From positions 1-51,673 of IMG/VR virus record IMGVR_UViG_3300045020_000143: a stretch of DNA of 51,673 nucleotides; one strand, written 5' to 3'. Source of the DNA: a virus. The notes beneath the pieces are model-generated. The model was not told the origin of the DNA. It saw only the letters and a program-made list of their open reading frames with translations, and searched no databases. Both the position numbers and the translations under genes were made by a program. Each line of letters opens with the position of its first letter. Positions within the stretch are counted from its first letter, which is position 1. Shown here in pieces: positions 1 through 51,673 of this stretch.

Positions 1-1027
1 CATGGATTCCGGCCTTGCCCTTCTTGATCTCCCAGTTGACCTGCTTGCCGGTTGCGTGGAACCGCTGCTTGGTCTTCGGACCCTCTTTGGCATCGACCGT
101 GTAGGTCGGGACTTCACTGCCGATGAGGGAACCGCTCAGCATGAAGAAGTCGACCAGCTTGGCGTGCTCCAACGCATTGCCGCCTGGGGACTTGTAGTCC
201 TGATTCGGATCCTTGATGTTGTCCCGAACCTGATTGATTCCCAGGAGACAGGTGTCTCGAACCTCACCCCACTCACTCGGCATGGTGAGCATCGAGGTCA
301 TCTTCTGAAGGAAGGTCGTGTTCGGACCGGCCGCACCACCGTAGGTCTTGTCGTGCACGGACTCGTTCTCTTGAGCCGCAGCCGACAGAACGTTGCCGAT
401 GCTGTTGATGACGATGAGGTGGTAGACGTTGTCTTCGATGGCCCGAAGAACCACGTCGTAGAAGTCTTCGGCAGCCAGAGCGTGAAGCTCGTGGATGGTC
501 CCGACCTCCCGCTTCATGTCGGCGATCTCTTCCTTCGTGAACTCGGGCCAACCGCTTTCCTTTCTGGCCTTGTTCATCGCCTCGATGTCCTTGTCTCCAA
601 GGGAGATTTGGACTCCGAGTAGGCGAGCCTGTTGACGGTCCGCCTGGAGCTCGTTGTAGGCCAGCAGGACCTTCATCTTCTGGCCGAGCATGTACTGGAG
701 CTGGCGGATGGTGCACCAGACCAACATGTCCTTGCCGGCATTCCTGCGGCCGATGATCTGACTGATACCTCCTGCAGGCCAGCCGCCCTTCAGCTCCGTG
801 TCCACTGTCAGGATGCCGGTCGGCAGACGCTTGGTGAGGTAGGGCAGTTGGTAATCGGAAGCTCGTTGGAGGACAGCCCTCCCTTTCAGAGCCTTGTTCG
901 TCTCTTCCAACAACGCAGCGGCACGCTCATCCCGGGTTGGAGGAGGAGCATCCTTCTCCCTCGGCTTCTTCGTGATGGCCGGTTTGGGCGCAGGCTTCGG
1001 ACCATCACCCTTCTTCTTGGGCGACAT
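1..1027 (-). CDS. recA: RecA-like recombinase (3' end outside window)
   Basis: ATP-dependent strand-exchange recombinase for phage recombination and repair. The frame starts at the ATG at 1027 and stays open to the left edge (342 codons seen), so the C-terminus is missing. After a basic Pro/Lys-rich 45-residue N-terminus, the RecA core shows a P-loop GRRNAGKD at 93-100, a YNELQADRQQARLLGV segment at 124-139 that matches the RecA region carrying the catalytic Glu (here E126), a Walker B-like strand LIVIN near 204-208, and the L2-like block GINQVRDNIKDP followed by SPGGNALEHA (263-289), close to the bacterial INQ-R...GGNALKF signature. The P-loop ends in Asp where RecA normally has Thr. It is the most promoter-distal gene seen in the minus replication operon. 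Identification as RecA family is firm; its detailed activity is inferred. Confidence 0.9.
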   Translation of the reverse strand, partial: MSPKKKGDGPKPAPKPAITKKPREKDAPPPTRDERAAALLEETNKALKGRAVLQRASDYQLPYLTKRLPTGILTVDTELKGGWPAGGISQIIGRRNAGKDMLVWCTIRQLQYMLGQKMKVLLAYNELQADRQQARLLGVQISLGDKDIEAMNKARKESGWPEFTKEEIADMKREVGTIHELHALAAEDFYDVVLRAIEDNVYHLIVINSIGNVLSAAAQENESVHDKTYGGAAGPNTTFLQKMTSMLTMPSEWGEVRDTCLLGINQVRDNIKDPNQDYKSPGGNALEHAKLVDFFMLSGSLIGSEVPTYTVDAKEGPKTKQRFHATGKQVNWEIKKGKAGIH

Positions 1028-1051
1028 TGAACACTCCTGGTTGTGGTGGGA

Positions 1052-1219
1052 CTACTTCTGTGGCTCTGTCGGGCGCTTCTCGAACGGCTCAGTCCCATCG
1101 ACCGGGCAGTGGGTTGGATTGGTGAGAGGACCGCCGCACTTCGGGCAGATCTTCCCTGCCCCGGCGGTCTTCGTCTTGTCTGGTTGCTCGACCACCACTC
1201 CGTACTTGTCTTTGCTCAT
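1052..1219 (-). CDS. Zinc-ribbon microprotein, 55 aa
   Basis: A 55-residue protein read from the ATG at 1219, with a 4-nt ATGA overlap with the upstream HNH gene. The centre carries ICPKCGG (residues 24-30) and a further Cys with His just before it (THC, 36-38), a minimal zinc-knuckle arrangement; the ends are Lys/Glu/Pro-rich. The overlap and the coding-like composition argue that it is real. Function unknown; small zinc proteins are common in this genome and could bind nucleic acid or a partner protein. Confidence 0.65.
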   Translation of the reverse strand: MSKDKYGVVVEQPDKTKTAGAGKICPKCGGPLTNPTHCPVDGTEPFEKRPTEPQK

Positions 1220-1680
1220 GCCGCTCTCCTCGATTCCTTCTTATGGGGACAGTACCCATACAGACCTTGTGCGCAGTTGCAGTTCCAACACCGCACATCG
1301 AAACCGGTCGGATAGTAATTGGTCTTCAACCACAGGTAGAAGGCGTGGCCTCTACCTTGATTTCCTAGAGCTCTTCGATGGTGAGCACCATCATTCTTCG
1401 TGTGATTGATGGTGAGGAACTCCAGTCTTTGCTCACCACAACAGGAGCACCTACCACCGTATGCTTCTATGGCTTCTCTCCTGGTTCTTACTCTGTACGC
1501 CTTTTGCTTCGGGATGATCTCAGCCCTGTGTTGCCTGGCCCATTCTCTCTTGTCCCCTCGACACTTGAAGCACAGTCGATATTTGAGAGTCTTCTTTCGT
1601 CTTCCGCAGTTTGGACACTTCCTCTTGGAAGCCCTGCCCCAATACTTACGGATCATGTCCAACCTGGGCTTCTCCTTCAT
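1216..1680 (-). CDS. HNH homing-type endonuclease
   Basis: A 154-residue probable free-standing homing endonuclease. An N-terminal zinc finger (KCPNCGRR and FKCRG) is followed by a basic helix and an HNH-type core: RCSCCGEQRLEFLTINHTKNDG, then a segment ending RCWNCNCAQGLYGYCPH. The paired CxxC motifs plus the central His-Thr/Asn-Asp region resemble the other HNH gene at 49290-49874, which shares the CCGE-LEFL-NNDGA-H and CxNCN-GYCPH pattern, so the two are probably related mobile genes. It starts at an ATG preceded by a strong AGGAGG and sits between the HU-like and recA-like genes. Such genes typically spread by cutting a neighbouring site in a competing phage. Confidence 0.85.
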   Translation of the reverse strand: MKEKPRLDMIRKYWGRASKRKCPNCGRRKKTLKYRLCFKCRGDKREWARQHRAEIIPKQKAYRVRTRREAIEAYGGRCSCCGEQRLEFLTINHTKNDGAHHRRALGNQGRGHAFYLWLKTNYYPTGFDVRCWNCNCAQGLYGYCPHKKESRRAA

Positions 1681-1688
1681 GGGACCTC

Positions 1689-1988
1689 CTAGTAGTACTG
1701 CTTGAACCGGATGACGGTCTTCGCCTTGATGGTCATCATCTTGCCGGCAATCATCCGTTGGGACTCTGGACGGAACTTGCCGTGGAACCTCCCGAACCCA
1801 GGAATCTTAACCTCTCCCCCTGTCAGGGTCGTGGCCTTGATCTGATTCAGGAAGGTGGTGAGGATGGTTCTGGCGAAGGCGCTCCGTTCCGACTTCATCC
1901 CCAATCCAAGAGCCACCTTTGGATCCTTGCCTTTCAAGGGCTCCAGGCACTCCTTTTCCACCGATTCGATCAACTCCGTGTAGGTCAT
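1689..1988 (-). CDS. HU/IHF-like DNA-bending protein
   Basis: A 99-residue protein of HU/IHF length. The helical N-terminal half (residues 1-50) leads to FLNQIKATTLTGGEVKIPGF and GRFHGKFR, matching the HU pattern in which a Gly-containing turn precedes the conserved GFG-x-F strand and the beta arm. The arm itself is shorter and lacks the usual RNP motif; the end (KTVIRFKQY) corresponds to the final strand of HU. It probably bends or compacts phage DNA during replication or recombination. It lies downstream of the polymerase gene and beyond a palindromic terminator, so expression may be partly uncoupled from the operon. Confidence 0.75.
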   Translation of the reverse strand: MTYTELIESVEKECLEPLKGKDPKVALGLGMKSERSAFARTILTTFLNQIKATTLTGGEVKIPGFGRFHGKFRPESQRMIAGKMMTIKAKTVIRFKQYY

Positions 1989-2023
1989 TGCCGTTCTTTC
2001 ATGTCAAGTGATGCGTGTACAAA

Positions 2024-2049
2024 GCCCGGAGGTATATATACCTCCGGGC
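2024..2049 (-). terminator. Perfect 26-nt palindrome after polymerase gene
   Basis: A perfect inverted repeat with arms beginning GCCCGGAGGTATA and a TATATA centre lies just past the stop of the DNA polymerase gene. On the minus strand it is followed by TTTG, so it can act as a weak intrinsic terminator or attenuator ahead of the HU-like gene. Because it is a perfect dyad it could also bind a dimeric protein. Confidence 0.6.
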
Positions 2050-2058
2050 CAGGTTGAG

Positions 2059-4089
2059 CTACTTGGCAGTGTTCCAGGTCTCTCCATGACCAATCTCGGC
2101 CGGTAGAGGAACCTCGAACGTCCACGTGTTCTCCATGAGGAACTTCGCCCTTGCCTTGACCTTCTTGACGGTCTCTGGATCCCGAGGGCATTCGAAGATG
2201 AGCTCGTCGTGAATCTGGAGTAGCAGCTTCGCTCCCAGCTCCGCCAGCTCAGGGTCGTTCTCGGCCATGATCATTGCCCGCTTGGCAATCTCCGCAGCCG
2301 TTCCCTGAATGATGGAGTTGACAGCCTGACGCTCACACTGCTTGGCGTCACGCTTGCTCATCCCATGCAGGTCGCCGAAACGACGGTAGCGACCACTACA
2401 CACCTGGACGGACCCGTGCTTCCAGAGCCAGTCCTTGGTGTAGTCGATGTACCGCTTCACGCCTGGGAAGACGGCGAACCACTTCCGAATGAGATCGAAT
2501 CCCTCTTCCGGGGTGACCAGCCTCTTCAATTCCCTGGTCAGGTTTGCTGCCAGGTGCTCTCCACCGATGCCATAGATGATGCCGAAGCCAGTGGCCTTTG
2601 CCGCCTGCCGGAAGAACAGTAGCTCTTCTTCCCTTGCGGTGAGGGGCTCCTTCCTCTTGCCCTTCTTGAAGTCCTTCTCGGCCTGCTTCGCAGCCATCAC
2701 GTCGTCGTAGGGGATGCCGTACATCTCAGCGACGGTGAGACAGTGGAGGTCAACGCCCGCCTTGATGGCGTTGATCATCTTCTGGTCTTGAGAGAAGTGC
2801 GCCATGAGGCGCATCTCAAGCTGCTCGTAGTCAGCAACCACGAGCACGGTGTTGTCCCCGTGGGTGAACGCTTCACGGATCTTGAACTTGTCATCCCCAG
2901 GACGAGGGATGTTCTGCAGGTTCGGGTCGCTGGATGACAGACGTCCGGTGACCGTCCCCGTCTGGTTCAGACTGGTGTGGATCCGGAACATCGGATCCAA
3001 CCACGTCATCAGGCCCATGACGTAGGTGCCGTGAATCTTGGCGATGCCTCGATACTCCAGAAGCTTCTGAGCCCACTCGTCGCCTTGCCCTGCCCACTCC
3101 TCCAGAACCTCGGAGTCAGTGGAAGGCTGCTTCTTCCCTGAGTTCCCACCGTCGGTCCACTTGACCACCGGCTTCTTCAAGCAGTCGAAGAAGAACCAAC
3201 GGATGTCGTTGGTGGAGTTGAGGTTCATCACCCCATGGGTAGGGTCGAAGCGAGTTGCTAGAGCGGTGAAGTCCCTCTGGATGCGGGCCATGTCCCACTC
3301 CATCGGGCCCTGCTGTTCGACGAGGTGACCACGGTCGACCGTGATGCCTCGCCGCTCCATCTTCAAGAGCACCTTCGTGAACGGCACTTCCACGTCGTAG
3401 AAGTAGTCCGTCAGGGTGTAGTGCTCTCCGGGATGGATGTTCACCTCGTCGAGTTGGTAGTCGAAGTAGCTGCGCAGGCTCGTCGAGTTGTAGGCGTCCA
3501 GGCTGGAGTAGTCCGCCGACTTGATTCTCCTCTGTGCGTCCGCGAAGGCTTCTCGAATCAAGTCCCCGACTGTCTTGCCCGGGGTGATGACCCGACCTGT
3601 CTTCCTGTCCTTCTTGGCGGGAATCGTCTTCCCAAAGGTCTGTTCGAACGTTGGAGTGGTCCGACCGAAGTGGTCAGTGATGCACTCCTTTAGACCATGA
3701 CGGCCCTGGTTGTTCTCGTTGAGGAGCCAGGACTGGACGACGGTGTCTCGAAGTTCCCCGGCCTTGGTGATGTCAGCACCTGAGTTCGCCAGCATGTGGC
3801 CGTCGAACTTGGCGTTGGTCAGGTCGAAGTTGATCTCCGGGTTTTCAAGAAGCGGTTCCCTGTAGAGAGGAATGAACTCTTGAGGGAGGCAGATGCGTTG
3901 CTGGGCATCTGAAAGAGACCAGACGATGACCCGGTCTCGAATGCGGTCCAGACCTGAGGTCTCGGTGTCCAGCCCGAGACCATTGTTCCTGTCGTGGTTC
4001 TGGAGGAAGTACGGGATCCACTGCCGAGCCTCTTGTTCGGAGCCGACCCAACGTCCCTCCGGGATGCTCATGTCGAAGCCGTGGCTCAT
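2059..4089 (-). CDS. polA: Family A DNA polymerase with 3'-5' exonuclease
   Basis: Replicative DNA polymerase of the PolA family, 676 residues from the ATG at 4089, which overlaps the upstream gene by ATGA (an ATG nine bases earlier is possible). The N-terminal proofreading domain shows D41-x-E43 in LGLDTETSG and a later NAKFDGHML segment. The polymerase domain has motif A with D420 (VADYEQLEMRL), a motif B/O-helix KATGFGIIYGIG, and motif C QIHDELIF (H627, D628, E629). No 5' nuclease domain is present, as in T7-type phage polymerases. Primase, helicase and recA-like genes in the same operon point to a self-encoded replisome. Confidence 0.97.
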   Translation of the reverse strand: MSHGFDMSIPEGRWVGSEQEARQWIPYFLQNHDRNNGLGLDTETSGLDRIRDRVIVWSLSDAQQRICLPQEFIPLYREPLLENPEINFDLTNAKFDGHMLANSGADITKAGELRDTVVQSWLLNENNQGRHGLKECITDHFGRTTPTFEQTFGKTIPAKKDRKTGRVITPGKTVGDLIREAFADAQRRIKSADYSSLDAYNSTSLRSYFDYQLDEVNIHPGEHYTLTDYFYDVEVPFTKVLLKMERRGITVDRGHLVEQQGPMEWDMARIQRDFTALATRFDPTHGVMNLNSTNDIRWFFFDCLKKPVVKWTDGGNSGKKQPSTDSEVLEEWAGQGDEWAQKLLEYRGIAKIHGTYVMGLMTWLDPMFRIHTSLNQTGTVTGRLSSSDPNLQNIPRPGDDKFKIREAFTHGDNTVLVVADYEQLEMRLMAHFSQDQKMINAIKAGVDLHCLTVAEMYGIPYDDVMAAKQAEKDFKKGKRKEPLTAREEELLFFRQAAKATGFGIIYGIGGEHLAANLTRELKRLVTPEEGFDLIRKWFAVFPGVKRYIDYTKDWLWKHGSVQVCSGRYRRFGDLHGMSKRDAKQCERQAVNSIIQGTAAEIAKRAMIMAENDPELAELGAKLLLQIHDELIFECPRDPETVKKVKARAKFLMENTWTFEVPLPAEIGHGETWNTAK

Positions 4090-4391
4090 TTCCACCAACT
4101 CGGGAGTTCGAGAGTGACCGTCTTCTTCCCGTCCTTGGTCTTGCCGTACTTCAGAGGCTTCAGGTCCTCGATGCAGTTCCCACCGGCGAAGAGGAACTTG
4201 TGGTAGTCGGCGTGGAAGGTCGGAAGGACTTCAAGAGCTCGCATGGGAAGAATGCGTTCGTTGTGCTCTAGAGCGACCTTGTTGGCGTGTTCGATCAGCC
4301 ACTTGTCATCCTTCGACATTGGTGGGTGCGTGAGAAGATGCGTGACTCCATGAGGGCTCTTCTCCAGCTCGTGCATGTGGTCATTCAGCAT
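4086..4391 (-). CDS. Hypothetical protein, 101 aa
   Basis: Unrecognised protein encoded just upstream of the polymerase gene and overlapping it by 4 nt, which suggests translational coupling. It is His-rich in the first third (NDHMHELEKSPHG, LLTHPP) and mixed alpha/beta in appearance, with no cysteine motif, signal or membrane segment. Its operon position suggests an accessory role in DNA metabolism, but nothing in the sequence identifies it. Confidence 0.7.
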   Translation of the reverse strand: MLNDHMHELEKSPHGVTHLLTHPPMSKDDKWLIEHANKVALEHNERILPMRALEVLPTFHADYHKFLFAGGNCIEDLKPLKYGKTKDGKKTVTLELPSWWK

Positions 4392-4446
4392 GAAAGCTAC
4401 AGTGTTGAAGCCGATATCGTGCCTCTCTTTCTCCGGGCATGTGAAA

Positions 4447-4475
4447 ACCCGGTCGCCTAGAGTTGGCGACCGGGT
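4447..4475 (-). terminator. Intrinsic terminator downstream of zinc-cluster gene
   Basis: A perfect 11-bp stem (ACCCGGTCGCC and its complement) with a 7-nt loop. Read on the minus strand it is followed by TTTTC, so it fits a rho-independent terminator for transcripts that have passed the gene ending at 4491. It divides the minus operon between the primase/helicase section and the polymerase section. Confidence 0.8.
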
Positions 4476-4490
4476 CCTCAGGTAGAACTT

Positions 4491-5822
4491 CTAGCGCCCG
4501 TAGTTGGGCTTGTTGGGCGGAACGAACGGCTGCGGCCCAGGGCCCGGTTGTGCTGCCGGGTACGGGGCGTACGGTGCCGGTGCAGCCGGCTGAGGATAGC
4601 CAGGCTGCGGAGCCGCGAACGACTGCTGAGGCGGCGGCCCGTAGTTCGCGTACGGAGCCGGACCAGACGCAGGCGCCCCGAAGCCAGCCGGCATCGGGAG
4701 GTCCATCCTCTTCGACTGATCCTGCAAGCTCAGAGGCTTGTAGATCTCATCGAAGTTGTACTGCTCCTTCAGCAGCTCCTCGACGTGCTGACGGAACGTC
4801 TTGTTCGGGAAGAAGGCAGGGTTGATGCCCTGACCGAACTCCTCGATGGTCATGTGGTTCTGCCGGACGATGTGGCTGTTGGTGTTCTCGCCCTGCCGCA
4901 TCGCCTGGAGGACCACGTCGAAGATGGAGATCTGAACCCCCTTCTTCCCCTGGTTCTCGCAGAAGTCGCAGCCCACGATGTCCTTGAGCAACACCGGCCG
5001 CTGGCAGGTCATGCACGGGTACGGCCGGAGGACCTCCTGAGCGATCTGCTCGTCGGTCCGTTGGTCGTTGCTCATGTCGATGACCATGTTGTTGCAGTTC
5101 GGGCAGGCGAACCCGTCCGTGATGAGCTGCTGCTTGCAGGTTGCGCACTGGCTCGTCACGATCTGGTCGAATCCCTGGATGTCGCTCAGGTGGTTCTTCC
5201 CCATCTCCATGTAGCGCTTCTTCCCGAAGATGGTTGTCAGGTCTCTCGGATCGTACCGAGGGAACTGGGGCTCGCCCTGCTGCGGAGGATTGGGCGGCTG
5301 GCCCTGGAGCAGCCTGCAGAAGTTGCAGGTTCGTCCCGCACACTCGGAGTAGATGATGACCAATCCCGAGTTGTCCCGCTTGGCGACGAAGTTGCCGTCG
5401 TCACCGATGAGCGGATGGCCGTGGTAGTAGGCCAGGTGCGCCATCCCGAACACGAACACGTCTCCCAGCGAGACGCTCTTGTCCCCGGTCTCCATGGCGA
5501 AGCAGCCAGTGCAAGGCTGGGGGTTGTGCGGATCCATGCCAGCGGAACAGGACGTGGAGGGGTACCAGTCCCTGCCATTCCTCTTCGCTGCCCTCTTGTG
5601 CATCCGCACCTTGAAGTACGGATTGATGACCGGCTTCGGTCGCCCGAACTGGTCCATCTCGATCAGCTCGGCCGGAGGGTTGGGGTCCACATACTGCCCA
5701 CGGGCCAAGACCAACGCGGTCGGAACGTTGACCGGCAGCTTGTACCGCTCGAAGTAGGCACCCTTCCGGCTGCCTCCCTTGTTCTTCGTGTCCGCCACGA
5801 CGCTTCGGCGGAATGCGCTCAT
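4491..5822 (-). CDS. Multi-zinc-cluster protein with Pro/Tyr-rich tail
   Basis: A 443-residue protein; the ATG at 5822 overlaps the primase stop as ATGA (an ATG at 5861 would add 13 residues). The body contains at least six CxxC-type pairs, including PCTGC, CNFC, CATC, CPNC, PCMTC and CDFC, so it probably binds several zinc ions. The last 70 or so residues are low-complexity, rich in Pro, Ala, Tyr and Gly, and probably disordered. Located next to primase and helicase genes, it could be a single-strand DNA-binding or replisome-organising protein, but no SSB fold can be shown here. Function is inferred from position only. Confidence 0.8.
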   Translation of the reverse strand: MSAFRRSVVADTKNKGGSRKGAYFERYKLPVNVPTALVLARGQYVDPNPPAELIEMDQFGRPKPVINPYFKVRMHKRAAKRNGRDWYPSTSCSAGMDPHNPQPCTGCFAMETGDKSVSLGDVFVFGMAHLAYYHGHPLIGDDGNFVAKRDNSGLVIIYSECAGRTCNFCRLLQGQPPNPPQQGEPQFPRYDPRDLTTIFGKKRYMEMGKNHLSDIQGFDQIVTSQCATCKQQLITDGFACPNCNNMVIDMSNDQRTDEQIAQEVLRPYPCMTCQRPVLLKDIVGCDFCENQGKKGVQISIFDVVLQAMRQGENTNSHIVRQNHMTIEEFGQGINPAFFPNKTFRQHVEELLKEQYNFDEIYKPLSLQDQSKRMDLPMPAGFGAPASGPAPYANYGPPPQQSFAAPQPGYPQPAAPAPYAPYPAAQPGPGPQPFVPPNKPNYGR

Positions 5823-6937
5823 TGCCACGTTGATGCTCCCTTCTTCTGAAGGACGCCCCACCGGATGAGGTACTGCACGTAATCCGTGAAGGGCATCGCG
5901 TTGTTGACCATCTGGTGAATCGCCTCTACCTCGTAGTCGTCCGGCTGCGTGTTCTCTTCGCCCTGCAGTGATTGCCTTACATCAGCATCAGGATACGAAA
6001 CCACTCTGACCTTCCTGTACATCGGCATCCAGAGGAGGTCTCCCACCCTGAAGGAAGCGTTCCTTCCAGCTTCGTCGTTGTCGAGGAAGAGCACGACGGA
6101 GCAGCCAAGACGGTGAAGCAATTGCTGTTGGCGGTCGCTGATGTACGAACCCATCAGTGCCACCGTGTTCTGGAACCCTGCCTGAAGCATCCACAAGCAT
6201 GCCTTGAATCCCTCGACGACGTAGACCGTAGCATTGGGGTCTGACAGCACCCTGTTGAGGATCTTGTCGTAGTTCCAGAGGAACTCGTGGTTCTCGCACT
6301 TGTAGTCGGGGAACTGCTCGTCGAACCATTCGCCGTAGTCGCTCTTGATCCAACGGTTGTTCATCCCCATCCTTCGCCCCTGGTAGACCAGGTACTTCGG
6401 CCACTGCTTGGAGGAGAATGGAGTCACGCCTCCGGAGAAGCCTGCCAGGTTGCCGTAGGCATCCCGGAGCGGGTACATGATGCGGTTGTTCACCCGATCG
6501 AATCCGATGTCCAGAGTCCGCAGCAACTCTGGGTTGAACCCATCCTCCACCAGCTTGGTTGGGAGCCAGTCGTAGACCCCTAGGATGGCCTCTGGAAGAG
6601 TGAAGTCCGCCATGAAGGGGTCTTGATTGACGAAGGTGTTGGCCTTCTCCAGCTTCCTTAGCTCTCGGTTCCGCTTGAGATCCTCAGCGATGGCCTTGGT
6701 CTCAGCAGTGATTTGATGCTGAGGCATGCCCAACATCTTGAGCAGCTTCGTTACGTCTCCTGCCTCGTGGCAGGTGAAGCAATGGAAGATGCCCTGATCC
6801 AGATTGACCGAGAACGAAGGCTTCCGCTCTTGGCCTCCTTTGTGGAAGGGGCACCTCGTGAGGATGTTGCCGCCACCTGATGGCCTGAAGGGACCTGGCA
6901 GATGACGCTGTAACAGAGCCAGGACTTGATCTCTCAT
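5819..6937 (-). CDS. dnaG: DnaG-type primase
   Basis: Primase that makes RNA primers for lagging-strand synthesis, 372 residues. The N-terminal CHC2 zinc domain is clear: C29-P-F-H32 and C53-F-T-C56. The TOPRIM catalytic domain follows, with E242 in YVVEGFKA and D286-N-D288 in LFLDNDEAGR. Bacterial DnaG is about 600 residues; the missing part is the C-terminal helicase-binding domain, so contact with the helicase must differ. Its ATG lies four bases after the helicase stop, consistent with coupled expression of primase and helicase. Confidence 0.95.
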   Translation of the reverse strand: MRDQVLALLQRHLPGPFRPSGGGNILTRCPFHKGGQERKPSFSVNLDQGIFHCFTCHEAGDVTKLLKMLGMPQHQITAETKAIAEDLKRNRELRKLEKANTFVNQDPFMADFTLPEAILGVYDWLPTKLVEDGFNPELLRTLDIGFDRVNNRIMYPLRDAYGNLAGFSGGVTPFSSKQWPKYLVYQGRRMGMNNRWIKSDYGEWFDEQFPDYKCENHEFLWNYDKILNRVLSDPNATVYVVEGFKACLWMLQAGFQNTVALMGSYISDRQQQLLHRLGCSVVLFLDNDEAGRNASFRVGDLLWMPMYRKVRVVSYPDADVRQSLQGEENTQPDDYEVEAIHQMVNNAMPFTDYVQYLIRWGVLQKKGASTWQ

Positions 6938-6941
6938 GGCC

Positions 6942-8345
6942 TTACGGGGCTCTCATCGGCACCGAGGGTATGACGGGGTCGAGGAAGCTTCTCCGGTACT
7001 TGGGTTTGTCTCCGTAGTCCTTCTTCTTCTCATCCTCCTCAGCCTGCGGAACGATGATGCGGTTGAAGCTGAAGTCCGTTGCTGGAACTCCGTTGATGAC
7101 CAGACCTTCCAACGCCGCCTCACGAACACCGGGGAATGTGAGATCCAACTCTGCACGGCGCATCTTGGTCTGCTCGTCGATGAGTTCCCGCTTGGACACT
7201 CTCATGACCACGTCGGCGTCCTGACCCAGAGCATCGGCGTATGCCAGCTCAGTCAGGTCCACTCCCTTGGCCTTGTCAGCTTGTCGGTTCGCCTGGGTGA
7301 CTCCCACAACTGGGATGTCGAACTCCTGCCCAGTCAGCTTCATGTCCTGGGAGATGTGAGCGATGTTCTTCCAGTCCACGGACCGAGAGTTGGTGCGGTC
7401 GTCCTTCATCAGGTACAGGCCGTCCACGAAGACGATATCTGGCTTCAGCTCTCGAATCTTCGCCTGGAGCCACGCAACTCCGCCTCCGGAGTTCGCCCCA
7501 CCGCTTCGGTCGGAAGTGATGATGAAGTAGGGCTGCCTGGTTCCGCCCATGTACTCGACGGCTCTCTCATCATCGATCAGTTCTTCGAGGATGTTGAAGA
7601 GATGGGCCTTCAGTTCCGGCTGCAACTTCCCTTGTCGGTAGGGCTTGTAGGCAATCTTCGACATGCAACAGGCAGCTCGACCGGCCACCATGAGTGGTGA
7701 CATCTCTCGGGTGTAGAAGAGCACCCTTCGCCGTGCATTGATGTACGCCCAGACCGCCATGTAGATGGCGACCCAGGACTTCATCGATTTCGGACGGCCG
7801 TAGAGCACGATGAATTGGGAGTTCTGCATTCCCTGCAGCTCCTCGTTCATGATGGGCCACGGAAACGGAATGCCCAGCAGTCCCTGAGAGCTTGCAACGA
7901 TGTCGTACTGCTGCCTCAACTGAGCAAACGCTGAGGCCATCGATAGGTCTTGCCCTACCTCCGCCAGTGCGGAGAGTTGCGAAGTCCGTGCTTTCAGCGT
8001 GGCCATGCACTGCATTGGATCCAGTTCAGCTTCCGCCAGGATCTGTTGGCCAAGGATGCTCAGGTCCATCCGAATCTTCTCCTTGCGAAGCTGCGCCGCA
8101 AGGATGGGAACGGTGTCCGTTCCGTTGAACGGAAAGAAGCTCGGGAAGTTCACCCGAGTCATCTCGACGCTTGGAACGTGACCTGCTGTTGCTGGGTTGT
8201 GGTACGTGCTGCGAAGGAAGGCGTAGAGCTCACGAGCCTGCGGAGTCTGGAAGAACTCCTCCGTGATTTGCGCCTTCTCCAAGGTGTGGAAGTCCCGGTC
8301 CACCATCACCTTGGTGAGAAGAGCCAGTTCAATGTTTTGGGACAC
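6942..8345 (-). CDS. dnaB: DnaB-type replicative helicase
   Basis: A 467-residue SF4 helicase of the RecA-fold hexameric type. The helical N-terminal domain covers about residues 1-130. The motor domain has a P-loop GRPKSMKS at 183-190, in which Met replaces the usual Gly before Lys, a catalytic Glu in FYTREMS (E214), a Walker B strand IVFVDGLYL, and a later VVGVTQANRQ corresponding to the DnaB H3 region. The start is a GTG at 8345 with AGGAG five bases upstream. Followed directly by the primase gene, as expected for a primosome pair. Confidence 0.94.
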   Translation of the reverse strand: MSQNIELALLTKVMVDRDFHTLEKAQITEEFFQTPQARELYAFLRSTYHNPATAGHVPSVEMTRVNFPSFFPFNGTDTVPILAAQLRKEKIRMDLSILGQQILAEAELDPMQCMATLKARTSQLSALAEVGQDLSMASAFAQLRQQYDIVASSQGLLGIPFPWPIMNEELQGMQNSQFIVLYGRPKSMKSWVAIYMAVWAYINARRRVLFYTREMSPLMVAGRAACCMSKIAYKPYRQGKLQPELKAHLFNILEELIDDERAVEYMGGTRQPYFIITSDRSGGANSGGGVAWLQAKIRELKPDIVFVDGLYLMKDDRTNSRSVDWKNIAHISQDMKLTGQEFDIPVVGVTQANRQADKAKGVDLTELAYADALGQDADVVMRVSKRELIDEQTKMRRAELDLTFPGVREAALEGLVINGVPATDFSFNRIIVPQAEEDEKKKDYGDKPKYRRSFLDPVIPSVPMRAP

Positions 8346-8420
8346 AGTGCTCCTGTTGGAATGGATAGAGGAGTGCCGCTAGCACCACGAGAGCCACGAA
8401 CGATGGTGGGCTGTCAACGA

Positions 8421-8756
8421 CTAGAGACCGGGAACGCCATCCTCATCCGACGGGTTGGGTGAGGTCTGCTCACCTACGCTATCGGTTGTGGGTGGTGCTT
8501 CCTCTTGTACCGGTGCTCCGCCGCTGAACATCTCGCGAACGAGATCCTGCTCGATTGCTTGGATGAGCTCTCCAAGCTTCTGAAGAGTCTCGTCACTCCA
8601 GTCGGTGTTCCTGTTGCCTGCTCCGAATCGTTCGGCCGTGAGGCTGTTGACGAATGCGTACTTCACGGCCATGTGGACGGTGGGGCTGAGGAGGTTGACT
8701 GAAACCTCCCCAACCGCCAGTCCATCGATTCGAATCTGCCCTTCACCTTTGAGCAT
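8421..8756 (-). CDS. Hypothetical protein, 111 aa
   Basis: Unrecognised. The first 75 residues look folded (IRIDGLAVGEVSVNLL, then a helical DETLQKLGELIQAIEQ stretch); the last 35 are acidic, Pro/Ser/Thr-rich and probably disordered, ending in SDEDGVPGL. Acidic disordered tails are typical of phage SSBs and other replisome partners, but the length and core do not let me assign it. It sits directly upstream of the helicase gene, separated by 75 bases in which I see only the helicase ribosome binding site. Confidence 0.65.
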   Translation of the reverse strand: MLKGEGQIRIDGLAVGEVSVNLLSPTVHMAVKYAFVNSLTAERFGAGNRNTDWSDETLQKLGELIQAIEQDLVREMFSGGAPVQEEAPPTTDSVGEQTSPNPSDEDGVPGL

Positions 8757-8765
8757 GATCCGAGT

Positions 8766-9158
8766 CTAGCCGTAGTTCGGCCGGGTTTGGTTCCCCTGAG
8801 GCAGCTTCTTCTGCTCGATGACCCGTTGCAGCTCCAGCTCTGCCTCTCCCCGAAACCTGTTCACGAAGTACCCTGCAGCCCCGGCGGCGAGCTCAGCAGC
8901 TCGCGACACAGTGGTCTCGTCCTGATTGCAGGTCAGCGACACCGTGACCATCGCTGAAGCTCCGGTCCCGAAGTCCTTGATGCCCATGTCCTTGGAGACA
9001 CTGACACGGGCCAGCGCGTTTCCCACGAGCTCTTGAAAACGGTCCATGATCTCTTTTGGAACCTCTTCCTGGAAGGTGAGATGAATCTCCGGCTGGTTCT
9101 GTTGGCTGAGGGTCATGCCGGCGCTGAACCTCGGATGATCGATGAAGATCTCGGTCAT
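8766..9158 (-). CDS. Hypothetical protein, 130 aa
   Basis: Unrecognised replication-operon protein. It reads as an alternating beta/alpha domain (PEIHLTFQEEVP, then ARVSVSKDMGIKDFGTGASA and MVTVSLTCNQDE), then an Ala/Glu-rich helix running to the C-terminus. No catalytic motif, membrane segment or metal site is visible. Nine bases separate its stop from the following gene. Confidence 0.65.
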   Translation of the reverse strand: MTEIFIDHPRFSAGMTLSQQNQPEIHLTFQEEVPKEIMDRFQELVGNALARVSVSKDMGIKDFGTGASAMVTVSLTCNQDETTVSRAAELAAGAAGYFVNRFRGEAELELQRVIEQKKLPQGNQTRPNYG

Positions 9159-9188
9159 GATTCTCCTTTCTACATCCCGACCCTGACA

Positions 9189-9890
9189 TCAGCTCTTGCG
9201 AGGTTCCCCAAGGAAGGTCAGCTCCTTCGGCCCAGTGACTGCCGGAGTGTCGTCCTTCTCGTCGTAGGCGCCCTGAAGAACGTCGTCGAGCTTGTTGGCT
9301 GTGAGCCAGTTCTTCACTCCATCGAAGTCGATCTTCCAGAACTGCTCCACCAAGGAGTACTGCTTTCCATCCTTGTCGATGCCCTTGAGGGCTAAGAGCG
9401 ATTCGAGAAGCCCTCGCTTCTGGACCCCGTTGAGGAGATCTTGGGAGTGGAAGCTCCGCTTGGTCTTCGACGTGACCGTGAACTTGTCGTACTGCAAGCT
9501 CACCGGCTTCCCGTCTGGTCCCTTCCACTGAGACTCAGTGAGGACTACAGCCTGACGCAGGGAATCGACTGCTGACTTCCGCTTGGCGTTTCGGTCTTCG
9601 AGGGTTGAAGCCAGACGGGCCCAGAGAGTGCACCACTCTCTGGCGGCCTTGTCGTGGTCGCCACTGCAACTGGCCACGATGTCCCGGATGGCGAAGCCCT
9701 CGGTGATGTACTTCTCCAGATCTGCGTAGGCTGCATCGGCTGCCAGGAAGGTATCGATCGCCAGTTCGTGATCCGGTCTCTCCGGGGCCAACGGTGGAGA
9801 GATTCCCATCTCCGCAGGGGCCTGAACCATAGGTGGAGCGAGCGCATCGGTGACAGGAACTACCTCTACGATCTGCAGTCTCTTAGCCAT
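9189..9890 (-). CDS. Hypothetical protein, 233 aa
   Basis: Read from the ATG at 9890, with GAGGTGAAC just before it; the open frame extends further upstream but that part lies opposite the glycosylase coding frame. The N-terminus is Pro/Val-rich, followed by a long helical, charged region (WCTLWARLASTLEDRNAKRK) and a C-terminal part with TVTSKTKRSFHSQDLLNG. Nothing is diagnostic. Its position two bases after the uracil-DNA glycosylase stop implies coupling and perhaps a DNA-repair or recombination accessory role. Confidence 0.7.
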   Translation of the reverse strand: MAKRLQIVEVVPVTDALAPPMVQAPAEMGISPPLAPERPDHELAIDTFLAADAAYADLEKYITEGFAIRDIVASCSGDHDKAAREWCTLWARLASTLEDRNAKRKSAVDSLRQAVVLTESQWKGPDGKPVSLQYDKFTVTSKTKRSFHSQDLLNGVQKRGLLESLLALKGIDKDGKQYSLVEQFWKIDFDGVKNWLTANKLDDVLQGAYDEKDDTPAVTGPKELTFLGEPRKS

Positions 9891-9892
9891 GT

Positions 9893-10756
9893 TCACCTCG
9901 CTGGGATGGGTGTTCCGAAATGCTTGTTGCGGAGGAAGTCTAAGAGCCGCATGGCCTTCCTCACGTCCTCCACCGTCTTCTCGAAGTCCCCACCCGGTGA
10001 GTTCCAGTCCGCCTTCCGCAGCAGGTAAGACGGGGGGTAGATGGGGATGACTGGGTACGAGACCTTCCCTACAGCTCCGTGGTGCGTGACGTCGTAGACG
10101 TTCCCACGCATCTTCGAAATCTGGACCTGCTGCTTCTGCATCAGGGCGGCCATCGCCGTGTTGCCGGCGCCGATGATGACGAGGGGATCGATGATGTAGA
10201 TGATGTTCCAGAGTCGCTCCCAACACGCCTTGAGCTCTACGTAGTTGGGGGTGCGGTTCTCTGGAGGCCTGCAGGCGACGGCGTTGGTCACGAAGAACTC
10301 AGTGCTCCGCCACTCGATCCAGGCCTCATGGAACTCCTTGATGGCCTGCATGCCTGCCCTGGTGGCCCTGGCTTTGATCCTGGAGTACTCCTCATGGCCT
10401 TCCCGAACCCTCTTGTTGTCTGAGGTCATCGCCAGAATCTGATTCAAGAGCTGGCCGGAACCACCGACGAAGGGGAAGGAGGTCCGCTCCTCTTCCTCGC
10501 CAGGCGCCTCACCAACAATCACGATGTGGGCTTCGGGGTTCCCTTCACCAAAGACAATCTCATCGCTGTCGGTCTCCAGCTTCCGAAGCTTGCCCAGTTC
10601 GCACTTCTGGCAGGCGAACCACTTGTTGAAGAGCTCATGCAGACGCTCGGTCTTGCTCTTGGACGGATCCGAATCGAGGAGCTGAACCTGCTGCTCCACA
10701 ATCTTCGGCCGTCCCCGGCCCCGCTTGGTGGGGGCCGGGTTGGCTTGCTCTTCCAT
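9893..10756 (-). CDS. Family 4 uracil-DNA glycosylase with AT-hook-like N-terminus
   Basis: Removes uracil from DNA. The 287-residue protein carries the family 4/5-type motif GEAPGEEEE at 82-90 followed by FPFVGGSGQLL, the NAVACRPPENRTP region, IIGAGNTA, and a C-terminal IYPPSYLLR that corresponds to the HPSYLLR motif with the His replaced by Tyr. Cys residues at C49-x2-C52, in VACRPP and in KACWER fit the four-cysteine iron-sulphur cluster of family 4. Residues 11-18 (KRGRGRPK) look like an AT-hook, unusual in this family. A phage glycosylase implies that thymine, not uracil, is the base in this genome. Confidence 0.9.
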   Translation of the reverse strand: MEEQANPAPTKRGRGRPKIVEQQVQLLDSDPSKSKTERLHELFNKWFACQKCELGKLRKLETDSDEIVFGEGNPEAHIVIVGEAPGEEEERTSFPFVGGSGQLLNQILAMTSDNKRVREGHEEYSRIKARATRAGMQAIKEFHEAWIEWRSTEFFVTNAVACRPPENRTPNYVELKACWERLWNIIYIIDPLVIIGAGNTAMAALMQKQQVQISKMRGNVYDVTHHGAVGKVSYPVIPIYPPSYLLRKADWNSPGGDFEKTVEDVRKAMRLLDFLRNKHFGTPIPAR

Positions 10757-10768
10757 GAGGCCTTTCTA

Positions 10769-11191
10769 CTACTTGGGTCTGACGTAGCCGGGAACGATTC
10801 CAGCCTCGGCTGCGGAGTTGAGCTTCTTGCGGTCCAGGAACTGTTGGAAGAGTTCGAGCATCTCCTGCTCTGACTCTGGACTCAGGTCCTTGAGGTAGTA
10901 GCCGCCGATTGGACGGACGAACATCGAGCCCTCAGTGACGTAGTCCCAGTCGCCAATCATGAAAGACTGAACGACCTGACCATCGGGGAGCGCCTTCCGA
11001 AGACAGATGAACCGCTTCGGATTCGTCAAGGTGACGATGGGATCGTAGATGTTCCCACGAACTTCACCGAAGGCCTGTTCGCCTGCTCCAAGAAGGAGCA
11101 CAGCGAACTTGTCCGCCCGATGTCCCTTGTTCCCCAACTCGCCGATGATTTGCTTCGACCGGCTAGTCGCCTCCTTCTTCTTCTCCGTCAT
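10769..11191 (-). CDS. Hypothetical protein, 140 aa
   Basis: Unrecognised. I favour the ATG at 11191 because GGAG precedes it at good distance; an ATG at 11230 in the same frame would add 13 residues inside the helicase gene. The N-terminus is Lys-rich (TEKKKEATSRSKQ), then comes a compact alpha/beta region (KFAVLLLGAGEQAFGEV, NPKRFICLRKALP) and a helical C-terminus. It overlaps the end of the SF2 helicase gene by about 29 bases, so the two are probably coupled. Confidence 0.65.
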   Translation of the reverse strand: MTEKKKEATSRSKQIIGELGNKGHRADKFAVLLLGAGEQAFGEVRGNIYDPIVTLTNPKRFICLRKALPDGQVVQSFMIGDWDYVTEGSMFVRPIGGYYLKDLSPESEQEMLELFQQFLDRKKLNSAAEAGIVPGYVRPK

Positions 11192-12641
11192 CTCTGCTCC
11201 GGGGAGGAAGCTGCTCGAATGCTCTGACATAGAGTTCTCTCACCTCAGGCGGGAAGTCTTTTGGATACGGACTGGGTTTTAGGTTCTCGTACTCGTAGCC
11301 CCATTCGCGCAGGCTGCTTTTCAGCTTGGCGCACATCTTCTTGATGGTCGGGGTGAACCAATCTTCGAAGACGTTCATCACCGGCGTCTTCTTGTCTGGC
11401 AGCAATCTCTGGATACGACCCATCGATTGCTGAAGGGCGTTCTTGGAACGGAACGGCGTCAGCCAGAAGAGCGTGTCCAGGCTGGGATCGTCTACTCCAA
11501 CCGAACCGAGGCGGGAGATGGCGAAGCAGATTTGGCTGTCCCGAAGGATGCCCATCCTCTCGCTCCTCTCCGTCTCGGCGATGATGAGAGCCGAATCCGG
11601 GAAGAGAGCGTGGAAGAGACGAAGCTGGTCCTTCGAGTGGGACAGGCAGAGGATCTTCCTGCCGGCATCGAGAGCATCCTTGATGGCCCAGTACCTGTAG
11701 ACGTTGGCGCTGTAGTCCCGACCCAGGATGGTTCGCAGGACCGAGACGTTGGTCTGCTGCCCATCCAACTTCGCCTTCTCGTAGTCGATGACGACGGGTG
11801 TCTTTTGGAAGTAGATGCGAGGGACGAGATCCTGAACCAGGTCTGTGTAGAAGGGTTCCCCGATGTGGTACCGGTAGATGGGGTCCAACCCATCCTCTCG
11901 CATCACCGTCGCAGTGAGACCGATGCGGTCTCCATAGAACGGTGTGGCGGTGAGGCTGAACTTCGGAGCTCCGATTCCGTGGACCTCGTCATAGACGATG
12001 AGCCCGAAGTACCTGAACATCTCCTCGGGGATGGCACCCTCCTGGATGCGCATCCACAGGGTGGTGACGAGAGCTAAGGTAAGCGGCTTCGCCCAGTTGA
12101 AGACCGGACCTTGAATGAGGCCCAGCTCTCCATCGAACTCCAAGCCGGGTGGTCTCCCAGTCACCTTGTTGCCGAGCACTGCCTCCTTCCACTGCTCCAG
12201 GATTCCTCCGTCTGGAACCACGACCAGGGTTGGCATCCCCCGCTGTGCAATCTTCTTCAGAGCGAGGACTGTCTTGCCCTTGCCGCATCCGAGGTTGAGG
12301 ATGCCATTGTCGTTGGCTGCCAGTGCTCTCCACGCTCGCTGCTGCTCTTCGTTCCTGGGTTCAATCTTGTCTTCGAAGTGCAGCCTCTGGAATTGAGGGC
12401 GCAGATCCACGAAGGGGAACCTGTAGTGTCGGTAGTTCGATGAGGGTAGGAACTCCCTCGGGCACAGGATGTGGTTCGAGGACTCGTCCCACATCTGCAT
12501 CTTTGTCTGCCCGCCTTGGCTGTTGACGGTGAACTCTAAGGCACGTTTCACCGGCTCAACGCGGATACCGCCTCTGGGTAACCAGAGGCGGTCCGCGATG
12601 TACGCCTTATCGGGTTCTTTTGGAACGAACGAAAGCCGCAT
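11163..12641 (-). CDS. SF2 DNA helicase
   Basis: A 492-residue superfamily 2 helicase, probably used in recombination or replication restart as for T4 UvsW. Motif I is GCGKGKT (118-124), motif II is YDEVHG (DEVH at 218-221), motif III LTATVMRED, and the second RecA-like domain ends with SMGRIQRLLPDKKTP, equivalent to motif VI Q-x2-GR-x-QR. The N-terminal 95 residues form a separate domain, possibly for DNA binding. It is encoded upstream of the unknown protein and the glycosylase; its ATG touches the stop of the small membrane protein gene. Confidence 0.92.
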   Translation of the reverse strand: MRLSFVPKEPDKAYIADRLWLPRGGIRVEPVKRALEFTVNSQGGQTKMQMWDESSNHILCPREFLPSSNYRHYRFPFVDLRPQFQRLHFEDKIEPRNEEQQRAWRALAANDNGILNLGCGKGKTVLALKKIAQRGMPTLVVVPDGGILEQWKEAVLGNKVTGRPPGLEFDGELGLIQGPVFNWAKPLTLALVTTLWMRIQEGAIPEEMFRYFGLIVYDEVHGIGAPKFSLTATPFYGDRIGLTATVMREDGLDPIYRYHIGEPFYTDLVQDLVPRIYFQKTPVVIDYEKAKLDGQQTNVSVLRTILGRDYSANVYRYWAIKDALDAGRKILCLSHSKDQLRLFHALFPDSALIIAETERSERMGILRDSQICFAISRLGSVGVDDPSLDTLFWLTPFRSKNALQQSMGRIQRLLPDKKTPVMNVFEDWFTPTIKKMCAKLKSSLREWGYEYENLKPSPYPKDFPPEVRELYVRAFEQLPPRSRDDGEEEGGD

Positions 12642-12785
12642 TCAGTGACCCCACCATCCGAAGTTTCTTCCCATCAGATAGATGACCACTGTGACGTCTA
12701 CAGCCATGAAGAGCAGGAACTGCGGCATCGCCCAAGTGGTGAAGAACCACTTCAAGTAGCGTCTCATCGGTCTATCCTCAGACAT
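12642..12785 (-). CDS. Small membrane protein, 47 aa
   Basis: A 47-residue protein with a basic N-terminus (RRYLK), an aromatic WFFTTWAM stretch and a hydrophobic segment from about PQFLLFMAVD through VTVVIYLM, then a Trp/Gly-rich tail. One transmembrane helix, or two short ones, is likely. Its TGA directly abuts the helicase ATG, which supports a real coupled gene. Role unknown; early-operon membrane peptides often alter the host envelope or protect against superinfection. Confidence 0.6.
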   Translation of the reverse strand: MSEDRPMRRYLKWFFTTWAMPQFLLFMAVDVTVVIYLMGRNFGWWGH

Positions 12786-12806
12786 ACAACGTCTGTACTA
12801 CGATTG

Positions 12807-13358
12807 CTACTTGCGAGGAGCGAAGATGACCTGTCTGATGGCCAGGAACAACTCCGCTACTCCCTTCTCCAGCATCGCCAAGGCGGTGTTCTTCATCACC
12901 CGACCGGCGAAGGTCTCACCCTCCATCTGCGTTCTCATTGGAGGAGGAGCTGAGTGGATCATCTGGTAGAGGGGATCGTGCAACCACCCGTACCTGTGGA
13001 CCGGCTGCTGTTGCGGAGCCGGGGCTGCGACTGGAACCACGGGAGCTGGTTGCGCTACCGGTGCCGTCCTTGCGATCGGAGCATAGGTCGGAACCTGAGG
13101 AGAGTACGGCTGGATCGATGACGTCACCGGTTGTGGAAACGCGTACGGCCTGGTTGGGGCCGGAGCGGTGTACGGTGGTGCGATGGGTCGTGGCATTGAG
13201 TTCTGCCGGAAGATCTCTTCCTTGCAGGAGTTCTGGAACCCACAACCTCTGCACGTTCTGTCATCTTCTTCGTACGACTTCCCCCAGCATCTCGGTCTCT
13301 CTTCCTGAATCCTGAGACGCGATTCGGGGCTGGGGTTCCCGTACTGATACCCTGTCAA
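12807..13358 (-). CDS. Cys-cluster protein, first gene of the minus operon
   Basis: I take the TTG at 13358 as start because AGGAGG lies five bases before it; this gives 183 residues. The N-terminal part has a cysteine cluster, RCWGKSYEEDDRTCRGCG followed by QNSCKEE, which could hold zinc or an Fe-S cluster. The middle 90 residues are Pro/Ala/Gln-rich and probably disordered, and the C-terminus is an amphipathic helix (GVAELFLAIRQVIFAP). It is the first gene after the divergent control region. Function unknown. Confidence 0.7.
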   Translation of the reverse strand: MTGYQYGNPSPESRLRIQEERPRCWGKSYEEDDRTCRGCGFQNSCKEEIFRQNSMPRPIAPPYTAPAPTRPYAFPQPVTSSIQPYSPQVPTYAPIARTAPVAQPAPVVPVAAPAPQQQPVHRYGWLHDPLYQMIHSAPPPMRTQMEGETFAGRVMKNTALAMLEKGVAELFLAIRQVIFAPRK

Positions 13359-13386
13359 TTGCACCTCCTGAGCTGTAATGGTTCGG

Positions 13387-13403
13387 TGCCACAGTCTTAT
13401 GCC
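13387..13403 (-). promoter_or_regulatory. 17-nt GGSATAAG element, copy A
   Basis: On the minus strand this reads GGCATAAGACTGTGGCA. The same element occurs at 20683-20699, 36573-36589 and 39678-39694, each time just upstream of a minus-strand gene. Here it lies 28 bases before the TTG start at 13358 and heads the long replication operon. It is a candidate phage promoter or operator; TSS mapping would decide. Confidence 0.6.
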
Positions 13404-13423
13404 AAGGAACTGTCCTTCCTTGG
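13402..13423. repeat. Inverted repeat in the divergent control region
   Basis: Perfect 8-bp arms (CCAAGGAA and TTCCTTGG) with a 6-nt spacer, overlapping the upstream edge of element A. It is placed where a dimeric regulator could control leftward transcription. No role is proven. Confidence 0.55.
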
Positions 13424-13429
13424 AAAACC

Positions 13430-13459
13430 TTGTCACTCTCGCTTGGGAGGCCCTACACT
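13430..13459 (+). promoter_or_regulatory. Candidate sigma70-like promoter for rightward head genes
   Basis: TTGTCA at 13430-13435 and TACACT at 13454-13459, 18 bases apart, in the divergent gap and 33 bases before the ATG at 13493. The match is moderate on both hexamers. Confidence 0.4.
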
Positions 13460-13492
13460 CGAAGCGCTGCGGCATCCCTGCAAGGAGTGCTC

Positions 13493-14953
13493 ATGAAGAC
13501 CGCTGGAGTGGTGCTCGACTTCTATGATGACCCGTCTGGCTCGCTCTTGAAGAAGGCGTTCCCGACCCTCGACTCCCTCCACGAGCACGTCAAGACCGCC
13601 CACATCCTGACCCCAGAAGAGCGAGACGTTCTCCGAGACGAAGCCTTCGCTTTGGTCTTGGTGAATGAGGGCAAGACCCTGAGGAAGTTCGCCTGCGTGG
13701 ATGCAGGCAATACCCTCCTCTCGGCCCTCTACTTCGAACAGAACGCCCACCTCTTGCCGGAAGAGGCGGTCAAGGTGGCAGCGGTCAACCTCGCTTCGTT
13801 CTGCGAGGACTTCGACATGGAGCCCACCCACTTCGTGAAGATGGCCGCCAGTGGGATGGCTCGGAATCGTGACACGATGCGTCAACCGATCGTGGGGGAC
13901 GAGGCGGACTGGGCAGCTCGGACCAACCTGGTCTCGGTCCGTGGAGGAGCCGATTCCGGTCGCGTCATCCCCACGGCGAACCAGATGAAGACCGCCAGCG
14001 GCGGGAGGGAGATCGGCTACCTGGACAGCTTCCACAAGCTGAACCCAGAGGCGCAGCCACCGAAGGATGGAGGGATGGTCCTCACCAACGACAAGCGGTT
14101 GGAGAGCACCAAGAAGAAGCAGCCCCACCTCCAGAACAAGACGAAGACCCCGGACAAGAACACGTTCGCCGTGGGCCCAGGCAAGGGAGACCTGGAGGTC
14201 AACTACAAGCAGACCCAGTGGCCGATGCCGACTCCCAAGCTGGCCAACGTGGTGGACGTCACAGGTCAAGAGCCCATCCACACCTTCGAGAGGAAGACGG
14301 CCAGCATCACCGCCCTCAACGGCCGCTATCCTCTCGACGCCTACGGCGACGTGCAGAAGGCAGTGAAGTACTTCGCCGAGAACTGGACGGAGATGGATCC
14401 GGCGGATCGGCACGAGTACGCCGTGAAGACGGCGGCCAGGGCCGAGGAGCTGGGTATCAAGGTGGGAGACCATTTGGACCGGTATGGATCCACCTCCTAC
14501 GCTCCCGACGTCGACGCCCACATGGCCAACCGGATCGCCGTCTGCGATCCGGAATACTCCGGTGCTTACGCGGAGTTGCGTGAGAAGCGGGCATCGATCG
14601 ATCCAGAGCAGTTCGCTCAGATGCTCACCAAGGTCGATGAGGCTTCCGGCCTGCGGTGGGCTTGGGGAGGCGACGTGGCCGATCCCTACATGGCCACCTT
14701 CGGCGGGATGTCGGAGAAGCAGGCGGCGGCAGCCTGGGACTGGGAGGGTCGCCTCGGTGACCGTCTCACCTCCGAGCAACTCCGCAAGCTGTGCATGGAG
14801 GGACGTGGCGTCCTGAAGAAGTACTTCTCCCACGACATCGTGAACGCCCTCCAGAAGGATCCCATCACGGTGTTCGAGTCGCTGCCGGACACCAGCAAGG
14901 TGCTCATCGCCAGGATGGCGAACGACGAGTTCGACAGCCTGACCGTCAACTAG
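13493..14953 (+). CDS. Probable virion structural protein, 486 aa
   Basis: First gene of the rightward head region. The ATG at 13493 has AAGGAG five bases upstream. The protein is largely helical and charged; the middle (residues about 170-270) is rich in Lys, Pro, Gln and Asn (RLESTKKKQPHLQNKTK) and looks extended. No enzymatic motif, signal peptide or membrane span is visible. Because it opens the gene string leading to the portal, a head or internal virion protein is likely. Mass spectrometry of particles would test this. Confidence 0.75.
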   Translation: MKTAGVVLDFYDDPSGSLLKKAFPTLDSLHEHVKTAHILTPEERDVLRDEAFALVLVNEGKTLRKFACVDAGNTLLSALYFEQNAHLLPEEAVKVAAVNLASFCEDFDMEPTHFVKMAASGMARNRDTMRQPIVGDEADWAARTNLVSVRGGADSGRVIPTANQMKTASGGREIGYLDSFHKLNPEAQPPKDGGMVLTNDKRLESTKKKQPHLQNKTKTPDKNTFAVGPGKGDLEVNYKQTQWPMPTPKLANVVDVTGQEPIHTFERKTASITALNGRYPLDAYGDVQKAVKYFAENWTEMDPADRHEYAVKTAARAEELGIKVGDHLDRYGSTSYAPDVDAHMANRIAVCDPEYSGAYAELREKRASIDPEQFAQMLTKVDEASGLRWAWGGDVADPYMATFGGMSEKQAAAAWDWEGRLGDRLTSEQLRKLCMEGRGVLKKYFSHDIVNALQKDPITVFESLPDTSKVLIARMANDEFDSLTVN

Positions 14954-14961
14954 GAGCTGGG

Positions 14962-15465
14962 ATGCGTTTGCCGACGATCCTGGGGTTCCTCGATGAACTC
15001 CAGAAGATGAAGACAGGCAGTCTCGCTGAGCATGCTTTGGAGGTCGGAGGTCTTGGACTCCTGGCCGCTCCCACAGCCTACAGAGCAATCACCGGCAAGA
15101 AGGTTGGTGAGAGGAAGACTCGGGCTGCAGAGCTTGGAGGTCTTGGAGTCTTGGCAGCTCACCCCGCCTACGAGATGGGCAAGCATCTCTTGAAGATGAA
15201 GAAGGGCTCGGCCGAACTCAACGTCGTGAACGCCGCTCTCTCCCTCTTCACCAAGAAGGGAGAAGCCGATCTCTGGGAACCGATGACCGGGAAAGTCATT
15301 GGTGGGTTGACGGGCAGTCGAGCAGCGAACCGTGGTGTATCCGTGGCTGGTCAGGCAGCCAAGGCCATCGCCAAGCCGAAGTTCACGATGGACACGCTGA
15401 AGTCTCTCTACCAGAGGCAAGGCCTCAAACCCGCTATCACTTCGGTCCTAAAGCGGGCAGTCTAG
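14962..15465 (+). CDS. Small virion-region protein with F-x-DEL tag and internal repeat
   Basis: A 167-residue protein starting at the ATG at 14962 (GGAG just upstream). Residues 9-16 read FLDELQKM, the signature shared at identical positions with the proteins at 16406, 31978 and 32332. Behind it lies an imperfect internal duplication, EVGGLGLLAAPTAYRA and ELGGLGVLAAHPAYEM, each Gly/Ala/Leu-rich and possibly membrane-interacting. The C-terminus is basic. Function unknown; the shared tag suggests a common destination such as the prohead. Confidence 0.7.
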   Translation: MRLPTILGFLDELQKMKTGSLAEHALEVGGLGLLAAPTAYRAITGKKVGERKTRAAELGGLGVLAAHPAYEMGKHLLKMKKGSAELNVVNAALSLFTKKGEADLWEPMTGKVIGGLTGSRAANRGVSVAGQAAKAIAKPKFTMDTLKSLYQRQGLKPAITSVLKRAV

Positions 15466-15473
15466 GAGGCGTC

Positions 15474-16409
15474 TTGGCCTCTCCGGAGCAGGAGCTCTAC
15501 GAACGCCTCTTGGGCACGTCGGTTACCAAACCGACGGCGCCATCGGAGGGCTCCGCCATGGAGAAGGAGTTGGAGAAGGGTGACCCGGATGCTGGAACTC
15601 CGGTGACCCTGAGGAACCTCTTCACCCATCACGACACGCACCCAGTCGTCATCGACTTCGCGTTGATGAAGGCCTTCGGTGTGGAGTGGCTCGGGTGGGA
15701 TGCCTCCACCATCTGGATCATGATCCAGAAGACCTTCAAGATGCCCATCTCGGAACTCTCTCGGGCGAAGGTCCAGACCGTGAAGACACTGCACGTCTCC
15801 AATGGTCCGTGGGAGCAGTGGCCAGTCTTCGAGAAGATCATCCAGGGCCTGAACAACAACATCCCCAAGTTCGAGGTGATGCAGGCCCCATCCCTGGAGC
15901 AGCTCTACGCCGGCGTTGACATGCTGGACCACATCCGCACGAGAGAGTTCGCCGATGAGGTGAAGCGCTACACAGCGGCGGCAGTACTCCATGAGGACGT
16001 GACCTACGTCCCGCCGCCTCTTGACTTCGTCCAGGTGGAAGTGAGTCACCCGTACTACCGCTGTCTCGACTGCGGCAACGAGGACTCGGCCCTCTTCCAT
16101 GACGGCACCTGTGATACCTGCACCCACAAGTTCGATCCCGAGAACGGTCTCTCGATGCGGCCGGATCCAGAGATGCTTCTTCTGGGCAAGGGGAAGAACC
16201 TGGAGCTCCATCTCCGGCATGACCCGGAGCTCGTGGCAAAGAAGTGGGCTGAGGTGAAAGAGAAGCCCAGTTTCGAAGTCGACCTTGAAGAGAACGAAGT
16301 CGACACCCAGGTGGCCAAGCTCTTGGTGGCCCGGGACTACATGAACATCCGCCGGCGGCAACTCGCCGAGCAGCTCACGACCCTCAAGAGCTGGTTGGGG
16401 GTTGCGTGA
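15474..16409 (+). CDS. Zinc-ribbon protein upstream of portal, 311 aa
   Basis: Starts at a TTG with AGGAGG four bases before it. The central part carries a zinc ribbon, YRCLDCGNEDSALFHDGTCD with a final Cys pair (CDTC). The first 130 residues are helical with aromatic patches (VEWLGWDASTIWIMIQ). It overlaps the next gene by GTGA. Its place between virion genes and the portal suggests a packaging or head role, perhaps as a small-terminase-like or portal-associated factor, but no family is recognised. Confidence 0.7.
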   Translation: MASPEQELYERLLGTSVTKPTAPSEGSAMEKELEKGDPDAGTPVTLRNLFTHHDTHPVVIDFALMKAFGVEWLGWDASTIWIMIQKTFKMPISELSRAKVQTVKTLHVSNGPWEQWPVFEKIIQGLNNNIPKFEVMQAPSLEQLYAGVDMLDHIRTREFADEVKRYTAAAVLHEDVTYVPPPLDFVQVEVSHPYYRCLDCGNEDSALFHDGTCDTCTHKFDPENGLSMRPDPEMLLLGKGKNLELHLRHDPELVAKKWAEVKEKPSFEVDLEENEVDTQVAKLLVARDYMNIRRRQLAEQLTTLKSWLGVA

Positions 16410-16939
16410 ATCGAGCAATGACCCTCGCCTTCATGGACGAGATGTCCAAGATCGCTGAGTCCAGGGCCAAGACGAAGAAGGCCGGCTTCATGGCCAACGT
16501 TGGCAACCGCATCACCAGCAACGTCGCTGGAGCGGGAGCGAACATCGGAGGAGCTCTTCACCAGATGTTCTCCCACCCAATCCAAGGCCTCACCCGAGGC
16601 GCCAAGGAGACCGTCACCGGATTGAAGGGACACCCTTGGCTGACCGCAGCCATCTTGGGAGGAACGGCTCTCGGCATCCACGACCTGAGCAAGCCTGTCG
16701 ACCCCACAGGCGCCGGCCGCAGTCGGGCTCATCGGACGGCTGAGTTCGTGGGTGATCAAGCCGGCGGTCTGATCGGAGCTCCATTCGGCTTCGCTGGAAG
16801 CATCGCCGGCGGAATGATGGGCAAGAAGATTGGCGACTTGGCTGGCAAGACCATCGACAAGGTTCGTGGCTACAAGCGGACTCCTGCTATGGTGCAAGAA
16901 GCTCCCGCTGCCGCTGAGTCCATGAGGTCCGCACAGTGA
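16406..16939 (+). CDS. Small virion-region protein with F-x-DEM tag
   Basis: 177 residues from a GTG overlapping the previous stop. Residues 9-17 are FMDEMSKIA, the tag shared with three other proteins. The remainder is Gly/Ala-rich with two hydrophobic stretches (WLTAAILGGTALGIH and GLIGAPFGFAGSIAGGMMG), reminiscent of membrane-active or internal head proteins. It overlaps the portal start by GTGA. Function unknown; co-translation with the portal suggests a head protein. Confidence 0.7.
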   Translation: MNRAMTLAFMDEMSKIAESRAKTKKAGFMANVGNRITSNVAGAGANIGGALHQMFSHPIQGLTRGAKETVTGLKGHPWLTAAILGGTALGIHDLSKPVDPTGAGRSRAHRTAEFVGDQAGGLIGAPFGFAGSIAGGMMGKKIGDLAGKTIDKVRGYKRTPAMVQEAPAAAESMRSAQ

Positions 16940-18999
16940 GTTTCGACAACCTGGCTCTAGGCTTCGGCGGTACTTCACGCTTTGCCGGCCAGCGTGGAAG
17001 AACAGCAGACGGGACAAGCCGAAGTGGCATTCGGTATCCCTCGCCCTTCTTCGACATCGGTCACACCTACCTGCCGCCTTCGGTCAAGGCGCTGCTCAGG
17101 TGGTGCCGGTACTACTACCTGGTCAATCCACTCATCAACTCGGTCATCCACAAGATGTCCGAGTACCCCATCACGGAAATCGTGATCGATGAGAAGGACC
17201 CCAAGATTCGTGGGAAGTGGGAGGAGCTTCTCGGCCAGCACCTGCGGTACCGAGCATTCCAAATCGAGTGCGGCCTCGACTACTACACCTACGGCATCTG
17301 CCTGGTGACGGTGCACTTCCCCTTCACGAAGTACCTCATCTGCCGGCACTGCAAGCACAAAGAGAAGGCCGCCAAGATGGAGTACAAGTGGCGGAACCTC
17401 GACTACATCATTGCGTGCGACAAGTGCGGCCTGGTCTCGCCGGCGCTGGTCCAGGACTTCTACGAGAGAGACATCCGCCGCATCCGTCTGCAGCGGTGGA
17501 ACCCCGAGTACGTCAACGTCGATCCGGGCTTCGGTGGAGCTGACCCGACCTACACCTTCGAGCTGCCTCTCCAGCTCCGCAACGACCTCCTCCTCGGCAA
17601 GAAGAACGTCCTCGACACCATCCCGGACGTCTTCGTGGAGGCGATGAAGAGGAACAAGTTCATTGCCTTCTCACCAGAGAACGTCTTCGTCCTGAGACGG
17701 CCCATCATCTCCCAGAAGGATGAGGGATGGGGGATGCCCCTCATCTTCCCGGTCCTCAAGGACACCTTCTACCTGCAGATCCTCCGCAAGGCTCAGGAGG
17801 CCATTGCCCAAGAGCACATCGTTCCTCTTCGGGTTCTCTTCCCCCAGGCAGGCAGTGCCACTTCGGATCCGTACACCACGATCAACCTCGATCAGTGGAA
17901 GACGCGGATGGAGAACGAGATTGCGAAGTGGAAGTACGACAACAACTACATCCCCATCCTGCCGCTGCCCATCGGCAACGAGACCATCGGCGGTGACGGT
18001 CGGGCTCTCATGCTCCACCAGGAGATGCAGGCTTGGTCGGACCAAATCGTGGCCGGCATGGGTGTGCCGAGAGAGTTCGTCTTCGGTGGCCTGACCTACT
18101 CCGGCTCGAACGTCTCGATGCGGATGGTCGAGAACATGTTCATCGGGTACCGCACCGACCACGAGAACATGCTGAACCAGTTCGTCATCCGGCGCATCGC
18201 CAACTTCATGGAGTGGCCGACGACCACGGCCCACATGCGCCGGTTCAAGATGGCGGACGACCTGCAGAGGGCCGCCCTCATCTTCCAGGCGAACCAGGCC
18301 ATGAAGGTGTCCGACCAGACCTTCCTCACCGAGCTGGACATGGATCCGGCTGTCGAGGAGCAGCGCCGCAACGCTGAGCTCGACAAGAGCCTCAAGTTCC
18401 AAGAGAAGATGCAGATCGCCCAGGCCCACGTTCAGGCCGAGGTTGCCGGCATCACAGCGAAGGCGCAGGCCGAAGCTGCTCAGCAGATGGCTCAGGCGAT
18501 GCCTGGCCAGGTGGGAGAGGGCGCCCCTCCAGGCGCTGGAGCAGAAGGTGGAGCGGATGCTCCTGGGGCAGAGGGTGGCCAACCTGGAATGCCCGGAGCA
18601 GAGGGCGGGGCTCAGACCGGCCAAGAGGGTGAGATGCAGGCCGGCGAAGACGTGATGCCAGGGATGCCGGCAGGTTCCACCGTCTCGGCGGAGAACGCTC
18701 AGGGAGCACCACAAGATGGCGTCCCACAGGCCGCGATGAGCCCACTCACCTTGGGTCAAAAGGGTGGGGGAGCGAACCTCATCTACATGGCCAAACGAGC
18801 GGCAGCTCAGCTCCAAAAGATGGATCCGCTGAACAAGATGATGGAGCTGAACAAGATGAAAGGTGCGAACCCTCAGCTCTACAGCATCGTCATCCAGATG
18901 ATGAACGAGTCTCAGGGCTCACAGGCAAATCCGCTCGACCCAATGCAGAGCCCGATGCCAACACAGAAGCCTTCCCGCCGCGTAGCTCAAGTGGGATGA
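16936..18999 (+). CDS. Portal protein with zinc-ribbon insertion
   Basis: A 687-residue protein consistent with a portal, the dodecameric ring for DNA entry. Features that fit are the early PPSVKALLRWCRYYYLVNPL helix, the mixed core, NVFVLRRPI followed by a stem-like region with GMPLIFPVLKD, and AGMGVPREFVFGG with NVSMRMVEN. The tail, from about residue 500, is a long Ala/Gln/Gly/Met-rich extension. Residues C136/C139 and C161/C164 form two CxxC pairs 22 residues apart, a zinc ribbon that portals normally lack. The GTG start overlaps the previous gene. The call rests on pattern and length, so it is strong but not absolute. Confidence 0.8.
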   Translation: MSFDNLALGFGGTSRFAGQRGRTADGTSRSGIRYPSPFFDIGHTYLPPSVKALLRWCRYYYLVNPLINSVIHKMSEYPITEIVIDEKDPKIRGKWEELLGQHLRYRAFQIECGLDYYTYGICLVTVHFPFTKYLICRHCKHKEKAAKMEYKWRNLDYIIACDKCGLVSPALVQDFYERDIRRIRLQRWNPEYVNVDPGFGGADPTYTFELPLQLRNDLLLGKKNVLDTIPDVFVEAMKRNKFIAFSPENVFVLRRPIISQKDEGWGMPLIFPVLKDTFYLQILRKAQEAIAQEHIVPLRVLFPQAGSATSDPYTTINLDQWKTRMENEIAKWKYDNNYIPILPLPIGNETIGGDGRALMLHQEMQAWSDQIVAGMGVPREFVFGGLTYSGSNVSMRMVENMFIGYRTDHENMLNQFVIRRIANFMEWPTTTAHMRRFKMADDLQRAALIFQANQAMKVSDQTFLTELDMDPAVEEQRRNAELDKSLKFQEKMQIAQAHVQAEVAGITAKAQAEAAQQMAQAMPGQVGEGAPPGAGAEGGADAPGAEGGQPGMPGAEGGAQTGQEGEMQAGEDVMPGMPAGSTVSAENAQGAPQDGVPQAAMSPLTLGQKGGGANLIYMAKRAAAQLQKMDPLNKMMELNKMKGANPQLYSIVIQMMNESQGSQANPLDPMQSPMPTQKPSRRVAQVG

Positions 19000-19010
19000 T
19001 CGGAGACACC

Positions 19011-19580
19011 ATGAAGAAGCTCGCCCTACTCGTCGCGTCTCTCCTCGCCCTGCCAGCATTCGCCGGCCCAGACTTCTCGTACGGTCCGAGCATGGGACTG
19101 GTCCGTGTCCACTTGAAGGATGCGCTCACCGGCAAGGCCTCCCAGGACGTTTTGAACGCAGGTGCTGGTGCTCAGTTCATGTGGAGCTTCTTCCCGGCCC
19201 AGTTCCCCATCCTGAACCAGAAGCTCGACCTGCTCAGCATCGGAGCTGCCGCCTTCTACGAGCACAAGACGGACGGCTCCCTCACGAGCTTCTCGGTGGC
19301 AGGATTGATCGGTACGGGCTCCGGTCTGCTCACCTTGGGCTTCGGACCAGACCTCTGGGCCAAGTACTACGGGCAGGATCCAAGCGGGGTCTTCACCGGG
19401 AACGTCAGCAAGGTGAACCTCTTCATGCTCTTGAGCATGGACCTGTTCCGTCTCTACGAGGTCATCAAGGGCGTGCCGACCCTGGACAACTTCATCATCC
19501 AGATCCTGAACCAGGAGGGCATCCAGGTTCCGCCGATGCCTCCTCCGGCAACGTCCATCGATCGAACCCCTCCTCCCTGA
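19011..19580 (+). CDS. Exported protein with signal peptide, 189 aa
   Basis: The ATG at 19011 has GGAG five bases upstream. It encodes a classic Sec signal peptide: MKK, a hydrophobic core LALLVASLLALPA, and an AFA cleavage site before GPDFSYGP. The mature part alternates hydrophobic and polar residues like beta strands (FFPAQFPILNQKLDLLSIGA, AGLIGTGSGLLTLGFGPDLW) and ends Pro-rich. An outer-membrane or periplasmic location in a diderm host is plausible. Lying between the portal and the RNA polymerase, it may be a lysis, superinfection-exclusion or envelope-modifying factor. Confidence 0.75.
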   Translation: MKKLALLVASLLALPAFAGPDFSYGPSMGLVRVHLKDALTGKASQDVLNAGAGAQFMWSFFPAQFPILNQKLDLLSIGAAAFYEHKTDGSLTSFSVAGLIGTGSGLLTLGFGPDLWAKYYGQDPSGVFTGNVSKVNLFMLLSMDLFRLYEVIKGVPTLDNFIIQILNQEGIQVPPMPPPATSIDRTPPP

Positions 19581-19589
19581 GGGCTAAGA

Positions 19590-19611
19590 GACAGGGCTCG
19601 AAAGCCCTGTC
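19590..19611. terminator. Hairpin between convergent genes
   Basis: A perfect 9-bp stem, GACAGGGCT and its complement, closed by a CGAA tetraloop, lies between the plus gene ending at 19580 and the minus gene ending at 19621. There is no good T-run in either direction, so it may need Rho or act mainly as a 3'-end stabiliser. Confidence 0.65.
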
Positions 19612-19620
19612 AGATTCCCC

Positions 19621-19863
19621 TCACTCGCCAGGTTCGGGGATTCCATCGCGAGGGGGGAAGCATGTTCGGATCTCCTTCAGGAGGCCGTGAGCATTTGCGA
19701 AGCAGTTGACGGTGGCCAACATCTTGGCCATCAACTCCGTAGGGGCGCCTTGGTGTTGCAGGCGCTGGTAGAAGTTGTATGTGACTCGCCAGCAGTCGAG
19801 AGACATCTCCTCCTGCTCGTTGATGTCGTCGACGTAGATCTGCTCATCGACATGGGAAGGCAT
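19621..19863 (-). CDS. Hypothetical protein, 80 aa
   Basis: Last gene of the minus island. The ATG at 19863 shares one base with the previous stop (TGATG) and has GAGGAGGG in front. The protein is acidic at the start (DEQIYVDDINEQEEM) and helical after that (WRVTYNFYQRLQHQGAP), with a few Cys but no clear metal motif. Unrecognised. Confidence 0.65.
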   Translation of the reverse strand: MPSHVDEQIYVDDINEQEEMSLDCWRVTYNFYQRLQHQGAPTELMAKMLATVNCFANAHGLLKEIRTCFPPRDGIPEPGE

Positions 19864-20204
19864 CAACCCTCCTCTCCATCAAGCTTGGCGTCACACGCTG
19901 TACAGAACCTTGGTTCTTCATCTCCATCGAAGTACTGGTCTTCGTACACGGAGACAGTAGCGAACTCGGCGACACACCAGAGATGCAGCTTGGCAACTGC
20001 ATGCTGCGGCTCAATGGCCGTGCTCTCGACGATTGACGGCTGACCGGTCTTCTTGTTTCGACCAGCTCTGCCGATGAAGAGTTCGATGCACTCGTCTCCC
20101 TCTTCTATGGTCTCGCCACAGTTGTCACAGTCGAGGAAGGGGACGGGTGTTGGTGCAACGGGTGCTACTTGAGGCGGTCCGTAGCTCCATGCGGAGTCGG
20201 CCAT
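19863..20204 (-). CDS. Zinc-binding microprotein, 113 aa
   Basis: ATG start with AGGAGGGTGA directly upstream. Two CxxC pairs frame the core, DCDNCGE near residue 27 and FCTACDAKL near the end, with HLWC between them, giving a treble-clef or zinc-ribbon arrangement. The N-terminal 20 residues are Pro/Ala/Val-rich. No enzymatic motif. Unknown function; possibly a nucleic-acid or host-protein binder. Confidence 0.7.
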   Translation of the reverse strand: MADSAWSYGPPQVAPVAPTPVPFLDCDNCGETIEEGDECIELFIGRAGRNKKTGQPSIVESTAIEPQHAVAKLHLWCVAEFATVSVYEDQYFDGDEEPRFCTACDAKLDGEEG

Positions 20205-20555
20205 TCACCCTCCTGGTTTCCGCAACACGAGCTGGAGAACGATGCCTTCGCTATTGCACTTGGTGCAGTTCCCGGAGTGATAGAACCCAGGAAGCACTCG
20301 GTCCTTCTCTTTGGGCTTCAGGCAGCCGAAGCATTCCCATCCCACCGTCCATCCATTCGCCTGTTGGATCTGCACCCATTGGTGCATGTGGGGACACGTT
20401 CCGCAGTCGTACGGTCGGTCACAGAGTCCCCTGATTGGGATCCCACCATCACTTGGATCTGCCTGGTCGAAGATGGGCTTGCCCAATGGAGTGAACTGCC
20501 CGCCATTGGACCCGAAGTAGATCGGGCAGAACGCCACCTTGACGGGGTGCTCCAT
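20205..20555 (-). CDS. Zinc-binding microprotein, 116 aa
   Basis: Begins at an ATG directly abutting the stop of the 30-residue gene upstream and ends two bases before the next ATG. It contains two likely metal sites: CDRPYDCGTCPHMHQW and WECFGC with a distal NCTKCNSEG. The arrangement resembles small zinc-ribbon phage proteins of unknown function. Its coupling to neighbours on both sides supports a real operon. Confidence 0.7.
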   Translation of the reverse strand: MEHPVKVAFCPIYFGSNGGQFTPLGKPIFDQADPSDGGIPIRGLCDRPYDCGTCPHMHQWVQIQQANGWTVGWECFGCLKPKEKDRVLPGFYHSGNCTKCNSEGIVLQLVLRKPGG

Positions 20556-20648
20556 CTACCCCTCCGCGAATCGGTACCACATGCTGAAGAGTCTATCGAC
20601 CACGTACGACAACGCGTACGTGAAGAGGCTCCACAAGAAGAGCTTCAC
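20556..20648 (-). CDS. 30-aa membrane-type micropeptide
   Basis: GTG start at 20648 preceded by AGAAGGAG, stop TAG directly abutting the next ATG. The product begins MKLFLWSLFTYALSYVV and ends in a charged DRLFSMWYRFAEG, so it is probably a single-span or amphipathic peptide. Too short for statistical proof; the ribosome binding site, precise junction and element B 35 bases upstream make it credible. Confidence 0.5.
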   Translation of the reverse strand: MKLFLWSLFTYALSYVVDRLFSMWYRFAEG

Positions 20649-20682
20649 TTCTTCTCCTTCTGAGTTGAAAGACAGCCTTTGT

Positions 20683-20699
20683 CTCTACACTCTTATCCC
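20683..20699 (-). promoter_or_regulatory. 17-nt GGSATAAG element, copy B
   Basis: Minus strand GGGATAAGAGTGTAGAG, 35 bases upstream of the GTG at 20648 that opens the zinc microprotein island. It matches copies A, C and D over the GG-ATAAG core and the following T-TAG. Candidate promoter or operator. Confidence 0.6.
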
Positions 20700-20720
20700 A
20701 AAGAAACCATTAGGCTTTGA

Positions 20721-20750
20721 TTGACCACCTGTCTTGCGGTCCTGTACCTT
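20721..20750 (+). promoter_or_regulatory. Weak candidate promoter upstream of RNA polymerase gene
   Basis: TTGACC at 20721-20726 and TACCTT at 20745-20750 with 18 bases between, in the 196-base gap before the polymerase gene. The leader that would result is about 90 bases and contains no other recognisable element. Low confidence. Confidence 0.3.
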
Positions 20751-20844
20751 TGGACTGACCGACAAGGCTCAAGAACCTCTTCTGTGCAACAGGTAGAGCC
20801 CCGGTTGTCGTTCTCTAGCTTCGCCGCACAGGGTGAGGACCAAA

Positions 20845-23800
20845 GTGGATCTGCTGACGCCCGAGAAGTCTTTCGAGAACCTCAAGACCGACGTTCTCAA
20901 GGCGATTCAATCCCACTTCCCCTACGAGGGCCGGCGTCAGAGCGTGCAGCTTGGGAACCTCCGAGTCGAGGACAAGCTCAGCCAGGATGACATCCACAGC
21001 CAGGCAGAGGTCAAAGACAAGGATGGCACCTGGGGTGTGCCCATTCGTGGTGACCTGACACTCATCGACAAGAACACTGGGAAAGTCGTCGACACGAAGA
21101 AGAACGCTGTCCTGGCTCGTCTCCCCAAGCTCACCAACCGTTACAGCTTCATCGTCAACGGCAGTGAGTACCAGATCGATCACCTCTTCCGGCTGAAGTC
21201 GGGTGCCTACGCTCGCATCCAGAGGAACGGTGACCTGGAGACGGAGTTCAACCTCTCCAACCCCAGTCGTCTGGCCGGGGACAACTTCTCGGTGAAGCTG
21301 GACCGGGAGAACAAGAAGTTCTCCCTGAAGTACGGCGACGCTCACATCCCTCTCTACCCAATCCTCAAGAGCATGGGCGTCTCTGACGAACAGCTCGAAC
21401 ACGATTGGGGCAAGGCCATCTTCGAGGCCAACAAGCCGAAGAACGACAAGAAGATGCTGTCGGGCCTGCACAGCTTCTGGAAGCGGACCGTGGAAGATCC
21501 AGAGGGCCCACGGCCCCATGACGTTGGGGACTACGGGAAGTACGTCCACAGCCTCTTCTCCAAGACCACCATCCGCCCTGACACGACGGCGCTCACCCTG
21601 GGCAAGCCCTTCACCACTGTGAACGGTGACGCTCTGGCGATTGCAGCCAAGAAGATTCTCGGCATCTCCCGTGGCGAACAGAAGCCGGACGATCGGGACA
21701 GCTTGGCCTTCAAGGAGATTGTCTCCGTCGAGGACTTCATCCCAGAGAAGATCAACAAGGCCGAGCGGAGCATCCGCCACCACATCCGGAAGAACGTCGA
21801 CCACAAGCTGAGCGTGGGCGACATCGTCTCTCCCGATCTCTTCAACCGCCCCATCCACGAGTTCTTCACCAAGGGTGGCTCGGTGGCGGAGCGGTCGGAT
21901 CAGACGAACCCCATTCAGATGCTGTCGGAGAGTCGCAAGACGACTCTGATGTCCAAGGACTTCGGTGGCATCAAGGGCGACCACAACCTCACCACCGAAA
22001 TGCAGGTGGTGAACCCCAGCCACTTCGGGTTCCTCGACCCGATGCACACCCCGGAGTCGGAGCGCACTGGCATCACTCTCCACCTCTCAGCGAACGCCAG
22101 GAAGAACGGCAAGGACCTGGAGACACCGGTCTACGACGTAGCCACCGGCAAGATTACCCACATGCCGGTCATCAAGTTCCATCAGGCGATGGCCGTCCTA
22201 CCGGACCAGGTGAAGTGGGTGGATGGGAAGCCGGTCCCCATCGCCAAGATGGTGAAGGTCAAGCTGCCAGGTGGGGACATCGAGGAGCGACCGTTCACCG
22301 AGGCCGGGTACGTCATGCCCTCCTCCAAGGGTCTCTTCGACTACGCCTCGAACCTCATCCCCTTCCTGCCCACCGACCAGGGCAACCGCGTCTCGATGGC
22401 GGACAAGCAGTTGGAGCAGGCCATCTCCCTGAAGCACAGGGAGGCTCCCTTCGTTCAGTCGAAGACCGATGCTGAGGACCCGACTCACACCTTCGAGAAG
22501 GTGGTGGGTCAGACCGTCACGACCAACGCCCCAGTGAGTGGCAAGGTCACCAAGGTTGGGAAGGACACCATCACCATCGGTGAGGGGAAGGACGCAAAGG
22601 TCGTCCAGCTCTACAACCACTTCCCGCTCAACGACCCCAAGGGAATGATGCACTCCCTGCCCATCGTCCATGAGGGTGAAGAGGTCAAGAAGGGTCAGGT
22701 CATCGCCGACAACAACTTCACGGCCAAGGGTGTGCTGGCCGTGGGGACCAACCTTCGGGTCGGCTACATCCCCTACAAGGGCTACAACTTTGAAGACGGC
22801 ATCGTAATCTCCGACAGCGCAGCCAAGAAGCTGACCTCGGAGCATCTCTACAAGAAGGATCTGGAGCTGGACCCGACCAATGACACGGTCTCCAAGTCCA
22901 AGTTCAAGGCCTTCTCCGTTGTGAAGTCCCAGCAGATGTCCAAGGAGCAATGGGACAACATCGACGATGACGGGGTCATCAAGCCTGGAACTCGGGTGAA
23001 GCCAGGTCAGGTTCTCATTGCGGCCTTGGGGAAGAACACGACCACCCGTCAGGGTCACGCCCTCGCTGCTCTGGGCAAGAGAGCCTTCAGTCCCTGGAAG
23101 AACAAGAGCCTGACTTGGGACGAAGACCACGAGGGTGTGGTCACCAAGGTGGTTCGCTCACCCAGCGACAAGAACATCCGCGTCTACGTGAAGACTGAAG
23201 AGCCGGCGGTGGTCGGCGACAAGCTCACTGGCCGTCACGGCAACAAGGGCATCATCACCCGAATCCTTCCCGACCACGAGATGCCCCACACCCTGGACAA
23301 CGGGGAGAAGAGGCACCTGGAGGTCCTGCTCAATCCCTCAGGAGTCCCGACCCGTATCAACGTCGGCCAGATGTTGGAGACAGCCGCTGGGAAGATTGCG
23401 GAGAAGACCGGCAAGACCTACGTCGTGAACAACTTTGCTGGCCCGGACCACGACTACCGCCAGCAGGTGATGGATGACCTGAAGAAGCACGGTCTCAGTG
23501 ACGAGGAGACCGTCTACGATCCCCACGACGTCCGGAAGCCGTTGGGTTCGGTCCTGGTTGGACCCCAGTACATCCTGAAGCTCAAGCATCAGGTCGAGAA
23601 GAAGCTCACTGCCCGTGGTGGTGGGACTTCAGTTGAAGGGCGTGGCCTGCCCTATGACGCGGACAGGCAACCGAGGAAGGGCGGTCAGCACGGAGGTCAG
23701 GGCTTCGGTCAGCTCGACATCTATACCCTGCTTGGTCACAACGCCCGCCACAACATCCGAGAGATGGCGACGTACAAGTCGGACATGCAGGATGCGACCT

Positions 23801-26800
23801 TCTGGTCCATCGTGCAGCAGGGAGATCCAATCCCTCCGCCACGCATCCCCTTCAGCTACCAGAAGTTCACCTCTCTGCTTCAGGGCCTGGGGGTCAACGT
23901 CTCGAAGGACGGAACGGCTGTTCGACTCCTGCCGATGACGAACAAGGAGATCCTCCACCTCGCCGGCAATGGAAGGAACGAAATCAAGGAAGGCAACAAG
24001 ACCATCATCTCGAAGAACCTGAAGCCCGAGGCCGGAGGGCTCTTCGACATCCACGCCACTGGTGGAATGGATGGAGACAAGTGGGCCTTCATGAAGCTCA
24101 CCGAGCCCGTCCCCAATCCCATCTTCGTGGGTCAGAACAACCGTCCAGGCCCAGTGCCCGTGTTGCTTGGACTGAAGATGTCCGAAGTCGACGACATCAT
24201 GTCTGGCAAGAGGAACCTGGAGGGGAAGGTCGGAGGAGCTGGAATCGAAGCAGCCCTCAAGAAGATCGACGTTCCCAAGGAGATTGCTGCCCTCAAGGCT
24301 GAACTGCCGCATCTCGGTGGTACGACGCTGGACCGGGCCAACAAGAAGCTGAAGTACCTTCTGGCTCTGAAGGACGCTGGGCTGCAGCCACATGAGGCCT
24401 ACATCCTCCACAACATCCCGGTCATCCCGCCCAAGTTCCGACCGGCCATTCCGACCGCCAAGGGCGACATCAACTACGGTCCCCTCAACGGCCTCTATAA
24501 GAACATCGCTCTGCTCAACGGCAAGCTGAAGGATCGCATCAAGGAGCTGGGTGAGGAGCATCAACACCCGGTTCGAGCTCAGCTCTGGGACGCTGTGAGA
24601 GCTCTGGAGAGCATCGGCAACTACAAGCCGGTGTACGACGTGGACTCCAGTGGCAATCGGGAGCTGAAGGGCATCCTGGACATCATCGGGGGCGGCACTG
24701 GAGAGCAGCCGAAGGAAGGCTACTTCCAGAAGCACCTGGTGAAGCGCCGGCAAGACCTGTCCATTCGATCCACCGTCATCCCAGAGCCGGCCATGGGCAT
24801 CGACGAGGTGGGTCTCCCACGGCATGCGGCGATGGAGCTCTACAAGCCCTTCGTCGTAGCCCAGCTTGGGAAGTGGAGTGTGGATCCGCTTCGCGCTCAG
24901 GAAGAGATCAAGAAGGACACGCCTTTGGCCTTGAAGGCACTCGAAGCGGCTGTCGAGGACAGGCCCATCATCCTCAAGCGTGACCCAGTTCTCCACAAGT
25001 TCTCAGTCATGGCCTTCAAGCCCAAGATCATCGAGGGCAAGGCCATCCAGATCCATCCGCTGGTGACCGGTGGGTTCAATGCCGACTTCGACGGCGACAC
25101 GATGGCCGGCACTGTGCCGATGTCCCAGGAGGCCGTGGAGGAGGCTCGGAACATGTTCCCCTCCAAGAACCTCTACAGTCCGACGACCGGTCAGGTCATG
25201 TACGGTCCGAGCCAGGAGTCCCTCCTCGGTCTGCACATGCTCTCGAAGTGGGGCAAAGACTCCGGCAAGACATATGACTCGGTCACCAGCCTCTCAAAGG
25301 CTGTGGACAAGGGAGAGATTCACGTCTCGGATCCGGTTCGGGTGAAGGGGCTCTTCGGTGGGAAGCCGACAACGTTCGGTCGGATCCTGATTGAGTCCCG
25401 CCTCCCACGAGGCTTCAAGCACAGCTCGGAGATTCTCCACAGCCCCGAGTTCGAGGCGACCAGCAAGACCCTCAGCGGGAAGATCACCCCGCTCCTGGCC
25501 TCTGCTCACACCGAGGACTTCGCCAAGTCCATCAATGAACTCAAGGACTTGGGCAACGAGTACTCCTACAAGCTGGGGTTCTCCATCGGCCTCAAGGACC
25601 TGGCTCCGTTGAAGGAGCGAGGTGCCATCCTGGCTGCCGCCCACGCGAAGGCGGATACAGCCAAGAAGATCACCAACAAGGACGAACGCGACAAGGCTCT
25701 GGTCAACATCTACACCGACGCCACGAACCAGATCGACGAGGCCACCAAGAAGGCCCTCTCCGGCAGCAGCAACCGTTTGGCCCAGATGGTCTTCTCTGGA
25801 GCCAGAGGAAAGCCTGGTCAGCTCAGGCAGATGATTGCGGCCCCGATGCTGATGCAGGACTCCACCAACAGGACCATCCCTGTCCCGGTGACGAAGTCCT
25901 ACTCCGAAGGTCTGGACATCGGCGACTACTGGTTGGCCCAACACGGGGCCAGAAAAGGCACCCTACAGCGAGCTCAGGGAACCAGAGACCCTGGTGCCAT
26001 CTCGAAGGACATCCTCAACTCGACGATGGCCACTCTCATCGTCTCCAACGATTGCGACACCCATCAGGGGCTCCTGATGGACATCAACCACAAGGACCTG
26101 CACGATCGATACACCTCAGCCCCCTACAAGCTTCGGGACGGGACCGTCATCAAGGCTGGGACCCTGGTGACTCCAGAGATCTCCTCCCGTCTTCGGAACA
26201 ACAAGATCGACAAGGTGATGGTCCGTTCTCCGCTCAAGTGCGAGCACGGGGACGGCATCTGTGCGAAGTGCTTCGGCCTCAACGAGAACGGAAAGCTCCA
26301 CGACGTGGGTACCAACATTGGGGTCCTGGCTGGTCAGGCCCTCGGTGAGCCGGCAGTTCAGATGGCCATGGATGCCTTCCACTCGGGTGGCATCGCCTCT
26401 TCAGAACGCGGAGCCAAGTCAGTCGACCGCTTCACCCGTCTCAAGACTCTCTTGGAGATGCCAGAGACGATTCGAGATCAGGCCACCATCGCGATGGCCA
26501 CTGGGAAGATCGAAGACATCAAGAAGGACCCAGTCGGTGGTCTCGACATCTTCATCAACGGTCTGAAGCACCTGGTTCCGAAGCACCTCATCAGCGACAA
26601 GATCAAGCCAGGCATGGAGATGAAGAAGGGGGAGCCTCTGTCTGAGGGCCACATCAACCCCCACCACCTTCTCAATGCCACCAAGGACATCCATGCAGTC
26701 CAGAACCATCTCGTGAGAGAGATGCAGGAGGGTCTGTACGAGAAGGAGGGTGTGCGCCGGCGCAACGTCGAGGTGGCAGTTCGTGCCGTCACGAACCTCA

Positions 26801-27126
26801 CCAAGGTCAAGGACCCAGGGAGTAGCGACCACTACCACGGGGACATCTTGCCCAGGACTGAGGTCGAGGAGTTCAACCGGAACCTGCCCAAGGGTGCGAA
26901 GCCCATTGAGCATGATCCCATCTTGAAGGGTGTGAGAGAGATTCCATCTCTCATCTCGAAGAACTGGATGGCCCGTCTCAACTACCAGCGGCTGTCTTCA
27001 ACCATTCAAGACGCAGCGGCAGAGGGGTGGAAGGCAGAGATGCACGGCTCTCACCCCATCCCCGGCATTGCCATGGGGAGCGAGTTCGGCAAGGCACCAG
27101 CAGGTAAGTCGAAGCACGTATACTAG
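20845..27126 (+). CDS. Single-chain RNA polymerase, beta and beta-prime fused
   Basis: Catalytic core of a multisubunit-type RNA polymerase in one 2,093-residue chain (GTG at 20845 with GAGG six bases upstream; a GTG at 20833 adds four residues). The beta half has an N-terminal FIVNGSEYQIDHLFRLKSGA, the rifampicin-region QTNPIQMLSESR followed by NPSHFGFLDPMHTPES, GYNFEDG at 646, GDKLTGRHGNKG (796-802 for the last part), NPSGVPTRINVGQ, and GGQHGGQGFGQ. The junction is near residue 1030. The beta-prime half has LVKRRQDLSIRSTVI, the catalytic NADFDGD at 1412-1418 (D1414, D1416, D1418), bridge helix SGARGKPGQLRQ from 1651, trigger loop HGARKGTLQRA, and zinc cysteines C1737, C1799, C1806, C1809. 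The N-terminal beta-prime zinc ribbon is absent. No alpha, omega or sigma gene is visible. It lies among late virion genes, so it may be packaged. Confidence 0.97.
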   Translation: MDLLTPEKSFENLKTDVLKAIQSHFPYEGRRQSVQLGNLRVEDKLSQDDIHSQAEVKDKDGTWGVPIRGDLTLIDKNTGKVVDTKKNAVLARLPKLTNRYSFIVNGSEYQIDHLFRLKSGAYARIQRNGDLETEFNLSNPSRLAGDNFSVKLDRENKKFSLKYGDAHIPLYPILKSMGVSDEQLEHDWGKAIFEANKPKNDKKMLSGLHSFWKRTVEDPEGPRPHDVGDYGKYVHSLFSKTTIRPDTTALTLGKPFTTVNGDALAIAAKKILGISRGEQKPDDRDSLAFKEIVSVEDFIPEKINKAERSIRHHIRKNVDHKLSVGDIVSPDLFNRPIHEFFTKGGSVAERSDQTNPIQMLSESRKTTLMSKDFGGIKGDHNLTTEMQVVNPSHFGFLDPMHTPESERTGITLHLSANARKNGKDLETPVYDVATGKITHMPVIKFHQAMAVLPDQVKWVDGKPVPIAKMVKVKLPGGDIEERPFTEAGYVMPSSKGLFDYASNLIPFLPTDQGNRVSMADKQLEQAISLKHREAPFVQSKTDAEDPTHTFEKVVGQTVTTNAPVSGKVTKVGKDTITIGEGKDAKVVQLYNHFPLNDPKGMMHSLPIVHEGEEVKKGQVIADNNFTAKGVLAVGTNLRVGYIPYKGYNFEDGIVISDSAAKKLTSEHLYKKDLELDPTNDTVSKSKFKAFSVVKSQQMSKEQWDNIDDDGVIKPGTRVKPGQVLIAALGKNTTTRQGHALAALGKRAFSPWKNKSLTWDEDHEGVVTKVVRSPSDKNIRVYVKTEEPAVVGDKLTGRHGNKGIITRILPDHEMPHTLDNGEKRHLEVLLNPSGVPTRINVGQMLETAAGKIAEKTGKTYVVNNFAGPDHDYRQQVMDDLKKHGLSDEETVYDPHDVRKPLGSVLVGPQYILKLKHQVEKKLTARGGGTSVEGRGLPYDADRQPRKGGQHGGQGFGQLDIYTLLGHNARHNIREMATYKSDMQDATFWSIVQQGDPIPPPRIPFSYQKFTSLLQGLGVNVSKDGTAVRLLPMTNKEILHLAGNGRNEIKEGNKTIISKNLKPEAGGLFDIHATGGMDGDKWAFMKLTEPVPNPIFVGQNNRPGPVPVLLGLKMSEVDDIMSGKRNLEGKVGGAGIEAALKKIDVPKEIAALKAELPHLGGTTLDRANKKLKYLLALKDAGLQPHEAYILHNIPVIPPKFRPAIPTAKGDINYGPLNGLYKNIALLNGKLKDRIKELGEEHQHPVRAQLWDAVRALESIGNYKPVYDVDSSGNRELKGILDIIGGGTGEQPKEGYFQKHLVKRRQDLSIRSTVIPEPAMGIDEVGLPRHAAMELYKPFVVAQLGKWSVDPLRAQEEIKKDTPLALKALEAAVEDRPIILKRDPVLHKFSVMAFKPKIIEGKAIQIHPLVTGGFNADFDGDTMAGTVPMSQEAVEEARNMFPSKNLYSPTTGQVMYGPSQESLLGLHMLSKWGKDSGKTYDSVTSLSKAVDKGEIHVSDPVRVKGLFGGKPTTFGRILIESRLPRGFKHSSEILHSPEFEATSKTLSGKITPLLASAHTEDFAKSINELKDLGNEYSYKLGFSIGLKDLAPLKERGAILAAAHAKADTAKKITNKDERDKALVNIYTDATNQIDEATKKALSGSSNRLAQMVFSGARGKPGQLRQMIAAPMLMQDSTNRTIPVPVTKSYSEGLDIGDYWLAQHGARKGTLQRAQGTRDPGAISKDILNSTMATLIVSNDCDTHQGLLMDINHKDLHDRYTSAPYKLRDGTVIKAGTLVTPEISSRLRNNKIDKVMVRSPLKCEHGDGICAKCFGLNENGKLHDVGTNIGVLAGQALGEPAVQMAMDAFHSGGIASSERGAKSVDRFTRLKTLLEMPETIRDQATIAMATGKIEDIKKDPVGGLDIFINGLKHLVPKHLISDKIKPGMEMKKGEPLSEGHINPHHLLNATKDIHAVQNHLVREMQEGLYEKEGVRRRNVEVAVRAVTNLTKVKDPGSSDHYHGDILPRTEVEEFNRNLPKGAKPIEHDPILKGVREIPSLISKNWMARLNYQRLSSTIQDAAAEGWKAEMHGSHPIPGIAMGSEFGKAPAGKSKHVY

Positions 27127-27134
27127 GAAGACCG

Positions 27135-28223
27135 ATGGCTCCTGCTGTCACACAGGCTGGACTGATTCCAGCCATGATCCAGAAGGCTCGCGTTCTGGAT
27201 GTGGACATCGCCCACTACACGCTCACCATCGCCACCGAGTTCGCGAAGAAGCCACTCTCTGGTGTCTCCTTCGCCTCCCCGTACCAGCACATGAACAATG
27301 GGGAGGGCATCTACTTCTTGCCCGAAGTGGGTTCCATCTGTTGGATGTGTGAGCCCTCAGACGGGAGCATGCCCTTCATCCTGGCTTGGGCTGCGGCTCA
27401 AGACGAGGGGGACTTCCGAGCCAAGAAGCAAGACCTAAACCCCGGTGACATCTACCTGGGAACACGGGACGAGAACTTCTTGGTCCTGCGAAGGGGCGGG
27501 GTGGTTCAGATCGGTGGCACCGGTCTATGCCAGCGGATGTACCTGCCGGTGAACAACCTCATTCAAGACTTCTGCGAGAACTACGCTCTTCATTCTCTTG
27601 GTGGGGATCTTGAATGGTCGACGTCCATTCCACAGGGCACGACGGATGGCAACAGACCGTCACTTCTCTCTGTGAAAGCGAGGGCTTTGGCCAGTGACCC
27701 CAACCCCATCGCCACCCTTCAAATCGGTTCCCACCCCAATGACTCTACGACTACTCTCAGTCTGAGTATCAAGGCGTCTGGAGCACAAGGAGCTCAAGAA
27801 CAGATCAGTCTAAAGCTTGGAAATGACGGCAGCGTCCAATGGACGGTGAAAGCGGGAGTCACCTACAACGTCACCGGGGACTTCTCGGTGAGCGCTCAAG
27901 GGAACGTCTCTCTCCAAGCTCAAGGCACGGCGCAGCTTTCAGGACAGACAGGAGCAACGGTCAGCACCCCAGCGTCTGCAACTCTTCAAGGAGGAACCGG
28001 CGTCACCATTGATGCTCCAGTGACCGCCGTTACGAAAGTGATGACCGTGGGTGGTGGTGGACAGCCCGTCGCTCTTGCTCCAGCCCTTCTAGTCTGGCTT
28101 GCTGCACACACGCACCTCATCGTTCTTCCGATTCCAGGGACCCCAACAGGACCGGCATCCGCAGCACCGACCGGACCCCCACCACCGAACATCGCCTCCC
28201 TTTTGTTGTCCAGCGCCACCTAG
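27135..28223 (+). CDS. Baseplate spike protein (gpV/gp45-like)
   Basis: A 362-residue protein resembling the membrane-piercing spike of contractile tails. The N-terminal 130 residues would be an OB-type domain (DIAHYTLTIATEF, GVSFASPYQHMNNGEGIYFL, then W and P-rich strands). The middle, about residues 200-300, is a run of short alternating strands typical of a beta-helix (SVSAQGNVSLQAQ, TAQLSGQTGATVSTP). The C-terminal HTHLIVLPIPGTPTGP followed by a Pro-rich TGPPPP is the hallmark tip sequence of gpV-like spikes. It implies a contractile tail. It begins nine bases after the RNA polymerase stop. Confidence 0.8.
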   Translation: MAPAVTQAGLIPAMIQKARVLDVDIAHYTLTIATEFAKKPLSGVSFASPYQHMNNGEGIYFLPEVGSICWMCEPSDGSMPFILAWAAAQDEGDFRAKKQDLNPGDIYLGTRDENFLVLRRGGVVQIGGTGLCQRMYLPVNNLIQDFCENYALHSLGGDLEWSTSIPQGTTDGNRPSLLSVKARALASDPNPIATLQIGSHPNDSTTTLSLSIKASGAQGAQEQISLKLGNDGSVQWTVKAGVTYNVTGDFSVSAQGNVSLQAQGTAQLSGQTGATVSTPASATLQGGTGVTIDAPVTAVTKVMTVGGGGQPVALAPALLVWLAAHTHLIVLPIPGTPTGPASAAPTGPPPPNIASLLLSSAT

Positions 28224-28234
28224 GAGATCAGCAG

Positions 28235-31120
28235 ATGGAACTCTTCCTCGACCAACTGCCGGAGACAGACGAACTCCTCAAGGAGGCTGCGTTCGCTGCC
28301 CGTCTCTCCGAGACTCCCGAGAACTGGCCGCAGGAACTCAACTCCGAGCTCTTCAAGCAGCTCCCCTTCCTCTCCGACTACGACGTCAACGTGAACCTGG
28401 ATCGGGTCGATACCCAACGGGGTTTCGCCTTCGGGTATGCCGACGTCGCCAACAAGACGGAACGCCCGGAGCTGGAGCATGAGGAGTCGGGACTCCCACA
28501 CATCCGCATCCCGCTCATCATCAAGGAGAAGTTGGCCAAGCCGTTCTCCGTCTTCCTGGATGGCGAGAGGGTGATGCCCCTCACCGAAGAGCGCATCCGG
28601 GAGTGCCTCTTCAACCCCAGCACGTTCGATCTCTCGGCCACCCCACCTCGCGACCCCAGCTTGGTCGAGACCCTCATGCCTCCCCAGCGCCAGGGTATCG
28701 GCATGGGTGGCGAGTACAAGATGGCCTCTGCGGAAGAGGCCTTCATGAAGAAGCTGGGCTGGGCCGATGAAGCCCAGTCCCCCGCCACTTCGGGTGGCAT
28801 CGAGGGCTGGCTCAAGCAGTTCCATGGAACCCCTCTCATGGAACGGGCCCTCGAAGTCGAGAAGAAGAAGCTCCACCACGACATCGAGGAGAACCAACAG
28901 CGTCAAACCGAAGACGCCAAAAGGAACAAGCAGATCAAGAGCCAGGGCGCAATGTGGCGCCGGCGCGACGCAATCACCAATGAGCGTCGTGGATTGGAGC
29001 TGGAGTTGGCTCTCCATCGCCACTCGCAGTTGGTCGAGAAGACGAAGACCTCTTCCGGTGAGGAGCTCAAGAACGAGGCTGGCTCCCCCAAGATGGAGGG
29101 TTGGTGCGCCCAGTTCTCTGGCACTCCGCTCATGGAGAGGGCGATGGAGCTGGAGAAGCGGAACCTGGAGAACGACATCGAGCGCAATCGGATGGACCAG
29201 GCTCAGGACGCAAAGAGGCAGAGGGAGAGCAAGGCCCGGGACAAGATCTACCGGGAGGGTGACTCCATTCGGACTGCCAAGCGGGGCCTGGAGTTGGAGC
29301 TGGAACTCCAGAAGCATCACGCGATGCTGGGCGAGGGTCACGAGAAGACCTCGGCCATCCTGGACTTGGAGAAGGTCGCCTTCAGCCACATCTCGAAGCC
29401 GCAGTGGGAGGCCATCTACAAGAGCGACGGCGTTCGGAAGGCCATCCAGAAGTGGGGCGGCCCTGGTCATCCACAAGTTACCAACAAGGTCTACGAGACG
29501 GCGGCCAAGGCCTACGGCTACCACCCGAAGGTCCTGGACTTCAATCCGGTGAAGGCGGCCGAGCAGGCGAAGAAGGCCGCTCAGAAGGCCACGTCCAAGG
29601 GTGGTGCCGCCGGAGGAGCGGCAAAGCCGAAGACCGCCTCCCTTCTCCGGGCCATCGCTCCCACCATCCGTGAGTCGGATGCGGAGCGGTTCACGGAGCG
29701 GGTGGCATCGGACCCGACGCTCATCGCTGGGTTCCGCAAGGCGGGGGCAGCCGAGCTCCTGGTGGAGGTCTTCGAGAAGACGAAGAGGGCCTCATCCTCG
29801 GAACGCTTGATGGCACTGGCCGAGGCCGTCGAGCCGACCTGCGTCACCATCCAGAAGCTGCCGGGTGGGAACTTCCTGGTGAAGAGCGCCAACGTCAACG
29901 CCTTCGTCGAGAAGACCGCCGCCGGTGAGCAGATGCCCCATGAAGAAGCCGCAGCGGCCATGGGTCCGGAGAACGCCCAGGCGATGCAGCCAGGGCAGAC
30001 CGCGTCCGTGGTTTCGGATCCGGTTGAGGAAGAGGAGATCGAAGAAGCTCCTCCGACCAAGGCCAAGGTCATCGAGGAGTTCGGGCAGTACAAGGTTCAG
30101 GACGTGATGGGCAACTCACTCCTGGGCCACGTCTTCCCGACCACCCTCTCCTGGGATGGGGAGTTCTCCCCACAGCCCATTGCGCTGTTCACCAACGGCT
30201 CAGCCTACGCTCTTCAGGAGCAGATCGCCGGCGAGCTGGTGGGCAAGGGTGTGACGCTGCCCAGCGACTCTCCACGGGGTGAGGGCGTCTTCTACGCCGT
30301 GCAGGATGGAGAGGCCATCTGCACCATGCCGGTCACCATCGCCTCGTCGATGGCAGGGCCGGATGGTCTGGCCAAGCTGACCGGCATGGACGCCTTCGGC
30401 AACCCCATCCAGGCATCCTTCACCGAAGGCCTCTCACAACCGGCTCGCATCTCGGATGTCGAGTACGCCTTCCCCAGCACCTGGAAGTTCATGCGTCTGA
30501 ACGGGCAGACGCAACTCGTCCCCGATCCGATGCAGATGAACAAGCAGGCGCAGGTCGATGCCTCCAGGGATGCGGTCACTCTCTTCTACAACGGCTCCTA
30601 CAACTTCGAGGGGGCATGTGGGCTGGAGAAGATCTCCCGTGACCTGCGCTACGACCTGGACCCGGTCTCCGCCGAGTTCCTCCTCGGCGTCCTCGGAGTT
30701 GACGGCATCACCGCGAAGACGAAGGTGGCAGAGGCCCGGAAGAAGGGTCACGTCAAGCTGGCCAACCTGAAGACCATCCGTCTCCTGGGTGAGCGCTTCA
30801 AGGAAGCCGAGAAGACAGCCCACGTTCTCCTCATGAAGATGCCGAACCTGCGCCGCGACCTCATCAAGGAAGCAGCGGCCATGGAGGACGAGGACACGGT
30901 GGACAGCCTCCTCGCCCTGAACTTCATCAACCCCGAGAACCTGGCCACCTTCGTCGGTTACCAGCCGGAGTTGGAAGGCACGAGCGAGAAGCTGGCGGAG
31001 ATGCTGCTGTATTCCTACCTCGGAGAGAAGTCCCTACCCGAGGGTGCTCTCGATCGATCGATGAAGAACCTGGAGGAGGTCATCGTAGGACTGAAGGCCA
31101 TCGCTCACTCCGAGGGTTGA
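28235..31120 (+). CDS. Large coiled-coil virion protein with tandem duplication
   Basis: 961 residues with GGAG upstream of the ATG. After a 180-residue N-terminal region, two adjacent copies of a coiled-coil unit of about 90 residues occur: one starts IEGWLKQFHGTPLMERALEV and the next MEGWCAQFSGTPLMERAMEL, both continuing with E/K-rich heptads and ending in RRGLELELAL or KRGLELELEL. A second helical section, an acidic linker (EEEEIEEAPPTK) and a beta-rich C-terminal half follow. No enzyme motif. Size and position after the spike gene suggest a structural or internal virion protein. Confidence 0.8.
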   Translation: MELFLDQLPETDELLKEAAFAARLSETPENWPQELNSELFKQLPFLSDYDVNVNLDRVDTQRGFAFGYADVANKTERPELEHEESGLPHIRIPLIIKEKLAKPFSVFLDGERVMPLTEERIRECLFNPSTFDLSATPPRDPSLVETLMPPQRQGIGMGGEYKMASAEEAFMKKLGWADEAQSPATSGGIEGWLKQFHGTPLMERALEVEKKKLHHDIEENQQRQTEDAKRNKQIKSQGAMWRRRDAITNERRGLELELALHRHSQLVEKTKTSSGEELKNEAGSPKMEGWCAQFSGTPLMERAMELEKRNLENDIERNRMDQAQDAKRQRESKARDKIYREGDSIRTAKRGLELELELQKHHAMLGEGHEKTSAILDLEKVAFSHISKPQWEAIYKSDGVRKAIQKWGGPGHPQVTNKVYETAAKAYGYHPKVLDFNPVKAAEQAKKAAQKATSKGGAAGGAAKPKTASLLRAIAPTIRESDAERFTERVASDPTLIAGFRKAGAAELLVEVFEKTKRASSSERLMALAEAVEPTCVTIQKLPGGNFLVKSANVNAFVEKTAAGEQMPHEEAAAAMGPENAQAMQPGQTASVVSDPVEEEEIEEAPPTKAKVIEEFGQYKVQDVMGNSLLGHVFPTTLSWDGEFSPQPIALFTNGSAYALQEQIAGELVGKGVTLPSDSPRGEGVFYAVQDGEAICTMPVTIASSMAGPDGLAKLTGMDAFGNPIQASFTEGLSQPARISDVEYAFPSTWKFMRLNGQTQLVPDPMQMNKQAQVDASRDAVTLFYNGSYNFEGACGLEKISRDLRYDLDPVSAEFLLGVLGVDGITAKTKVAEARKKGHVKLANLKTIRLLGERFKEAEKTAHVLLMKMPNLRRDLIKEAAAMEDEDTVDSLLALNFINPENLATFVGYQPELEGTSEKLAEMLLYSYLGEKSLPEGALDRSMKNLEEVIVGLKAIAHSEG

Positions 31121-31123
31121 TTC

Positions 31124-31978
31124 GTGAAGCACCCAGCCCAATTCCTGATGAAGTACCTCCTCATCAAGGATCCGACCCAGTCGGATGCCGAGGTGATGAA
31201 GGTGCTTGAAGACTGGGGCTACCTCAGCCCGGAACCTACGTTCTTGGCCTTCCTGCGGCAGAGCATTCCGCCGGTGCCGGCAGGCTGGAACCCGGCTGAC
31301 CGCCTGCACAGGCCCTCGATGAAGTACCTCCGAGACCAGGAGGTCTACGAGCTCTTCTATCCGACCAACGGAATCGAAGACGCTTGGGGCTACCTCTCGG
31401 AGCCGAGCAAGAGGATGGTGGTCGAGCAGATCCTCTTGGCTCGTCTCGATCTCCACGTCGCAGCCCAGAAGGTGAATCGCCAGTACAACTGGCACCTCAC
31501 CGAAGAGGGGCTGATGATGTACCGCCACTACTTCTGGAACGTGAAGCTGCTCACGTTCGATGAGTGGGGCCGATACCTCTACGGTCGGAGTGCCATGTAC
31601 GACCGCTACATGGCGCTGCTCCACTCGGGTCCGAAGCTCGCCTTCTTCCACCTGCGTCTTGAGCAGACGCTGGAGTCGAAGAAGATGATTCAGCGGACCC
31701 AGGAGATTGCCTACTTCGCTCTCGAAGAGGTGAACCTCCAGCCCGGAGTGAAGGCCGACAAGGTCAAGGCCATCGGAGTCCTGGGCAAGGTCGTCACCGA
31801 CTGTCACAACGCTCTGTCCACCTCCGACATGGCGCTCTCTGCGGTCCTCAAGGAGTTCGAGCGGTTCCGCATGGAGCACCCGGAGCTCTCGCCTCCGGAC
31901 ATCAAGAAGCTCGCCCCCAACGGCAACTACTCCGGCAGCGGAGTGGACGCTGGCAAAGAGAAAGTGGAGCACCACTGA
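31124..31978 (+). CDS. Hypothetical protein, 284 aa
   Basis: GTG start three bases after the previous stop. It is mainly helical with many aromatic residues in the middle (LTEEGLMMYRHYFWNVKLLT, WGRYLYGRSAMYDRYM). No metal or catalytic motif is visible. The ATG of the following tagged protein overlaps its TGA by one base. A small-terminase or head-joining role is conceivable from the position, but I cannot support either. Confidence 0.7.
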   Translation: MKHPAQFLMKYLLIKDPTQSDAEVMKVLEDWGYLSPEPTFLAFLRQSIPPVPAGWNPADRLHRPSMKYLRDQEVYELFYPTNGIEDAWGYLSEPSKRMVVEQILLARLDLHVAAQKVNRQYNWHLTEEGLMMYRHYFWNVKLLTFDEWGRYLYGRSAMYDRYMALLHSGPKLAFFHLRLEQTLESKKMIQRTQEIAYFALEEVNLQPGVKADKVKAIGVLGKVVTDCHNALSTSDMALSAVLKEFERFRMEHPELSPPDIKKLAPNGNYSGSGVDAGKEKVEHH

Positions 31979-32322
31979 TGAATGCCGCGACCTACAGAGG
32001 CTTCACGGACGAGATGAAGAAGATCGCCGCATTCATCTCCGGTGTGACAGCAGCCAGGCCCATCCTCAAGCAGTTCCATCCAGGAGCTCACGGCTTCGAG
32101 ACCCTGGCCAAGGGTGTTGGTGACACGGCAGTGATCCGCCGTGGCGCCCAAGCAGCCGGTGCACTCCCTGGCCTCGTCAGCAAGACGATGGGTGCCCTGA
32201 AGGGTCTCAAACCAGGACGGGCTGCAGCGGCAGGGGCTGCAGGCCTCGCCGGCGGTGCGGTTGCAGAGCACAAGCTCCACAAGAACAAGCAGGACCAGGC
32301 TGGGTACGCCATCCCGGGATAG
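31978..32322 (+). CDS. Small virion-region protein with F-x-DEM tag, 114 aa
   Basis: Residues 9-17 read FTDEMKKIA, the shared N-terminal signature. The rest is basic, Gly/Ala-rich and helical (GRAAAAGAAGLAGGAVAE), ending in HKLHKNKQDQAGYAIPG. Size and composition resemble phage internal head proteins. It begins one base inside the previous stop (TGATG). Confidence 0.7.
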   Translation: MNAATYRGFTDEMKKIAAFISGVTAARPILKQFHPGAHGFETLAKGVGDTAVIRRGAQAAGALPGLVSKTMGALKGLKPGRAAAAGAAGLAGGAVAEHKLHKNKQDQAGYAIPG

Positions 32323-32331
32323 GAGCGGACG

Positions 32332-32577
32332 ATGAACGTCGCAGGTTGGATCGCATTCGATGACGAGCTGAAGAAGATCTCCGCTGACCTGACGGCGGCC
32401 GGTCGGGACAAGATCAAGTCCAAGAACTTCGCCGAGCCGAAGAAGCGGGCCTACCCCATCGAGGACCCAGCCCACGCTCGGAACGCTCTGGCCCGGGTCA
32501 GTCAGTTCGGCAGCCCGGGTGAGAAGTCCCAGGTTCGAGCCAAGGTGCACGCCAAGTACCCGGGCATCGGCAAGTAG
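32332..32577 (+). CDS. Small tagged protein with C-terminal HARNALARV domain, 81 aa
   Basis: Residues 9-17 read FDDELKKIS, the shared signature. From residue 30 it carries a compact domain found in many phage proteins, recognised here by KNFAEPKKRAYPIEDPAHAR and RNALARVSQFG ending in KVHAKYPGIGK. I recall this as a domain of unknown function that often accompanies phage ligase, protease or head genes; that memory is not verified here. GGAG lies upstream of the ATG. Confidence 0.75.
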   Translation: MNVAGWIAFDDELKKISADLTAAGRDKIKSKNFAEPKKRAYPIEDPAHARNALARVSQFGSPGEKSQVRAKVHAKYPGIGK

Positions 32578-32587
32578 CGAGCTCGGC

Positions 32588-33982
32588 ATGGCCCAGAAGG
32601 ACTACGCCCCTGGCCTGCCGAGCAAGAAGCGGTATGGAGATCTCTCCAAACTCCGAGCTGGGCAGTTCGTAGACTTCATCGTTCAACGCCACAAGGCGGA
32701 GCGAGCTGGAGAGCACTACGACGTTCGGCTGGGCACGCCTGAGACTGGACTCTTCTCCTGGGCTACGAAGAAGGAGCTCCCCAAGCCAGGCGAGCGCCGA
32801 GCTCTCTTCCAGCAACCTCTGCACCGTCACGAGTACGGTCAGTTCGAAGGAGAGATTGCGGAGGGCTACGGCAAGGGAACGGTGGAGAAGGCCCAGGAGG
32901 GTCGACTCTTCGTCACCAAGATCACCCCCAAGTCCATCCACTTCTCGATGGCGCACAAGAAGGTCCCGGAGCGGTTCGTTCTTCTTAGCCCTCGTCCGGG
33001 ACGTGGAGAGTCCCCAGAGAAGGGCAACTCCAAGCAGTGGCTGCTCCTCAACACCACCCCGACCAAGCCCGTTCCCTACAACAAGGTCCACTACAAGAAG
33101 GTGTCGCCGGAGAAGGCCGAGGCAGTCCTGGACAATCTCCAGCCTGGGAGCTCAGTCCAGGCGAAGATTGATGGGGCTGCAGCCCTCGTGAAGTTGATGG
33201 AGGACAAGGCGGAGATCATGTCCTATCGGGTGGCCAAGCAGACCGGCCATCCCATCATCCACACTGAGCGGGTCTTCAAGGGCCCAGCCACGGTCTCCAT
33301 TCAGAAGGAGTACGTAGGGACAGTCCTTCGTACGGAGCTCTACGGAACCAGGAATGGCAAGACCATCCCACCCCAAGAGCTGGGTGGCATTCTGAACTCA
33401 GCCCTAGAGAAGTCCGTCGAGACCCAGAAGGAGCGTGGCATCGAGCTCAAGAACCTGGTCTTCGACATCCAGAACATCGGGAAGAAGTCGACCAAGGGTC
33501 TGCCCTACGCCAAGAGGATGGAAATCATCAAGGAGCTCATCAGCCATTTGCCGTCCAGCCGCTTCGGTCTCCCAGAAGAGGCCACGACTCCGGAGGCGGC
33601 GAAGAAGCTGCTCAAGCGGATTGGCTCTGGCAAGGAGCCACTCACTCACGAGGGCATCGTCATCCACCCGGCGGAGGGCAAGCCGTCCAAGGTGAAGTTC
33701 ATGGACGAGCACGACGTCCACATCACTGGCTTCTTCCCAGCCGAAGGCAAGTACAAGGACCGAGCGATTGGGGGCTTCACTTACGCTCTCAAGCCTGATG
33801 GCCCAACGGTGGGCAAGGTGGGGACTGGGTTCTCTGATGAACTGCGTCGTGACATGTACCTGAACCCACAGGACTACATTGGTCGGGTGGCGAAGATCCG
33901 AGCTCAAGACCAACACAAGTCTGGAGCTTTCAGAGCCCCTGCCCTATTGTCGCTCCACGAGGACTACCCCACACGCAGGTGA
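32588..33982 (+). CDS. LigD-like phosphoesterase-DNA ligase fusion
   Basis: A 464-residue two-domain repair enzyme. Residues about 25-110 match the LigD 3'-phosphoesterase domain: H35 and H43 with YDVRL (D45, R47), SWATKKELPKPGERRA, and LHRHEYGQFEG, corresponding to the second His/Tyr cluster. The ligase domain follows: nucleotide-binding AKIDGAAALV with K193 as the probable AMP-attached lysine, TERVFKG, LRTELYG, LVFDIQNIG, HEGIVIHP and KVKF, then an OB-fold (GGFTYALKPDG). The PE-to-LIG order is that of bacterial LigD without its polymerase domain. It would trim 3' ends and seal breaks. The His spacing (x7 instead of x5) is unusual. It sits among virion genes, away from the replication block. 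Confidence 0.85.
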   Translation: MAQKDYAPGLPSKKRYGDLSKLRAGQFVDFIVQRHKAERAGEHYDVRLGTPETGLFSWATKKELPKPGERRALFQQPLHRHEYGQFEGEIAEGYGKGTVEKAQEGRLFVTKITPKSIHFSMAHKKVPERFVLLSPRPGRGESPEKGNSKQWLLLNTTPTKPVPYNKVHYKKVSPEKAEAVLDNLQPGSSVQAKIDGAAALVKLMEDKAEIMSYRVAKQTGHPIIHTERVFKGPATVSIQKEYVGTVLRTELYGTRNGKTIPPQELGGILNSALEKSVETQKERGIELKNLVFDIQNIGKKSTKGLPYAKRMEIIKELISHLPSSRFGLPEEATTPEAAKKLLKRIGSGKEPLTHEGIVIHPAEGKPSKVKFMDEHDVHITGFFPAEGKYKDRAIGGFTYALKPDGPTVGKVGTGFSDELRRDMYLNPQDYIGRVAKIRAQDQHKSGAFRAPALLSLHEDYPTRR

Positions 33983-33985
33983 TCT

Positions 33986-34462
33986 ATGGACTGGCTTGAG
34001 AAGGACCAGGAGACCAACCGGATCTCCAAGGCTGATGCGGAACGATCGCAGCTTCTCAACGAGGTGAAGAAGGGATCACTGCCCACGATCCAGAAGGAAG
34101 CTGACAACGGAGCTCCTCCGTTCAAGGAGATGAAGTTCCAGCCCGTGAAGAGCCCAGGCATCTACGAGGCCGAGTTCGGAGTGAAGGGCAAGGACTTGCT
34201 CTTCCACTTCTGGCCATGGGGCTACCATGCAGCCGACGCAAACGGCCAGGCAACCCCGAAGTTCTCAGCGGACTTCCTGCCCAAGCTCAAGAAGATCATG
34301 GGCGAGACCTTCGACGCCAAGCGCATCGAGGTGAAGGACGACGCGGATGTCGGAGCTCTCTTCGTGAAGGCCTCGTCCTGGGCGGACAACGAGTTCCACC
34401 GAGAGCTGGCAGTGAAGGCCTGCGAAGCCCTCCACAAAGCGATGGGCGGGAAGCCGGGCTAA
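33986..34462 (+). CDS. Hypothetical protein, 158 aa
   Basis: Three bases after the ligase stop, last gene of this plus block. The charged N-terminal helix (LEKDQETNRISKADAER) is followed by an alpha/beta core with FHFWPWGYHAADANG and a helical C-terminus (ASSWADNEFHRELAVKACEA). No known motif. Coupling to the ligase could mean a repair accessory role, but this is only positional. Confidence 0.65.
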   Translation: MDWLEKDQETNRISKADAERSQLLNEVKKGSLPTIQKEADNGAPPFKEMKFQPVKSPGIYEAEFGVKGKDLLFHFWPWGYHAADANGQATPKFSADFLPKLKKIMGETFDAKRIEVKDDADVGALFVKASSWADNEFHRELAVKACEALHKAMGGKPG

Positions 34463-34465
34463 GAA

Positions 34466-34486
34466 AGAAGGGCTAGCAGCCCTTCT
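34466..34486. terminator. Hairpin between convergent genes
   Basis: A 9-bp perfect stem AGAAGGGCT with a 3-nt loop. On the minus strand it is followed by TTCTTAG, a T-rich tract, so it most likely terminates the minus island; it lies at the stop of the gene ending at 34473. It also sits just past the plus gene ending at 34462. Confidence 0.65.
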
Positions 34487-34841
34487 CCAGGTCCGGCACG
34501 AAGACGGCTGAGCTGCCCGTCCATCGATGCCTCTCCAGACCTATGCCCATGAGTAGGAGTTCATTGATGGGAGCTCTGAGTTTGAAGTCGGAGATCCGCA
34601 ACGGTCTACCCAGCTTCTTCCGAAGGCACTTGAAACAGAGCAGCACCCATGGGTTGGCTCTCTCGCCCTGATTGAAGGCTCTGATTGCCTTCGTCTTGAG
34701 CTCGCTGTAGTTGGGCAAAGCCTTCAGCCAGATCGCGTCTTGGACCATGTATGGTGAGCAGTGGTGCTCACCACAGCCCTCACAGAATGGAGCCTTTGGC
34801 GTTATCCGGATGCGCTCTGTAATAGGGCTCGCTGATTCCAC
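34473..34841 (-). CDS. Zinc-binding protein, about 122 aa, start uncertain
   Basis: The frame contains FCEGCGEHHC, a possible zinc knuckle, and later LLCFKCLRKKLGRP, giving two CxxC pairs, so the region upstream of the internal ATG must be translated. I chose the GTG at 34841; the open frame reaches 34949, but that earlier part looks like a shadow of the gene at 34780-34959, which reads better in another frame. No good ribosome binding site is seen. A ribosomal frameshift joining the two frames is another possibility. Function unknown. Confidence 0.5.
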   Translation of the reverse strand: MESASPITERIRITPKAPFCEGCGEHHCSPYMVQDAIWLKALPNYSELKTKAIRAFNQGERANPWVLLCFKCLRKKLGRPLRISDFKLRAPINELLLMGIGLERHRWTGSSAVFVPDLEKGC

Positions 34842-34959
34842 AGCGACAGATCCGATAGGGTGTGTGACCCCAGGTGGTCTGAATGGGTGTCTCGTTCTTT
34901 TGGATGTTGAAGACGTGGTAGCCGTCTTCCGCTTTGCCTTTTGCGTCACAGGTCACCAT
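34780..34959 (-). CDS. Zinc microprotein, 59 aa
   Basis: ATG at 34959 shares a base with the preceding stop (TGATG). The product has a Cys near the N-terminus, a GYHVFNIQKNET segment and a RICRCG motif, then SEPYYRAHPDN and a stop inside the downstream gene's frame. Composition looks more protein-like than the overlapping frame. It overlaps the next gene by about 60 bases. Confidence 0.55.
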   Translation of the reverse strand: MVTCDAKGKAEDGYHVFNIQKNETPIQTTWGHTPYRICRCGISEPYYRAHPDNAKGSIL

Positions 34960-35261
34960 CAGTCATCCATTCCTCCACCCCAGGAACTACCTTTCAGGGT
35001 GTGATAGGGCTTGAACCTCTTCGGCATGTAGCGGTCGGAGACGGTCACCTGGTGCAACTCCAGCATCTTTGCCTTGAAGGTCTCCCAGTCCTCTTTGGTC
35101 GTCTCGGTGTGAGTGCAGTAGAGGCACTGCTGGCCCATCTGTAGTTGCTTCTCAGCCGGCTGATGGATGTCGATTCCGAACCGACCGAAGCGGCCGATAC
35201 AGGCGGCGGTGTTCACCCAGACGGTGATACCGTCAGAGTGGATTTGGAGTGAGGAGTCCAT
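34959..35261 (-). CDS. Hypothetical zinc-type protein, 100 aa
   Basis: Start taken at the ATG at 35261 with AAGGA in front; a further in-frame ATG at 35300 has no ribosome binding site. The N-terminal half looks beta-stranded (SLQIHSDGITVWVNTAA), followed by QCLYCTHTE and a helical region ending in Gly-rich SSWGGGMDD. One CxxC pair only. Unrecognised. Confidence 0.6.
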   Translation of the reverse strand: MDSSLQIHSDGITVWVNTAACIGRFGRFGIDIHQPAEKQLQMGQQCLYCTHTETTKEDWETFKAKMLELHQVTVSDRYMPKRFKPYHTLKGSSWGGGMDD

Positions 35262-35448
35262 ATTCACAGTCCTTGAGGGTTCGACGTTGCCCAGCCCCAT
35301 CGATCACGTCCACCCGGTCGGCATCTTGGGCGTGCATGATGGTGTGAGGACAGTCCTGGATCTGTAATTGCTCGATGGTTTTCCTACCTTCGACCGGCCT
35401 GACTCGGTAGTAGCAAACAAACCACATCTCGTTCTTGGTGGTGGTCAT
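35233..35448 (-). CDS. Hypothetical protein, 71 aa
   Basis: The ATG at 35448 overlaps the preceding stop by ATGA. The short protein has a strand-rich start (MWFVCYYRVRPVEG), a helix EQLQIQDC and a second domain-like half ending GLLTPNPL. No known motif. The longer frame reaching 35700 lies opposite two better genes and is not used. Confidence 0.6.
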   Translation of the reverse strand: MTTTKNEMWFVCYYRVRPVEGRKTIEQLQIQDCPHTIMHAQDADRVDVIDGAGQRRTLKDCEYGLLTPNPL

Positions 35449-35732
35449 GGTTCTCCCTGGATGGCAGCTTCGAGATCTTCCATTCCAGAGAAGACCTTCT
35501 TGAAGTCCCTCTCGACCTGGGCCTTCCAGTCGTAGAGCGAAGCGAGTTGAGACCTCATGATGTAGATGAGCTTGGTCATTCTCCTGAACGTCCAGCTCAG
35601 TTGAAAGGCGAGGAAGCAAAGCCGGCAGAACGCCACCGGCTCCTTCAGCTTCTCCAGCTCGGTCGAGTTGAGCAGTACGGGTGTGTCGCAACAGAGACAC
35701 GCCATGCTTCGGTCAAGCTTGACTCCCTCCAT
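35445..35732 (-). CDS. Zinc-knuckle helical protein, 95 aa
   Basis: GGGAG lies seven bases before the ATG at 35732, which is inside the RNase HII gene (20-base overlap). LCCDTP and a later FCRLCF form two Cys pairs about 24 residues apart, compatible with one zinc site; the C-terminal half is a long amphipathic helix (ASLYDWKAQVERDFKKVFSG). Possibly a dimeric DNA- or protein-binding factor; function unknown. Confidence 0.65.
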   Translation of the reverse strand: MEGVKLDRSMACLCCDTPVLLNSTELEKLKEPVAFCRLCFLAFQLSWTFRRMTKLIYIMRSQLASLYDWKAQVERDFKKVFSGMEDLEAAIQGEP

Positions 35733-36342
35733 TGCGAATCTCCCGTTTGAAGCGTTTGCAGTAGGCCAATCGATGGAGGTACTGGGTCTTCGTCGTGCCG
35801 TCGACGAGGAGTCCGTTCTCCTTGATGGCCTTCAGGTGGTCTTCGGTTCCGTAGCCCTTGTTCTTGCCCCAGCCGTACGGATCTGTTCCGAGGATGCGGC
35901 CGTAGGAAGCCATGATGCAGTCCCGAAAGACCTTGGCGATGACGGAGGCGGCCGACACTTCCTTGTACTTCACGTCCGCCTTAGCCTCGACCTGCTGAAC
36001 TCCAAGCCACTTCTCGATGCGGTTCTTCCCATCGACGTAGAGGAGCTCAGGCTGTCGTCCTGGGAGGAGATCTCCTAGGGCACGGCGGTAGGAAAGCTGG
36101 AGCGCTGGGTAGGGAGAGTACTGATCAATCTCCCATGGCCAGGCGTGGCCGATGCCCACATCGTAGGCGGCCTGACAGAGGGGTAGGAACATCGTCTCCC
36201 TCTGGATGTCTGTGGTCTTCTTCGAGTCCTTCACTCCGGGTGGCAACAGAGCCAGGTCGGAGGGACGAAAGACAGCAACAACCGAGATGATGGGTCCGGC
36301 CAGGGCTCCCCAGCCAACCTCATCGATTCCACCGGTGATCAT
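35713..36342 (-). CDS. rnhB: Ribonuclease HII
   Basis: Cleaves RNA in RNA-DNA hybrids, for example at primers or misincorporated ribonucleotides. The 209-residue sequence has the family signatures in order: GGIDEVGWGALAGP (catalytic Asp and Glu), VKDSKK, LLYVDGKN, and ADVKYKEVSAASVIAKVFRD with the later conserved acidic residue, then GYGTEDHLKAI. Normal bacterial length. It overlaps the upstream membrane protein gene by ATGA. Primer removal would fit the family A polymerase, which lacks a 5' nuclease domain here. Confidence 0.95.
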   Translation of the reverse strand: MITGGIDEVGWGALAGPIISVVAVFRPSDLALLPPGVKDSKKTTDIQRETMFLPLCQAAYDVGIGHAWPWEIDQYSPYPALQLSYRRALGDLLPGRQPELLYVDGKNRIEKWLGVQQVEAKADVKYKEVSAASVIAKVFRDCIMASYGRILGTDPYGWGKNKGYGTEDHLKAIKENGLLVDGTTKTQYLHRLAYCKRFKREIRNGGSQA

Positions 36343-36563
36343 CGGATGGATCTCAAGAGCAACAGGTAGCCGGTGATGACTGTGAGAACTCCCATGGCAA
36401 TCATCAAGAAGAGCAGGATTGCGAGAACCCTGCCTTCGAAGACGGCGTAGCCCTTGACCATTCGCCCGCCGCAGTCACAGCCGTACTTCACCGTGACGTC
36501 GTCCATCAAGAAGCCCTTCTTCCTGGATTCAGATATCTGATTCCACGAACACGTGTGGGGCAT
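36339..36563 (-). CDS. Small membrane protein, 74 aa
   Basis: ATG at 36563 with a perfect AGGAGG. The N-terminal half is soluble (HTCSWNQISESRKKGF, then KYGCDCGGRM) and the C-terminal half is one transmembrane helix (VLAILLFLMIAMGVLTVI to LLLLRSIR). The cytoplasmic Cys cluster (GCDCGG plus an upstream Cys) could bind a metal. Coupled by ATGA to RNase HII. Role unknown. Confidence 0.65.
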   Translation of the reverse strand: MPHTCSWNQISESRKKGFLMDDVTVKYGCDCGGRMVKGYAVFEGRVLAILLFLMIAMGVLTVITGYLLLLRSIR

Positions 36564-36572
36564 AACGATTCC

Positions 36573-36589
36573 TCCTAGAGCCTTATCCC
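36573..36589 (-). promoter_or_regulatory. 17-nt GGSATAAG element, copy C
   Basis: Minus strand GGGATAAGGCTCTAGGA, only 9 bases before the ATG at 36563 and partly overlapping its AGGAGG. It also forms a short dyad, GCCTTA and TAAGGC. If it is a promoter the leader would be very short; an operator role is also possible. Confidence 0.5.
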
Positions 36590-36889
36590 CTAAGGCTTCT
36601 CGTTCTTGTCTGGGCCCAATCGACGCTTGGTTCCTATCGAAATGAACAGAGCTGTGTCTCCAGCTTCGACCTTTCCTTCGGGTACTGCGTCGTTCTTGTG
36701 AGCCCAAATCTGGAAGAGATTCCAGATGTCGTTCTTGACTTTGCCATTCACCGGGTCCTGCCACTTCACTCGAAGCGTGTACACGAGCGGATTCACAGAT
36801 GCTCTAAGGTCATAGATGATCTGTTGACCCAGAGCTCTGCTCGTGGATTCCGCGAACTCACTCAACCAAATCAGGGGTGGAGGGGTCAT
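36590..36889 (-). CDS. Hypothetical protein, 99 aa, complete copy of a duplicated start
   Basis: The first 33 residues (begin MTPPPLIWLSEFAEST) closely match the 34-residue frame at 37220-37324: about 27 of 33 aligned residues agree by my count, and about 73% of bases. The remainder, VKWQDPVNGKVKNDIWNLFQ and a C-terminal acidic/basic end, has no match upstream. Function unknown. Start overlaps the endonuclease stop by ATGA. It looks like the intact gene that the nearby truncated frame once resembled. Confidence 0.7.
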   Translation of the reverse strand: MTPPPLIWLSEFAESTSRALGQQIIYDLRASVNPLVYTLRVKWQDPVNGKVKNDIWNLFQIWAHKNDAVPEGKVEAGDTALFISIGTKRRLGPDKNEKP

Positions 36890-37200
36890 TTGAACTTCAT
36901 CAGATACCGAATGGCCTTCTTCAACAGTTGAATGCGATCCTTGAACTGCCCCAATCCGGTGTTGCAGTGGAAGCAGAGCAGGCCCCTGACTTTCTTCGTT
37001 TTGTGGTCATGATCCACATGGAAGTTTCGGCCCAACCTCCGACCACAAAGGGCACATCTATTCCTCTGCTTCTTCCGCAGAGCCTTTAACTGTTCCGTTG
37101 TGATCCCGTACTTCTTACGACGATGCCAAGCCTGGATGTACCTACGTCTCGCTGGACGGTTGTTGAACTCGCTCCAGTACCCAATCCGGTTTGTGGCCAC
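36886..37200 (-). CDS. Endonuclease VII-like HNH nuclease
   Basis: A 104-residue protein with a basic helical N-terminus and the recombination endonuclease VII core: NRCALCGRRLG, then FHVDHDHKTKKVRGLLCFHC, the DHDH dyad inside a beta-beta-alpha-metal fold framed by two CxxC zinc pairs. T4 gp49 of this family resolves branched DNA; many phages carry short versions as homing endonucleases. GTG start at 37200 with GGAG six bases before. It is inserted between two related copies of a gene start, which favours the homing interpretation. Confidence 0.85.
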   Translation of the reverse strand: MATNRIGYWSEFNNRPARRRYIQAWHRRKKYGITTEQLKALRKKQRNRCALCGRRLGRNFHVDHDHKTKKVRGLLCFHCNTGLGQFKDRIQLLKKAIRYLMKFK

Positions 37201-37219
37201 TCTACTCTCCGTACACGCA

Positions 37220-37324
37220 TCAGTTTACAGATGACCGTAGGTCGTACATGATGCCCTGACCCAAAGCCCGACTCGTTGATTCGGCAAACTCTCTCAACCA
37301 CGTTAGCGGTGGCGGCGCGTCCAT
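37220..37324 (-). pseudogene. 34-codon truncated copy of the 36590-36889 gene start
   Basis: A short frame starting MDAPPPLTWLREFAEST and ending SSVN before a TGA, where the intact copy continues SVNPLVYT. Differences are mostly synonymous or conservative, so the remnant was probably under selection for some time. Its start codon and that of the terminase overlap in opposite directions at 37322-37325 (CATG). It might be a remnant left after acquisition of the endonuclease and the neighbouring full copy, or a still-translated leader peptide. Confidence 0.55.
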
Positions 37325-39119
37325 GTACGAAGTCCTCTCCAGTGAAGAGTACCACCGGCGCAATAGGTCAAACGTTGTATGGGAGAATGGGGAGCCGCAC
37401 ATCAGGGAAGAGTGGGACTATGAACCCCTTCCCCTCGATGACGACTTCGCTGACGACGAGGAGATTGCCAAGAAACAGGCTGAGCTGATTGGCATCTCGC
37501 CTTCCCAGTTCGTCGAGTTCGCAATCAAGGTCCCGGACAAGGAGGCTCAGAAGAGAGTCCCCTTCTCCTTCCAGGGCCGCAAGTACCTCAAGCTTCCCTA
37601 CAACACTCCGTCCAAGAGGACCCTCTACAAGTGCGGTCGGCAGGTCGAGAAGAGCACACTGCTCGGCAACAAGTGCCTCTCGTACTGCTGCATCATCAAC
37701 GCCTTCAACGTCCTCTATGTCTCTCCGACCAACCAACAGACGAAGACCTTCTCTGCTGACCGTCTCAAGGAACCCATCGAGACTTCGGAGCACCTCAAGG
37801 CCTGGACGACTTCGAAGCTCAGCGACAACGTCTTCCTGAAGAAGTTCATCAATCGCAGCCAGGTCACCCTCCGGTACGCGTACCACAACGCAGACCGTGT
37901 CCGAGGCATCCCTGCGGACATGATCCTGATTGACGAGCTTCAGGACGTCATCACGGACAACATCCCCGTCATTGAGGAGTGCGCCTCGCACTCCTCCTAC
38001 AAGCTCTTCATCTACTCTGGAACGCCCAAGAGCTTCGACAACGCCATCGAGCACTATTGGACCAACCTCTCAACGCAGAACGAGTGGGTGGTTCCGTGTG
38101 AGGCCCATGGAGTTCCTGGGAACCCAGCCTCTTGGCACTGGAACGTCCTCGGCGAGAACAACATCGGCAAGGAAGGCCTCGTCTGCGAGAGGTGCCACAA
38201 GCCCATCAATGCGTCCCACCCCAAGGCCCAATGGGCATCGATGAACCCTGGGGTGAAGAACAAGTTGCGAGAGCCCTATGAGGGCTACCGCATTCCCCAG
38301 CTCATGGTCCCGTGGCTCCAGTGGCACGAGATCATCGACAAGCACACGAAGATGCCGACGGCCCAGTTCCACAATGAGGTCCTGGGCCTCTCGTACGACT
38401 CCGGCACCAGGCCTCTGACCCGTCAGGACATCATCGACAACTGCCGTCCCGGCCAGCTCATGACCGTCGACGAGTTGGGCAAGTTGATGAAGAGGGTTGG
38501 GGATGCCATCCCTGTCTTCGCCGGCATCGACTGGGGCACTGGCGAAGGAACCTTCACGGTCTTGAGTCTGGGGACGTACATCGACGAGCACTTCACCATC
38601 TTCTACATCCACCGATTCGAAGGGCAGGAACTGGAGCCAGAGCGGCAGCTCGATCTCATCGACGACATCATCCGCAACTGGAAGGTGAACCTGGTTGGGG
38701 TCGACTACGGCGGTGGCTTCTACATGAACGACAAGCTGACCAGGAAGTTTGGTCAGGATCGCATCATGAAGTACCAGTACTCCCAGCCCAGTCAGAAGGT
38801 CCGCTGGGAGCCGATGCTGAAGAGGTTCATCGTCCACCGTACCGAGGTGATGTCCGACATCTTCAACGCCATCAAGCGGCGGAACGTCTTCCGCTTCCCT
38901 GACTTCGCCCAGTTCGAAGACCCCTACTCCAAGGACTTCCTCAGCATCTTCTCGGAGTACAACGAGCAGCAGCGGCAGATTCAATACAAGAAGACCCCTG
39001 ACTCCACGGACGACTCCTTCCATTCCGTCCTGCTCTGCTTCTTGGCGTCGATGCTCAAGCACCCCAGGTTCGACGTCATGAACCCCACGGACAAGACCGG
39101 AGTCCAATCTGAGGACTAA
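37323..39119 (+). CDS. Terminase large subunit
   Basis: DNA-packaging motor and nuclease, 598 residues. The ATPase has Walker A CGRQVEKST (C104-T112), Walker B ILIDELQD (D204, E205) and an SGTPKS coupling-like motif. The RNase H-like nuclease has D403 in GIDWGTGEG, D461 in GVDYGGGF and a C-terminal DSTDDSF with D563/D564. Between ATPase and nuclease is a small zinc-finger-like insertion (EAHGVPGNPASW, then VCERCH). It is encoded apart from the portal. The ATG overlaps a minus-strand start; only a weak ribosome binding site (GGTGG) is visible. Confidence 0.95.
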   Translation: MYEVLSSEEYHRRNRSNVVWENGEPHIREEWDYEPLPLDDDFADDEEIAKKQAELIGISPSQFVEFAIKVPDKEAQKRVPFSFQGRKYLKLPYNTPSKRTLYKCGRQVEKSTLLGNKCLSYCCIINAFNVLYVSPTNQQTKTFSADRLKEPIETSEHLKAWTTSKLSDNVFLKKFINRSQVTLRYAYHNADRVRGIPADMILIDELQDVITDNIPVIEECASHSSYKLFIYSGTPKSFDNAIEHYWTNLSTQNEWVVPCEAHGVPGNPASWHWNVLGENNIGKEGLVCERCHKPINASHPKAQWASMNPGVKNKLREPYEGYRIPQLMVPWLQWHEIIDKHTKMPTAQFHNEVLGLSYDSGTRPLTRQDIIDNCRPGQLMTVDELGKLMKRVGDAIPVFAGIDWGTGEGTFTVLSLGTYIDEHFTIFYIHRFEGQELEPERQLDLIDDIIRNWKVNLVGVDYGGGFYMNDKLTRKFGQDRIMKYQYSQPSQKVRWEPMLKRFIVHRTEVMSDIFNAIKRRNVFRFPDFAQFEDPYSKDFLSIFSEYNEQQRQIQYKKTPDSTDDSFHSVLLCFLASMLKHPRFDVMNPTDKTGVQSED

Positions 39120-39121
39120 GA

Positions 39122-39155
39122 AAGAGGAGCCTCCCCGAACAGCGGGGCTCCTCTT
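39122..39155. terminator. Strong hairpin after terminase
   Basis: AAGAGGAG and CTCCTCTT form the outer stem, with CCCC/GGGG inside and a 3-nt bulge. It is followed by CTTGG on plus, so the T-run is short. It lies between the terminase stop at 39119 and the minus gene ending at 39162 and probably serves both. Confidence 0.75.
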
Positions 39156-39161
39156 CTTGGA

Positions 39162-39635
39162 CTACGCGGTGCGAGCGCGGAGGGTCCGGGTCGGAGACGA
39201 GTCCTTCTCGCCGAACCAGCCCATCCGGAAACCCCAGCCGAAGTAGCCGGCCACGGCCTCGTACGCCGTCCAGAGCAGCATGCCGCCGACGACCACGACG
39301 GAAACGTGCCACAGCGCGATCCGGGTCTTCGCCAGGCGAACCAGAGTCGCCTTGACGCTGTCATCGACCGGCTTGCCTCGCAACTTCGCAGCGAAGTCCA
39401 GCTTGCCGTAGTCCTCGGCAATCGCTGCTCCCATCTCGCGGAGGTTCTTGACGTCCTCCTCGTCGGTGATGAAGTCCATCATGACTGCGCCGGCAGCGTT
39501 CCTCAGGCGATCGAGTTCCTGTGGGGAAACCTCTCGAACGCCTCGAACGGTGCCGATTGCCTCGACTGCGATGCCAGGATCCTGGCCCTCCGACTGGCCT
39601 GATCCCGGTTTGTCACTTCCCTGTGTACGCGACAT
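39162..39635 (-). CDS. C-terminally anchored membrane protein, 157 aa
   Basis: I use the ATG at 39635 with GGGAGG six bases before; the frame extends to 39671. Disordered polar N-terminus (SDKPGSGQSEGQDPG), a helical soluble domain with DEEDVKNLREMGAAIAEDYG, and a transmembrane helix near the C-terminus (VSVVVVGGMLLWTAYEAVAG) followed by a basic tail. It could be a holin-type, anti-holin or envelope protein, but a single C-terminal span and 157 residues do not settle it. Confidence 0.65.
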   Translation of the reverse strand: MSRTQGSDKPGSGQSEGQDPGIAVEAIGTVRGVREVSPQELDRLRNAAGAVMMDFITDEEDVKNLREMGAAIAEDYGKLDFAAKLRGKPVDDSVKATLVRLAKTRIALWHVSVVVVGGMLLWTAYEAVAGYFGWGFRMGWFGEKDSSPTRTLRARTA

Positions 39636-39677
39636 GTGCTGCCTCCCTGTGGGGTGCAAAGCTGAGCTCATTCTCAG

Positions 39678-39694
39678 CTCTACGACCTTATGCC
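39678..39694 (-). promoter_or_regulatory. 17-nt GGSATAAG element, copy D
   Basis: Minus strand GGCATAAGGTCGTAGAG, 42 bases upstream of the ATG at 39635. It follows the stop of the HTH regulator gene at 39717 and so can start a separate transcript for the membrane protein. It is the fourth copy of the element. Confidence 0.6.
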
Positions 39695-39716
39695 GAGGCA
39701 GTCTGTCGAATTGCAG

Positions 39717-40409
39717 TTAGGAGGCTGCAACCTTGCGCAAAAGGCTCTCTTTCAGGTCGTCGATGCCGGAGAGGATGACTTCAGAGGTTGTTCCTCTGCC
39801 CATCTCGGTCCACATGATGATGGTGCCACGCAGCTTCCTACGTCCCTCCCCGAGTCTCTGTGCACGGGCCTGCCAGGGCAGTGAAGAAGCCCCCTGTTTC
39901 TGAGCCAGGTCGCACATCCGGATGCACAGTTCGTAGATGGGGACCCAGGCTTTGGGTTCACGAGTCGCCGAGATGAGCTTCTCCAGGAACATCTCGTCCA
40001 TCCTCTCGAAGAGTCCCACCCACTGATCCACATGCTCTTCCGTCCATACCCCTGCTGCCAGGTAGGTCTTGGCGGCATTGAAGATGCCGGAAGTCTCAGC
40101 ATCCGAGGGTCTCAGGGGCTCGTCTCGGATCTCCAGGATGTGCTTCACGGTGTTCATCTCGTGTTCCAACTTCTGGAGCCTGTTGGCCATTTGGAGAAAG
40201 GCCATTCGGTTCATCGCCGGGAGGTCTGAACCGAGCTCAATGGAGAGCTGCTCGACGTCATCTCGATTGAGGACCGTCTGTCCCTCTCGAAGGGAGCTCT
40301 TGATGTAGCCCCTCTTCACGTAGTTGAAGATGGACCTCTTCGACTTCCCCAACCTGTTCGCCGCCTCGGCGTAGGTGTAGAAACCGCTTCCCATGCTGTG
40401 GTCTCCCAT
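39717..40409 (-). CDS. MerR/excisionase-type HTH regulator, 230 aa
   Basis: The N-terminus is a winged helix-turn-helix of the MerR or excisionase kind: FYTYAEAANRLGKSKRSIFN followed by YVKRGYIKSSLREG and NRDDVEQLS. A coiled-coil-like region (LQMANRLQKLEHEMNTVKHI) for dimerisation and a helical C-terminal domain with many Met and Trp residues follow. It probably controls the divergent gene at 40456, with which it shares a 46-base gap containing the palindrome GGCTAGCC (40428-40435), or autoregulates. Ligand or target unknown. Confidence 0.75.
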   Translation of the reverse strand: MGDHSMGSGFYTYAEAANRLGKSKRSIFNYVKRGYIKSSLREGQTVLNRDDVEQLSIELGSDLPAMNRMAFLQMANRLQKLEHEMNTVKHILEIRDEPLRPSDAETSGIFNAAKTYLAAGVWTEEHVDQWVGLFERMDEMFLEKLISATREPKAWVPIYELCIRMCDLAQKQGASSLPWQARAQRLGEGRRKLRGTIIMWTEMGRGTTSEVILSGIDDLKESLLRKVAAS

Positions 40410-40455
40410 CTAACCTGCTGAATAGACCGGCTAGCCTGCGCGGGAGTCTACACGA

Positions 40456-41400
40456 ATGTCCTCTGAGCTTTCGACTCTTCTTGGCGGTCGGCGTCATGCC
40501 CAGGTTTCCCCAGAGCAACTGGAGTTGATGGGGAAGCAGGCCGCCAACCTCTTCTTGAGTGAGGGAGTTTCACTCAATGAGGGAATCGCCAAGCTGGCAG
40601 GTGCCCATCCGGACATCAACCAGGAGCAGATCAAGAGGATCTGCGAGTTCGCCAATACGGACGTCTACCTGGCCAAGCACGACAAGAACAAGACCGCCGG
40701 CGCCGAGTCGAGCTACCCCCAGTTCCAGCTCGCTGATCCAGCCAGGATCATCCAGGACATGAGCGATGGGGCGCACCCCAAGACGGTCACCGAGACCGAT
40801 CGGGACTACGGCAAGCAGCCGCTGAAGAAGGAGAAGGTCTCTTCGGCGAAGTCGGACGAGCTGTTGGGCGAGATGTTCGGGATGAAGGAAGCCAAGGCCA
40901 GGGCCGACTTGGACTTCAGCTCGGCAACCGCCATCAAGGAAGTCACCGACGCCAAGGATGCTCTCATTGGGCTCCGAGACAGTCTCGCCGGGACCGGAGA
41001 GCAGTTCGATCTGTCCTTCAAGACCGCTGCCGCCGACTACTACGACACGGTGAAGCGTCACCTGTTGGACGGAGGCGGCTTCGAAGAGGTGATGGCGGCA
41101 GCTCGTTCTTCCGGTGCCTCCTCCGAGAAGATCGCCGAGATGATGGCCCCGGTCGTCACTCGGCTCTTGAAGGAGAAGGTGTCCACCGCCGACATCCTCA
41201 AGGCAGGGATGAGGAACCTGGAAAAGGTGGCCCATCGGGTCGTCAATCCAGAGCACCCTCTGGTGATGGTCTTCCAAGAGGTGGTGGCACTCGATCACGA
41301 AATCGAGAAGGTCGCCTCCGGTCTGGAGCAGGTGGAAGGCGAGCTGAAGAAGGTGAACGGCTTCATCAAGGAGCGCATCGTTGCTGGCTCAGCCAGATAG
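40456..41400 (+). CDS. Probable virion or assembly protein, 314 aa
   Basis: ATG at 40456 immediately follows the divergent promoter region; no ribosome binding site is visible there, whereas the ATG at 40528 has GGAG, so a shorter start is possible. Helical with acidic and Ala-rich segments; a KTAAADYYDTVKRHL stretch and a long C-terminal coiled coil (DHEIEKVASGLEQVEGELKK). No enzyme motif. It begins the capsid assembly module. Confidence 0.7.
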   Translation: MSSELSTLLGGRRHAQVSPEQLELMGKQAANLFLSEGVSLNEGIAKLAGAHPDINQEQIKRICEFANTDVYLAKHDKNKTAGAESSYPQFQLADPARIIQDMSDGAHPKTVTETDRDYGKQPLKKEKVSSAKSDELLGEMFGMKEAKARADLDFSSATAIKEVTDAKDALIGLRDSLAGTGEQFDLSFKTAAADYYDTVKRHLLDGGGFEEVMAAARSSGASSEKIAEMMAPVVTRLLKEKVSTADILKAGMRNLEKVAHRVVNPEHPLVMVFQEVVALDHEIEKVASGLEQVEGELKKVNGFIKERIVAGSAR

Positions 41401-41941
41401 CAGATTCATCATCTACGGGTTGTTCGACCCAAGGGATGGTGGAGAATTGCGCTACATAGGAAGAAGCACCTCTGGTCTCAGACGCCCTAACAGTCATTGC
41501 ACGCCCGGAAGTTTGAGGAAGGATGGATTTAGTCACAAGGGGAATTGGATTAGACAACTCCTGGCTCTAGATCTGAAACCTGAGGTCGTTGTCTTGGAAG
41601 TGTTCCCCAATAGCGACCCTTTGAGTGAAATGGAGAGACAGGCCATAGAGCTCTACCGTTCCATGGGTTTCCGGTTGGTCAATGCTACGGATGGCGGTGA
41701 AGATGGATCTCCAGGTCCATTAAGCCCAGAGACGAGAGCCAAAATCTCGCGAGCCGCAAAAGGAAGGGTCATCTCCGAAGAGCAAAGAAGGAAGATTGCA
41801 ATTGGGAGAACAGGGAAGATTCATTCCCCAGAAACACGAGCAAAGATGTCTGCCGCACTGAAGGGTCGGAAGCATTCCGTGGAACATCGAAAGAAGAACG
41901 CGGAAGCCCGACTGAGGTTTTATGCTCAACAGGCTCACTAA
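41381..41941 (+). CDS. GIY-YIG homing endonuclease with NUMOD3 repeats
   Basis: 186 residues, TTG start with AAGGAG seven bases before, overlapping the previous gene by 20 bases. The catalytic start is IIYGLFDP...RYIGRS, the GIY-YIG pair, with a later conserved EMERQAIELYR containing the Glu. The C-terminal half contains at least three NUMOD3-like repeats: SPETRAKISRAAKGR, SEEQRRKIAIGRTGK, SPETRAKMSAALKGRKHS, used for DNA contact. Codon use is visibly less GC-biased than neighbours, a sign of recent transfer. Free-standing insert between two virion-region genes. Confidence 0.9.
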   Translation: MLAQPDSRFIIYGLFDPRDGGELRYIGRSTSGLRRPNSHCTPGSLRKDGFSHKGNWIRQLLALDLKPEVVVLEVFPNSDPLSEMERQAIELYRSMGFRLVNATDGGEDGSPGPLSPETRAKISRAAKGRVISEEQRRKIAIGRTGKIHSPETRAKMSAALKGRKHSVEHRKKNAEARLRFYAQQAH

Positions 41942-42191
41942 GCTGGCGGCTCGTTCCGCCCAGCTCCGCAACGCCGCCCTGTTGAAGCAGGCAGGAATCC
42001 TAGGGTCGGTGGCCAAGGGCGTTGGGCAGTGGGCCGTGAACAACCCGGGCAAGGCCCTCTTTGGTGCCATGGGGACCGCCGGCGCAGCGACAGCAACGAA
42101 GGGCAAGTACCGGCAGTTCAAGAGCGGATTCGATCCAGCAGTTCAGCAAGTGATGATGGGCAACGTACCGATGCCCCCAGGAGCAGGGTGA
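41922..42191 (+). CDS. Small basic protein, 89 aa
   Basis: Starts inside the end of the GIY-YIG gene (20-base overlap). N-terminus basic and amphipathic (RLTKLAARSAQLRNAALLKQ), then a Gly/Ala-rich hydrophobic middle (GKALFGAMGTAGAATATKG), reminiscent of the small tagged proteins but without the F-x-DEL signature. Stop shares a base with the next ATG (TGATG). Function unknown. Confidence 0.65.
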   Translation: MLNRLTKLAARSAQLRNAALLKQAGILGSVAKGVGQWAVNNPGKALFGAMGTAGAATATKGKYRQFKSGFDPAVQQVMMGNVPMPPGAG

Positions 42192-42841
42192 TGAACTCGA
42201 CCGACTTCTTGAAGCTCGCCAGCCTGGTCAAGCCAGAGCTGATCGAGAAGACCGCCAAGGCTCTGGCAGCCCTGGAGTTGGTGTCCCCTGAGCACGCCAA
42301 CGAGTTGAAGGCGGAGATGGACGCCATCATAGCCCGTCCTCTCCAGCTCATGGAGAAGAACGCCGGCGCCGCTTCCGCCATCGCGAGTGCCTACGGGAAG
42401 GTTCCCCAAGGCGTGAAGACCGTGGCCGTCTTGGGAGTCGGTTCGGCCCTGGCCGGGTTGGGCAGTTCCATCGCCACTGACCTCTATGACGCCGCCCGCC
42501 GGAAGTTCACCAGTGGCCGCAACTTCAAGCGGATCATGGACGCCAACCCGGAGCTCTCGAAGGGATTCGACAAGAAGCAGTTGAAGGCGACCTTCGACAC
42601 CCTCCACCGGTACGCTCCCGACTTCACCGCCGATGCGCTCATGGGTGGAAGCCTTCTCTCCGCCATGGCCCAGGTGCCCGGCAACGAGAAGAACTTCATC
42701 GTGGAGCTCATCAACAGCCGCAAGAACCTGGCGGATGCCAAGTCGAAGCAGTACTCGCCGGCGCACTTCCCCCTCAAGGACGTCAAGGACCTCTACCAGG
42801 GCAAGAAGACAGGCCCGTCACCCCACTACTCTGAAGGATGA
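42191..42841 (+). CDS. Hypothetical virion-region protein, 216 aa
   Basis: Start fixed by TGATG with the previous gene. Helical with a hydrophobic central stretch (VKTVAVLGVGSALAGLGSSI) that could span or insert in a membrane, then a charged helical domain (FKRIMDANPELSKGFDKKQL). Its stop overlaps the next ATG by ATGA. Probably an assembly or internal head protein given the surroundings. Confidence 0.65.
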   Translation: MNSTDFLKLASLVKPELIEKTAKALAALELVSPEHANELKAEMDAIIARPLQLMEKNAGAASAIASAYGKVPQGVKTVAVLGVGSALAGLGSSIATDLYDAARRKFTSGRNFKRIMDANPELSKGFDKKQLKATFDTLHRYAPDFTADALMGGSLLSAMAQVPGNEKNFIVELINSRKNLADAKSKQYSPAHFPLKDVKDLYQGKKTGPSPHYSEG

Positions 42842-44505
42842 TCGAGAAGCAGTGCACCTTCTTCGGTAGGACCGAGTCCGGCATCTTCTGTCAGGCCCTG
42901 TTTGGAAGCGCCGGGGTCTTTGAGAAGACAGCCGGTGCGCCAGCCTTTGCCAACTGGGACACTGGGGACCACCTCCGGAAGTACATCAAGACCATCACCA
43001 AGGAGGACCGGAAGAAGTACTGCTACACCCTGGTGAACGCTCTTGGCGCCGGCGAGTACTTCGGCTCCAACATCAACGCCGACTTCTTCCCCTGGGATGC
43101 TCTGACCCACGAGGGGGAGGACTACGGCTACAAGACGTTCGAGTACTTCGCTCACGCCTTTCAGCACCACAAGAACAAGGATCCCTCCCGGGCCTTCGGT
43201 GTCCCTGTCCTCTCCATCCTGAACCACCCGATGAAGCGGGTGGAGCTCATCGTCAGACTGAATCGAGAGAAGGCCAAGACCGAGGGTGCAGACGGCATCA
43301 TCACCCGGATCGACGCCGGGGACTTCCCAGACGTGTCGATGGGCTGTCGGGTTCCCTACGACGTCTGCTCCATCTGCCACCACAAGTCCAAGACGAAGGA
43401 CGACTACTGCGACCACATGCGACCGCCGGAGGAGCTCCGGCACATCTATGGACCCAATCGGATCCTCTTCGACGGTCGGAAGATCTTCGTCTACAACTTC
43501 ACCCCCAAGTTCTTCGACATCTCTTTCGTCTTCATCGGGGCAGACAAGACTGCCAAGGTCATGGCGAAGCTCGCTTCTCGTGGACCTCAGCTATGCCTGG
43601 GTGATGTGTGCACTCTCGACAAGCCTTCTGCTGATATTGCTGCGGAGGCCGGGCCTCGTACTGACTGGATTAGCCCGAGCTCTCTCCAGAAGGTGGCGGC
43701 GGTCGAGGGGTGCGGATGTGGGTGTGAAGGAGAGAAGTGCTTCGGGAAGACCGCCTCCCAGAAGCTGAGCGCCATCATCAAGCAGATCCCAGCCGGGTCG
43801 TTCTCCATTCGTCGGCTCCAAGACGTCGAGAGGGCTGAGCCAGGCATCCCCGACAAAGCCTTGGATTCAATGGCAGAACACCCACTGCCCAAGGTCCTGG
43901 GCGCCATGACGGTGATGGGGATCATCCTCCGGCCACCCGAGTTCCAGAGGGTCGTCCTGAAGCGAATGGGGGAAGACGAACTGGCAGACGACTTCTCTCG
44001 CTCCCAGAAGGTTTTCTCCCCGACATCATCTTTCTCTCCTGCCTCGGTCGACACGGACTCGAAAGACGTCGCCCAGACTCTTCTTCCACTTCTCTCCAGC
44101 CTCATCAAAGAGAGAACTGCCTTTGGGGGACCCTTTCAGATCAGGGTCACAATTGCTGGTGGAGGGCACAAAATCCCTCTTCCCACACCAACTCCTGTCG
44201 AGCATCCTTTACTGGACAAGATCAGCGCGGCCTACAATGGGTATCGCCGTGAACTCTTGATGAAGCTCTCGCAGGCAACAGAGGTGGTTGAAAGCGACCC
44301 TCAGTTGAGGGAGACGGTGCTCGGAGACGGACTGGTGAACATGTTCTCAAAGCAAGCCAGCTCGACCCCGACACTCTCCATCGACTCGATGGCGTACTTG
44401 ATGGGCGCGTACCTCGAAGACCGTGGCCTGTTGTCCAACACCGGTGTTGCGACAGCAATGGCGGTGTCAAACCCCAGTCTCCTCGCCGAGGAGCAAACGG
44501 CCTAG
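42838..44505 (+). CDS. Prohead-protease-like protein, 555 aa
   Basis: Candidate head-maturation serine protease. The N-terminal 260 residues contain NALGAGEYFGSNINADFFPW, a His-bearing VLSILNHPMKRVELIVRLNR, GIITRIDAGDFPDVSMGCRV (putative nucleophile in VSMG, compare the S-x-G of U35 proteases), and then CSICHHKSKTKDDYCDHM, a likely zinc-binding loop. A second Cys cluster (GCGCGCEGEKCFG) lies near residue 300. The C-terminal half is helical and may act as scaffold. Similar architectures occur in proteases of other large myoviruses as I remember them; this needs a profile search. It precedes scaffold-like genes and the capsid gene, as expected. Confidence 0.65.
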   Translation: MIEKQCTFFGRTESGIFCQALFGSAGVFEKTAGAPAFANWDTGDHLRKYIKTITKEDRKKYCYTLVNALGAGEYFGSNINADFFPWDALTHEGEDYGYKTFEYFAHAFQHHKNKDPSRAFGVPVLSILNHPMKRVELIVRLNREKAKTEGADGIITRIDAGDFPDVSMGCRVPYDVCSICHHKSKTKDDYCDHMRPPEELRHIYGPNRILFDGRKIFVYNFTPKFFDISFVFIGADKTAKVMAKLASRGPQLCLGDVCTLDKPSADIAAEAGPRTDWISPSSLQKVAAVEGCGCGCEGEKCFGKTASQKLSAIIKQIPAGSFSIRRLQDVERAEPGIPDKALDSMAEHPLPKVLGAMTVMGIILRPPEFQRVVLKRMGEDELADDFSRSQKVFSPTSSFSPASVDTDSKDVAQTLLPLLSSLIKERTAFGGPFQIRVTIAGGGHKIPLPTPTPVEHPLLDKISAAYNGYRRELLMKLSQATEVVESDPQLRETVLGDGLVNMFSKQASSTPTLSIDSMAYLMGAYLEDRGLLSNTGVATAMAVSNPSLLAEEQTA

Positions 44506-44510
44506 GGGTT

Positions 44511-44528
44511 CGTGAACCTCGAAGACGG
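44511..44528 (+). repeat. 18-nt direct repeat, leader copy
   Basis: CGTGAACCTCGAAGACGG occurs here, just after the stop at 44505, and again at 44671-44688 inside the next gene, exactly 160 bases on. Intergenic copy versus coding copy; possibly a trace of a local duplication. Confidence 0.6.
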
Positions 44529-44563
44529 CCACCAGAGCTGTGAACCCCCAAGGAGAACTGAAG

Positions 44564-45217
44564 ATGGACAAGACGCTTGCAGAGTTCTACGGAACCAACG
44601 CCGACGTCGAAGTCGACGCCGAGAAGTTGGCCGCCGCCGAGGCCGCCGAGGTCCTGGCTGGCGAGAAGGGCGTGAACCTCGAAGACGGGGAGATGACCGA
44701 GGAAGATCTCGAAGCCGTCGCCGAAGAGGTGTTGAAGGGCGAGGGTGGTGAGACCCCGACCGAGGAGACCGAGGTCAAGGAGCCCGAGGCAGCCGCTCAG
44801 GAGAAGTTCGCCGAGGCGGACTACATGGGCCGCGTGATGGCTCACGCCTTCGTCGCCGAGTCGAAGGAGATCGAGAAGGAAGCCACCGCCAAGGCCAAGA
44901 CCGCCTCGAAGGCCGGCAAGGTGGCCGATCACCTGAAGAAGGTGAAGAAGAGCGCCGCCATGCCCCCGCAGTTCATGAAGGGCAAGGAGGAGAAGGGCAA
45001 GGAAGGCAAGGAGGAGAAGGAAGAGAAGAAGGAGAAGAAGTCCTCCGCCTTCGAGCAGCTCGTCAACACCCGCATCGCCGAGATCCTCCAGGCCAACGAC
45101 ATCGACCCGACGACCGTGAAGGTCTCCGAGGCCGATCCGAAGGCCGTTCTCGCCGCGAAGGTGGACGAGAAGGCGTACGAGACCCTGAAGGAGATGGGCT
45201 TCCAGATCGAGGAGTAG
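44564..45217 (+). CDS. Acidic/basic scaffold-like protein, 217 aa
   Basis: ATG at 44564 after AAGGAG. The first 100 residues are acidic and Ala/Glu-rich; the middle has an extreme Lys/Glu run (KGKEEKGKEGKEEKEEKKEK) followed by KKSSAFEQL; the last 60 residues resemble a folded helical cap. Extreme charge, low complexity and location between protease and capsid genes fit a scaffolding or core protein cleaved during maturation. Confidence 0.65.
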   Translation: MDKTLAEFYGTNADVEVDAEKLAAAEAAEVLAGEKGVNLEDGEMTEEDLEAVAEEVLKGEGGETPTEETEVKEPEAAAQEKFAEADYMGRVMAHAFVAESKEIEKEATAKAKTASKAGKVADHLKKVKKSAAMPPQFMKGKEEKGKEGKEEKEEKKEKKSSAFEQLVNTRIAEILQANDIDPTTVKVSEADPKAVLAAKVDEKAYETLKEMGFQIEE

Positions 45218-45229
45218 CCATCACACCCC

Positions 45230-45258
45230 TGGGTGGGGCTGATTCCCAGCCCCACCCA
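45230..45258 (+). other. Perfect hairpin directly before a GTG start
   Basis: 12-bp stem TGGGTGGGGCTG and its complement with a 5-nt loop. It ends two bases before the GTG at 45261, so it can hide the start or act as an intergenic processing or attenuation site. No T-run follows on plus. Confidence 0.6.
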
Positions 45259-45260
45259 AT

Positions 45261-45695
45261 GTGAGCCAGATGCCCGAGTGGATCCACAATCGAGAGCGCC
45301 ACATCAAGGCGCACAACCCTTCGATGCCGGAGTCGGAGGCGTTCGCGATTGCCACCCAGCAGGCTCACGCCACCGGTCACACCCCGAAGGGGTTCGGGAC
45401 GGCCAAGGGAAAGGCAGAAGCCAAGGCGAAGTACCCGAACGGGAGTGAGTACAAGCAGACCGCGAACCCCAGCCACAAGTCCAAGTCCTCATCGGCATAC
45501 GACTCGGCTTTGTGGATGGGATTCCAGGATGAACTGGCCAAGATTGCAGCGGCCAAGCCCTCAACGTTGACGTCGCAGCCGAAGATGACAGCGAGACCAG
45601 TTGTGAAGGAACCGGATCTACCGGGCTCCACGCAGGACCACATCAGCAGTTCCAGAACGATTCAACCACCGCCCGTCACCTCGGGCGTGTACTGA
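45261..45695 (+). CDS. Small head-region protein with internal F-x-DEL motif, 144 aa
   Basis: GTG at 45261 (ATG at 45270 possible); the start lies just behind a strong hairpin and lacks a good ribosome binding site. Residues 1-70 hold a compact basic domain (PEWIHNRERHIKAHNPSMPE, then FAIATQQAHATGHTPKG). The motif GFQDELAKIA starts at F88, like the N-terminal tag of four other proteins but here internal, directly after KSKSSSAYDS, as if an N-terminal domain had been fused to a tagged protein or the tag is exposed by cleavage. The C-terminus is Pro/Thr-rich. Confidence 0.65.
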   Translation: MSQMPEWIHNRERHIKAHNPSMPESEAFAIATQQAHATGHTPKGFGTAKGKAEAKAKYPNGSEYKQTANPSHKSKSSSAYDSALWMGFQDELAKIAAAKPSTLTSQPKMTARPVVKEPDLPGSTQDHISSSRTIQPPPVTSGVY

Positions 45696-45708
45696 AGGAG
45701 CCGGGAAC

Positions 45709-47001
45709 ATGGCGATGCCATCCAAGCTGGCCGGACACCTCAACCTGCAGGACCTGATCACGAACACCATCGAAGGTGCTCGGGAGAAGATCGCAGCGGT
45801 CGAGGACAAGGAGAAGGCCAAGAAGCTCCTGGCTTTCGAGAAGAAGGAGCACGGCGGCCACATCCCCTCCGAGAAGGAAGAGAAGGAGGAGAAAGAGAAG
45901 ATGTCCTCCGCCATCGACTTCTCGGACCCGGACGAGATCGAGAAGCTCGCCTCCGCTTTGGATGAGGTCGGCGATCAGCTCATGTCCAAGGAAGCGGACT
46001 CCGTCGAGTTGGGCGGCGAGAAGCCCCAGGGCGGAACCGTTCTTCCGACCGCGTCTCCGGTGGGCGGCAAGCAGAACTACGGCAAGGACAAGTCGAAGGC
46101 TCACAACGTCCCTGCCCACACCCCCGAGATCAAGGCTCCCGACGACAAGGGCGCCAAGACCCTCACCGAGGACACCCTCAAGGGCGGTCATATCCCCATC
46201 ACCAAGGGCTACCCGGCCAAGGGCGTCCTGAAGGTGGGGGAGGCCAAGCCCGCAGACAAGACCACGGTGGCCGAGCCCGAGAAGAAGGCGGCCATGGAGA
46301 AGTGCTCTTGCGACGGCAAGGGCACCTGCGAGTACTGCAAGTCGAAGGAGAAGAAGAGCTCCATCGAACTCATCGCCGAGGCCAAGCTCCAGGAGAAGAA
46401 GGCTGCCGCCGGCGAGTTCAAGCCACTCCAGCCGGGTGGTCACGGCAAGGTCGAGGGCAAGGCCAACGAGCACGACAAGGGTCTCGCCGCAGCCAAGCCG
46501 CCGATGGTGAAGAAGGGTTCCGCCCTCGACTTCATCATGGGCCGCCTCTCCAAGGTGGCCGAGTCCACGCAGGGTGGCATGACCCTCGACTCCCCCTCCG
46601 AGACGGGCCCCAAGCCGGACAGCAACTCCGCCGGCGGCAATGATGCCCGCTCCCACATCGGCAGCAACAAGGCCGCCATCGACGCCAAGAAGGTCCAGAC
46701 CAAGGGCCCTCAGAAGCGGATGCTCTCAGAAGTGCTGACCGAGCCGGCTCTTTCCAAGGCTCACGACGCGAAGGTGCAGGAAAACCTGCGTAACGCCTCC
46801 AAGGGTGGCGTGAAGATCGCAGCGGTGAAGGCGTATCTCCAGAAGATCGCCGAGGATCCAAACGACCCTCGTCACGAGAAGCTGAAGATCGCTTTCGACA
46901 AGAAGAAGGCCGAGAAGAAGGAGAAGTCGTCGACAGGGGTCGGAAACGTCGCTCCCATGTCGGGGACTCCCACCCCGAATCCCGGCGCAACCTCGATGTA
47001 G
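45709..47001 (+). CDS. Scaffold-like K/E-rich protein, 430 aa
   Basis: GGAG upstream of the ATG. Strongly biased in Lys, Glu, Ala and Gly; contains KEEKEEKEKMSSAIDF near residue 60, a Cys cluster CSCDGKGTCEYC near 200, KEKKSSIELI directly after it, and KKAEKKEKSSTG near the C-terminus. Repeated basic-acidic runs followed by SSA/SSI/SST suggest processing sites or flexible linkers between segments. As a low-complexity protein encoded between a protease-like and the capsid gene, a prohead scaffold or core role is likely. Confidence 0.7.
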   Translation: MAMPSKLAGHLNLQDLITNTIEGAREKIAAVEDKEKAKKLLAFEKKEHGGHIPSEKEEKEEKEKMSSAIDFSDPDEIEKLASALDEVGDQLMSKEADSVELGGEKPQGGTVLPTASPVGGKQNYGKDKSKAHNVPAHTPEIKAPDDKGAKTLTEDTLKGGHIPITKGYPAKGVLKVGEAKPADKTTVAEPEKKAAMEKCSCDGKGTCEYCKSKEKKSSIELIAEAKLQEKKAAAGEFKPLQPGGHGKVEGKANEHDKGLAAAKPPMVKKGSALDFIMGRLSKVAESTQGGMTLDSPSETGPKPDSNSAGGNDARSHIGSNKAAIDAKKVQTKGPQKRMLSEVLTEPALSKAHDAKVQENLRNASKGGVKIAAVKAYLQKIAEDPNDPRHEKLKIAFDKKKAEKKEKSSTGVGNVAPMSGTPTPNPGATSM

Positions 47002-47036
47002 TTCATCCAGAGACCAACGGACTGAAGGAGATGGCA

Positions 47037-47417
47037 ATGGAGAAGCTGAGCAACGCTGAGGTCGGCCAGCTCAACAAGTTGGCGGCCCAGACGATCCGGG
47101 CTCTCTCTGGAGAGAACCAGGAGCTGAAGACGAAGGTGGCTTCGTTCGAGAAGAAGGAGAAGGCAGAGAAGCTTGCCAAGGTCATGGACGAGAAGGGCTT
47201 GGAGCCCGAGTTGTCCATGTCCGAGAAGGTGGCGAGCCTGCTCGAACGAGACGACCTCGACGTCATGGAGAAGGCAGTGGGTATGACTGCGACACAGAGG
47301 ATGAAGCTCGCCTCTGTGAAGGACGATCAGCTCGTCACGGTCGAAGGTGGGGAAGACACCACCGGCGACTCCGCAGCCGATTCCTTCGCCGCAAGCCTGG
47401 CCTCGATCGGGGACTGA
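47037..47417 (+). CDS. Small helical assembly protein, 126 aa
   Basis: ATG at 47037 has AAGGAG six bases upstream; the ATG at 47031 directly abuts it and is less likely. The protein is a probable coiled coil (ALSGENQELKTKVASFEKKE) with a second helical region and an acidic, Ser/Ala-rich end (GGEDTTGDSAADSFAASLAS). Fits a minor scaffold or capsid-assembly factor; unrecognised. Confidence 0.65.
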   Translation: MEKLSNAEVGQLNKLAAQTIRALSGENQELKTKVASFEKKEKAEKLAKVMDEKGLEPELSMSEKVASLLERDDLDVMEKAVGMTATQRMKLASVKDDQLVTVEGGEDTTGDSAADSFAASLASIGD

Positions 47418-47422
47418 CCAAG

Positions 47423-47443
47423 AAGAGGAAGAAGATTCCTCTT
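47423..47443 (+). other. Weak hairpin between assembly genes
   Basis: AAGAGGAA and TTCCTCTT arms with a 5-nt purine loop, in the 84-base gap before the decoration candidate. AT-containing stem, no T-run after it. May adjust the level of the genes that follow. Confidence 0.4.
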
Positions 47444-47501
47444 CCCACGAAGACAAGAGCAGTGGTGCGATACTTCCAACCCTTGAAGGAGAACTGATCA
47501 G

Positions 47502-48020
47502 ATGTCCGCCCCCAACTTCGTTTTGATCACCGAGCTGCAGACGCTGACTCGGCGTGACTTCCCGGTCACGGATGCGACGGTCATCCCGCCGCTCAACTCC
47601 AACGCTCTCGTCGACGGCGAGTGGCTGGAGATGGACACCACCCCGTCCTACACCCTGAAGCGTGGCGCTTCGGGCTCCGGCGTCCACGAGGGCACCAACG
47701 CCCTGGTGTGGCCGGTCCACACCGAGAAGGGTCGCTACGACGTTCAGGCGATCAGCAAGGTGAACGTCCTCTTCGGCGGGATGTACGAGGCCGAAACCGC
47801 CATCGCGAACACCACCTCTCTGGTGGTGGGATCCGCCCTGACGGTCCAGGACGTCAGCACCCTGGGCTTCGCCACCCGCCGTGGCCTCGGTCTTCAGACC
47901 GGAGCTGAGGGCACCGGCGTGGTCGTGGTCGGCTACGTCAGCCGCCTCATCTCGGAGGGATTGCAGTACCCCGGGATGAAGATCCGGTTCGTCCACTTCG
48001 GGAACCAGAAGCTGTTCTAG
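47502..48020 (+). CDS. Capsid decoration protein candidate, 172 aa
   Basis: Strong GAAGGAG upstream. Beta-rich composition (FVLITELQTLTRRDFPVTDA, NTTSLVVGSALTVQDVSTLG, GLQTGAEGTGVVVVGYVSRL) without charge extremes, a compact single-domain length and a position directly before the major capsid gene match head decoration proteins of HK97-type phages. No catalytic motif. Assignment is by position and composition. Confidence 0.55.
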   Translation: MSAPNFVLITELQTLTRRDFPVTDATVIPPLNSNALVDGEWLEMDTTPSYTLKRGASGSGVHEGTNALVWPVHTEKGRYDVQAISKVNVLFGGMYEAETAIANTTSLVVGSALTVQDVSTLGFATRRGLGLQTGAEGTGVVVVGYVSRLISEGLQYPGMKIRFVHFGNQKLF

Positions 48021-48090
48021 GCCAAGAAACCGTCAACCAACATCCACTGGCGGATGGCCTTGGCCTGAAGCCGCAACAGGAGAAACGAAC

Positions 48091-49212
48091 ATGGGTGCAG
48101 TTCCAGCGAAAGTCCTCAACGACCTCTTCTTCGAGAAGGTGGCGACCGGTGAGGGCAAGGACAAGATCGCCGAGTACGGCGGGACGTACATCCGGGACCG
48201 CTTGCGTGAAGTGAGCTTCGCCCGGAAGATCCTCCCGCCCATCCCGGTGCAGCGGACCGAGCTCCAGAGGTCCGTCAACCACGACACCCTCGTGAAGATC
48301 GTCGACATCGAGCCGAACTCGGCCGCGATGTCCCTGACCTTCCGTGGGCAGCCGACCGCCCGGTTCATCCGGGGCGCACGCTACGAGATCCCCTTCTTCA
48401 CCATCTCCTCGGAGAAGTTCGAGAAGACGGAGCAGGAGCTCTTGGCGTACGAGATGCCCATCACCAAGATCATCGAGGAGAACTCGGTGAAGGACGTCCA
48501 GTCCATCGAGGACCGCCAGTTCCTGCTGTACATCGAGGCGGCGGTTCAGGCGTTCCAGTTGAACGCCAACGGTGGAACGCCGACCGCGTTCAACACCTCG
48601 AACGTCAACTCCGCAGCGGTGGTCTCGTCGTCGGTGGTCAAGGGTGAGGGAGCTCTCACCTCGGCAACCAACGACTTCGTCATCCACCCGGTGCTGAAGC
48701 CGGACTTCATCAAGCTCAAGCAGCTCCTGCACCGCCGTCACCTGAGGGCGGAGCGGATCGTGATCACCGAGCCCGACTACGACAACCTCTCGGCCTGGAC
48801 CATCCAGGACGTGTGGAACATCGCGGCCGAGACGGCGACCGAGGGCTGGAAGGCCAACACGGTGGTCGGTCTGAAGATCATCCGCACGATCAAGACCGAG
48901 ATCCTCCGCGAGGGCAACGTGTACTGCTTCACGGCGCCCGAGTTCTTCGGCCGGTTCTACATCCTGAACCAGACGAAGTTCTACATCGACAAGATCGCGA
49001 ACCTCATCACCTGGCAGTCGTGGGAGGACATCGGGATCGGCATCGGCAACATCGCGTCGGTGGTCAAGCTGGAGCTGTACTCCGGCTCGGTCACCCCGGG
49101 TGCGACCGACACGGGCTTCGCCAACGGCCTGCCGCTGTCCGAGGACAACATGTCCCCGGTCAACAACCAGGCGGATGCAGGCCAGTTCTACCCCCAGGTT
49201 ACCCAGTTTTGA
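48091..49212 (+). CDS. Major capsid protein, HK97-type
   Basis: 373 residues, AGGAG eight bases before the ATG. Signs of the HK97 fold are a helical N-terminal arm (NDLFFEKVATGEGKDKIAEY), an E-loop-like stretch (LVKIVDIEPNSAAMSLTFRG, then PFFTISSEKFEKTEQELL), a long spine helix after SIEDRQFLLYIEAAVQAFQL, and a beta-rich P-domain and A-domain (PDYDNLSAWTIQDVWNIAAE, NVYCFTAPEFFGRFYI). A strong terminator follows, consistent with heavy expression. The codons are the most strongly GC-biased of the window. Whether the N-terminus is cleaved cannot be seen. Confidence 0.85.
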   Translation: MGAVPAKVLNDLFFEKVATGEGKDKIAEYGGTYIRDRLREVSFARKILPPIPVQRTELQRSVNHDTLVKIVDIEPNSAAMSLTFRGQPTARFIRGARYEIPFFTISSEKFEKTEQELLAYEMPITKIIEENSVKDVQSIEDRQFLLYIEAAVQAFQLNANGGTPTAFNTSNVNSAAVVSSSVVKGEGALTSATNDFVIHPVLKPDFIKLKQLLHRRHLRAERIVITEPDYDNLSAWTIQDVWNIAAETATEGWKANTVVGLKIIRTIKTEILREGNVYCFTAPEFFGRFYILNQTKFYIDKIANLITWQSWEDIGIGIGNIASVVKLELYSGSVTPGATDTGFANGLPLSEDNMSPVNNQADAGQFYPQVTQF

Positions 49213-49241
49213 GTTGACGTAGGGGTAGAACTCCAGTAGAT

Positions 49242-49271
49242 GAAGAGCCTCGGAGAGATTCGAGGCTCTTC
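49242..49271 (+). terminator. Rho-independent terminator after capsid gene
   Basis: 11-bp perfect stem GAAGAGCCTCG with an 8-nt loop, followed by GTCTTTCTGG. It lies 30 bases after the capsid stop and probably ends most capsid transcripts. Confidence 0.85.
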
Positions 49272-49289
49272 GTCTTTCTGGAGGTGTAC

Positions 49290-49874
49290 TTGAAGTGTCA
49301 ACGCAATGGTTGTGAGCAAGAGGCTGATGAGGGCTATCGATCCTGTTCGAAGTGCCGCAAGAGAGACTCAGAAGCCAGTGCTCGCTATCGAGCCAAGACT
49401 CCCAAGCAGCCAGGCCAATGCAATCGGAAGGACTGTCCCAATCAGGCTGACCCGGGTTTCAAGTCCTGCTCTCGTTGTCGCCAGAGGACAAAAGACTATG
49501 AAGACTCTATTCGTGAAGAGCTGAGGATCGAGAAGAGCGAAAGATACCATCGCATCAAGGCGGAGACCTTCGAGAGATACGGTGGGGCCAAATGTGCTTG
49601 CTGTGGGGAGACCCACCTTGAGTTCTTAGGCCTGGATCACATCAACAATGACGGAGCTGCCCACCGAAAGGTAGTAGGGAGTAAGAACATCTACTTCTGG
49701 CTCAAGGCGAACAACTTCCCCCCGGGCTTTCAGGTCATGTGCCTGAACTGCAACTTCTCTCTTGGCCACCATGGCTACTGCCCTCATCATCCTGAGATCA
49801 CTCGGCCCGTCAATTGTGGTCTGAAGGCTCAGGGACAGATTCAAACAACGATTCCCACCGAGACTGCTGCCTAG
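49290..49874 (+). CDS. HNH homing-type endonuclease
   Basis: About 194 residues. The TTG at 49290 has GGAGG five bases before it; a GTG at 49284 is the alternative. Two N-terminal zinc fingers of the form C-x4-C-x8-C-x2-C (starting KCQRNGCEQEADEG and QCNRKDCPNQADPG) are followed by an HNH core: KCACCGETHLEFLGLDHINN, then VMCLNCNFSLGHHGYCPHH. The core closely resembles the gene at 1216-1680. It lies just past the capsid terminator, a typical place for a mobile endonuclease targeting a conserved structural gene. Codon use is less GC-biased than in the capsid gene. Confidence 0.87.
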   Translation: MKCQRNGCEQEADEGYRSCSKCRKRDSEASARYRAKTPKQPGQCNRKDCPNQADPGFKSCSRCRQRTKDYEDSIREELRIEKSERYHRIKAETFERYGGAKCACCGETHLEFLGLDHINNDGAAHRKVVGSKNIYFWLKANNFPPGFQVMCLNCNFSLGHHGYCPHHPEITRPVNCGLKAQGQIQTTIPTETAA

Positions 49875-49911
49875 TACCCTTTCTCTCACTGCCAGCAAGA
49901 AGGAGATTCTC

Positions 49912-50733
49912 ATGCCTGAGGCTCAGACCGCCCCCGTTGATCCAGAAGTCGCTGCAAAGGAAGCCGCAGCGGCTGAGGAAGCCGCCAAGGACCCCAAGAA
50001 CTGGACTCCGGCCAAGCGCCTCGGCGCTTCGTACATCCCCACCCTGGAGGAGTACGTGAAGTCCGGCTACAAGGCCGAGGACTACGACGCCTTCGTCTCC
50101 AACCGAGCGAAGGAGATCGAGGCGCTGGGGCTCACTCCGCACTCGAACCGGCTGCTGCGCCCGGAGGGTCCACACTACATCGTGGAGGCAGCCCTCCAGG
50201 CGACGCGGAAGAACCTCAACATGCACCAGAGGAACTCCTCGTGGTTCTCCGAGGCTCCTCGCATCGGGGACAAGGTTCTTCGTCGTGGGGTGAAGGTCCA
50301 CCTGACCGAAGGGCAGAAGAAGGTCATGGATCTCCAGCTCCGTCGACTCCACATGGCCCACGCTATCGAGATCTACAAGGTCGACGAGGACGGCAACCAG
50401 ACCAACCTTCGTGACGTCCCCGACATGAGCGACGCGAAGGCGGTCATGGACGGTCCGAAGACGCCGGCAGGCGGCACAGAGCTGCCTCCAGACGTCACGG
50501 CTGCCGAAGCGCCGTTGGTGGACCCGGACAAGACGCAGCAGGTTCAGGTCATCCCGCCGGCGGAGGCCCTGAAGGGTGGACCGGACCCGACCGTCTTCCC
50601 CGTGAACCCTGCGGCTGACGCCACGGACTCCGAGCTCGATGCGGCTGCGGATGCCGTTGGGGAGGACGACGGTGGTAAGGTGGAGGGAGCCCCCAAGAAG
50701 AAGAGCAAGAGGTCTTCCAAGAAGGAGGGATAG
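49912..50733 (+). CDS. Head-completion or neck candidate, 273 aa
   Basis: AAGGAG six bases upstream. Ala/Glu-rich N-terminus (APVDPEVAAKEAAAAEEAAK), a folded middle (APRIGDKVLRRGVKVHLTEG), and a long Pro/Asp/Lys-rich C-terminal tail ending KKKSKRSSKKEG. No family recognised. It follows the capsid gene and is coupled to two further probable structural genes. Confidence 0.65.
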   Translation: MPEAQTAPVDPEVAAKEAAAAEEAAKDPKNWTPAKRLGASYIPTLEEYVKSGYKAEDYDAFVSNRAKEIEALGLTPHSNRLLRPEGPHYIVEAALQATRKNLNMHQRNSSWFSEAPRIGDKVLRRGVKVHLTEGQKKVMDLQLRRLHMAHAIEIYKVDEDGNQTNLRDVPDMSDAKAVMDGPKTPAGGTELPPDVTAAEAPLVDPDKTQQVQVIPPAEALKGGPDPTVFPVNPAADATDSELDAAADAVGEDDGGKVEGAPKKKSKRSSKKEG

Positions 50734-50736
50734 CCC

Positions 50737-51093
50737 GTGCTCGTCTACAACCTCTCGAAGAAAGAGCTGTACTACCGGGGACGTCCGATCGCCGCCAACG
50801 GCGGCTCCAGGGAGTACCCGGACATGAAGTACGTCCCCACCAGGGACATGAAGCTCCAGGACGACAAGGTCTTGGCCTTCGGTCATCTCCCCTCCTGGTG
50901 GAAGTTCGAACAGGAGGCCAAGGCGGTCGCCGAGGCCAAGAAGAAGGCGGAGGCAGCAGCGGCTCAGGAGGCTCCGGCCGAGGTCAAGAAGACCCTCCCT
51001 GCGGTGCAGGTGACCAAGGTGGAGCTGGAAGTCGAAGAGGACACGAAGTCGGACAAGCCGAGCGCTTCCAAGGACGCGTCCAAGCGGAGGTAG
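50737..51093 (+). CDS. Hypothetical structural protein, 118 aa
   Basis: GTG start three bases after the previous stop, with AAGGAGG upstream. The first 65 residues look like a small beta domain (LVYNLSKKELYYRGRPIAAN, then MKLQDDKVLAFGHLPSWWKF); the rest is an Ala/Lys/Glu helix and a Lys/Ser tail. Probably a minor head protein; unrecognised. Confidence 0.65.
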   Translation: MLVYNLSKKELYYRGRPIAANGGSREYPDMKYVPTRDMKLQDDKVLAFGHLPSWWKFEQEAKAVAEAKKKAEAAAAQEAPAEVKKTLPAVQVTKVELEVEEDTKSDKPSASKDASKRR

Positions 51094-51111
51094 GAAGGTC
51101 GGAGGTGAGCT

Positions 51112-51642
51112 GTGCCAATCGTTCCACCCCCGACGCCTCCCATCCCCGATGACGGTGATCCGAACCACTTCGGATTGCCGAACGCCGAACTGACGCTGGA
51201 CCGGATGGTCCAGATGGTCAGGACGTTCACCCGAGACTACCCGGAGCTCAACCGGCTCATCGCCGGCGAGGAGAGCTCCAACAGGCAAATCGTCTGGGCC
51301 ATCCTCGACACCCTGGACGACTACAACACCACTCCGCCTTTTACCCACTTCAACGTGGGGAACTTCCCCTCTCGATCGCTCTTCGTTCGAGGGGCGGTCA
51401 TCTCACTCCTGCAGTCCATCGGTCTTCTGCAGACGAGGAACCAACTCTCCTTCACGGATGGAGGCATCCAGGTCGGCATCAACGACAAGACGCCCTTCAT
51501 TCAGCGCTGGCTAGAGCTGTTCATGAACAGCTATGAGCACAAGAAGGAGCGCATCAAGGTGGCCTACAACATCGAAACGGCCTGGGAAGGCGGCATCAAC
51601 AGCGAGTACCGTTTCGTCAATAACTTCTACGGCGAATGGTGA
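51112..51642 (+). CDS. Probable head-tail connector, 176 aa
   Basis: GTG start after AGGTGAGCT. A Pro-rich N-terminus (VPPPTPPIPDDGD) leads to a helical/beta domain with ELNRLIAGEESSNRQIVWAI and FTHFNVGNFPSRSLFVRGAV, ending in INSEYRFVNNFYGEW. Order after the capsid gene suggests a connector or neck protein. No signature motif. Confidence 0.65.
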   Translation: MPIVPPPTPPIPDDGDPNHFGLPNAELTLDRMVQMVRTFTRDYPELNRLIAGEESSNRQIVWAILDTLDDYNTTPPFTHFNVGNFPSRSLFVRGAVISLLQSIGLLQTRNQLSFTDGGIQVGINDKTPFIQRWLELFMNSYEHKKERIKVAYNIETAWEGGINSEYRFVNNFYGEW

Positions 51643-51673
51643 GTGATAGGATGGAGCTTGACACTATCCAAGA
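51639..51673 (+). CDS. Start of next gene (cut by right edge)
   Basis: A GTG overlaps the preceding TGA as GTGA, the junction style used throughout this phage, and the frame reads MSDRMELDTIQ to the edge. An ATG at 51651 is an alternative start. Product unknown. Confidence 0.4.
   Translation, partial: MSDRMELDTIQ

What the first reader, a model, noticed from the sequence alone, without database searches (positions are those of the whole stretch)
20845..27126. Full-length beta/beta-prime RNA polymerase fused into one phage protein
One uninterrupted frame contains, in order, nearly all recognisable beta motifs (GYNFEDG, GRHGNKG, NPSGVPTRINVGQ, GGQHGGQ) and beta-prime motifs (NADFDGD triad, bridge helix, trigger loop, second zinc site). 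The phiKZ-type phage polymerases I know are split over several shorter proteins, and natural beta-beta-prime fusions are known mainly in Helicobacter and Wolbachia. A complete, alpha-less single-chain enzyme in a myovirus-like genome is rare or undescribed to my knowledge. Its place between virion genes suggests it could be injected with the DNA.
Basis: partly seen in the sequence, partly recalled or inferred. Interest (0 to 1): 0.95.

Follow-up and report, generated by a model that had tools for sequence, protein, structure and literature searches.

The report
Phage RNA polymerase in one chain
A large tailed phage encodes a complete bacterial-type RNA polymerase as one 2,093-residue protein; hundreds of uncultured phage contigs carry the same or a closely related enzyme, a relative's version is abundant in virus particles, and the gene has its own RNA leader and a recurring promoter family nearby.

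Summary
Window 20845-27126 (+) is one open frame with a full beta chain (both catalytic lysines) joined without a linker to a full beta-prime chain (NADFDGD, bridge helix, trigger loop, zinc site 2). Only the beta-prime N-terminal zinc ribbon is missing, cut out in the whole family. It is not an assembly error: at least 71 distinct IMG/VR contigs carry it as one frame, and one scan matched 341 relatives. The family is a phage clade apart from bacterial enzymes; cellular beta-beta-prime fusions arose separately. Cultured relatives (Salmonella phage Arash, Vibrio phage D69) keep the fusion but have beta-prime cut in two. No alpha homologue was found in the related records searched. In Arash virions the orthologue is the most-detected protein, so packaging is likely. 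Two additions: (1) a covarying pseudoknot leader directly before the start codon; (2) a fixed-spacing promoter, [CA]AA-N16-GGNATAAG, 7-25 copies per genome, almost all on the strand opposite the polymerase gene, probably serving early genes. The enzyme is neither rare nor clearly mReC, but the single-chain architecture, leader and promoter were not described in the literature I could search. Promoter recognition by this enzyme, and packaging of this exact protein, are inferred.

The parts
20845..27126 (+). Gene for the single-chain RNA polymerase, 2093 aa, start GTG 20845
20845..23904 (+). Beta-like part, residues about 5-1024 of the 20833 frame; holds DPBB-B with K797 and K805
   Evidence: Pfam Rpb2_3/6/7; alignment to Salmonella beta
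23893..23922 (+). Beta / beta-prime junction without a linker domain, residues about 1021-1030
   Evidence: alignment strip; AF2 model of residues 505-1690
23905..27123 (+). Beta-prime-like part
   Evidence: Pfam Rpb1_1 to Rpb1_5; AF2 model of residues 955-2097 matches bacterial beta-prime with TM 0.83
24058..24081 (+). Site of the deleted beta-prime zinc ribbon (zinc site 1); GLFD..GDKW replaces the cysteine loop
25078..25098 (+). NADFDGD catalytic aspartate triad (DPBB-A)
25906..26013 (+). Bridge helix
26053..26271 (+). Zinc site 2: C1741, C1803, C1810, C1813
26359..26412 (+). Trigger loop (Q1843, M1846, H1850; the usual Arg933 is Asp1847 here)
20762..20838 (+). Covarying leader RNA: outer stem 20766-20770/20796-20800, inner stem 20775-20780/20788-20794, pseudoknot 20782-20787 (CUGUGC) with 20826-20831 (GCACAG), which abuts the Shine-Dalgarno sequence
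20692..20718 (-). Phage promoter AAA-N16-GGGATAAG, divergent from the polymerase gene
13396..13422 (-). Phage promoter CAA-N16-GGCATAAG, upstream of a minus-strand gene
36582..36608 (-). Phage promoter CAA-N16-GGGATAAG, 18 nt before an ATG preceded by a Shine-Dalgarno sequence
39687..39713 (-). Phage promoter CAA-N16-GGCATAAG, 15 nt before an ATG
16936..18999 (+). Portal protein gene, upstream of the polymerase as in Arash
   Evidence: PHROG 2833; 30% identical to Arash gp204

Best explanation
It is a self-contained DNA-dependent RNA polymerase of a widespread lineage of large (about 130-210 kb) tailed phages. Beta and beta-prime, which touch at their C- and N-termini in bacterial enzymes, are one polypeptide, so the core forms within one molecule and need not rely on the alpha dimer that holds the two subunits together in bacteria. 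Shown by sequence and models: a complete catalytic core, the fusion, loss of the beta-prime zinc ribbon, no alpha homologue found in related records. Inferred: the protein is packed in the virion and enters the cell with the DNA, as suggested by Arash virions. Inferred: with a phage sigma or another specificity factor it starts transcription at the [CA]AA-N16-GGNATAAG promoters in front of the minus-strand (replication and other presumably early) genes. Inferred: later synthesis of the polymerase is tuned at translation by the pseudoknot leader that sits against its ribosome-binding site.
For: All catalytic residues are invariant in 43 of 43 members. AF2 models: residues 505-1690, spanning both double-psi barrels and the junction, mean pLDDT 87.8 and pTM 0.78; residues 955-2097, pLDDT 87.5 and pTM 0.84, TM 0.83 to bacterial beta-prime. 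Single frame in at least 71 distinct contigs; one polymerase locus of this kind in each of 15 long IMG/VR contigs of 134-210 kb that carry the fused form. No alpha N-terminal domain (PF01193) in any of 20 phage records, while 13 of 14 control genomes rang. Arash orthologues gp206 and gp216 gave 3516 and 1210 spectra in virions against 1333 for the major capsid protein, and a sigma factor (gp10) gave 467 (PMC10585845). Promoter: 4 perfect copies in the window, 0.02 expected, 0 of 100 shuffles; 96 copies on the strand opposite the polymerase gene against 4 on the same strand in 8 genomes, reversed-pattern control 1 in 10 genomes (polymerase strands); 3 of 3 Arash copies lie just upstream of a gene start. 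Leader: 86% of cells paired against at most 42% when slid; covariation score 0.357 against at most 0.105 slid, 0 of 500 shuffles reach it.
Against: Nobody has made the protein or tested activity. Virion evidence is from a relative about 32% identical whose beta-prime is split, and that preparation held 116 proteins including nucleotide-metabolism enzymes, so carry-over is possible. A sigma-like gene passes the cut-off in only 5 of 20 records, and the clamp-helix positions that bind sigma in bacteria are changed (R275, E295 and others), so the specificity factor in this subclade is unknown. The promoter could be read by host polymerase. The whole chain could not be folded in one job. The record is a fragment, so alpha elsewhere in this particular genome is not excluded.
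Confidence: 0.7

Rival explanations
1. The enzyme is a non-virion polymerase made during infection for middle or late genes; host polymerase starts infection and reads the GGNATAAG promoters.
For: The gene lies on the structural-gene strand with its own leader, and the GGNATAAG promoters are almost only on the other strand. Arash virion preparations contained many non-structural proteins.
Against: In Arash the two polymerase pieces are at or near capsid level in spectra. Only one polymerase locus of this kind per long contig carrying the fused form. The promoter differs from the sigma-70 consensus (one search finds no consensus sigma-70 site at 20560-20860).
Confidence: 0.17
2. The chain works only as part of a hybrid with host alpha, omega or sigma.
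For: The overall beta and beta-prime architecture is close to bacterial, with a flap-tip-like segment kept.
Against: Sigma-binding positions of the clamp helices are not conserved, the fusion tethers the two halves without alpha, and other phage enzymes (phiKZ, AR9) work without alpha (PMC7598289).
Confidence: 0.08
3. The chain is cut after synthesis, for example by the head maturation protease, into beta and beta-prime, so the fusion is only a way to express both in equal amounts.
For: A head-maturation-protease-like gene is in the window (42838-44505), and in D69 and Arash beta-prime occurs in two pieces.
Against: The junction has no linker and lies in a confidently modelled region. D69 and Arash break inside beta-prime, not at the junction.
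Confidence: 0.08
4. The frame is an assembly or annotation artefact joining two genes.
For: None.
Against: Same single frame in at least 71 distinct contigs from many metagenomes.
Confidence: 0.005

Closest known systems
Salmonella phage Arash gp206 + gp216 and Vibrio phage D69 / D148 / D181 polymerases
   Same: Same clade, same beta-beta-prime fusion, same zinc-ribbon deletion, portal just upstream
   Different: Beta-prime is split after the catalytic barrel into a second gene; small genes or homing endonucleases sit between. About 30-33% identical
mReC phages (Weinheimer and Aylward 2020, PMC7481178)
   Same: Tailed phages with recognisable beta and beta-prime forming a clade apart from cells
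   Different: The paper describes beta and beta-prime as subunits and mentions fusion only for crAssphage. mReC capsids match PF07068, not found in this family. A metagenome that gave mReC1 and mReC3 contains both a two-polymerase separate-subunit phage and a fused one
phiKZ / AR9 virion and non-virion polymerases (PMC7598289)
   Same: Bacterial-type core without alpha
   Different: Split over four or five proteins, two enzymes per phage, much more diverged
crAss-like phage phi14:2 gp66 and Thermus phage P23-45 gp96 / gp64 (PMC10770324)
   Same: Single-chain two-barrel phage polymerases; gp66 and gp96 are virion enzymes
   Different: Reduced or hardly recognisable by sequence; this one keeps nearly the whole bacterial beta and beta-prime
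Cellular beta-beta-prime fusions (Helicobacter and Wolbachia, from memory; Omnitrophota and others)
   Same: Fusion at the same junction
   Different: The ones examined nest inside bacteria and keep zinc site 1; independent events

Membership tests
Two-barrel (bacterial-type) RNA polymerase core | DxDGD triad in one double-psi barrel, two lysines in the other | tested here: met
   43 of 43 family members
Two-barrel (bacterial-type) RNA polymerase core | Bridge helix and trigger loop | tested here: met
   R780, Q929, H936 equivalents invariant; models
Two-barrel (bacterial-type) RNA polymerase core | Polymerase activity | not testable with these tools
   needs purified protein
Bacterial RNA polymerase (alpha2 beta beta-prime omega) | Alpha subunit encoded with it | tested here: not met
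   PF01193 in 0 of 20 phage records, 13 of 14 controls positive
Bacterial RNA polymerase (alpha2 beta beta-prime omega) | Beta-prime zinc site 1 | tested here: not met
   deleted in the family
phiKZ / AR9 polymerases | Beta and beta-prime split over several proteins, two enzymes per genome | tested here: not met
   one chain, one locus
crAss gp66 type | No detectable sequence match to COG0085/COG0086 profiles (as PMC7481178 reports) | tested here: not met
   strong Pfam matches to Rpb1 and Rpb2 domains
mReC | Beta and beta-prime of phage origin in a clade apart from cells | tested here: met
   trees; archaea not included
mReC | Major capsid protein of family PF07068 | tested here: not met
   no match in the window, the fused-family contigs or D69, Arash and L022; present in the separate-subunit phage G028. 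The paper detected this family in only 8 of 97 contigs, so the test is weak
mReC | Listed among the published 97 contigs | not testable with these tools
   supplementary data not available
Virion RNA polymerases | Present in virions | not testable with these tools
   only by published proteomics of the relative Arash (PMC10585845)

The most novel reading that the evidence does not exclude
A complete, portable phage transcription system: a one-polypeptide, alpha-free, bacterial-type RNA polymerase carried in the virion, with its own promoter class ([CA]AA-N16-GGNATAAG) for early genes and a pseudoknot leader controlling its own synthesis. It would be, to my knowledge, the first near-full-size bacterial-type polymerase working naturally as one chain without alpha.
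Probability: 0.4. Interest if true: 0.88.

Novelty: new variant of a known kind. Interest (0 to 1): 0.74.

Why it matters
All cellular RNA polymerases need an assembly platform (alpha or its equivalents) to bring the two big subunits together. A natural enzyme with nearly the entire bacterial beta and beta-prime in one chain shows how that need can be dropped, gives structural biologists a single-gene bacterial-type polymerase, and makes a testable system because the relative Arash grows on a laboratory Salmonella strain. The leader RNA and promoter class give direct handles on how such phages time their genes.

Tried and rejected
Assembly error: rejected. Origin from a known cellular fusion: rejected; the fused Omnitrophota-type enzymes and the Pseudomonadota one (L089) sit inside bacteria. 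Rfam match for the leader: none. Sigma-70 consensus promoter at 20560-20860: none called, although a TTGAC-N17-TGTA-like block upstream is conserved. Sigma gene as a constant partner: not found in most close relatives. PF00940 (T7-type polymerase) search was uninformative because no control rang. Rhizobium phage RHph_TM30 beta-prime as a query found no IMG/VR relatives. Minimum-free-energy folds of the leader are not better than shuffles (nested-only folding cannot see the pseudoknot), so the case rests on covariation. The D69 copies of the promoter motif are not convincing (two of three lie inside genes; the third was not checked).
Full report
What is there. The frame 20833-27126 (+) is open for 2097 codons. 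A Shine-Dalgarno-like sequence at 20832-20838 and the starts of the homologues put the real start at GTG 20845, giving 2093 aa. Pfam gives Rpb2 domains 3, 6, 7 and then Rpb1 domains 1-5 in the right order. Mapped on the Salmonella subunits, all the main catalytic residues are present and invariant across 43 family members, including the aspartate triad, both active-site lysines, the bridge-helix Arg and the trigger-loop His. The junction is seamless: the last beta segment (LLQGLGVNV) runs on after about five residues into the beta-prime start. The one large loss is beta-prime zinc site 1: the loop with four cysteines is replaced by a few residues in the fused members, in D69, Arash and G026; it is kept in all bacteria and in two of the three separate-subunit phage enzymes (G020b, G028b) and in Carin-5. 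Zinc site 2 is kept in 41-42 of 43. The bacterial sigma-binding positions of the clamp helices are not kept (R275, I291, E295, R297). Several positions of the rifampicin pocket differ (Q513 to E, H526 to E, R529 to K, I572 to T), so resistance is predicted, not shown.

Structure. Two AF2 jobs on alignments of 38 family members: residues 505-1690, which hold both barrels and the junction (pLDDT 87.8, pTM 0.78), and residues 955-2097 (pLDDT 87.5, pTM 0.84). Foldseek places the second on bacterial beta-prime over its whole length (TM 0.83) and the first on beta-prime over about 790 columns (TM 0.50; PDB chains are single subunits, so the beta half of that model is not scored). The complete chain exceeded the length limit and was not modelled.

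How widespread. IMG/VR scans returned 182 and 341 relatives by tblastn. At least 71 distinct contigs hold both barrels in one frame (some run off a contig end). Fifteen long IMG/VR contigs of 134-210 kb with the fused form each hold one such locus (in G010, G012 and G013 it appears as two neighbouring matches of one frame). Larger frames of 2391-3012 aa carry in-frame inserts; in L008 these match LAGLIDADG and intein models. Lineage L173/L111 reads as one 2019-aa frame if TGA is Trp; two of its five TGA codons fall on Trp residues also seen in the window and relatives.

Evolution. In three trees the fused phage enzymes plus D69/Arash form a group apart from bacteria (SH-aLRT 82 in the fast tree, 99 in the last mixture-model tree; rooted on bacteria, archaea not included). 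Cellular fusions lie inside bacteria and are independent. D69, Arash and G026, with beta-prime cut in two, sit inside the fused phage group, so by parsimony full fusion came first and the cut later. Phages with two separate-subunit polymerases (G020, G028) are a different branch. All trees used the quick method, so long branches (Carin-5, G020a) are placed with little certainty.

Relation to published work. Weinheimer and Aylward (PMC7481178) reported 97 contigs with phage beta and beta-prime. The text mentions fusion only for crAssphage. Their capsids matched PF07068 (found in 8 contigs); that family is absent from the fused phages tested and present in a separate-subunit phage. One of their source metagenomes (3300017989) contains both types, so overlap is unresolved. 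A 2026 review of jumbo phages (PMC13282480) does not mention a single-chain full-length enzyme in the passages found. The Arash paper (PMC10585845) calls gp206 beta and gp216 beta-prime and does not comment on the fusion in the passages read; it reports gp206 as the most-detected virion protein.

Partners. No alpha N-terminal domain was found in 20 phage records. Sigma region 2 passes the cut-off in Arash, D69, L022 and two fused-family contigs, not in the window or its closest relatives. So the specificity factor of this subclade is open. Arash virions contain the sigma-like gp10.

Neighbourhood. The window is a whole 51,673-base IMG/VR record, a fragment. Minus strand: DNA polymerase A, DnaG-like primase, DnaB-like helicase, uracil-DNA glycosylase, a ResIII/DEAD-type helicase, RNase HII. 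Plus strand: portal, the polymerase, an ATP-dependent ligase with a LigD 3'-phosphoesterase domain, large terminase subunit, head-maturation-protease-like protein, major head protein. Portal upstream of polymerase is shared with Arash and D69.

Leader RNA. Just upstream of the start codon, eleven relatives share two nested stems and a pseudoknot between the hairpin loop and the bases next to the Shine-Dalgarno sequence. 86% of cells pair; covariation 0.357 against at most 0.105 with slid partners; 0 of 500 shuffles reach it. I named the pseudoknot from the same sequences, so the cells-paired figure is partly by construction; the compensatory changes are less so. A covariance model without the pseudoknot finds the leader in front of this gene in the close clade, and in two contigs not used to build it (L286 E 8e-5; L289 E 0.004). 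No Rfam family matches. Translational control of the polymerase is the simplest reading, untested.

Promoter. Aligning 38 GGNATAAG sites of twelve close records without gaps brought out AA at -18/-17 (33 and 35 of 38), positions not used for selection. The joint pattern [CA]AA-N16-GGNATAAG occurs four times in the window, all on the minus strand (0.02 expected), and 7-25 times per genome in eight related contigs, 96 copies on the strand opposite the polymerase and 4 on the same; the reversed pattern occurs once in ten genomes. Two of these genomes (G006, G007) were outside the discovery set. In Arash 3 of 3 copies lie just upstream of a gene. Window copies at 36582, 39687 and 13396 lie 15-31 nt from plausible starts. 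Its link to this polymerase is by co-occurrence only.

Shown, inferred, open. Shown by computation: the single chain, the complete core, the wide family, the zinc-ribbon loss, the leader, the promoter-like motif. Inferred: packaging (from Arash), early transcription, promoter recognition, autoregulation. Open: specificity factor, host, activity.

Noticed in passing
window 13396-13422, 20692-20718, 36582-36608, 39687-39713 (-): Phage-wide promoter class [CA]AA-N16-GGNATAAG, mostly on one strand in each genome, upstream of minus-strand genes in the window.
   Followed up: yes
window 20762-20838 (+): Covarying pseudoknot leader RNA in front of the polymerase gene, not in Rfam.
   Followed up: yes
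L173, L111 (IMGVR_UViG_3300025602_000002, 3300000172_000001): Related phage whose polymerase frame has five in-frame TGA and no other stops: TGA probably read as Trp.
   Followed up: partly
L008/L289, L286, L270, L272, L252, L281, L268: In-frame inserts in the polymerase at or near conserved motifs (after DFDGD, near GRHGNKG, trigger loop); LAGLIDADG and intein signatures in L008.
   Followed up: partly
L508 (G027): Polymerase in several genes, one of which begins with a sequence like an intein C-terminus (VYDITVADLHNF): possible split intein.
   Followed up: no
L500, L501, L502, L503 (G020, G028): Phages with two different polymerases, mostly with separate beta and beta-prime genes; possibly the type behind mReC1.
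   Followed up: partly
L026, L027, L028, L029, L032, L035, L089: Beta-beta-prime fusions in MAGs labelled Omnitrophota, Vermiphilus and Proteobacteria, independent of the phage fusion.
   Followed up: partly
window about 20721-20746 (+): Conserved TTGAC-N17-TGTA-like block upstream of the leader, possibly the polymerase gene's own promoter; not a consensus sigma-70 site.
   Followed up: no
window 32519-33982 (+): Protein joining a LigD 3'-phosphoesterase domain to an ATP-dependent ligase, present in few relatives at this place.
   Followed up: no
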